32,735 nt of DNA from Nitrospira sp. CG24A (GTDB lineage: Bacteria; Nitrospirota; Nitrospiria; Nitrospirales; Nitrospiraceae): the NCBI GenBank assembly GCA_002869925.2, contig NEWT02000026.1, positions 1 through 32,735 on the forward strand. Reading direction: 5' to 3'. Within the stretch, counting starts at the first letter, position 1, and the number at the start of each line of letters is the position of its first letter. Position numbers and translations under genes: made by a program. Positions 1 to 32,735 of the stretch are shown piece by piece. The notes below the pieces were generated by a model, which was not told the origin of the DNA, made no database searches, and worked only from the letters and a program-made list of their open reading frames with translations.

Positions 1-120
1 CTCCTCGTGAATACCGGTGCGCACTATGCCGTGGGCCGCGCAAAAGTGCAAGCGGACCTCAACGTCAGACCAACCACGCTCGTCATGAGGATCACGGGCG
101 GGCCTCCAGCACCAGATTGA
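1..120 (+). CDS. possible 3' end of a gene entering from the left (partial)
   Basis: Frame 1 is open from the window edge to a TGA at 118-120, giving 39 residues that begin LLVNTGAHYAVGRAKV and end TGGPPAPD. The composition looks protein-like, but no motif is recognisable and the upstream part is missing. If real, it converges on the methyltransferase gene and overlaps its 3' end by 29 bases. A chance open frame of this length is quite possible in GC-rich DNA, so this is only a candidate. Confidence 0.28.
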   Translation, partial: LLVNTGAHYAVGRAKVQADLNVRPTTLVMRITGGPPAPD

Positions 121-1144
121 ACGGCGTCTGTGTCGTGCGGCGGAATCGTGTGAATCCGCCTTTGATCACCACGTCTCGTAGTCTCGCCTCCCCGGCTTGG
201 GCACCGAGGGCCGGGCCATTGGATGCCAGAGAAGCGGGCACGCAGACCATCGTCGATGCTGCGTAGAAGACTCGGCCCACTGGATTCAGGTTATCTTCGA
301 CGCGGTCGTTGGCGAATGGTTCTACAATCATCCAGGTGCCATTCTTCACGAGGGTCCTCTTCACATGTTTCGCAGCGCCGACAGGGTCGCCCATGTCATG
401 CAGACAATCGAAGTGGGTAACAAAGTCATATTTCTTGCCTGGATAGTTTGTGGACTTTGCCGTGGCAAAGGTCACGTTCTTCAGCCCTGCCTCCTTGGCC
501 CGTTTGCGAGCGGTCAGGATCGATGGCGGATGGTAGTCGAAACCGAAGAAGGTCGATCTGGGATAGGCCTTCGCCATGATGATGGTGGATGCCCCGAACC
601 CGCAGCCGACATCCGCGACCTTCGCACCACTCGTGAGCGTTGTCTCTACGCCGTCGAGGGACGGAATCCAATTTTCTATCAGGTTGCCTAAGTAATTTGG
701 GCGGAAAAATCTCTCTGTGCCTTCAAACAGCCGGTGGTCGTGCTGATCCCATCCGAGACCCTTACCGGTCTTGAACCGTTGTTCGATCTTGGGATTCGCC
801 GAAAACGTGGCCGCAATGACTTGAAATGCGCCGGGGAGAAAACACGGACTGTTTTCATCGGCTAGGGCCATGGCTTGCTCTTCAGGGAGCCAATATCGAC
901 CGGTTTCAGCCTCATAGGTCACATAGCCGCCTGCTGCCTGATTGCCCAGCCATTCGCGGATGTACCGTTCTGCCGTTTTTGTGGCCTTCGCGAGTTCAGC
1001 CGGTGTGACAGGGCCCATCATTGCCATGGCTTTATAGAGACCCAGCTTGTCGCCAAGAAGCACCATGTTGGCGCTGAGCGCGGCGCCGATATCACCGATT
1101 GCCTTGCCCATAAATTCATTCAGCTTGTCTTGATCGACCGCCAT
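92..1144 (-). CDS. class I SAM-dependent methyltransferase with N-terminal winged-helix domain
   Basis: This 350-residue protein probably methylates a small molecule or cofactor in the cytoplasm; the substrate cannot be read from the sequence. Residues about 15-100 form a winged-helix region (PVTPAELAKAT followed by a GGYV beta wing), of the type found in Rv2258c-like and O-methyltransferase-like enzymes. The SAM site follows at about residue 175, with the motif I glycine loop VADVGCGFGAST and an acidic strand end, FFGFDYHPPS. The start was set at 1144 because AGGGAGG lies just upstream of ATGGCGGTC; a longer in-frame start at 1201 has no such site and would add 19 atypical residues. The gene diverges from the PPK2 gene. 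The family assignment is sure, the substrate unknown. Confidence 0.9.
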   Translation of the reverse strand: MAVDQDKLNEFMGKAIGDIGAALSANMVLLGDKLGLYKAMAMMGPVTPAELAKATKTAERYIREWLGNQAAGGYVTYEAETGRYWLPEEQAMALADENSPCFLPGAFQVIAATFSANPKIEQRFKTGKGLGWDQHDHRLFEGTERFFRPNYLGNLIENWIPSLDGVETTLTSGAKVADVGCGFGASTIIMAKAYPRSTFFGFDYHPPSILTARKRAKEAGLKNVTFATAKSTNYPGKKYDFVTHFDCLHDMGDPVGAAKHVKRTLVKNGTWMIVEPFANDRVEDNLNPVGRVFYAASTMVCVPASLASNGPALGAQAGEARLRDVVIKGGFTRFRRTTQTPFNLVLEARP

Positions 1145-1194
1145 ACCACACCTCCCTGAAGTAACTTGGTACATTCTTCGCAAACTGTTCGCTG

Positions 1195-1223
1195 CTGTCA
1201 AGTCTGAACCAAAGGAGTAGAAT
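1195..1223 (+). promoter_or_regulatory. candidate sigma70-type promoter for the PPK2 gene
   Basis: CTGTCA (1195-1200) and TAGAAT (1218-1223) are separated by 17 bases, matching the -35 and -10 hexamers at 4 of 6 and 5 of 6 positions. Transcription would begin near 1230, just ahead of the GGAAGGAGG ribosome binding site at 1237-1245. It is plausible from position but rests on pattern alone. Confidence 0.35.
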
Positions 1224-1253
1224 GCCGGCTTTAAATGGAAGGAGGGATCGAGT

Positions 1254-2072
1254 ATGAAAGACTATTGTGTGAAGCCTGGCTCACCACTCAAATTAGATCG
1301 GCATGATCCCGACCACACCGCCGCCTATAAGAAGACCGATCAAGGAAAAGATAAAGCCAAGGCTGTGACGGCAGAACTGACCGGGCGGCTTGGCGAACTC
1401 CAAGAACGACTCTATGCCAATGGGACTCGATCGCTGCTCATCGTGTTGCAGGGGATGGATACCAGCGGCAAGGATGGGACGATCAAGAGTGTGATGTCCG
1501 GGGTGAATCCGCAGGGCTGCAAAGTTGTGTCTTTCAAAGCTCCGTCGTCGGAGGAGCTGGGCCATGATTTTCTATGGCGTGTGCATCAAAAGGCGCCGTC
1601 CCACGGTCAGATCGGCATCTTCAATCGCTCGCATTATGAAGATGTGCTCATCACTCGCGTCCATGGGTGGGTATCGGACAAGGTTGTGAGGCAGCGGTTC
1701 GATCAGATCAAAGAATTTGAGGAGTTGCTCTATGAAAGTGGGACGACCATCCTCAAATTTTTCCTGCATATCTCGAAGGATGAGCAGAAAGAGCGGCTGG
1801 AGGAACGTATCCACGATCCGGAGAAGCGTTGGAAATTCAACGAAGGGGATCTCGAAGAACGAAAATTGTGGAAGAACTACATGGAGGCGTTCGAGGATAT
1901 GATGGCGGCCACGAGTACCGATCATGCGCCATGGTATATCGTGCCAGCCAATCGGAAATGGTATCGGAACTTTGTGGTCGCCAATTGTGTTGTTGACGCA
2001 TTGGAAAAGATGAAACTACGAACACCCACGGCTCCCGCAGGGGTCAACTTCGAAACGTTGAAGATTGTGTAA
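1254..2072 (+). CDS. ppk2: PPK2-family polyphosphate:nucleotide phosphotransferase
   Basis: This 272-residue, single-domain cytoplasmic kinase transfers phosphate between inorganic polyphosphate and nucleotides (NMP or NDP). The Walker A-type loop GMDTSGKD is at 67-74, the Walker B-region motif IFNRSHYED at about 122-130, and the lid module with RWKFNEGD followed by ERKLW is at about 190-205. The length is usual for one-domain PPK2. The C-terminal APWYIVPANRKWYRN segment is typical of the family. Whether it prefers AMP, ADP or both (PPK2 class I, II or III) is not decided here. The start has an excellent ribosome binding site, GGAAGGAGG at 1237-1245. The gene stands alone and is followed by an inverted repeat. 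Confidence 0.95.
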   Translation: MKDYCVKPGSPLKLDRHDPDHTAAYKKTDQGKDKAKAVTAELTGRLGELQERLYANGTRSLLIVLQGMDTSGKDGTIKSVMSGVNPQGCKVVSFKAPSSEELGHDFLWRVHQKAPSHGQIGIFNRSHYEDVLITRVHGWVSDKVVRQRFDQIKEFEELLYESGTTILKFFLHISKDEQKERLEERIHDPEKRWKFNEGDLEERKLWKNYMEAFEDMMAATSTDHAPWYIVPANRKWYRNFVVANCVVDALEKMKLRTPTAPAGVNFETLKIV

Positions 2073-2101
2073 CGTGGCGAGCAGGACACCCACCCGACAG
2101 C

Positions 2102-2194
2102 GACTCTTCATCCGGAATGAACCTGGGCAGGGCCGGCGAATCTGAGTCCCTGAATCCTGTGTGGCTATCAGGTTCATTTCGTATCTGAAGAGTC
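2102..2194. repeat. long imperfect inverted repeat between PPK2 gene and tRNA-Val
   Basis: The left arm (2102-2125) begins GACTCTTCA and ends AATGAACCTG. The right arm (2169-2194) begins CAGGTTCATT and ends TGAAGAGTC. The outer 9 bases and the inner 10 bases pair perfectly, with a short C-G pair segment and an asymmetric bulge between. A 43-base loop (2126-2168) separates the arms. As RNA it would fold into a strong hairpin 30 bases after the PPK2 stop codon. No T-run follows directly, so it could be a factor-dependent terminator, an mRNA stabiliser, or a small palindromic mobile repeat. Confidence 0.6.
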
Positions 2195-2200
2195 TGTTTC

Positions 2201-2230
2201 TTGACACCTTAGGCAGGGCTATATTAGCAT
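2201..2230 (+). promoter_or_regulatory. promoter of tRNA-Val
   Basis: A perfect TTGACA (2201-2206) and a TAGCAT -10 element (2225-2230) are 18 bases apart; TATTAG at 2222-2227 is an alternative -10. The same TTGAC plus TAGCAT pair precedes the other tRNA gene in this window (12236-12264), which supports the reading. Confidence 0.6.
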
Positions 2231-2246
2231 GCGCCTCCGGATTGAC

Positions 2247-2321
2247 GGGCGCGTAGCTCAGGGGGAGAGCGCTACCTTGACACGGTAGAGGTCGACGGTT
2301 CAAGACCGTCCGCGCCTACCA
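2247..2321 (+). tRNA. tRNA-Val (anticodon GAC)
   Basis: All arms fold. The acceptor GGGCGCG (2247-2253) pairs with CGCGCCT (2311-2317). The D arm is GCTC/GAGC. The anticodon stem CTACC/GGTAG encloses the loop TTGACAC with GAC at 2279-2281. The T arm GACGG/CCGTC has loop TTCAAGA. The terminal CCA is encoded (2319-2321). The first acceptor pair is G1-U72, a wobble rather than a Watson-Crick pair. The gene lies 82 bases before thrS. Confidence 0.97.
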
Positions 2322-2336
2322 CCTAGCTGATCGATA

Positions 2337-2374
2337 TCTGTTTGCCTCTGGCAGACGGAGCGGGTGTGTTTTTT
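2337..2374 (+). terminator. weak candidate terminator after tRNA-Val
   Basis: A 10-pair stem containing two or three G-T wobbles (2337-2346 with 2350-2359) closes on a 3-base TCT loop. It is followed after 9 bases by TTTTTT (2369-2374). The offset T-run makes this non-canonical. It could end tRNA transcription, or thrS could be partly read through from the tRNA promoter. Confidence 0.22.
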
Positions 2375-2403
2375 CTTGTGCGTGATTTGGTTGAGTGCAG
2401 GTC

Positions 2404-4335
2404 ATGAAAGTTACGCTCAAAGATGGCAGTAGCAGGGATGTTCAAGCGGGCCAGACTGTCGGCTCTGCCCTGTCGGCTCTCGGTCTGAAGCTTGGTTCAG
2501 ACATACTTGCGGCTAAAGTAAATGGTCACACCGTAGATCTCTCGAGCGTGTTAATGGAAGATGCTGAAGTGACTCCACTGAAATTCGACAGCGCTGAAGG
2601 CCGTGAGGTCTATCGTCATAGTAGTACGCACATTATGGCGCAGGCTGTCAAAGAGGTGTTTCCTACAGCACAGTTAACAATCGGTCCAGCCCTCGAAGAT
2701 GGGTTTTTCTATGACTTTGCCTTTGAGCGGCCATTTACTCCGGAAGATCTTGGGAAAATTGAGGCGCGAGCAAAGGACATCGTGAAGCGCTCCCTTCCCG
2801 TCACACGGGCAGAATTGTCGAAGCAGGATGCGGTGAAGTTGTTTCAGGAACGAGGGGAAGCGTACAAGGTTGAGTTAATCCAAGGACTCACCGATGGGCA
2901 GACGATCTCCGTCTATAGTCAGGGTGAGTTCACCGACCTTTGCCGCGGTCCCCACCTTCCTACAACAGGCCATGTCGGAGCATTCAAGCTGCTGAACACG
3001 GCAGGGGCCTATTGGCGAGGCGACGAACGTAATCCCATGCTGCAACGGATCTATGGGACATCTTTCCCGACCCAGGCGGAACTCGACGCGCATCTTGCAA
3101 GGCTGGAAGAAATTAAGCGACGAGATCACCGCAAGGTCGGCAAGGAACTTGACTTGATCTCGATCCAGGATGAAATTGGCCCTGGCCTTGTGCTCTGGCA
3201 TCCCAAAGGAGCAACCATTCGGCTATTAATCGAGAATTTTTGGCGTGATCAGCATATTCAGAACGGGTATGAACTGGTGTACTCCCCCCACGTCGCCCGG
3301 TTAGATCTCTGGAAAACCAGCGGCCATGTCGACTATTACCGCGACAACATGTTCGCGCCCATGAAGGTTGAAAATAGCGAGTACCAGCTCAAGCCGATGA
3401 ATTGCCCGTTCCACATCATGATCTATAAGTCGCATTTGCGCAGCTACAGGGATCTCCCCATCCGCTATGGCGAATTGGGCACGGTCTACCGGTATGAACG
3501 GACAGGCGTCCTCCACGGTTTGTTGCGGGTTCGCGGGTTCACGCAAGACGACGCGCATCTATTCTGCCGTCCGGATCAGATTGAAAATGAGGTCAGCCAG
3601 GTGCTCGACTTTACGTTCTTTGTCCTTGGCACCTTCGGGTTCACTGAATTTGAAGTGTATCTTTCGACCAAGCCTGAGAAGTCCGTCGGCTCGGAGGAGC
3701 GTTGGGCCCAAGCTACGAGTGCGCTCGAAGCGGCATTGAAGGGGCGAGGAGTCGCCTACCAGATCGATCCTGGCGAAGGTGTCTTCTACGGACCAAAAAT
3801 CGACATCAAAATCAAGGATGCGCTGGGGCGATCTTGGCAATGCTCAACGATTCAAGTGGATTTCAATAATCCTGAGCGGTTCGAATTAGGGTATATTGGA
3901 GAAGATGGCAAGGTGCATCAGCCGATCATGATCCATCGGGCACTGATGGGATCGATCGAACGATTTTTCGGCATTCTGATTGAGCATTTCGGCGGGGCTT
4001 TCCCGACATGGCTCGCCCCGGTTCAAGCGATGGTCATGTCGATCACGGACAATCAACGGCCCTATGTGGCGGAGGTTGTCGCTCAACTCAAGGCTGCAGG
4101 GTTTCGCGCCGAGGCGGACCTTCGGAATGAGAAAATTGGGCTCAAAATTCGAGAAGCGGAAAAAGCAAAGGTCCCATTCATGTTTGTGGTCGGCGACCGG
4201 GAAGTGCAGAGTGGAACGCTGGCCATACGAGGCCGGAGCGGAGCCAACCTTGGCAGCATGACCGTCGAGGGGGCGCTCGACCTGCTCCGTGCGGACCTTA
4301 AGCCGGTCGGGAAGCAACATTCACTAATTCAATAA
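2404..4335 (+). CDS. thrS: threonyl-tRNA synthetase
   Basis: This cytoplasmic class II synthetase charges tRNA-Thr. Order of domains in the 643-residue protein: N-terminal TGS domain (about 1-60), editing domain with HSSTH (72-76) and CRGPH (180-184) that removes mischarged Ser, catalytic core with motif 2 around YRYERTG and motif 3 GSIERFFG, then the C-terminal anticodon-binding domain. The three zinc ligands that select threonine are Cys334, His385 and His511, the same numbers as I recall for the E. coli enzyme when counting from the ATG at 2404. That favours this start over the in-frame GTG at 2395, as neither has a strong ribosome binding site. The gene is first in the conserved thrS-infC-rpmI-rplT order. 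Confidence 0.98.
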   Translation: MKVTLKDGSSRDVQAGQTVGSALSALGLKLGSDILAAKVNGHTVDLSSVLMEDAEVTPLKFDSAEGREVYRHSSTHIMAQAVKEVFPTAQLTIGPALEDGFFYDFAFERPFTPEDLGKIEARAKDIVKRSLPVTRAELSKQDAVKLFQERGEAYKVELIQGLTDGQTISVYSQGEFTDLCRGPHLPTTGHVGAFKLLNTAGAYWRGDERNPMLQRIYGTSFPTQAELDAHLARLEEIKRRDHRKVGKELDLISIQDEIGPGLVLWHPKGATIRLLIENFWRDQHIQNGYELVYSPHVARLDLWKTSGHVDYYRDNMFAPMKVENSEYQLKPMNCPFHIMIYKSHLRSYRDLPIRYGELGTVYRYERTGVLHGLLRVRGFTQDDAHLFCRPDQIENEVSQVLDFTFFVLGTFGFTEFEVYLSTKPEKSVGSEERWAQATSALEAALKGRGVAYQIDPGEGVFYGPKIDIKIKDALGRSWQCSTIQVDFNNPERFELGYIGEDGKVHQPIMIHRALMGSIERFFGILIEHFGGAFPTWLAPVQAMVMSITDNQRPYVAEVVAQLKAAGFRAEADLRNEKIGLKIREAEKAKVPFMFVVGDREVQSGTLAIRGRSGANLGSMTVEGALDLLRADLKPVGKQHSLIQ

Positions 4336-4348
4336 GAGGTGTCTTATC
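4335..4348 (+). promoter_or_regulatory. ribosome binding site that points to an AUC start for infC
   Basis: AGAGGTG (4335-4341) overlaps the last base of the thrS stop codon and lies 4 bases before ATC at 4346-4348, in frame with infC. The next conventional start, GTG at 4364, is preceded by CCCCAAACTACGA, which has no purine-rich site. Confidence 0.6.
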
Positions 4349-4852
4349 GTCCCCAAACTACGAGTGAACCGGGAAATCAGAGTGCGCGAAGTCCGGGTAA
4401 TTGGTCCGGAGAGTGAACAGCTTGGCATTCTCCTTACAGCGGATGCATTCAAACAGGCACAAGACAATGGCTACGACCTTGTTGAAGTCGCGCCCACCTC
4501 AGTGCCGCCCGTGTGTCGCATTATGGACTACGGGAAATACAAGTTTGAGCTGAGCAAAAAGGACCACCAGAACCGACGCCATCAAAAGTCGACACAGGTG
4601 AAGGAAATTAAGTTGCGCCCGCGGACCGATAAGCATGATTTGGAGATCAAGATTCGACAGATTAAGGGATTTCTCGCCGACGGGAACAAAACAAAAGTCC
4701 TCTTGACCTACCGCGGTCGAGAGATGGCGAATCAGGAGATGGGTCGCACTCTCATGAGTACGGTGATTGCAGAGCTGGGAGAGGTCGGCACCATCGAGTA
4801 CGCCCCTCGCATGGAAGGGCGGAGTTTGATCATGATCGTGGCGCCGAAGTAA
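4346..4852 (+). CDS. infC: translation initiation factor IF-3
   Basis: IF-3 binds the 30S subunit, prevents premature 50S joining and checks the initiator tRNA-start codon pair. The N-terminal domain begins IVPKLRVNREIRVREVRVIG, the linker is Lys/Arg-rich, and the C-terminal domain runs from about residue 85 to the end (EYAPRMEGRSLIMIVAP). The proposed start is the ATC at 4346, giving 168 residues. It is placed by the ribosome binding site and by the added LRVNREIR-type leader that IF-3 proteins usually have. The conventional alternative is GTG at 4364 (162 residues). E. coli infC is known to use AUU so that IF-3 represses its own translation; the same autoregulation is inferred here. It follows thrS by 10 bases. 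Confidence 0.96.
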   Translation: MVPKLRVNREIRVREVRVIGPESEQLGILLTADAFKQAQDNGYDLVEVAPTSVPPVCRIMDYGKYKFELSKKDHQNRRHQKSTQVKEIKLRPRTDKHDLEIKIRQIKGFLADGNKTKVLLTYRGREMANQEMGRTLMSTVIAELGEVGTIEYAPRMEGRSLIMIVAPK

Positions 4853-4892
4853 GACGGCAGCCCGAACGCTATTAGCCAAAGGAAGCACCGAT

Positions 4893-5096
4893 ATGAAGAA
4901 CAGAAAGATGAAAACCCATAGCGGGGCCAAAAAGCGCTTCACCCGCACTGGTTCTGGGAAATTGACCAGACGAAAAGCAGGGAAACGCCATATCCTCACC
5001 AGCAAGACGCAGGACCGGAAGCGCCGATTAAGCGGGACGGTGCTCGTGGATAAAACCAAGACTCAGGCGCTGGATCGCTTATTGCCCTACAAATAA
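4893..5096 (+). CDS. rpmI: 50S ribosomal protein L35
   Basis: This 67-residue, very basic protein carries the family signature MKTHSGAKKRF at residues 6-16 and ends in the LDRLLPY type of tail seen in L35. AAAGGAAG lies 7 bases before the ATG at 4893. Most L35 proteins begin two or three residues before the MKTHSGAKKR motif, so the start at 4893 (MKNRK) gives a slightly longer N-terminus; the internal ATG at 4908 is an alternative. It sits between infC and rplT as in most bacteria, and is part of the large ribosomal subunit. Confidence 0.97.
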   Translation: MKNRKMKTHSGAKKRFTRTGSGKLTRRKAGKRHILTSKTQDRKRRLSGTVLVDKTKTQALDRLLPYK

Positions 5097-5139
5097 ACTA
5101 GAATGTACGAATCGCGGTAACCAAAAGGAGTATTAACTC

Positions 5140-5508
5140 ATGCCTCGCGCAAAAGGTGGTCCCAAAACACGACATCGGCGGAAGAAACGGCTGAAATTAG
5201 CCAAAGGACAGTATGGAGGGAAGAGCCGGCTGTTTCGCACCGCAACAGAATCGGTTGATAAGGGTCAGGCGTACGCCTATACAGGACGGAAAAATCGGAA
5301 ACGTGATTTCCGCGTGTTGTGGATTGCGCGCATCAACGCAGCAGTTCGGGCACATGGACTGACCTATGGCCGATTTATCAACGCCCTAAAGAAGGCCAAT
5401 ATTCTCTTGGATCGGAAGGTCTTGTCCGACATGGCAATCAAGGATGCCACGGGGTTTGAGCAGCTGGTCGGTCTTGCGAAGCAGCAGCTTGTCCCTGCCG
5501 GAGCATAA
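5140..5508 (+). CDS. rplT: 50S ribosomal protein L20
   Basis: This 122-residue protein shows the whole L20 pattern: basic N-terminal arm with [16 protein letters not shown], then [14 protein letters not shown] and the [13 protein letters not shown] helix, then [14 protein letters not shown] near the end. L20 binds 23S rRNA early in 50S assembly and in some bacteria represses its own operon; no leader structure was identified here. The start has AAAAGGAG (5123-5130) 9 bases upstream. This is the last plus-strand gene of the cluster and it converges on pheT. Confidence 0.98.
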
Positions 5509-5558
5509 ACGCGGTTCCCACTGAGGATTCTGTTCAAAGAATTGGTTGAGATAAGGCT

Positions 5559-5755
5559 TAGCAGGGTGCTCAAAAAGGCCGTCCAGCAGGCCTAGCGAGT
5601 GAAGAGCTGAGGCGTACTCTCTGAGGTGCGTTGAAGGTCTGAACGATGCGAGAACGACGCTTGGTGAAAAGCGCGTCTCGGACTTCGACGAGCTCGGTCG
5701 AGCCGCGCGCCGGGGTTGGGCGGGTGAGAAAAGCGACTTTTTCAGCGTCCTGCTA
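5559..5755. mobile_element. short non-coding element with terminal inverted repeats (MITE-like)
   Basis: The left end (5559-5580) starts TAGCAGGGTGCTCAAAAAGG. The right end read on the minus strand starts TAGCAGGACGCTGAAAAAGT. Seventeen of the first 22 positions match, including TAGCAGG, GCT and AAAAAG. The roughly 197-base unit has no convincing ORF. Its interior (about 5595-5665) contains phrases I associate from memory with a repeat found many times in Nitrospira genomes. It fills the space between the convergent rplT and pheT genes, and its right end contributes the last codons and stop of pheT. It may also terminate transcription from both sides. No transposase is nearby, so movement would need help in trans. 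Confidence 0.55.
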
Positions 5756-7457
5756 GTTCCGTCAGATCGATCTCGAACGCTACAGCCGGAACCGAAATCT
5801 GCCAACGTTCGAGAACTTCCGGGTGTAGCTCCCCGATCACACCGATCTGTTTCCCTTCAGAGACAATGCTCCCCACTCGTCCGGCGAGAAATGATGGATG
5901 TTGGATCGGTTCCAAGCTGTAGGTCTGATTCACATAATAAAACAACGTATCTAGGCAGGAGTGGGCCTCTGAAAAATGTGTATCGGCATGGGCAATCATC
6001 CCGCCGAGCACTGTCACCGTGCGCGATCCGACTGACTGCGTGGGATCAGGGCGCGCTACTTCGCCGGCCTCGAACACTCGATGAGGATAAAAAGCCCGGT
6101 TCGATGCCGCCTCCACACGCAGCAACGATGGAAGCATCCATTGTCGAAGCGCAGAGAAGTTCTGGGACATGACATTATCGACTTCGACCAGTTGCCCCCA
6201 CCCGGTCCCTTCCAATCGCATCGCATCGCGCAGGTCTTGGGGAGAACCGAGAATATTGGAAATAATCTCTTGAAAGCCCATCCCGACCATGAGCGTCCTC
6301 ACACGATCGGAGACCTCTTCGATGCGCGATAATCCTCCGACCGTAAATTGCGAAGGCATTTCGGGTAAAAAATCTCCATACCCACGGCTGATCGCGACAT
6401 CCTCGACTACGTCCATGGCATGCATGAGGTCTTGCCGGTAGAACGGAAGCGTCACCGTGATATGTTTGCCTTTCGTCGCCACGCCATACCCATAGGCCCG
6501 GAGGGCGTTCGCGACTTTCTGAGCTCCGAGTGCCTGCCCAAGGGCTTGTTCGATTGTGCTGATGGGAAGCTTCTGTGATTTCTCAAGATCTTGAGGAGTG
6601 ACGACCCCTGTGCCAAGCACAGTTTTATAGGGATACCGTATCTCTATGGGCTCAATCACCGCGCCTCGATCCGCGAGATTGGCGGAAAAAATATTGAGGG
6701 TCAGAACGACCATTGAGAGGTCGGTACCGGTCACCTCGACAAAGAGCGCATCGTCTCCCACCCGCACTTCTCCCGATTCGCGGCTGTTGATGATCGGTGG
6801 GAAGGAGAGCGCCTGATGCTTTGCATCGCGCAGGAAGGGCAGACGATCCTGTCCTGCGAGGATCCCGCCGAACTCCAGACCCTTGGGGTGGACAAGCAGC
6901 ATTTCTCCCAGCGTCATCACCGTATCCATCCCCAGCGGCGTGAACGACGCTTCGTCCGGCTTGACCAAATCGTAGGTAATAGGAAACTCGATTGCCGCGA
7001 GACGATAGAGTCCGATCGACACAGTCCGGCGTTTACGCCCGAACATCTCGGAGAGTTTCTCTTGCGTCTGGATCAGCTGTGCGAGGCCCTCCTGGGTCAC
7101 GAGGTAGCCAGTTGCAGCGCAAGCTGCCACGTAGGGTCTGACCTTCTCCAGGCCTGGAGCCACGTTCAGTCGTTTTGGCGATTTCAATTTGGTCGTGAGA
7201 AAATCGTATTTGGAGAGCGCGCCCTGTCGCTTTGCCCGAAACTGCCGGGCGATTCCTTCGCAGCACCAGAGATCGGGACGATTACTATCTTGTAACTCGA
7301 TGCGCAGTTCACCGGTGTCGGGATTCTGTCCCTTCAGTTCACCCTTCACGAGCATCAAAGATTCTTCAAGTTGTTCGATGGTGATCGGTTGGGGAGCTTC
7401 TCCGGGCCCGGCGAGTAATGTCTCGAGATCTTGCTTGAAAATAGTAATCGTCGGCAT
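5742..7457 (-). CDS. pheT: phenylalanyl-tRNA synthetase beta subunit, archaeal/eukaryotic type
   Basis: This is the beta subunit of the cytoplasmic alpha2-beta2 PheRS. At 571 residues it is far shorter than the roughly 800-residue bacterial PheT. It begins directly with MPTITIFKQDLETLL, so it lacks the N-terminal OB-fold tRNA-binding domain, and it ends soon after the catalytic-like core, so it lacks the C-terminal ferredoxin-fold anticodon-binding domain. A B3/B4 editing region lies at about 110-280. A B5 DNA-binding-like domain lies at about 285-365 and contains YRQDLMHAMDVVEDVAI. The core runs from about 375 on. It starts 7 bases after the pheS stop. The last residues, LAGR plus TGA, are encoded by the terminal repeat of the element at 5559-5755, so the native C-terminus may have been altered. 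Confidence 0.95.
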   Translation of the reverse strand: MPTITIFKQDLETLLAGPGEAPQPITIEQLEESLMLVKGELKGQNPDTGELRIELQDSNRPDLWCCEGIARQFRAKRQGALSKYDFLTTKLKSPKRLNVAPGLEKVRPYVAACAATGYLVTQEGLAQLIQTQEKLSEMFGRKRRTVSIGLYRLAAIEFPITYDLVKPDEASFTPLGMDTVMTLGEMLLVHPKGLEFGGILAGQDRLPFLRDAKHQALSFPPIINSRESGEVRVGDDALFVEVTGTDLSMVVLTLNIFSANLADRGAVIEPIEIRYPYKTVLGTGVVTPQDLEKSQKLPISTIEQALGQALGAQKVANALRAYGYGVATKGKHITVTLPFYRQDLMHAMDVVEDVAISRGYGDFLPEMPSQFTVGGLSRIEEVSDRVRTLMVGMGFQEIISNILGSPQDLRDAMRLEGTGWGQLVEVDNVMSQNFSALRQWMLPSLLRVEAASNRAFYPHRVFEAGEVARPDPTQSVGSRTVTVLGGMIAHADTHFSEAHSCLDTLFYYVNQTYSLEPIQHPSFLAGRVGSIVSEGKQIGVIGELHPEVLERWQISVPAVAFEIDLTELAGR

Positions 7458-7464
7458 GTGAAAC

Positions 7465-9027
7465 CTAAAAGGCTCCTCTTGTAGAGCGAATCAGATCAAG
7501 ATTATCGGTGAATAACTCCCGAATATCATGAATGCCGAGCGCTACCATCGCCATGCGATCGAGCCCCAACCCCCACGCAATGACGGGAACGGTTACGCCC
7601 AGCGGAATGGTAACTTCAGGCCGGAACAATCCGGCTCCGCCAAGTTCCATCCATCCAAGCTTTGGATGGCGCACGTGCAGTTCGACCGAGGGTTCGGTGA
7701 AGGGGAAATAGGCGGGTAGGAATTTGACTTCCTTGGCGTGCGCGACTTCACGGGCAAAGAGATTGAGCAGGCCGAGCAACGTGCGAAAGTTGATATCTTC
7801 GCCGAGCACGATCCCTTCGACCTGAAAGAAGTCGGTTGCATGCGTCGCATCGACTTGATCGTAGCGAAAACAGCGGGCGATGGAAAAGTATTTTCCCGGT
7901 ACGGCTGGTTGAGCGGCCAGTGTATGGGCAGAGACGGCTGTCCCTTGGCTTCGTAAGACCAGCCGTCGCGCGCGTTCCACATCGAAGGGGTAGCTCCAGC
8001 CGGTTGAGCCGGTTTCACCGCCATGTTGGTGGGCTTGTGCCACCTGTGACAAGAAGGGTTCCGCAATCGACGAGGCATGAGTCGGTTCCTTGACGAAGTA
8101 GACGTCATGAATATCCCGTGCAGGGTGGAACTGCGGCATGAAGAGGGCGTCCATGTTCCAGAATTCTGTCTCGACGAGCGAGCCACGCATTTCCTGGAAT
8201 CCCATGCTCACAAGTTGTGTTTTCACCGCATCGAGAAATTCTCGATAGGGATGCCGTTTACCCGGTGCGATTCTTGGCGCGCGGAGGCTGATCGTGTATT
8301 TACGGAAGCGCTTTGCCCGCCAGCTCCCATCTTTCAATAGATCGGGCGTCAGTTGGGAGACCTCTTCTGCGGTTCCTTGCCGAGAGAGCTGCTGGGCTGC
8401 TTCAACTCCGGCCTCGGAAAGTTTGAGGGCTCTGGTCACTCGATCATCAATGCGGAACGGTTCCCGCGCATTTCCGCGCTTGACGGCGTGATCGTGAATG
8501 ACTTGCCGTTGTGTCTCGGGAAACGCTCGAAGCTCACGAGGCGCTCCATGGAGCTGTTGCAGCAAGCCCCTCATCGCCTCCGCCGTCGGGCTCGGTCGAC
8601 TGGTCGATTCGATACAGCCGCCTTGAATGATGAGAAGCGCCCCCTCTTTCTTGAGACGCCCGATCGCGCCGCTTACCTCCGACGGTTCGAGTCCCTCCCG
8701 TGATTGAATGTCCTGAATGGTGAGGCGCATACCAGTTTTAGCCGCGTCGCGAGCGACTGACAGGACTCGTTCAATCGGCGAATATTTTTCAAAGTAGAGC
8801 TCACCTGTTTTGGTGAGCGAAACGATCGGCGTCGTGGTTTCTGTATCGACCACAAGCAGCGACTTGGCGAGCAACCATTCAACAGCCATGCTGAGCTGAG
8901 AAGGCTCTAGTCCGGTGGACTGCGTAAGTTGTTCCGTGTGAAGGATTGCGGAAGGACTTGCTCCGAAGGTCGATAGGACTTTGATTTCGAGAGGATGAAG
9001 GCTTTCGATGAGAGAAGAAATATCCAC
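7465..9027 (-). CDS. pheS: phenylalanyl-tRNA synthetase alpha subunit, archaeal/eukaryotic type
   Basis: This is the catalytic alpha subunit of PheRS: it activates Phe and transfers it to tRNA-Phe. Its 520 residues contrast with about 330-350 in bacterial PheS. The N-terminal 230 or so residues are winged-helix modules (LHPLEIKVLSTFG; EYF-type turns), as in archaeal and eukaryotic enzymes, instead of the bacterial coiled coil. The class II core has PQFHPARDIHD, then motif 2 around SIARCFRYDQVDATH, and motif 3 with AWGLGLDRMAM. It begins at GTG 9027, 9 bases after the rpe stop, with no strong ribosome binding site, so translational coupling is likely. The pair pheS-pheT is complete and looks functional. 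Confidence 0.96.
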   Translation of the reverse strand: MDISSLIESLHPLEIKVLSTFGASPSAILHTEQLTQSTGLEPSQLSMAVEWLLAKSLLVVDTETTTPIVSLTKTGELYFEKYSPIERVLSVARDAAKTGMRLTIQDIQSREGLEPSEVSGAIGRLKKEGALLIIQGGCIESTSRPSPTAEAMRGLLQQLHGAPRELRAFPETQRQVIHDHAVKRGNAREPFRIDDRVTRALKLSEAGVEAAQQLSRQGTAEEVSQLTPDLLKDGSWRAKRFRKYTISLRAPRIAPGKRHPYREFLDAVKTQLVSMGFQEMRGSLVETEFWNMDALFMPQFHPARDIHDVYFVKEPTHASSIAEPFLSQVAQAHQHGGETGSTGWSYPFDVERARRLVLRSQGTAVSAHTLAAQPAVPGKYFSIARCFRYDQVDATHATDFFQVEGIVLGEDINFRTLLGLLNLFAREVAHAKEVKFLPAYFPFTEPSVELHVRHPKLGWMELGGAGLFRPEVTIPLGVTVPVIAWGLGLDRMAMVALGIHDIRELFTDNLDLIRSTRGAF

Positions 9028-9036
9028 CCGCGAGGC

Positions 9037-9738
9037 CTATCGGTGAGCGGAGACGCGCCGTGGCGTCTTGGAAGAAGGTTGGCCGGCTGCCCGCATCGCA
9101 GCAATCGTCGCGGCATAGTCCCGATTTGAGAAAATAGCCGACCCGGCGACTAACACATCGGCTCCTGCCGCCAGCACCTGTGCCGCATTGTCAATCTTGA
9201 CCCCGCCGTCCACTTCAAGCAATGCGCGACTTCCAGTCCGATCAATCATGGCGCGAGCCGAGGCCGTCTTCTGCAGGCAGGACGCGATAAACGTTTGACC
9301 ACCGAAACCGGGATTGACTGACATAATGAGAACCAAATCGACATCGGGAAGAATTTCCTCGATCGTATTGAGCGAGGTGGCTGGATTTAGAGTCACTCCG
9401 GCCTTGACCCCGCGCTCCTTGATCGATTGCACTGTGCGATGGAGATGCGGACAGGCCTCGACGTGCACCGTGAGGTAATCCGCGCCAGCCTCGGCGAACT
9501 CGGCGATAAAGGCGTCGGCATTGGTGATCATGAGGTGGACGTCAAGCGGGAGTTTCGTGACTTTTCTGAGCGCTGCCACGATCGGTGGGCCAATGGTCAA
9601 ATTCGGGACGAAGTGTCCGTCCATAACATCGATGTGCAGAAAGTCGGCCCCTGCACGCTCCACAGCTGCTACTTCCTCCGCCAGTCTGGCAAAGTCAGCA
9701 GATAAGATTGAGGGGGCAATAAGAACGGGGCGTGACAT
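9037..9738 (-). CDS. rpe: ribulose-phosphate 3-epimerase
   Basis: This 233-residue TIM-barrel enzyme interconverts ribulose 5-phosphate and xylulose 5-phosphate in the pentose phosphate pathway. Visible signatures are IAPSILSADFARL at the N-terminus, HIDVMDGHFVPNLTIGP with the metal-binding His and Asp, DVHLMI, MSVNPGFGGQ and EVDGGV. The start is ATG at 9738. It forms a TGATG overlap with the rsmB stop, and AAGGAAGGTG lies 5 bases upstream; a GTG one codon earlier is less likely. The C-terminal tail after RAAGQPSS is short and basic, beyond the usual end of the barrel. The gene is coupled to rsmB and pheS. Confidence 0.97.
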   Translation of the reverse strand: MSRPVLIAPSILSADFARLAEEVAAVERAGADFLHIDVMDGHFVPNLTIGPPIVAALRKVTKLPLDVHLMITNADAFIAEFAEAGADYLTVHVEACPHLHRTVQSIKERGVKAGVTLNPATSLNTIEEILPDVDLVLIMSVNPGFGGQTFIASCLQKTASARAMIDRTGSRALLEVDGGVKIDNAAQVLAAGADVLVAGSAIFSNRDYAATIAAMRAAGQPSSKTPRRVSAHR

Positions 9739-11180
9739 CACAACACCTTCCTTAGTCGTGCGGCGTAAAACCCATCCATCGAGAACTGGTTGCCTACTGT
9801 CGAGAGGGCGCCTTGCTCAGTGACGAATCCCTGCGCGACAGGCGGGAGCCAGGAGACCACGGATTCACGTCGGAATTCCGCATGAGCACGACAGAATCGT
9901 TCGATGACGTCTTCGTTTTCTTCCGGTTCGGTGGAGCACGTACTATAGACTAGCACCCCGCCGGGTCGCAAGCATGAGGCAATGCTTTCGAGAATCTGAC
10001 ACTGGAGCGCCTGATGTCGAGGGAGGGCCTGCGCGTCTTTCCGCCATTTCGCTTCCGGATGTCGCCGTAACACACCAAGCCCGCTACAGGGCGCGTCTAC
10101 CAAAATTCGATCAATAGAAGGTTCGCCCATTCTGGCCTGTTTCACGGAAGGCGGTCTCGTTGCCGTAGCAAGGGGAACCCACACACGCGGCTGTCGGATA
10201 TCGCCGACGATTGGTTCGACAATTCGGACTCCAAGCCGACGACAATTACTTCGTACTAGATCCAGACGAGCCTCTTTTCGATCGACAGCGTAGATGATCC
10301 CCTTGTTCTGCATCAGAGCGGCCACATGGGTTGATTTCCCTCCCGGTGCCGCGCAGGTATCGAGCACGATGTCGCCAGGCTGAGGGTCGAGCAGAAGAGG
10401 AATGAGTTGCGCGGCTTCATCTTCGACATAAAAGGCGCCCTCATCAAACCCGGGAAGCGAAGGCACAGGTCCTCCTTCTTGGAGCTGAACGCCAAATGGG
10501 CTTACGCAGGTCGGCGTGGCTGCAATGCCGGCCTGAGCGAATGTGTCGAGTAGCGACGCCCTGGTCGTGACGAGCTGGTTTACCCGAAGCGTGAGCGGAG
10601 GCGTGACGCTGACCCCCTCGCAGGCACGTTCCGCGGAAGCCAGCCCCAGTCGTTCCACCCATCGACGACTGAGCCAGTCTGGAACCGAGTACCGAACGGC
10701 AAGAGTGCGTGCGGCGTCGAGGTTCATATCGGGCCAGGGCTGAGGCGGGTGGCGCAAGAACGCGCGTAACACCGCATTGACGAACCCACTCCAGTCTCTG
10801 CCGACTGTGCCGGTAAAGGCTTTGGCCAGATTGACAGATTCGTTGACTGCGGCAGACTGCGGAATACGATCCAGAAATAGCACTTGGTACGCTCCAAGCC
10901 TGAGCACCATTTGCACAGCGACAGGAAGGCGAGGCAGTGGCTTGTCTAGCACCGGCTCCAGCCGCCAATCGATGGTCGCACGGCGCCGTAAGACCCCATA
11001 GGTGAGTTCCACCGCGAGTGACCGATCCCTGCTGTCGAAGGGGCATTGTGCGAGGGCGCGTTCCAATAAGGTATCGACCCCCTCCTCGCTCGCGTCAGAT
11101 TCCACCAACAAGTAAAGGGCGGTTGCACGGGCTGACGGTGCAGTTTGGGCAGTGAACAAGGACCGAGAGCTATGAGCCAT
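9738..11180 (-). CDS. rsmB: 16S rRNA (cytosine-967-C5)-methyltransferase RsmB
   Basis: RsmB methylates C967 of 16S rRNA using SAM. The 480-residue protein has an N-terminal NusB-like RNA-binding domain (about 15-150) and a C-terminal Rossmann methyltransferase domain. The SAM motif is VLDTCAAPGGKSTHVA. The motif IV proline-cysteine is in DAPCSGLGVLRRHPE and the catalytic cysteine of motif VI in VYSTCSTEPEENED. Length and motif order fit the family. The assigned ATG at 11180 lacks a clear ribosome binding site. The gene follows fmt by 50 bases, the common fmt-rsmB order, and its stop overlaps the rpe start. Confidence 0.96.
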   Translation of the reverse strand: MAHSSRSLFTAQTAPSARATALYLLVESDASEEGVDTLLERALAQCPFDSRDRSLAVELTYGVLRRRATIDWRLEPVLDKPLPRLPVAVQMVLRLGAYQVLFLDRIPQSAAVNESVNLAKAFTGTVGRDWSGFVNAVLRAFLRHPPQPWPDMNLDAARTLAVRYSVPDWLSRRWVERLGLASAERACEGVSVTPPLTLRVNQLVTTRASLLDTFAQAGIAATPTCVSPFGVQLQEGGPVPSLPGFDEGAFYVEDEAAQLIPLLLDPQPGDIVLDTCAAPGGKSTHVAALMQNKGIIYAVDRKEARLDLVRSNCRRLGVRIVEPIVGDIRQPRVWVPLATATRPPSVKQARMGEPSIDRILVDAPCSGLGVLRRHPEAKWRKDAQALPRHQALQCQILESIASCLRPGGVLVYSTCSTEPEENEDVIERFCRAHAEFRRESVVSWLPPVAQGFVTEQGALSTVGNQFSMDGFYAARLRKVL

Positions 11181-11230
11181 AGAGGTGTGTGAGACGAAGA
11201 TGCTCAGATTGTGTAATGACAGGCCTGGTG

Positions 11231-12181
11231 TCAGGAAAGAGCCGGCTCTCTCCCCAACTGCAATCCAACAGCAACAGGGTGGCCTGTCAAGTATTGTGCG
11301 ACGGCCATGCGACGGCTATTCGCCGGTTGCAACTCCGTCACGGCAAGCACTCCATCTCCGGTCATAACATGAATAGCGTCAGTGGTGACTGCGACGACTG
11401 TTCCTGGGGGTTGCGTCACGTGGCCTGGAAGTGCCGAGGCTTGCCAGATCGCCCAACGGTCACCTCCCGCCACGGTCGTGTGTGCCCCTGGCCAGGGAGA
11501 GAGGCCACGGACCCTATTGGCCAGAACCATGGCGGGCAAGGCCCAATCGATCGCCCCATCTTCTTTTGTCAACAATGGCGCCAAGGTCGCGCGTGAAGCA
11601 TCTTGCGGTTGCGGTACGAGGGTGCCGGCTTTGAGTCGGACAATCGTCTCGACCAACAGTTTGCCTCCGAGCTCGGCTAAGCGTGGCGAAAGAGTGCCGG
11701 CGGTATCATCCGGCATGATAGGTATGGCCTCCTGGAGCAACATGGCGCCGGTATCCATTCCCACATCCATCAGCATCGTTGTAATTCCTGTTTCTTTCTC
11801 GCCATTCATGATGGCCCACTGAATCGGACCAGCCCCGCGATATTTTGGAAGAAGGGAACCATGCACATTGATACAGCCGCGCGGTGGAAGCGAGAGGATC
11901 GCCGAAGGCAAAATACGCCCGAAGGCTGAGACCACAATCAGGTCCGGTTTCCATTCTGCCAGAGCATGGAGAAATTCAGGATCTTTCATCTTGAGCGGTT
12001 GCAGCAGAGGAGTCTGTGCTCGTTGAGCCAAAAGTTTCACCGGCGATGGCGTCAGAGTGTGGCCTCGCCCTTTCGGGCGATCCGGTTGAGTGACGATGCC
12101 GACAACAGAATCGTCAGAGCGCAACAAGGCCTCCAGCGATGCCGATGCAAAACTTGGTGTACCCATGAAAACGAGACGCAT
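11231..12181 (-). CDS. fmt: methionyl-tRNA formyltransferase
   Basis: Fmt transfers a formyl group from 10-formyl-THF to the charged initiator tRNA. The 316-residue protein has the N-terminal Rossmann-like catalytic domain. The catalytic triad is Asn105, His107 and Asp143, in NVHGSLLPKYRGAGPIQWAI and GMDTG; these positions are one less than the E. coli residues. The smaller C-terminal beta-barrel domain binds tRNA. The basic loop TQPDRPKGRG follows the first strands as usual. It is the first gene of the minus-strand fmt-rsmB-rpe-pheS-pheT series. In many bacteria def lies upstream of fmt; here that position is taken by the divergent initiator tRNA gene. Confidence 0.97.
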   Translation of the reverse strand: MRLVFMGTPSFASASLEALLRSDDSVVGIVTQPDRPKGRGHTLTPSPVKLLAQRAQTPLLQPLKMKDPEFLHALAEWKPDLIVVSAFGRILPSAILSLPPRGCINVHGSLLPKYRGAGPIQWAIMNGEKETGITTMLMDVGMDTGAMLLQEAIPIMPDDTAGTLSPRLAELGGKLLVETIVRLKAGTLVPQPQDASRATLAPLLTKEDGAIDWALPAMVLANRVRGLSPWPGAHTTVAGGDRWAIWQASALPGHVTQPPGTVVAVTTDAIHVMTGDGVLAVTELQPANSRRMAVAQYLTGHPVAVGLQLGREPALS

Positions 12182-12235
12182 GATATCGCTTTAACATTGC
12201 AGGTGAGTGAAAGCAACTCGGCTGTGTGGCTTGGC

Positions 12236-12264
12236 TTGACTTGCCGTCCAGCCCTTGTTAGCAT
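12236..12264 (+). promoter_or_regulatory. promoter of tRNA-fMet
   Basis: TTGACT (12236-12241) and TAGCAT (12259-12264) are 17 bases apart and match the pair found before tRNA-Val. The -10 ends only 5 bases before the tRNA, so transcription should begin at or within one or two bases of the mature 5' end. If TGTTAG (12256-12261) is the real -10, the leader is 2-3 bases. Confidence 0.5.
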
Positions 12265-12269
12265 CCGTC

Positions 12270-12346
<77 letters not shown>

Positions 12347-12728
12347 ACAGTTTTGAGATACTTCTATACTATCCCCTTTTCGCTCCTCACACTGAACGGT
12401 CGAGTTGTCCGTGTTTCCCCCAATTAGCGTAAATCGCAGGCCTGTGTCCACAGCTCCAAGGTGTAGATTCAGTGGCAGACGGAGTGCGTTAGCATGCTCC
12501 ACTGCTACGATATGCGCATGTGCACCATCGAGGAGTCAGTTTGCTAGACTGTTTGAATCTGAATCAGGAACTCATCAAGTAGGGCTTGTACTGGTGCCGG
12601 AAGTATGTGCTGGGAGATACGGTGCAGGAATGGTGAGAGCATGATGTGAGAGAGACGAAGAAGAGATTGTGGGTGAATTTAGATCGAGTTTTCTCAGCTG
12701 CGTGTTTGTAATCTTTGAGAGATGGTCC
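12347..12728. other. gene-poor stretch
   Basis: I see no supportable gene here. A plus-strand frame from TTG 12542 reads LLDCLNLNQELIK and then meets stops at several places. It could be decayed coding sequence, but nothing in it is recognisable. No terminator with a T-run follows the tRNA. Confidence 0.4.
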
Positions 12729-12935
12729 TTAGCCCTCGAATCGTTTCCGCTGATAGAATCGATTCCCGCACTCCCGGCAATGCCAAGGAAACCAGCCTGC
12801 CACTCGGCGGAGAAAATCTTTGACACTATGTCGTACCGACCGACGGCAGTATGTAGATCCACACGCAGGGCAGCTCACTGCTCTTGCCCGCGTGTGTGGC
12901 TTAACCCCGTGGCGGATGAAATGTTGGGTTGCCAT
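12729..12935 (-). CDS. small zinc-ribbon protein, function unknown
   Basis: This 68-residue, basic reading frame has two CxxC knuckles. CPACGS is at 22-27 and CRECGNRFY at 53-61, separated by a segment rich in Arg that ends GWFPWHC. That spacing and the C-terminal RFY are typical of small zinc ribbons of about 50-60 residues, which makes the frame believable despite its size. The ATG at 12935 has no clear ribosome binding site; GTG at 12878, two codons before the first cysteine, is an alternative start. A plus-strand frame overlaps it but has no motif. It could bind nucleic acid or be structural. Confidence 0.5.
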   Translation of the reverse strand: MATQHFIRHGVKPHTRARAVSCPACGSTYCRRSVRHSVKDFLRRVAGWFPWHCRECGNRFYQRKRFEG

Positions 12936-13040
12936 AATCGTCTGGTGGGTAGATGAAACAATTCATCATACACCGATTGGTCGGCCTGCAAAACTAGGGA
13001 ATATCCTAGGGGTGAAAATTTCGGACACGTGGGCAGATGC

Positions 13041-13110
13041 CGCTGCATAGCTCAGCTGGTGATATCTGCTCACACGGACGAGAGTTGGAATCCATCCGTC
13101 CTTCTTTCCC
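13041..13110 (+). pseudogene. degenerate tRNA remnant, possibly tRNA-Val(CAC)
   Basis: GCATAGCTCAGCTGGT (13044-13060) is a near-standard D-arm entry. It is followed by CTCACAC (13069-13075), which would be an anticodon loop with CAC, and by GTTGGAATCC (13084-13093), which resembles a T loop. The 3' half of the D stem, the anticodon stem and the acceptor 3' strand do not pair, and no CCA is in place. It is not functional; the reading as a remnant is tentative. Confidence 0.35.
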
Positions 13111-13251
13111 GTTCGTGACAGAAGAGAGCGGGATTCTCCGCCAACATCGCACAGATGTAGGAAGTTTCAACAGCCACCAGGAGTTGTAACTTTCCCTCAG
13201 CCCTTGTTTGTCGAGTGGCTGTGAACCCTTGCCTCAAAATACGCTAAGCAT

Positions 13252-13279
13252 TTGACGAAAATCTGAGCGGTGATATAGT
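13252..13279 (+). promoter_or_regulatory. sigma70-type promoter for the 13313 gene
   Basis: TTGACG (13252-13257) and TATAGT (13274-13279) have a 16-base spacer and match consensus at 5 of 6 positions each. Transcription would start near 13286, leaving a leader of about 27 bases with AGGGAG just before the start codon. Confidence 0.6.
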
Positions 13280-13312
13280 CGGCGAGGAGTTGGTGTGAGC
13301 CAGGGAGATGCA

Positions 13313-13510
13313 ATGCACTTCGTTCGTATCGGCAAGAAAACCTTGAATCTCGATAGTGTAAACTACTGCGAAGCACAGATTTGGCAAGATGAGATGTCGC
13401 TAAAGGTCTATTTCACTGGGTCTGCGAACAATACTCCGTTGGTATTTACTGAAGACGACGCCAAGGAACTGTGGAAGTATCTGGAATACGTTGCTGAAAA
13501 ACCCGTCTAA
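13313..13510 (+). CDS. small hypothetical protein (65 aa)
   Basis: The protein begins MHFVRIGKKTLNLDSVNY and continues with alternating strand-like segments, ending in a helix DDAKELWKYLEYVAEK. It has no signal peptide, membrane segment or cysteine pair and looks like a small cytoplasmic alpha/beta protein. I do not recognise a named family. The start at 13313 is preferred over the in-frame GTG at 13295 because AGGGAG (13302-13307) lies 5 bases upstream. Its own well-formed promoter and good ribosome binding site suggest a real, expressed gene. It converges on the lytic transglycosylase gene; the 145 bases between hold no clear terminator. Confidence 0.7.
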   Translation: MHFVRIGKKTLNLDSVNYCEAQIWQDEMSLKVYFTGSANNTPLVFTEDDAKELWKYLEYVAEKPV

Positions 13511-13655
13511 GGCCTCCTGCCTCTTTCTTAACTTTAGGATTGTACGATCCACGTCACATTTGACTCTCGCCGATAGCTTTTGCTCATGCCTTTTTGGAGG
13601 GATCTCTACTCTGAGCCTGGTGTCCCAGGAGCGACACGAGATCACCGGCGATTGA

Positions 13656-14357
13656 TTAATATGGTCGGCCTGCATACACAGCTGGGGCTGCACTCACGAC
13701 CGGGATGATCCAGCCGTCCTTCTTGTAACTCCGATAGTACACGAGCACTTTCTTTACATACTCCTGTGTCTCTTTGTATGGAGGAATCTTTCCATATCGA
13801 TCCACCGTGTGCTCGCCTGCGTTATAGGCCGCCAGGGCTAACCGGGTGTTCCCATGGAATCGATTCAGGAGGTATCGAAGGTGCTTGGCCCCGCCATTGA
13901 CGTTCTCGTTCGTATCGTAGAGGTGACGCACGCCATGGCGGATGGCGGTTTCTGGAACTAACTGCATGAGTCCCACTGCCCCAGCCTTAGAAATTACAAT
14001 CGGATTAAAAGAAGATTCGGCTTTCATGACTGCCAGAAGCAAAGCCGGCTGCACGTGATGCTGCTGAGCTGCACGGATGACGGCCTGCTCAAGTTCCAGA
14101 TTCGTCACACTACTGTGATATCGGGCGTTACGGTGAAATGTTGCAATGGGCTTGCTCGTCGGGATATTCGCGGGGCCGATTTGGCCGGCGTTGTCGGCGT
14201 ATTCATAGGCCTGCGCATCCGCGAGGGCAAAGGGAGCCCAAGTTGCTGTCAGCACCAACATGACGCAGGTGGTATATCTGGCTGCCCTATTTTGCTTCAC
14301 GGTCCGGTGGCCTAAGCCGTCAGGCTGAGATTGGTTATGATGCCCGACCTTGTTCAT
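13656..14357 (-). CDS. exported lytic transglycosylase, SLT/GH23 family
   Basis: This 233-residue enzyme would cleave peptidoglycan glycan strands with formation of 1,6-anhydro-MurNAc. The N-terminus is about 28 residues of polar sequence, then a hydrophobic stretch CVMLVLTATWAPFALA with a likely cleavage site after ALA near residue 46. A short DUF4124-like segment (YEYADNAGQIGPANIP) follows. The SLT domain spans about 90-215: catalytic Glu114 in AVMKAESSFNP, then GAVGLMQLVPETA and ALAAYNAGEHTVDRYG. The start at 14357 has GGGAGG 9 bases upstream; the longer start at 14393 does not. Its anhydro products fit the presence of anmK further on. Confidence 0.93.
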   Translation of the reverse strand: MNKVGHHNQSQPDGLGHRTVKQNRAARYTTCVMLVLTATWAPFALADAQAYEYADNAGQIGPANIPTSKPIATFHRNARYHSSVTNLELEQAVIRAAQQHHVQPALLLAVMKAESSFNPIVISKAGAVGLMQLVPETAIRHGVRHLYDTNENVNGGAKHLRYLLNRFHGNTRLALAAYNAGEHTVDRYGKIPPYKETQEYVKKVLVYYRSYKKDGWIIPVVSAAPAVYAGRPY

Positions 14358-14736
14358 TTTTGTTTCCTCCCGTGCCAAAACCAGTGTAGCCATGCCGCAC
14401 GTCTTCGTATGATAATCGGGAGTTGACCCTTATCCTGTGACACTATAAAGAAAAAGCAGGTTCTATGCCGTTCTTACGGGATGGCTAAATGCCTGACTTC
14501 ATAGATATTACAATGATTTGTGGTTGCCGATGCGCTGGCTTTCGTAGGGAGATTCTGGTGAGGGCTTCCCTTGTTTTGGCCCTACTTGCCGCACTTTGCG
14601 GTTGAGTATGAGAGAGGATAAGGCTGCAATTTCTGATGGAGCAGACTCATCGAAGGAGGGGGACTCTCGCGTGCCGAAGGAGACTGTGGTAGTCTGGATT
14701 TTCCCCACTTCCTTTGACTGGAAGGAGTCGATTGCT
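14358..14736. other. intergenic stretch with a candidate plus-strand promoter
   Basis: TTGACC (14423-14428) and TATAAA (14444-14449), with a short 15-base spacer, could serve the PilZ gene. That would leave a leader of almost 280 bases for the start chosen here, or 140 for the longest reading frame. No riboswitch class was recognised in that leader. Confidence 0.3.
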
Positions 14737-15069
14737 GTGGTAAAACTTCGATACTGCGAGCGAGTTCCTACACAGTTCCCAGTTGTGTTCGCTGGGGAAG
14801 CCTATGTGGGGGAAGGGACTGTGCTTAACCTATCTGTCCCAGGCTGCGCCATCCACAGTCGAAAGCCCGTAGAGCCAGGTTCCTATCTTGAGATGAGAAT
14901 GCTTGTCCCTGATATCACGCCTCCGCTCCGGGTTGGATTAGCCAAGGTTCGTTGGTGTGAAGGGCGTCGGTTTGGTGTAGAATTTATTCAAATGCCCGGT
15001 CAAGATCAAGTTCGCTTGGGCCGTCTCGTCAAAAATGAGGTCCCTCTCGCAGAGGGGCAACGGGGATGA
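14737..15069 (+). CDS. PilZ domain protein (c-di-GMP receptor)
   Basis: A single PilZ domain makes up nearly the whole 110-residue protein. The c-di-GMP motifs are both present: RYCER (RxxxR) near the N-terminus and NLSVPG, matching the (D/N)xSxxG pattern, about 30 residues later. The closing strand is FGVEFIQM. The start is uncertain: GTG 14737 has AAGGAG 9 bases upstream and places RxxxR at the N-terminus. GTG 14671 and TTG 14596 extend the frame by 22 or 47 residues of low-complexity, acidic sequence. The stop overlaps the start of the following lipoprotein gene (ATGA), so the two are coupled. Confidence 0.85.
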   Translation: MVKLRYCERVPTQFPVVFAGEAYVGEGTVLNLSVPGCAIHSRKPVEPGSYLEMRMLVPDITPPLRVGLAKVRWCEGRRFGVEFIQMPGQDQVRLGRLVKNEVPLAEGQRG

Positions 15070-15374
15070 CGAGATGCCTTGTGCTTATGATGATATTGCT
15101 CCTGGCAGGCTGCGCTGAGTCCTATACCGTATTCCATAGCCAGACAGGCAACCCGATCATATTGGGTCGACGCGCGTATTCCTACGAAGATTGCCTCTCC
15201 ACCGTACGGGAGGAGGCGACTCGACTCGGAGTCTCACTGAGTACGGTGCATGTGAGAGGTTCTTGGCAAGGGCGATCCCTCCTCTGGCCCTTCGAGCCGG
15301 GGTATGCCTGCGAAGGGGCTATTGGCCCTGAACGCCTTCCCAGCGGAGTCTATCGACACGGTCGCCCCTTATAG
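15066..15374 (+). CDS. small lipoprotein, function unknown
   Basis: The first 16 residues form a lipoprotein signal, MTRCLVLMMILLLAGC, with the LAGC lipobox, so the mature protein of about 87 residues is expected to be lipid-anchored. The mature part has two further cysteines (in EDCLSTV and YACEGA) that could form a disulfide in the periplasm, and an aromatic-rich segment, RSLLWPFEPGY. I do not recognise a family. Translation is probably coupled to the PilZ gene through the ATGA overlap, which suggests a c-di-GMP-linked envelope function, though that is inference. Confidence 0.8.
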   Translation: MTRCLVLMMILLLAGCAESYTVFHSQTGNPIILGRRAYSYEDCLSTVREEATRLGVSLSTVHVRGSWQGRSLLWPFEPGYACEGAIGPERLPSGVYRHGRPL

Positions 15375-15587
15375 GGCAGGTATCGCCCACTTCTTGTCCG
15401 TACGCCTCACCGCATGACAATCTTGAATGGTCGAACTAACGCCGGTGAGGTTCGCCGTTGAGTTGAGCGCTCCGCGCAGGCTACACCAAGGTGCTTGGAG
15501 CCTGATTGCCGCTACGATTTGGTGACGACCTTGTTGGTTTGCCGTTGCTGACTCAGAACCGATTCTGCCTTTACCGAGGAGAGTGAG

Positions 15588-15704
15588 ATGGTGCGTGAGG
15601 CTCATGTTGCTATGCCTGTCCGGGGTTTTGTCCCCGTGAGTGTGACACTGTGTGCTTACAATATTGTTTCATTTTCTTTGCCCTTCCTCGTCTCTTGGCT
15701 ATAA
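15588..15704 (+). CDS. possible 38-aa membrane microprotein
   Basis: A very good ribosome binding site, GAGGAG (15576-15581), lies 6 bases before an ATG. The frame runs 38 codons to TAA. The C-terminal half is a continuous hydrophobic stretch from FVPVSVTLCAYNIV to FLVSWL, able to span the membrane once. No homologue is known to me, and the end overlaps the promoter of the next gene. It is the only feature seen between 15375 and that promoter; a short GGGG/CCCC hairpin lies inside it. Confidence 0.25.
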   Translation: MVREAHVAMPVRGFVPVSVTLCAYNIVSFSLPFLVSWL

Positions 15705-15705
15705 T
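15678..15705 (+). promoter_or_regulatory. sigma70-type promoter for the response regulator-GGDEF gene
   Basis: TTGCCC (15678-15683) and a perfect TATAAT (15700-15705) are separated by 16 bases. Transcription would start near 15712, leaving a leader of about 90 bases before the gene at 15803. Confidence 0.55.
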
Positions 15706-15802
15706 AAATTTTTCGTAGTAGCCGGCTTCGTTGCAGACGAATCAGTCCAGACCTAGAAACGAGGAACCGGTGTAGGGGTCATACGGGGGGCGGAGGCGTC
15801 AG

Positions 15803-16726
15803 ATGATCAAAGCGCTTCTCGTTGAAGACAATGATATCGACGCTCAGCTCACACAGGACCTTCTTTCTGAATGGAGCATCGAGGAGTTCAGGATTACCCG
15901 TGTAAAAACGCTCGGAGAAGGACTCACACTTCTCAGCCGTGAGCGATTCGATGCTGTACTCTTGGACCTGTCTTTGCCTGATGCGTTCGGCCTTCCCACG
16001 GTCAGGCAGGTTCATGCGACGAGTCCGACAATTCCCGTTGTCGTTTTGAGTGGTGTGAGCGATCAAAGTCTGGCTCTTCAAGCTGTTCAACAAGGAGCGC
16101 AGGATTACCTGGTCAAAGGGCAGGGGCATCCTGAGTTGCTTGCTCGTGCCGTCCGCTATGCGATTGAACGGAAACGTTCCGAAGAACATCTCACATACCT
16201 TGCGCAGTACGATCACTTAACCGGACTGGTGAATCGTACCCTCTTTCGTGATCGGTTAGTGCAAGCGATGGCTCGAACCAAGCGCTTGCAGCAACCGATT
16301 GGCCTCATGCTGCTCGATCTCGACCGATTCAAAGCGGTGAATGATACCTTCGGCCATGACATGGGTGACGAATTGCTCAAAGCCGTCACTGAACGGCTTA
16401 AGGTCTGTGTGCGGGAAGTCGATACCGTAGCCCGGATGGGCGGGGACGAATTCACGATTATTCTTGAGGGGGTCTTATCCGAACAGAACATCCTTACGGT
16501 GGCAACACGTATTACTGAGTCGATTGCTGCGCCGTTTGAGCTTAAGGGGCACCATATCTCTATCGGAGTCAGTATCGGAATTACAATCTATCCTCAAGAC
16601 GATCATACTATTGACGAATTACTGAAGCACGCCGACACAGCGATGTATCGGGCCAAACAGCAGGGTGGCAGTGCGTTTCACCTCCACGAAGCCTCCAGAA
16701 ATCACCCGGCCAATCTTCTCCCGTAG
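15803..16726 (+). CDS. response regulator with diguanylate cyclase (GGDEF) output
   Basis: The protein makes c-di-GMP from two GTP when its receiver domain is activated. The receiver (1-120) has the acidic pair in LVEDND, the phospho-acceptor Asp55 in LLDLSLPD, Ser in VVVLSG and Lys105 in DYLVKGQ. After a short linker comes the GGDEF domain (about 135-297) with DHLTGLVNR, the metal Asp in LDLDRFK, and the intact active motif RMGGDEF. REVD lies exactly five residues before GGDEF, a canonical RxxD inhibitory site, so product feedback is likely. GGAGG (15792-15796) lies 6 bases before the ATG. No histidine kinase is adjacent, so the gene is an orphan; two PilZ proteins in the window are possible receivers of its signal. 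Confidence 0.96.
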   Translation: MIKALLVEDNDIDAQLTQDLLSEWSIEEFRITRVKTLGEGLTLLSRERFDAVLLDLSLPDAFGLPTVRQVHATSPTIPVVVLSGVSDQSLALQAVQQGAQDYLVKGQGHPELLARAVRYAIERKRSEEHLTYLAQYDHLTGLVNRTLFRDRLVQAMARTKRLQQPIGLMLLDLDRFKAVNDTFGHDMGDELLKAVTERLKVCVREVDTVARMGGDEFTIILEGVLSEQNILTVATRITESIAAPFELKGHHISIGVSIGITIYPQDDHTIDELLKHADTAMYRAKQQGGSAFHLHEASRNHPANLLP

Positions 16727-16848
16727 CACGAGACTGCGACCGACAGTGCCGATCAAGGCCAAGGAAGTCTTCCTGCTCCTCTCCGAGGCCGTGGTCTACC
16801 CTCTACACGCGGATTTCCTGATGATCGCGGGTTCGATATCCTGGTTTA

Positions 16849-17637
16849 TCACCGCCCGATGTCCCCTAACGGCTGGTCTGTCACGATCACGGTTCCGCGT
16901 GGATTGGGCGTAAGCATGTTTGAGGTGTCGAGTGACTCTCGACCAGGAGTCGGGTGGCAATCTGGAGTGAGCACGATTCCCCAGTGCTGATTGTCACGGC
17001 ACGTATTGTTGACGAGGAGTGCTTCTGCGTGATGAAAGAGGAGAATCCCGCTCAGCATATTCTCCCGGCACTGATTTCTCACGAGTTCAGGATGGCTCCC
17101 AGGGTCTCGCACCGCAATGCCGAAATGGTGGTTTGCACGACAGACATTCTCGGCGATTCTCGGTTGTGCGCCGGCAAACACAAAAATGCCTGATTCTCGG
17201 TTGCCACAGACGTCGTTCTCGATAAATGTCGGCCTCGACTGCGGGCCATAAATCACCACGCCGGACAGGACGCCTTCCGTGGCGCGACAGTGTGTCACTG
17301 TACAAGAGGAGTCGAGTAGGTTCATCGCCGAATGCTGGTCGCTTCCAACATAACGAAACGTGATGCCGGAGATACGACCGCTTGGGACTTGCTGAAGATA
17401 GAGAGGGCCCCCACGTCGGGAAAATATTTGCACCTCATCTCGACCGGCCCCCACCAAATGGATAGGCCGTCCTGTAATAAAGACTTTGTCTTCATAGATT
17501 CCGGGGCGAACAAACACTTGGTCCTGCTCTCCTGCATCGAGGAGTGCCGCACTGGGTCGCGGGTATGAGTCAGCGTCGTTCGCGTCGACGATTAAAGTTT
17601 TTCCCCCGAGCGGATTCGGCGGAGGCTCAGTCATCAT
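16849..17637 (-). CDS. right-handed parallel beta-helix protein (NosD/DUF1565-like), apparently cytoplasmic
   Basis: This 262-residue protein has repeated turns of a parallel beta-helix: SGITFRYV, SGVVIYGPQSRPTFIEND, SGIFVFAGAQPRIAENVC, FGIAVRDPGSHPELVRNQC, SGILLFHHAEALLVNNTC and WGIVLTPD. Each turn is 22-24 residues and often ends in a cysteine. The N-terminus (KTLIVDANDADSYP, then VFVRPGIYEDKVFI) is the DUF1565-type cap common to NosD-like proteins. Unlike most relatives it has no signal peptide. GGGAG lies 6 bases before ATG 17637. It converges on the diguanylate cyclase gene. Lyase or carbohydrate-binding activity is possible for the fold but not shown; a structural role is equally likely. 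Confidence 0.85.
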   Translation of the reverse strand: MMTEPPPNPLGGKTLIVDANDADSYPRPSAALLDAGEQDQVFVRPGIYEDKVFITGRPIHLVGAGRDEVQIFSRRGGPLYLQQVPSGRISGITFRYVGSDQHSAMNLLDSSCTVTHCRATEGVLSGVVIYGPQSRPTFIENDVCGNRESGIFVFAGAQPRIAENVCRANHHFGIAVRDPGSHPELVRNQCRENMLSGILLFHHAEALLVNNTCRDNQHWGIVLTPDCHPTPGRESLDTSNMLTPNPRGTVIVTDQPLGDIGR

Positions 17638-18207
17638 GTTTTACTCCCGTCACCGCATTTCGTATTGCCAGAAATCTCCGTACTGTTCTGAGAATTCTGA
17701 TCGGTCGGTGATTGAAAAACCATCCAGCACCGTTTCTCCTCGTGCATTCCCTCCATGCATTTCCTGGGATAGGCATCGGGCATTCACTCGTTGCGGTCTT
17801 GCTGAAAGGATTCGTTGGGCAGCGTGCGATCGCCCCATTCGATTGTGGCAACTGTGCGGATCATGGACGCGAACGCGTACCCACGCAATTCTTCCGCAAC
17901 CCACCCAGCAATGGAGCGGCATTATTTCGGCCATAACCAGGCAAGTCAAGTTTCCTCACACAGCATTGGCTACAGCCACTTTGCTAGGGAGACGACGTGA
18001 GCTGTCAAGCCGGTAACGTCGCGAACAGATCGTACAAATCTGTCGAACAGGCGGGGGAAGCCACTCCAGACCTCATCGTATCGAACGACACCAAGCTCTT
18101 GGATTCTTGGCCCTTTTAACTGGGCTGGTTCGTTGCCTAGTGGCACGGCGATTGCGTTATCCGAGAAGGCAGGTGCCGCGACATTGCCGAGCACCTATGG
18201 AGGCAAT
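17638..18207. other. 570-base stretch without a supportable gene
   Basis: Overlapping short frames occur on both strands, but none carries a motif, signal peptide or ribosome binding site. The most protein-like is a minus-strand frame, 18194-17970, starting at GTG directly after a stop codon (74 residues, segment RIQELGVVRYDEVWSGFPRL). It could be a gene remnant. No clear promoter or terminator was identified. Confidence 0.35.
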
Positions 18208-18723
18208 ATGGTGAAGCTGATGATGAGCACCCTGTCAGGAATGATCGTGCTGCTGTGTTCTCTCAATCTGGCCATTGCCGCCCCTTCCAACATACAGGAG
18301 TCGTCTCGACACCTCTATGATCGAGTGATGGAGGAGTTCAAGCACAGGGATTACGAGGCTGCGCTGGCCGGGTTTCGATTCTTTCTCGAACTCCACGGAC
18401 AGTCCTCGCTGGCCGCGAATGCGCAATATTGGGCGGGAGAGTGCCAGTATCGATTGGGGCACTACAAGGATGCCTTGAAGTCCTTCTACCATGTGGTGTC
18501 CGACTATCCACTGAGTCCAAAGCTCGCGGCCTCGACGTTGAAGATCGGGCAAGCCTATACCAGACTGAAAGATCACGAGAAAGCTCGCATGACGTACGAA
18601 CGAGTGGTCGGTGAATATCCCGACAGTCCTGAAGCAGAGTTGGCGCGGAAAGCTCTCGACACGATGCCGCTGCGGGATGAGGAGTCGGCCGCTCAACTGA
18701 GTGGCCATAGCGCCGCTGACTAA
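18208..18723 (+). CDS. periplasmic TPR protein of the YbgF/CpoB type
   Basis: The 171-residue precursor has a signal peptide with core SGMIVLLCSLNLAIAA, cleaved before PSN. The mature part is three tetratricopeptide repeats in the CpoB/YbgF C-terminal arrangement: LYDRVMEEFKHRDYEAALAG, then NAQYWAGECQYRLGHYKDAL, then KIGQAYTRLKDHEKARMTYE. CpoB links Tol-Pal function to septal cell-wall synthesis, but that role is uncertain here because no tol or pal genes are adjacent and the N-terminal coiled coil of CpoB is missing. GGAGG (18199-18203) sets the start at 18208; the longer frame from 18133 has no site. Confidence 0.85.
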   Translation: MVKLMMSTLSGMIVLLCSLNLAIAAPSNIQESSRHLYDRVMEEFKHRDYEAALAGFRFFLELHGQSSLAANAQYWAGECQYRLGHYKDALKSFYHVVSDYPLSPKLAASTLKIGQAYTRLKDHEKARMTYERVVGEYPDSPEAELARKALDTMPLRDEESAAQLSGHSAAD

Positions 18724-18770
18724 CGTCGTCATAACACAATCGGTGGACGTGTCAGCAAGAGGCCGTGCGA

Positions 18771-19292
18771 TCAGTCGTCATCGCTGACATCAAGCAGCTG
18801 AGCCAGTTGAGAGACGGTATAAGATGCGTTGGGGCTCAAGATAGTCAACGGGATGCCGGCTGCTTGCAGGATTGATTCGATCTCTCGCTTCCGAGTGGCC
18901 TCATGTGGCTGAGGAGGAGGATCTTCCTCGAGTAACACGACGCGATTCGCCGTCTTCGTTCCCGGGTGAACCAACACAAAGTCGAGTTGCTTGAGTGCGA
19001 TCTGTCTCAATACCTGTGACCGAGTCGTTCGTTCCGCCTCAACACTGACGATAGACCAGAGTGGAACCCTTGCAAAGACAAAATAGTGATCTTCTACGGC
19101 CAGCCGTACGAGATTGTAGAGTAAGAGATCAGTGTCATTTAGCAGAGGCTGGGGGCGTAATGTGACGCCTGGAGGAAGGACGAAGGGCTCTTTTCTGACA
19201 GGCTCCACAGCGGATGAGGTCTTGAGCCGCCAAGCCAGGAAGGCTAGGGCAGTGAGGAGCGCGATGGCAAGGCCAATGACGACGATCTCCAT
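18771..19292 (-). CDS. membrane-anchored DUF2726 protein (nuclease-like fold)
   Basis: The 173-residue protein begins with one transmembrane helix, MEIVVIGLAIALLTALAFLA, then a short linker and a DUF2726 domain (about 45-170). The domain shows LLNDTDLLLYNLVRLAVEDH, QIALKQLDFVLVHPGT and VVLLEEDPP. The D...E arrangement on adjacent strands resembles the PD-(D/E)XK nuclease fold to which I recall DUF2726 being assigned; activity is not shown. The start at 19292 gives a clean membrane anchor and follows the anmK stop by 7 bases; a longer frame from 19376 overlaps anmK. The gene is probably expressed with anmK. Confidence 0.8.
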   Translation of the reverse strand: MEIVVIGLAIALLTALAFLAWRLKTSSAVEPVRKEPFVLPPGVTLRPQPLLNDTDLLLYNLVRLAVEDHYFVFARVPLWSIVSVEAERTTRSQVLRQIALKQLDFVLVHPGTKTANRVVLLEEDPPPQPHEATRKREIESILQAAGIPLTILSPNASYTVSQLAQLLDVSDDD

Positions 19293-19299
19293 CGTGCCG

Positions 19300-20478
19300 C
19301 TATCGCCTGGAAATGGATTCACGCCAGCGAGGTCCGTTCGGGACAATGGTGCCGAGTAGCACAGGATGGGTTGCACCCGTGACAGACGGAATGTTGCCCC
19401 ACTGTCCAGTCACAGTTTGATAGGCCAATAGAGCGAAGGCCACCGCCTCAAACACTTTACTGTCCCACCCCAAGGCCTCAAACGTGGTGACTGGAATCGG
19501 GGCGAAGACCGTCGCGAGATGGCTCATGATCGCACGGTTACGGACACCACCACCACCCACCACCACTTCGTCGATTTCACCGGTAATCCACCGTCGCGCG
19601 GTTCCCACCGCCTTGGCCGTCCACATACTGCATGTCGCCAATACATCCTCGATGGGGAGGCTACGTTGCTGCTGAATTGCGATCAGCTCCTTGATGAGGT
19701 CAGGACCGAAGGCTTCCCGTCCGGTCGACTTGGGTGGCCGCTTGGATAGAAAGGGGTGCGCGAGCAGCTTGCCTAGCAGTCGTGAATCGACCTGCCCTTT
19801 CATGGCCAGTCTTCCATCACGATCCATCAACAACCGTCCGTCTGTCACACGTACCATGAGACTATCCAGCACCATATTCGCAGGCCCGGTATCGAATGCT
19901 TGTACTTCGCTGAGGTGTCCCCCTTTAGGCACATACGTGACATTACTGATGCCCCCAAGATTCACCACCAACCGCGCGCGCCGCGCATGTTTTAAGAGCA
20001 GCGCATGTGCGACTGGCGTCAGTGGAGCGCCTTGCCCGCCCGCGGCAATGTCGCGTGCACGGAAATTGGCCACAGTAGTAATCCCTGTTCGTTCGGCAAT
20101 GACTGCCGGCTCAGCGATTTGGAGTGTCGAACGAATGGCGCCGACTCCCGGCGCCTGGATACCATGCGGAAGATGATGCACGGTCTGGCCATGAGAACCG
20201 ATCAATGCCACGTTATTCGGCTGAAGGTGCGCCTGTCGAATCACATGCAGTGCCGCGTTCGCAAACCATTCACCCAGTAGCGCATTGAGGTGACAGATTT
20301 CCGCGACCGTTCCAGAAACTGAGGCAGAGAGAATGCGTTGCTGTAGCGAGCGTGGATAGGCCAGTGTGTGCGCTGCGAGCGTCCGCGCTTTCAACGAGCG
20401 ATCTCTGCCCGTAATGTCCACGAGTGCCGCATCGACGCCATCACCGGATGTTCCAGACATGAGTCCCACGACATGCAT
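19300..20478 (-). CDS. anmK: anhydro-N-acetylmuramic acid kinase
   Basis: AnmK phosphorylates and opens 1,6-anhydro-MurNAc released during peptidoglycan turnover, giving MurNAc-6-phosphate for recycling. The 392-residue protein begins with the family signature GLMSGTSGDGVDAALVD (5-21) and shows the ASKHA-fold elements IGSHGQTVHHLP, VVNLGGISNVTYVP, AFDTGPANMVLD and EVVVGGGGVRNRAI. GGAGGAG lies 7 bases before the ATG. It fits with the lytic transglycosylase at 13656, which makes anhydro products, although the two genes are not linked. murQ is not seen nearby. Confidence 0.97.
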   Translation of the reverse strand: MHVVGLMSGTSGDGVDAALVDITGRDRSLKARTLAAHTLAYPRSLQQRILSASVSGTVAEICHLNALLGEWFANAALHVIRQAHLQPNNVALIGSHGQTVHHLPHGIQAPGVGAIRSTLQIAEPAVIAERTGITTVANFRARDIAAGGQGAPLTPVAHALLLKHARRARLVVNLGGISNVTYVPKGGHLSEVQAFDTGPANMVLDSLMVRVTDGRLLMDRDGRLAMKGQVDSRLLGKLLAHPFLSKRPPKSTGREAFGPDLIKELIAIQQQRSLPIEDVLATCSMWTAKAVGTARRWITGEIDEVVVGGGGVRNRAIMSHLATVFAPIPVTTFEALGWDSKVFEAVAFALLAYQTVTGQWGNIPSVTGATHPVLLGTIVPNGPRWRESISRR

Positions 20479-20686
20479 TCTTTGGCTCCTCCAATGACTG
20501 TTTTATTAGGTGACTGGAAGTCGGCAGAGCGTGAGGATACTTGACGAGGCTGTCAGCAAGGCTGCCGCGAGCGAACGTATTCCGTATCCTACTCGAACTG
20601 TTAGACCTCTACGCTAATTGAACTCCCGAGCGGGGTCAAGCGGGGAAACATCATTAGTTCACTCCAGCCGCGCATGCGAACCGTTG

Positions 20687-20697
20687 CGTTGACAACG
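20687..20697. promoter_or_regulatory. palindrome just upstream of the metal transporter operon
   Basis: CGTTGACAACG is a perfect 11-base palindrome (5-1-5) ending 10 bases before the first ATG of the importer operon, in the usual position of a repressor site. It does not clearly match a Zur, Fur or MntR consensus that I know, so the regulator is open. The TTGACA inside it could also be a -35 element, but no -10 follows before the start codon. Confidence 0.3.
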
Positions 20698-20707
20698 ATA
20701 GGACCCG

Positions 20708-21661
20708 ATGTTACCGTCCTCGCCCATGTTCATCGTCCGGCCCATCCTTTTCCTCTGGTGTTTTCTCGCCGGTATCGGCCTGATGGTCGCACCGTCTGCC
20801 TTTGCTGCTTCGCAGGCTGAGCCTCTCAACATCGTCGTCACGATTCCAGTCCTCAAGGATCTCGCTCAACAAGTTGGAGGAGACCATGTCAAGGTGACTT
20901 CTCTGCTGAACGGCTATGAAAACGAGCACACCTATTCGCCGAGACCAAGCGACTTGGTCGCAGTCCGAAAGGCCCGCTTGTTGTTCGAGGTCGGGATTGG
21001 GCTTGAAGTGTGGGTGTCCTCGCTGGTGAAGAACGCCGGAAGCCCGTCGCTTCGCATCGTCACGACCTCTCAAGGAATCGGCCTGATTCGTGACCATGCA
21101 GATCATCGTGATGGGATGCACCAAGGGGAAAAAACGGCCGGCTCAGGCGGCAACCCTCATATATGGATGGATCCGGAAAACGTCGCCATCATGTTGCGTC
21201 ATATCACCGAAGCGTTGATCACGGTCGATCCTGCCCATGCTACGGACTTCCGAAACCGTCAAGCCATTTATCTTCAACAATTAGACCGGCTCCGCAAAGA
21301 ACTTTCCGATCGGGTCAAGCAGTTACCAGATCGTCGGTTCGTTGCGCATCATCCTGCCTGGCCCTATCTAGCCAGGCGTTTTGGCTTCGATGTGGCGGCG
21401 ACCATTCAGCTGCAGTCCGGCACAGAGCCATCAGCTCTTCAGCTGCAAACCCTGATCAGTAAGATCAAGAAAGATCGGATCAAGGTCATTGTGTCTGAGA
21501 TTCAGCTCAGCCAAAAGCTTCCCGATCTCCTTGCCAAGGAGACCAAGGCACGAGTTGTCGTCCTGACGACATTACCGGGAGGCCTGCCTGGGACCGAGAC
21601 CTACCTCGACATGCTCCGCTATAATGTGCTCCAATTGGCGAACGCCCTCGAGTTTCCTTAG
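20708..21661 (+). CDS. metal (Zn/Mn-type) ABC transporter substrate-binding protein
   Basis: This periplasmic cluster A-I binding protein delivers a divalent metal, probably zinc or manganese, to the permease. A signal peptide precedes the cleavage site (LMVAPSAFAA, near residue 34). Metal-site candidates are His in NEHTYSPRPSD, His in GNPHIWMDPEN, His in FVAHHPAWPYLARRFG and Glu in VSEIQLS. A short His/Asp-rich loop DHADHRDGMHQGE lies between the first two, similar in place to the His-rich loop of ZnuA but much smaller. AGGA lies 5 bases before the ATG at 20708. The gene is first in a three-gene operon with the ATPase and permease. Zn versus Mn cannot be decided by eye. Confidence 0.92.
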   Translation: MLPSSPMFIVRPILFLWCFLAGIGLMVAPSAFAASQAEPLNIVVTIPVLKDLAQQVGGDHVKVTSLLNGYENEHTYSPRPSDLVAVRKARLLFEVGIGLEVWVSSLVKNAGSPSLRIVTTSQGIGLIRDHADHRDGMHQGEKTAGSGGNPHIWMDPENVAIMLRHITEALITVDPAHATDFRNRQAIYLQQLDRLRKELSDRVKQLPDRRFVAHHPAWPYLARRFGFDVAATIQLQSGTEPSALQLQTLISKIKKDRIKVIVSEIQLSQKLPDLLAKETKARVVVLTTLPGGLPGTETYLDMLRYNVLQLANALEFP

Positions 21662-21710
21662 AGCGGCTTTGGGGGTTCTCAACTCAGCGCCGGAAGGAGT
21701 AGCGGGTTTC

Positions 21711-22502
21711 GTGCCAGACTCCCACGAGCCTATCATTCGGTTCGACCACGCGTCGTTTGGGTTTCCCGGCGTCATCGCGCTTAAGGATATTTGTCTTTCC
21801 ATCAACGCAGGTGAATTCGTCGGTGTCATCGGCCCGAACGGATCGGGGAAAACCACTCTCTGTAAAGCCGTACTGGGCCTCATGGCTCCTGTCGAGGGCC
21901 ATCTCCATATTTTCGATTGTGCCTGCGATGCATTGCGCTGTCACCACCGGGCGAAGATCGGTTACCTCCCGCAAAAGGGCGTTGTGGACCGCAACTTTCC
22001 GGTCACGGTTCTTGAAACGGTGATGATGGGTCGCTATGGGGCATTGGGTTTATTCAAACGCCCGGGACTGAAAGATCAGGAGATCGCCATCGAATCTCTC
22101 ACCCATGTCGGGATGGAGAGACACAGGGATACGGCTCTGGGCCATCTCTCGGGCGGTCAGCAACAGCGTGTGTTTATCGCGAGGGCGTTAGCCCAACAGC
22201 CGAAAGTACTCCTGCTCGATGAACCGACCACAGGGCTCGACATCACCGCTCAGCATAACGTGATTGAGCTGGTCGAGCATCTACACGACGAACTTGGCCT
22301 TACCGTGCTTTTGATTACCCACGATATCAACATGATCCGTTCACGGGTCGACCGGCTCGTGCTTCTCAAAACGCGCCTCTACGCCGCAGGGCCTCCCGCT
22401 GATGTCCTCAAGCCGGAAATCCTCAGTGAGGTGTACGGGAAAGACCTGGTGATTACGGAGAAAGATTTCGTCATCGTTGAGGATTATCACCACCACCATT
22501 GA
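21711..22502 (+). CDS. metal ABC transporter ATP-binding protein with His-rich tail
   Basis: This is the cytoplasmic ATPase of the importer. Walker A is GPNGSGKTT, the signature is LSGGQQQR, Walker B is VLLLDEPTTGLD and the H-loop is LITHD. GTG 21711 is the preferred start, with GGAAGGAG (21692-21699) upstream, giving 263 residues. The ATG at 21624 would add 29 atypical residues and overlap the binding-protein gene by 38 bases. The protein ends VEDYHHHH, a natural tetra-histidine tail that could bind the transported metal or sense it. The permease gene starts 12 bases later. Confidence 0.93.
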   Translation: MPDSHEPIIRFDHASFGFPGVIALKDICLSINAGEFVGVIGPNGSGKTTLCKAVLGLMAPVEGHLHIFDCACDALRCHHRAKIGYLPQKGVVDRNFPVTVLETVMMGRYGALGLFKRPGLKDQEIAIESLTHVGMERHRDTALGHLSGGQQQRVFIARALAQQPKVLLLDEPTTGLDITAQHNVIELVEHLHDELGLTVLLITHDINMIRSRVDRLVLLKTRLYAAGPPADVLKPEILSEVYGKDLVITEKDFVIVEDYHHHH

Positions 22503-22514
22503 CCGTACCGTCCC

Positions 22515-23333
22515 ATGTTTGAACTGTTCACCTACGATTTTATGCAACGTTCTCTCCTCGCGGCGGCGATGGTGGGGGGGCTCTGCTCCGTCATCGGCGT
22601 GTTCGTCGTGCTGCGAGGGTTGGCATTTGTCGGGGCCGGCACGTCGCATGCGGCGTTTGCCGGCGTGGCGTTGGGCTACCTCATGGGCTGGCCGCCGCTG
22701 GGGCTGGCGATCATCTTCGGTCTTTCCACCGTGTGGATCACAGGCTGGGTCGAAGAAAAAGGCCGGATGAAGCTGGATGTCTCGATCGGGATTCTCTACA
22801 CCACCACGATGGCGCTGGCCATTCTCTTCATCGGCCTCATGAAAGGGTATAACGCGGAAGTGTACGGCTATTTATTCGGTAGTGTCCTGTCGGTCACGAG
22901 TGAAGAGCTGCAAATCATCGGCGGGCTGAGCATCCTGGTGCTCGGTCTCATTCTCTTGTTTTCGAAGGAACTCTACTTTATCGCGTTCGATCAAGAGATG
23001 GCCGAGGCCTCCGGCATCCCAGCGCGACGGATATTTTTCCTTCTGCTCACACTGGTCGCGCTCACCGTGGTTGTCTCATTGAAAACTGTGGGCGCCATTC
23101 TCGTGTTTGCCATGATTCTGATTCCTGCCTCCACCGCCTATCAACTCACATCCAGCCTGATGACGCTCACGCTCTATTCCGTCATCATCGGCGTCACGAC
23201 GTCTGTCGCTGGGGTGGTGATCTCCGCCACCTGGGATGTGCCGTCAGGCCCTGCGATTGTCCTCCTCGCCACGACCGTGTTCTTCCTCTCTATCCTCGCT
23301 TCTCCCAAGCGACAACGGTTCGCATCAACCTAG
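22515..23333 (+). CDS. metal ABC transporter permease (ABC-3 family)
   Basis: This 272-residue inner-membrane protein has about eight or nine hydrophobic segments and the ABC-3 family markers: RGLAFVGAGTSHAAFAGVALG near residue 35-55, DVSIGILYTTTMALAI, YGYLFGSVLSVTSEEL, and AEASGIPARRIFFLLL before the C-terminal helices with SLKTVGAILVFAMILIPASTA. It forms the translocation channel with the ATPase at 21711 and the binding protein at 20708. No strong ribosome binding site is visible; coupling to the upstream gene is likely. The end of the operon has no clear terminator. Confidence 0.94.
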   Translation: MFELFTYDFMQRSLLAAAMVGGLCSVIGVFVVLRGLAFVGAGTSHAAFAGVALGYLMGWPPLGLAIIFGLSTVWITGWVEEKGRMKLDVSIGILYTTTMALAILFIGLMKGYNAEVYGYLFGSVLSVTSEELQIIGGLSILVLGLILLFSKELYFIAFDQEMAEASGIPARRIFFLLLTLVALTVVVSLKTVGAILVFAMILIPASTAYQLTSSLMTLTLYSVIIGVTTSVAGVVISATWDVPSGPAIVLLATTVFFLSILASPKRQRFAST

Positions 23334-23491
23334 TTCACACGATATTTTGTGAGAGCAGCGCGCCTGAATCGGTAGGTGTGGGCATCATGCAATATACTGA
23401 GAAAGAATTATTCTATTGCCTCTTGAATGCCCGTACACTTCTGTTTTAAGTTGAGATTATTACATTCATCTTTAACATCATAGGAGGTGTC

Positions 23492-24094
23492 ATGGTACGT
23501 CGGAGAATGATGCACAGTGTTCTCGCGTTGGGTTTCGTAGTGAGTGCTCTATTGGTTTCTACGCCTGAGAGGTCCCAGGCACTCGATATCGTACATGAAG
23601 GAACTGCTCATCCGGGAGAGATCGTCGCAGGTCTGCGCGTGGGTCCTGGATTCAGCACGACACCAAGCCTGGATACAGTGGGCCCATCGCTTAGTTTTCA
23701 AGGTCTCTACGGACTGAACAAATGGCTTCGTGCCGGCATGACGCTCGATTGGGACCAACGCGGGATCGATGACCGCGTCACAAATAGAGACGGCTCACTT
23801 TCTACCATTACCATCCTGCCTGTATATTTGGAGTATCGCCCAGGGCATATCGGCAGTTTTCAGCCGTATATCGCATCGGGGATCGGGGTCAATATCAACA
23901 ATAAGAACGTGTCCAACACGTTTGCATGGCGGGCTGCCGGTGGGTTTGACTATTATTTGACGAACTTATTCTCCGGCGCTCCCAAGGGGTTAGCCTTCAA
24001 CACTGAAGTGAAGTACACTCGAAACGTCACCGAGGGGGAGGAATTAGGAGGCGTGGCGCTGCTCTTCGGCGCGCGCTGGTCGTTTGGTATGTAG
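23492..24094 (+). CDS. outer-membrane beta-barrel protein
   Basis: The 200-residue precursor has a signal peptide (core SVLALGFVVSALLVSTP, likely cut after SQA near residue 30). The mature part alternates amphipathic strands typical of 8-stranded barrels: EIVAGLRVGPGFST, SLSFQGLYGLNKWLRAGMTLDW, ITILPVYLEYRP, FQPYIASGIGVNIN, AWRAAGGFDYYL, LAFNTEVKYTRN and VALLFGARWSFGM. The chain closes on an aromatic-containing strand, as expected for BAM substrates. AGGAGGTG lies just before the ATG. It follows the metal importer by 158 bases, but a shared function is not evident. The nearest families are the general outer-membrane beta-barrel/OmpW-like proteins. Confidence 0.85.
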   Translation: MVRRRMMHSVLALGFVVSALLVSTPERSQALDIVHEGTAHPGEIVAGLRVGPGFSTTPSLDTVGPSLSFQGLYGLNKWLRAGMTLDWDQRGIDDRVTNRDGSLSTITILPVYLEYRPGHIGSFQPYIASGIGVNINNKNVSNTFAWRAAGGFDYYLTNLFSGAPKGLAFNTEVKYTRNVTEGEELGGVALLFGARWSFGM

Positions 24095-24115
24095 GCTTGA
24101 ATCTTTTCGAGCTGT

Positions 24116-24164
24116 GGGACACGTCGGGCACGAGACCCGACGTGTCCCTCGCACCCACTTTTTT
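24116..24164 (+). terminator. strong hairpin terminator after the beta-barrel gene
   Basis: GGGACACGTCGGG (24116-24128) pairs perfectly over 13 bases with CCCGACGTGTCCC (24136-24148) around a 7-base loop. TTTTTT follows at 24159-24164, 10 bases after the stem. The offset T-run is unusual, but the stem is the strongest in the window. Being symmetrical, it could also protect the 3' end of the convergent GNAT mRNA. Confidence 0.75.
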
Positions 24165-24235
24165 ATCTGGATCCCACATCTCCAATGAAGCCGTAGGCGA
24201 ACGGCAATCACTCGAAGGCCGACGTCACCTGTCAG

Positions 24236-24667
24236 TTATTCTGCACGGGACTGTTTCGAGCGACTCCAGACCATGCCGGTCTGTTCGTTGGAGCTGAACC
24301 CTAGTTTTTCGTAAAAACCCGGTCGGCGCGTGCAAAGCCAAAACAGTTCAATTTTTTTGAGGCGCGGGTGGTTCAAGATTCGCTGGACGATATTCGATCC
24401 GACGCCCTGACCCTGGTAGGCCTTATCGACGATTACGTCCCAGATGGTTGCCCTGTAGACATAGTCCGTTAATACCCTGCCAAATCCGATCAGCAGGTCA
24501 CTATCCCATGCGGTCACAGCGATATCGGTGTGGCGCAGCATCTCGCGTGCATCGTGAAGCGTCCGCCCTTTGGCCCATGGTGCTTGCTGGTAGAGGCGAA
24601 CGAGTTTGGCTGGGTCAAGGTCCTTCCTTTCAGCAAAAATGATGACGGGCTTGAGGGTAGGGGGCAT
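24236..24667 (-). CDS. GNAT-family N-acetyltransferase
   Basis: This 143-residue enzyme transfers acetyl from acetyl-CoA to an unknown amine. The acetyl-CoA binding motif A is seen in VDKAYQGQGVGSNIVQRIL (the QGQGVG pyrophosphate loop), preceded by GFGRVLTDYVYRATIWDVIV and followed by the closing motif PGFYEKLGF. From memory the central segment resembles the small cyanobacterial/plastid GNAT group (GRVLSDG...ATIWDVVVDP), but the substrate cannot be inferred from that. The gene converges on the beta-barrel gene and diverges from the small zinc ribbon. Confidence 0.9.
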   Translation of the reverse strand: MPPTLKPVIIFAERKDLDPAKLVRLYQQAPWAKGRTLHDAREMLRHTDIAVTAWDSDLLIGFGRVLTDYVYRATIWDVIVDKAYQGQGVGSNIVQRILNHPRLKKIELFWLCTRRPGFYEKLGFSSNEQTGMVWSRSKQSRAE

Positions 24668-24728
24668 CTTGTACTAGATTATCTCCCAGCGACAGCGACT
24701 ACGTGATACGAAGTGTACGAGGAACATT

Positions 24729-24908
24729 ATGGCAACGCAAGTACGAACCTGCCCTAAGTGCGCACAGCTGATGTGGCTGAAAGAAGATCAGTACGAACAG
24801 CTGGATGAGGAGACCATCCGCGGAAAGTGCCCTCAATGCGGATCAACCGTTCGCTTCACGCTCGTCTCGCAGGGAGACAACGCTGCCGGCCCCAAGATGG
24901 GCCATTGA
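24729..24908 (+). CDS. small zinc-ribbon protein (59 aa)
   Basis: This 59-residue protein begins MATQVRTCPKCAQLMWLKED and has two CxxC knuckles, CPKC (8-11) and CPQC (34-37), the classic four-cysteine zinc ribbon with a 22-residue spacer. GAGGA (24719-24723) lies 5 bases before the ATG, and the frame ends in TGA at 24906-24908. The good ribosome binding site and conserved cysteines make it a convincing gene despite its size. The function is unknown; such proteins often bind nucleic acids or act as small adaptors. It lies back to back with the GNAT gene and is followed by a hairpin at 24996. Confidence 0.75.
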   Translation: MATQVRTCPKCAQLMWLKEDQYEQLDEETIRGKCPQCGSTVRFTLVSQGDNAAGPKMGH

Positions 24909-25339
24909 ACGGGAAGTAGGGAAGGCATCCGGCCGATCCATCGAATTGCGAATAGACGTCCCTCCCGCCCCATCGCCTGTGACGAGCGTGAATCATTGCT
25001 CGAGTTTCCGAATGGGCCAATGCGGCCATTCGCTGAGCAAGGTATTGGTCCTTCGTCGTATCATGTCTCAATCGTCAAGCCCCTCTCGTCGCAGACGGAT
25101 TCCAGATAGTTCACACCCTCTTTCTGCCCTGACGCTGGTAGCGGTCGGGACGAACTCGATGCAGATTACGAGGTTTTCGTTCCATACATGATTGAATTGG
25201 TTATACTGCGAGCAGGATCCCCTTGACTCTTCTTCCGGATTGCTGCTCGTGAGGAAAGTGGGCCGACAAGTCGTTCGGTGCGAACATTTCACGGTCGATG
25301 TCATTCTTTTCTAGCTGATTGAGGGAAAGGATATAGTCC
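24909..25339. other. 431-base intergenic region between zinc ribbon and PilZ genes
   Basis: No gene is supported; frames on both strands lack motifs and ribosome binding sites. The region holds one two-part hairpin (24996-25040). No promoter for the PilZ gene stands out. Confidence 0.45.
24996..25040. repeat. nested inverted repeat / hairpin
   Basis: Outer arms TTGCTC (24996-25001) and GAGCAA (25035-25040) enclose inner arms CGAATGGGCC (25009-25018) and GGCCATTCG (25024-25032), which pair over 9 positions with one bulged G. There is no T-run, so it is probably not an intrinsic terminator. It lies 87 bases after the zinc-ribbon stop codon. Confidence 0.35.
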
Positions 25340-25708
25340 GTGGCAGCGAAAGATTTCAGGTCCACCAGTGCTCCAAGCCTAGACCGCGAGGCCGCGATGG
25401 CGGAACGTCGGGGTCGCCGCCTCAGTTTGAGTTGCCGCCTATTCTTTTTTGGAGAGGATGACTTTGAGGGCGAGGCGACGGTCATGGATCTTTCCACGAA
25501 CGGCTGTCAGGCAAAGTCCCTTATCCTGGTGCACGTCGGCATGACGCTCCGCCTATCTCTGTTTCTTCACGACCAGAAATGGCCTCTGCGTATCGACGAA
25601 GCCCTGGTGCGGTGGGTCAACGGCGGAATGTTCGGTCTCGAGTTTATCGGGATCAGACCGGCTCAGCGTGAACGAATTCGAGCCATCATTATGAAGGCCA
25701 ATCTCTAG
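25340..25708 (+). CDS. PilZ domain protein (c-di-GMP receptor)
   Basis: This 122-residue single-domain protein has both c-di-GMP motifs: the RxxxR-type arginine cluster in ERRGRRLSLSC (22-32) and DLSTNG, matching DxSxxG, near residue 50. The closing strand is MFGLEFIGI. The start is GTG 25340 with AAAGGA 8 bases upstream. The preceding 20 residues are a flexible tail. With no effector domain attached, it probably acts by binding partner proteins or by changing its own interactions when c-di-GMP rises. It differs clearly in sequence from the PilZ protein at 14737, so the two are not a recent duplication. Confidence 0.88.
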   Translation: MAAKDFRSTSAPSLDREAAMAERRGRRLSLSCRLFFFGEDDFEGEATVMDLSTNGCQAKSLILVHVGMTLRLSLFLHDQKWPLRIDEALVRWVNGGMFGLEFIGIRPAQRERIRAIIMKANL

Positions 25709-25820
25709 TAGGACGCGGTAGAGAGTAACCCTCTCACCCGTTCGACCTATTCGTTCCCAGCGGTGTTCGCTGCAGATCTATCCGGGAATCAGGTGAGGCA
25801 CTGGAAAAGGCGGAATCGGG

Positions 25821-26327
25821 CTAGAGCAGGTCACCGATCAGCTTCACCGCCTCTTCGGGCGAGGCTGCGGCATACACAAGATGCGGTGCGAGACTTTTGA
25901 AGAGACCCACCCCGTCCTTGTCGGCCCCCAACAGAATGACGATCCTCTTGGCCTTCAGCGCCAGCGCAACTTCTGAAACCGTTCCAGTGCCGCCGAGCCC
26001 GCAAGCCACGACGATATCGCTGGACATCACGTTCACGTTGTTGCGTGCCTGGCCCAGGTCCGTGACGATTGCCACGTCCACATATCGAGACACCCGTGCT
26101 TTGCCATCCGGAAGAATTCCGATCGTCAAGCTGCCTGGCACCGACTTCGCTCCCTCACTGGCCGCGTCCATCACACCGCTCGCACGCCCTCCAGTCAACA
26201 CCACCCATCCTTGACGTGCGATGAGCTCTCCTAGCGTTTTTGCATCAGTCAATTCTCGGGCGCCAGCCTTGGCTGGACCCATGACACCGATCACTGGTTT
26301 TCTGGTCGATTGTCGGATAGGGGGCAT
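25821..26327 (-). CDS. LOG-like Rossmann protein, TIGR00725 family
   Basis: The protein (168 residues from 26327) has the lysine decarboxylase-like/SLOG Rossmann fold: VIGVMGPAKAG at the first strand, VLTGGRASGVMDAASEGAK for the nucleotide-binding loop, then ARNNVNVMSSDIVVACGLGGTGTVSEVALALKAKR. The family binds nucleotides; the true LOG cytokinin phosphoribohydrolase motif PGGxGTxxE is changed to GLGGTGTVSE, so the function may differ. ATG 26327 with GAGG 11 bases upstream is preferred; GTG 26363 would add 12 residues without a ribosome binding site. It is on the same strand as the upstream msrA, 130 bases away. Confidence 0.88.
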   Translation of the reverse strand: MPPIRQSTRKPVIGVMGPAKAGARELTDAKTLGELIARQGWVVLTGGRASGVMDAASEGAKSVPGSLTIGILPDGKARVSRYVDVAIVTDLGQARNNVNVMSSDIVVACGLGGTGTVSEVALALKAKRIVILLGADKDGVGLFKSLAPHLVYAAASPEEAVKLIGDLL

Positions 26328-26457
26328 CACAGAACGAACCTCACTGGGTAAAGATATCGGCACAGGCTGCTTGGAATGGAAATATACACTGGGGGCGTGA
26401 GGCTTGTCGCGGGATTCTTGCGAACGGCCCGATGATCGTAAGGTTGCCGGTCCTACG

Positions 26458-27087
26458 CTATGGTTTCCCCCACAACGCGTCCAATCGCTGGGCTCGGCCG
26501 CAATTATATTTGTAGAATTTGTAGCGTACAGGGTTTTTCTTGTAGAAGTCTTGATGGTATTCCTCGGCCGGGTAAAACTGCGAGGCCATCACAATCTGCG
26601 TGACGATCGGTTCTTGAAATCGCTTCAATTGCTCGATCGACTGTTTGGAGGTCTCCGACGCACGCTTTTCTTCATCGGTCTGAAAGAAAATGGCGGAGCG
26701 ATATTGGTTGCCGTGGTCGCAGAACTGTGCGTTCGGCGTGACCGGATCAACGTTCAGCCAAAAAGCATCCAACAGCTTCTTGTAGCTCACTTTGGCCGGG
26801 TCATAGACCACTTCGACCGCTTCCGCATGTCCCGTTCGTCCCGCGGATACTGCCTCATAACTCGGATTAGCGACCGTTCCCCCCATGTATCCCGAGATCA
26901 CAGACGACACCCCATCAACCTTCTCGAAGGCTTCTTCCATGCACCAAAAACATCCTCCTGCAAAATAGGCCTTGCCAGGAGCGGCATCTGTCGCCGCCTG
27001 GCTGGTCGTGTGGACACTGTCGAAACTCCAGGCTCCGATGAGAAACACAGTCACGGCAAAAATGGATAGAACAGCTTGTTTGTTCAT
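26458..27087 (-). CDS. msrA: peptide methionine-S-sulfoxide reductase MsrA, exported form
   Basis: MsrA reduces the S-epimer of methionine sulfoxide in proteins. The catalytic motif is GGCFWCMEEAF with the nucleophile Cys46, then GYMGGTVANPSYEAVSAGRTGHAEAV, NAQFCDHGNQYRSAIFF and the C-terminal AEEYHQDFYKKNP with Cys196 as a likely resolving residue in KYNCGR. The first 32 or so residues are a signal peptide (VLSIFAVTVFLIGAW, then a cleavable region near SQAA), so this form works outside the cytoplasm and needs an envelope electron donor, not seen here. GAGGAGGG lies upstream of the ATG. A 221-codon frame on the other strand is a shadow of this gene. Confidence 0.96.
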   Translation of the reverse strand: MNKQAVLSIFAVTVFLIGAWSFDSVHTTSQAATDAAPGKAYFAGGCFWCMEEAFEKVDGVSSVISGYMGGTVANPSYEAVSAGRTGHAEAVEVVYDPAKVSYKKLLDAFWLNVDPVTPNAQFCDHGNQYRSAIFFQTDEEKRASETSKQSIEQLKRFQEPIVTQIVMASQFYPAEEYHQDFYKKNPVRYKFYKYNCGRAQRLDALWGKP

Positions 27088-27187
27088 GACACGGCCCTCC
27101 TCACTGACTCAGTCAAATAGCGCGATGAATCCTTACACGCTCTACGGGCCTGGCGCGGCTTCGGATGTTCCTGTATGATTCGGAATC

Positions 27188-27658
27188 ATGCGGACGGTTG
27201 CCCATTCTCTCGTGTGTGTGTTCTTCGTGACTCTGGTCGGGTGCGCATCTTGGCTGATGAAAGGTGAACCCCCTGAGGTGCTCGTGACGAATGTCACGCC
27301 TTTAGATGGAACCGCGTTCGAACAACGATTGCAAGTGGACCTCCGTATCCGAAACCCAAACGATTTCGATTTGCTCGCGACGGGCATCGACTTTACACTC
27401 AACCTCAACGGGAAACGGCTGGCTCGAGGATTGGGCAACACCACCATCACAGTCCCCCGACTCAGCGATACCGTCGTCTCAGTCCTGACCAGCACCTCGA
27501 CGTTCGACGTGGTACGCCAGTTTCTCAGCTTTTCCGAGACGAAAGGTCTCTCGTACGACATCACGGGGCGGCTCCACCTGAAAGACGGTCGCATGCCCTT
27601 TGATAACTCCGGCATCCTCTTCGAAAAAGGCCAGCTATCCGGTGCACCGTCTCCATAG
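27188..27658 (+). CDS. LEA14-like (LEA type 2) lipoprotein
   Basis: The 156-residue precursor has a lipoprotein signal, MRTVAHSLVCVFFVTLVGC, with lipobox LVGC. The mature domain is the LEA14/WHy beta-sandwich: VTNVTPLDGTAFEQRLQVDL, RIRNPNDFDLLATGIDFTL, NLNGKRLARGL and the closing DITGRLHLKD. The NPN turn is the hallmark of this family. Such proteins are linked to stress or desiccation tolerance in plants; in bacteria they are lipid-anchored proteins of unclear role. It converges on the large TPR gene with only 4 bases between stop codons. Confidence 0.88.
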   Translation: MRTVAHSLVCVFFVTLVGCASWLMKGEPPEVLVTNVTPLDGTAFEQRLQVDLRIRNPNDFDLLATGIDFTLNLNGKRLARGLGNTTITVPRLSDTVVSVLTSTSTFDVVRQFLSFSETKGLSYDITGRLHLKDGRMPFDNSGILFEKGQLSGAPSP

Positions 27659-27662
27659 CCCA

Positions 27663-29300
27663 TTACATTCGAGACCCAGCTGGAACGAAGTCGGCATGGG
27701 CCCAGGCCTTCTTGAAACGATCTTCGGCTTCTGCTGCGAGGTCCTCCTTCCGTTGGGCCTTGAGGCACTGGATCAATCCAATCAGCGCCCAGCCGTTGTC
27801 TGGATGCCGCAGAAGATCCGCGCGGTAGACCGTTTCCGCTTCGGTTGGGCGATGGGCCGATAAGAGCGCCGCCCCCAAATGATGCCGCACGGACAATGGC
27901 CAGAGCGGCGGCTCCGAATAGGGCAGCCCTTCTTCTATGCTGATCGCTTCCTCGAACAGCCGAACCGCGTCATCGTAGTGTTGGCGACGGGCGGCAATCT
28001 CTCCTGACAGGATCCGTTCAGCAATGTTGAGCAGTGCCCGTTCGGTCTTTTCTTCCGTCGCGCGATGGCGGCGGATCTGTTTTGTCAGGCCGGCAAGGAC
28101 GACGTGTTCACCCTCAGCTCCGGGGAGCCGGCCGGTCGCAACGAGCGCGAGTCCTCGTCCTAGCCTCCACATTCCTTCCAATAAGCGCAATCCCTTGGGT
28201 GGTGGGGGTTCCCTGAGCAACTCGTCCCACCGGCCAAAGCGAATCATCGAAAAGATCGGCGTTGGTAAATAGAGCTCCTTCCCGCGGTCTTTGCGGGCTT
28301 CCTCCTCTGTGATCGTCGCCGTCAAATCGCGAGCCACCTTCAAGGCGTCGACACTACGCCCCTCCATTGCCAAGGATGCCCAAAGAAAATGGAGATTGTG
28401 CGTGTAATAGCCGTCGGCATACTCGCCGGTTGGATGTTGATCGGCCAAGTATTGCTCATCGACGTGGGCGGCTTGTTGATTCTGTTCCGCCGCTTCGTGG
28501 TACTTTCCCATCCGCATGTAAATGTGCGCAGGCATATGGACGAGATGGCCAGCGCCAGGCATGAGGCGCGGCAGCCGCTCCGCGCAAGGCAACGCCAGTT
28601 CCGGTTGCATCGACGCCTCGATCGCATGCAGATAGTAATGGCAGGCCCCGGGGTGGTCGGGGTTTCGTGCGAGCACGGCCTCGAGCGTCGTAACGATCTC
28701 GACTGTGCCGGGCTGCGGGTGCCCATCCGGTTTCCAAAAATCCCAAGGCCGTAAATCCATCAGCGCTTCCGCGAACAGCGTGGCCGCATCATCGTCTTCC
28801 GGGAATCGCTGCGCCACCGATCGCATGGCCTTCGTGTAGGCTTCATCGAGTCCTTTGCGCTTGGAGGATTTCCGACTCACATACCGTGCGGCCAACGCCT
28901 CGATGTAGGCCTGCTCTTCGGGCCTGGTGTGGTCGGCCAGTCGTCGAGCTTTCTGGATCATGTCAATGGCCCGATGTTCGGCGTTCTTCCCCATGGCGCT
29001 ATTGATGTTGGGGCCGAGTGCCAGCGCCACCCCCCAATAGGGCATCGCCGCCTGCGGATCCTGTTGGATTGCCGCCTCAAACGACCGGATCGCCTCTTCA
29101 TGGTTGAAGGCATACACGAGTCGGAGTCCTTGATCGAAATACTGTTGGGCCTGTTCCGATGTGGTGGTGATGGGATGGTGGAGGGAGCCGAGGTTATCGA
29201 AGAGCGGCGGAGCATCGGTCTGATCAGCAGGCGCAGAGTGCGACGGTGACCACATCATGAGCCAGCAGGCGATACCTATCGCCAAGCGCGTGGCAACCAT
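27663..29300 (-). CDS. exported tetratricopeptide-repeat protein (545 aa)
   Basis: A signal peptide, MVATRLAIGIACWLMMWSPS then HSA, starts at ATG 29300, which has a strong GGGGAGG 4 bases upstream; the frame extends to 29471 but would overlap the preceding gene. The mature part is a solenoid of TPRs, the first reading AQQYFDQGLRLVYAFNHEEA with EEAIRSFEAAIQQDPQAAMP. It then carries a His-rich, conserved-looking core: WGVALALGPNIN, GACHYYLHAIEAS and AGHLVHMPAHIYMRMGKYHE. The HxxxHxPxH arrangement recurs in environmental TPR proteins of this type that I recall and could bind metal. The enzyme or scaffold role is unknown. It lies 49 bases downstream of the lipoprotein gene at 29350 on the same strand. 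Confidence 0.88.
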   Translation of the reverse strand: MVATRLAIGIACWLMMWSPSHSAPADQTDAPPLFDNLGSLHHPITTTSEQAQQYFDQGLRLVYAFNHEEAIRSFEAAIQQDPQAAMPYWGVALALGPNINSAMGKNAEHRAIDMIQKARRLADHTRPEEQAYIEALAARYVSRKSSKRKGLDEAYTKAMRSVAQRFPEDDDAATLFAEALMDLRPWDFWKPDGHPQPGTVEIVTTLEAVLARNPDHPGACHYYLHAIEASMQPELALPCAERLPRLMPGAGHLVHMPAHIYMRMGKYHEAAEQNQQAAHVDEQYLADQHPTGEYADGYYTHNLHFLWASLAMEGRSVDALKVARDLTATITEEEARKDRGKELYLPTPIFSMIRFGRWDELLREPPPPKGLRLLEGMWRLGRGLALVATGRLPGAEGEHVVLAGLTKQIRRHRATEEKTERALLNIAERILSGEIAARRQHYDDAVRLFEEAISIEEGLPYSEPPLWPLSVRHHLGAALLSAHRPTEAETVYRADLLRHPDNGWALIGLIQCLKAQRKEDLAAEAEDRFKKAWAHADFVPAGSRM

Positions 29301-29349
29301 CGATCCTCCCCTCACCCGCATGAAGCGCATTCTCCGTCCCGGGCTTGAT

Positions 29350-29721
29350 TTACCGCACTCGTTCGCGCTGCTCAATGTTCTGAATAAGCATCGCACGCCC
29401 TTTGTGATCGATATAGGCTTCAATTCGGTCCCCGACGTGAGCGGGTCGATCGATTCGAGTATTTTCGTCATGTGCCACGCGCTGCTCGATGCCGCTGGCC
29501 TCTCGAATCACATAGGCGCCGCCCTCCACCGCCGTCACCTCGCCGGTTAACACCACGACATGTGGTGGAATGGGGAGGCGCCCATCGCCGGCCAATTGGG
29601 CGCCAAGCGTCCCCCGCACGATCCCTTGGCCAAGGTCCTCTTGCCCCGACGTTCTCGTCCCGTTGCAACCGGCCACGAACAGACTCACTCCCAGCACAGT
29701 CATCACACACCATTTCATCAT
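29350..29721 (-). CDS. small lipoprotein with an OB-like domain
   Basis: The precursor starts MMKWCVMTVLGVSLFVAGC, with a lipobox FVAGC, at ATG 29721 (or the second ATG at 29718, better spaced from AGGG). The mature part ends in a 60-residue beta domain: VVLTGEVTAVEGGAYVIREA, IEQRVAHDENTRI and GDRIEAYIDHKGRAMLIQNI. This DUF5666-like, OB-type repeat is common in small exported proteins that I associate with Nitrospira. The function is unknown. A longer frame to 29775 adds residues unlike a signal peptide. It precedes the TPR gene, probably in one transcript. Confidence 0.82.
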   Translation of the reverse strand: MMKWCVMTVLGVSLFVAGCNGTRTSGQEDLGQGIVRGTLGAQLAGDGRLPIPPHVVVLTGEVTAVEGGAYVIREASGIEQRVAHDENTRIDRPAHVGDRIEAYIDHKGRAMLIQNIEQRERVR

Positions 29722-29810
29722 ATCCCTGTATGTCCCCCTCTCTTGTCTACCCGTGAGTTCCCCTCGAGTCAACAAATGGATGGGAACGTATCCCTCATGG
29801 CTGACGAACG

Positions 29811-31154
29811 TTAGAATCGAGTGACACTGGAAAAATTGAAGTCGCTGAGTGTCATCGCCGGCACAAGAAGTTTGCCTGTTTCGGACGTGATGGCTTCAGT
29901 GGGGTTGGTGGAAGCCTCGATCCGGTTGAACACTCGTAGCGGGCTTTCGTGAAAGCGAAAGTTTTTCACCGCCGATACAATGGCCCCATTCTCGACAAGA
30001 AACGTGCCGTCTCTCGTCATGCCGGTCAGAGTGAGATTGGTTGGATTGACTGTTCTGATGTACCAAAAGTTTGTCACGAGGATGGCGCGCTCCGTGTGCT
30101 TGATCATGTCCTGTAGCGTCGGCGGGGGTAATCCACTGGCTGAGAGGCAGGGGGCATCGAGCGTAGGAATGTTATCGATTCCCCGCGCCTTCGCCGTGAA
30201 CCGATCATAGGAAAGCTGTGTGAGCACTCCGTCGGTAATCCAGTCGGATGCCACAGTGGGCAACCCGTCTGGGGTGAATCCGATACCGAGGAGGTCCTCG
30301 TGTGCCGGCACATTACGAAATGTCAGTCGTGTGTCGACGATCTGCCGGCCTAATTTCCCCGACAATGCACTCGTATTTTTCTCGTACGATTTCGCGTCGA
30401 GTGCCCAGAGCAGCGAGTACCACAGCCCTGCGACGGCAGCCGGCTCAAGAATGACGGTATAGCGCCCCGGCGGCAGCTCGCGCACCTCCAGGCCCCGCTT
30501 GGCTTTATCGATTGCGGTGAGTGTTCGCTCCTGGACCTTCAGATGATCGATAGACCGATGAGCGGCGGCGCTCCAGCCGGTGGCGTCGCCGGTCTGAACC
30601 GTCAGGCTGAATCGTGCATCGGTCCGTGCTTCATGGGCAAAGAGTCCAGTGCTTGCGGCCACGCCGACTGTCGCCATCGATGACGACACGATTCCTGCTG
30701 CGCCCAGGTTTTCCATCCGGCATTGTCCGATCGCTTCGCTGGTATATTCCAGCCGGCGGGCTGGCCCTGCGAGGGCCGTTTCGGGTCGTGAGGTAGGAGT
30801 CGTCACATAGTGTTGTGGTTTCACCGGCGGGAGGTATTCCGGATCGTCCGGTGATCGCTCTGCGATGTGCGTCGCTCTGGCGACAGTCTCTTGTACCTTT
30901 CCTGCAGAGAAGTCTGTGGTGCTTGCGGTGCCGTGTCGCTGTCCGAACGCCACCGTCACACTCACAGACCCACGCCTCATATCGACGTTCTGGACGATCT
31001 GATTGTTCGCAAACCGCGTCGTCCCGCTCTGCTGATCATGCAACGATACCAGCGTGTGATCGCCGGTCGAACGGTTCAGCACCAACTCCATAAGAAATCG
31101 GAACTCATCCTGGCTCGTCAACTTTGGCCACGTCTTGTGACTCGTCGTACTCAT
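29811..31154 (-). CDS. tldE: TldE/PmbA-type subunit of the TldD/TldE protease
   Basis: TldE is the partner of TldD in a heterodimeric metalloprotease that trims small peptides; it lacks the metal motif itself. The 447-residue protein has the N-terminal U62 domain (VSLHDQQSGTTRFANNQIVQNV) and the C-terminal beta-rich domain (LPPGRYTVILEPAAVAGLW, VASDWITDGVLTQLSYDRF, TGMTRDGTFLVENGAIV). Its ATG at 31154 overlaps the tldD stop in the pattern ATGA, so a start at 31253, which the frame allows, is rejected. No peptide substrate gene is visible next to it, so a housekeeping role is likely, as opposed to a dedicated maturation system. Confidence 0.93.
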   Translation of the reverse strand: MSTTSHKTWPKLTSQDEFRFLMELVLNRSTGDHTLVSLHDQQSGTTRFANNQIVQNVDMRRGSVSVTVAFGQRHGTASTTDFSAGKVQETVARATHIAERSPDDPEYLPPVKPQHYVTTPTSRPETALAGPARRLEYTSEAIGQCRMENLGAAGIVSSSMATVGVAASTGLFAHEARTDARFSLTVQTGDATGWSAAAHRSIDHLKVQERTLTAIDKAKRGLEVRELPPGRYTVILEPAAVAGLWYSLLWALDAKSYEKNTSALSGKLGRQIVDTRLTFRNVPAHEDLLGIGFTPDGLPTVASDWITDGVLTQLSYDRFTAKARGIDNIPTLDAPCLSASGLPPPTLQDMIKHTERAILVTNFWYIRTVNPTNLTLTGMTRDGTFLVENGAIVSAVKNFRFHESPLRVFNRIEASTNPTEAITSETGKLLVPAMTLSDFNFSSVTRF

Positions 31155-32617
31155 GAACCCGCCTGCCCTCCGATGACGTTGACGTTGCGAAACCGCGCAT
31201 GGGAGGCCGCGTGGGTCATCCAGCCTGACTGGGCCGGCTGACCCTTGCCGCACGTGATAAACCCATACCGGCGGCGGTGCGACCGATCGGCGACTCCATC
31301 GCAGCTGCCCCAGAATTCTGGCGTGATTCCATGGTAGACGACATCACGAACCATGTGGGTCCGCCTCCCATTCTCGATCAACCAAAATGCATCACCCCCG
31401 AACTGAAAGTTATATCGTCGTTGATCGATACTGTAGGATCCGTGGCCTTCGATGTAGATGCCCCGTGTGACATCAGCGAGCAGCTCATCGAGGGTGGCGG
31501 AGCCCGGCTCAAGTCCAATGTTGGCAATACGCACGATCGGGACGGCGCTCCAGCTGTCGGCACGATTGGAGCCGCGCGAGCGCGTCTCGCCGATTTTCGG
31601 CGCGACCTCGCGGTTTGTACAATAGCCGACGAAGATCCCGTCGCGCACAATGTCCCATTGCTGGCAGGTCACGCCATCGTCGTCGTAGCCGGTGGCAGCG
31701 AGGGTCTCAGGTTCGCAGTTGTCAGCCACGAGATTGACGTGCGAGGAGCCGTATCGGAAGGTTCCTCGTGTGTCGGTCGTCAGAAAGCTGGTGCCGGCAT
31801 AGTTGGCCTCATACCCCAGCGCACGATCGAGCTCGCTTGGATGGCCACAGGATTCGTGCATGGTGAGCGACAGATGCTCCGGGTCGAGGACGAGATCATA
31901 CTGCCCGGGATCTGTGGTCGGCGCCTTCACCTTCTCGACGGCTTCAGATGCGATGCGTGGGGCTACGGCAAGGAAATTGGCGTCGTCGATCAATTCATAG
32001 CCCATCCGAAGATGCGGTGTATTGAAGCTCCGCGAGGCAAATCGTCCGTCATGAATCGCTGTGGCATCGAAATCGCCGCTCAGAGCCAGGAGGTCGAATT
32101 CCAGGCGCGACCCTTCGGTCGAGACAAACAGCTTACGGTCGCGACGAGCCCACAGGCTGGCACTGCTCCGCACAATGCCGGGTTGCCGATGGATAGACTC
32201 CATAGTTTCGAGCAGCAGCGCCGTTTTCTTGTCGAGGGTTACGGCAAATGGATCGATTCGCCTTGCGGTCACGATCCGGTCTCGATGGACCGGCTCATCG
32301 GCGAGTTTCACCCGTTCACGTGCAAGGGATGCGGAGCCTTTGGCAATATCGATCGCCAAGTCAGCCACGCGCGGGGCTTCTTCCAGTGACAGTACCGAGC
32401 TGGCCGCAAAGCCCCAGGCGCCATGATAGAGGACGCGGATCCCGAACCCGCTGTCCTGCGCGTCTCGAATGGACGCGATGCGGCGGTCTTCGCCGCGAAT
32501 CGTCTGGGTCGTGCTGTCGAGGAGTCGGATATCGCCGTACTCGGCTCCGGAGGCCACCACGCGTTTCAGCGCGAGTTCTGCGAGTTCGTCCTGATCTGGA
32601 TTCCGATGAGCATGCAT
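31151..32617 (-). CDS. tldD: TldD metalloprotease subunit
   Basis: TldD carries the zinc site of the TldD/TldE protease, known from microcin B17 maturation and CcdA degradation in E. coli. The HExxxH motif is HESCGH at 254-259, and the third ligand is Cys456 in RYGFITCGKGQP. Flanking signatures are YDLVLDPEHLSLTMHE and PSELDRALGYEANYAGTSFL upstream and downstream. The length (488) is normal for the family. The gene starts at ATG 32617; a weak GAG lies 4 bases upstream. The short repeats at 32687-32715 lie in its upstream region. The pair tldD-tldE is complete and translationally coupled. Confidence 0.95.
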   Translation of the reverse strand: MHAHRNPDQDELAELALKRVVASGAEYGDIRLLDSTTQTIRGEDRRIASIRDAQDSGFGIRVLYHGAWGFAASSVLSLEEAPRVADLAIDIAKGSASLARERVKLADEPVHRDRIVTARRIDPFAVTLDKKTALLLETMESIHRQPGIVRSSASLWARRDRKLFVSTEGSRLEFDLLALSGDFDATAIHDGRFASRSFNTPHLRMGYELIDDANFLAVAPRIASEAVEKVKAPTTDPGQYDLVLDPEHLSLTMHESCGHPSELDRALGYEANYAGTSFLTTDTRGTFRYGSSHVNLVADNCEPETLAATGYDDDGVTCQQWDIVRDGIFVGYCTNREVAPKIGETRSRGSNRADSWSAVPIVRIANIGLEPGSATLDELLADVTRGIYIEGHGSYSIDQRRYNFQFGGDAFWLIENGRRTHMVRDVVYHGITPEFWGSCDGVADRSHRRRYGFITCGKGQPAQSGWMTHAASHARFRNVNVIGGQAGS

Positions 32618-32686
32618 GGTCTCTGTATCCTGACAGAGGCACCGACGCCGTTCAACTCAGCTCAACCCAGCTCGCTACGCTTGCAT

Positions 32687-32715
32687 GTGAAGCGTCGTTC
32701 GTGAAGCGTGAAGCG
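32687..32715. repeat. short GTGAAGCG repeats upstream of tldD
   Basis: GTGAAGCG occurs three times, at 32687-32694, 32701-32708 and 32708-32715, the last two sharing one G. I recall tandem CGCTTCAC/GTGAAGCG-like tracts as common between Nitrospira genes, which would make this a truncated intergenic repeat. It lies about 70 bases upstream of the tldD start. Confidence 0.4.
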
Positions 32716-32735
32716 CAGGATGGAATGAGGTTGAA

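Follow-up and report, generated by a model that had tools for sequence, protein, structure and literature searches.

Gene organization at the pheT-pheS locus

The window, i.e., the whole 32,735-nucleotide stretch of Nitrospira sp. CG24A DNA that was analyzed, carries the genes for both subunits of phenylalanyl-tRNA synthetase (PheRS) on the minus strand. The gene pheT (positions 5742 to 7457) encodes a beta subunit of the archaeal/eukaryotic type, assigned from a 571-residue open reading frame, profile and Pfam searches, and a structural model. The gene pheS (7465 to 9027) starts with GTG and encodes a 520-residue alpha subunit of the same type, assigned from profiles and a model. Directly upstream of pheS lies rpe (9037 to 9741; ribulose-phosphate 3-epimerase), which is overlapped by rsmB (9738 to 11180; 16S rRNA m5C967 methyltransferase) and followed farther upstream by fmt (11231 to 12181; methionyl-tRNA formyltransferase), all on the minus strand. 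With spacings of 9 bp between rpe and pheS and 7 bp between pheS and pheT, fmt-rsmB-rpe-pheS-pheT probably forms one transcription unit in which fmt is the first gene. The plus strand holds a retained bacterial block that begins with thrS (2395 to 4335) and continues with infC (4364 to 4852), rpmI (4893 to 5096; 67 residues), and rplT (5140 to 5508). The open reading frame list agreed with the coordinates, strands, and lengths that a preliminary description of this DNA had given for pheT and pheS; that description had also called the thrS-infC-rpmI-rplT block intact and the inverted pheS and pheT genes coupled to rpe, and both statements hold for the arrangement described here.

The rplT and pheT genes are convergent and are separated by 233 bp. 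This gap is partly filled by a copy of about 100 bp (5561 to 5661, given without a strand) of a dispersed repeat, which is possibly a REP-like element. The repeat is present in high copy number throughout the genome, with 39 more scored matches at 79 to 90% identity and 211 first-look candidates. A tRNA-Val (GAC) gene is located at positions 2247 to 2321, just upstream of thrS, and a tRNA gene with the same anticodon lies near the thrS block on the same contig in several other Nitrospirota genomes (e.g., G018, G055, and G021).

Profiles and predicted folds of the two subunits

To the TIGR00471 (pheT_arch) profile, PheT matched with 451.6 bits (cutoff, 282.65) over model positions 1 to 549 of 551, and its score of 115.7 bits against TIGR00472 (pheT_bact) was below the cutoff of 402.65. 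Likewise, PheS matched NF003210 from end to end with 568.6 bits (cutoff, 350). Bacterial PheRS is recognized by a short PheS together with a long PheT that exceeds the TIGR00472 cutoff, a combination that the window pair does not show. In PheT, Pfam detected B5 and the C-terminal catalytic-like module (synthFbeta) alone; the tRNA_bind (OB, B2) and FDX-ACB (ferredoxin-fold anticodon) domains were absent from this search, and the predicted structure ends after the catalytic-like module. The modules of PheT are B1, the B3/B4 editing module, B5, and the catalytic-like module, so that the subunit retains the B1-B3/B4 editing half, a point that the preliminary description did not contain.

AlphaFold models of the two subunits were obtained with pLDDT values of 85.8 and 89.7 and with pTM values of 0.52 and 0.64, at which the relative placing of the domains is unreliable in both. 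The PheS model contains three winged-helix-like units of helix-helix-helix-strand (residues of approximately 12 to 71, 84 to 141, and 147 to 203), followed by the class II catalytic domain. Its top match in the PDB was the alpha subunit of human cytosolic PheRS (3l4g_C), aligned over its full length in 519 columns, and the top matches of the PheT model were the beta subunits of 8s8b and human 3l4g. Residues 1 to 360 of PheT superimposed on the Pyrococcus horikoshii fragment 2cxi with a TM score of 0.95 and a root mean square deviation of 1.7 Å. Both the curated models and the fold confirm that the window pair is a PheRS of the archaeal/eukaryotic type. The architecture that had been read from the letters, with N-terminal winged helices in PheS and a PheT devoid of OB and ferredoxin-fold domains, was thus borne out in each of its parts.

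A single PheRS in the genome

The genome that was searched comprises 3.36 Mb and is 95% complete. A TIGR00468 search of the whole genome returned a single PheS, which is the product of the window pheS, and a profile search of the same 3.36-Mb, 95%-complete genome found no bacterial PheT above the TIGR00472 cutoff. The one other match to pheT_bact (32 bits, contig C10) was rejected, as it corresponds to an OB domain in a protein that resembles methionyl-tRNA synthetase and has a KMSKS motif. Hence, the presumption that the pair stands in place of the bacterial enzyme agrees with the lack of any bacterial-type pheST elsewhere in this genome at its 95% completeness. Plasmids (with PheT as the query) and phages (with PheS as the query) were also searched for genes of the archaeal type, and all matches were partial and resembled the bacterial enzyme.

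Distribution of PheRS types and synteny in the Nitrospirota

Among 296 Nitrospirota genomes, 165 passed the pheT_arch cutoff and 119 passed the pheT_bact cutoff, the remainder having fragments or no match, and no family in this survey holds both types. The archaeal type was found in all families of the class Nitrospiria (f1 to f11) and in families f12, f13, f16, f19, f20, and f37; every other family is of the bacterial type. The window genome belongs to the nitrifier family Nitrospiraceae of the class Nitrospiria, and the swap is not specific to this genome but very old, with an age no less than that of the class. In most Thermodesulfovibrio-like families, the bacterial-type PheT is about 690 residues long (L098 to L115, e.g., L105:8635-10707) and begins near TIGR00472 position 157, without the N-terminal OB (B2) domain, which is retained in f14, f17, and genome G154. 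Loss of B2 from PheT has been reported for CPR bacteria (PMC5370408).

The order thrS-infC-rplT-pheS-pheT, with all genes in one direction, occurs in bacterial-type families that include f15, f21, f28, f30, f31, and f32. In the lineage of the window and in most archaeal-type families, thrS-infC-rplT is followed by a convergent pheT-pheS pair and usually then by rpe-rsmB-fmt, with rpe directly upstream of pheS in most of these families. Departures from this arrangement were seen in f12, where the archaeal pair accompanies rpe-rsmB-fmt away from rplT; in f16, where it adjoins neither the rplT block nor rpe-rsmB-fmt; and in f37, where archaeal pheS and pheT lie codirectionally right behind rplT, in the old bacterial slot. 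Since bacterial-type relatives keep pheS-pheT behind rplT, the synteny supports the conclusion that the archaeal pair replaced bacterial pheST at this site. An exact codirectional swap is seen in f37. The window pair is inverted and belongs to another operon; therefore, its lineage shows a replacement at this site that was not an exact swap. The earlier proposal of in-place replacement by gene transfer is supported by this synteny and by the trees described below, but not as an exact exchange in the window's lineage or as an event of this genome's own.

Phylogeny of PheT, PheS, and RpoB

In a careful IQ-TREE analysis of 71 PheT sequences, the Nitrospirota, Spirochaetaceae, Fermentibacterota, and four Planctomycetota sequences fell on one side of a branch supported at 100/100, apart from all archaea; the other side held the Thermococcales and then the other archaea together with a second bacterial group. 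A quick analysis of 89 PheS sequences, rooted on bacterial PheS, recovered the same clade at 100 and joined it at 99 to the Thermococcales plus one Bathyarchaeon. The Thermococcales are the nearest well-sampled archaea, their order relative to the Bathyarchaeon being left undecided by the PheS tree, and in both trees the Nitrospirota/spirochaete group forms its own clade outside them. Both window subunits group with the Spirochaetaceae, next to the Thermococcales, the placement that characterizes the spirochaete-type clade. The trees place both beside archaeal sequences and away from bacterial PheRS, the outcome that the preliminary description had named as support for replacement.

The second archaeal-type bacterial group (100/100 in PheT and 99 in PheS) was placed among other archaea and consists of eight Planctomycetota, one Myxococcota, one WOR-3, and one spirochaete genome, the last in the PheT tree. 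Its loci (L138, L121, L272, L288, L289, and L291 to L296) are not sister to the Nitrospirota/spirochaete clade, and a constraint of all archaeal-type bacteria to one clade was rejected (p-AU = 0.0006). This group is a second bacterial acquisition of archaeal-type PheRS, separate from the Nitrospirota/spirochaete one. A cyanobacterial metagenome-assembled genome, Tildeniella torsiva (G302; L126, L255, and L263), also has a pheS and a pheT of the archaeal type, both with long branches, its archaeal-type pheT lying beside micrarchaeal ones and a bacterial-like pheT lying on another contig; the archaeal-type genes are either an extra copy or contamination.

In the RpoB tree, sampled members of f1, f2, f4 to f9, f12, f13, f19, and f20, all of the archaeal type, formed one clade (100/97), f37 was placed with bacterial-type families (94/95), and f16 was placed with bacterial-type f14 and f17 (92/93). 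Families f16 and f37 were sisters in the PheT (100/99) and PheS (99) trees and not in RpoB, and PheRS type changed label three times on the RpoB tree. Monophyly of the Nitrospirota in PheT was not rejected (p-AU = 0.40); f20 was unstable in that tree and was placed with Planctomycetota sequences. The conflict between PheRS and RpoB for f16 and f37, along with the instability of f20, weighs against asserting a single gain in the Nitrospirota. In the Leptospirillum-like family f20, the RpoB reading frame (L364 and L365) is approximately 1,724 to 1,730 residues long, with insertions, and far exceeds that of its relatives.

tRNA-Phe genes under the two PheRS types

The tRNA-Phe of the window genome and of 14 other genomes was of the ordinary bacterial form. 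The full 76-base tRNA-Phe gene of two f16 genomes with archaeal PheRS (G005 and G015) was identical to that of an f14 genome with bacterial PheRS (G003), and the RpoB tree places these two families close together. This identity across PheRS types indicates that the exchange needed no change in the tRNA gene. It is likely that a structurally different PheRS replaced the bacterial one with the tRNA-Phe gene unaltered, the two designs being functionally interchangeable on the same bacterial tRNA, and, as part of the same reading, that the replacing enzyme recognizes tRNA-Phe without the bacterial anticodon domain, in one lineage from the same operon slot.

Origin of the archaeal-type PheRS

The architecture of the pair, the lack of a bacterial copy, the phylogeny, the class-wide distribution, the synteny, and the identical tRNA-Phe genes are best explained if the pair is the only PheRS of this bacterium, of archaeal type and archaeal derivation, and if the bacterial pheST behind rplT was lost; we hold this to be very probably correct. 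Contamination of the assembly by archaeal DNA has nothing beyond the archaeal affinity of the genes in its favor. It was ruled out, with a probability close to nil, by relatives in which the same pair adjoins rplT or rpe, among them the single-contig genomes G055, G110, G149, and G251. It is also highly unlikely that bacteria had the archaeal form ancestrally and that the bacterial form replaced it elsewhere. The survey found the archaeal form in at least six bacterial phyla, which would fit such a history; however, the archaeal-type bacteria occupy two separate places among the archaea, a single clade being rejected by the constraint reported above, and are nested inside the archaea in the rooted PheS tree, and bacterial-type relatives show the common bacterial operon order.

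We consider it somewhat more probable than a bare even chance that the Nitrospirota acquired the pair several times, with one gain by the main clade and later transfers from another Nitrospirota lineage to f16 and to f37, where the pair was exchanged exactly within the thrS-infC-rpmI-rplT-pheS-pheT operon. The sisterhood of f16 and f37 in both PheRS trees and their separation in RpoB favor this reading, as does the codirectional archaeal pair immediately behind rplT in f37. Against it, the RpoB placements of these two families are just below the starred support level and come from one gene, and loss or reversion could yield the same pattern. Several acquisitions would refine rather than contradict archaeal derivation with loss of the bacterial genes. 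The simplest history, as read from the one marker gene RpoB, is a single gain by the main clade, with secondary transfer to f16 and f37.

As a working model based on homology, PheS and PheT would form an alpha2beta2 enzyme. From their motifs and folds, PheS would form Phe-AMP in the class II site and charge tRNA-Phe, and the B3/B4 site of PheT would edit mischarged Tyr-tRNA-Phe. The winged helices of PheS probably hold tRNA-Phe in place of the missing PheT anticodon domain. Charging, editing, and winged-helix tRNA contacts are established for relatives of this enzyme, and in bacterial PheRS the corresponding tRNA contacts belong to PheT domains. Both genes probably came into bacteria together, from archaea related to the Thermococcales, and spread among ancestors of the Nitrospirota, the Spirochaetaceae, the Fermentibacterota, and part of the Planctomycetota. 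The pair would have taken over in the common ancestor of the Nitrospiria and the families most closely related to this class, with presumed loss of the bacterial pheST genes behind rplT.

Relation to known systems and significance

For Borrelia, Treponema, and Spirochaeta, an archaeal PheRS has already been published (Andam and Gogarten 2011, PMC3191353), with alpha subunits of 513 to 528 residues and beta subunits of 514 to 573 residues, transfer of both subunits together, and the Thermococcales as the nearest archaea; Nitrospira and Leptospirillum are unmentioned in that paper. The Nitrospirota PheRS is akin to this case, and spirochaete-type enzymes are its nearest relatives: architecture, subunit lengths, and tree clade are the same, whereas the host phylum differs and the window pair is found at the rplT site, together with rpe-rsmB-fmt. 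Thermococcales PheRS (TIGR00471/NF003210; P. horikoshii 2cxi) shares the full-length profile match and the domains, with 34% identity between window PheT and the 2cxi fragment, but the window's bacterial group forms a separate clade that is not nested in the Thermococcales. Eukaryotic cytosolic PheRS (human 3l4g; 8s8b) gave the best structural matches of both subunits, although identity over the structural alignments was only about 23 to 28%. In contrast, the bacterial PheRS encoded in the order rplT-pheS-pheT (Thermodesulfovibrio-like Nitrospirota and Escherichia coli) shares genome site and function and differs in its PheS of about 340 residues, its PheT of 690 to 800 residues, and its profile family. 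Such genes would already receive their names from profile-based annotation of databases; our literature search, largely of papers outside subscription, found no published report of an archaeal-origin PheRS in Nitrospira, Leptospirillum, or the Planctomycetes/Nitrospirota.

These results widen a textbook case in which a core translation enzyme crossed between domains, taking it beyond the spirochaetes to the Nitrospirota, the Fermentibacterota, and part of the Planctomycetota, and they show that other bacteria made a second, independent acquisition. The letter-identical tRNA-Phe genes served by differing PheRS designs offer a direct test of the limits that tRNA identity sets on synthetase exchange. 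If the two designs are indeed interchangeable, the Nitrospirota are a natural experiment in synthetase exchange. PheRS type is also a rare genomic character by which whole Nitrospirota families can be told apart.
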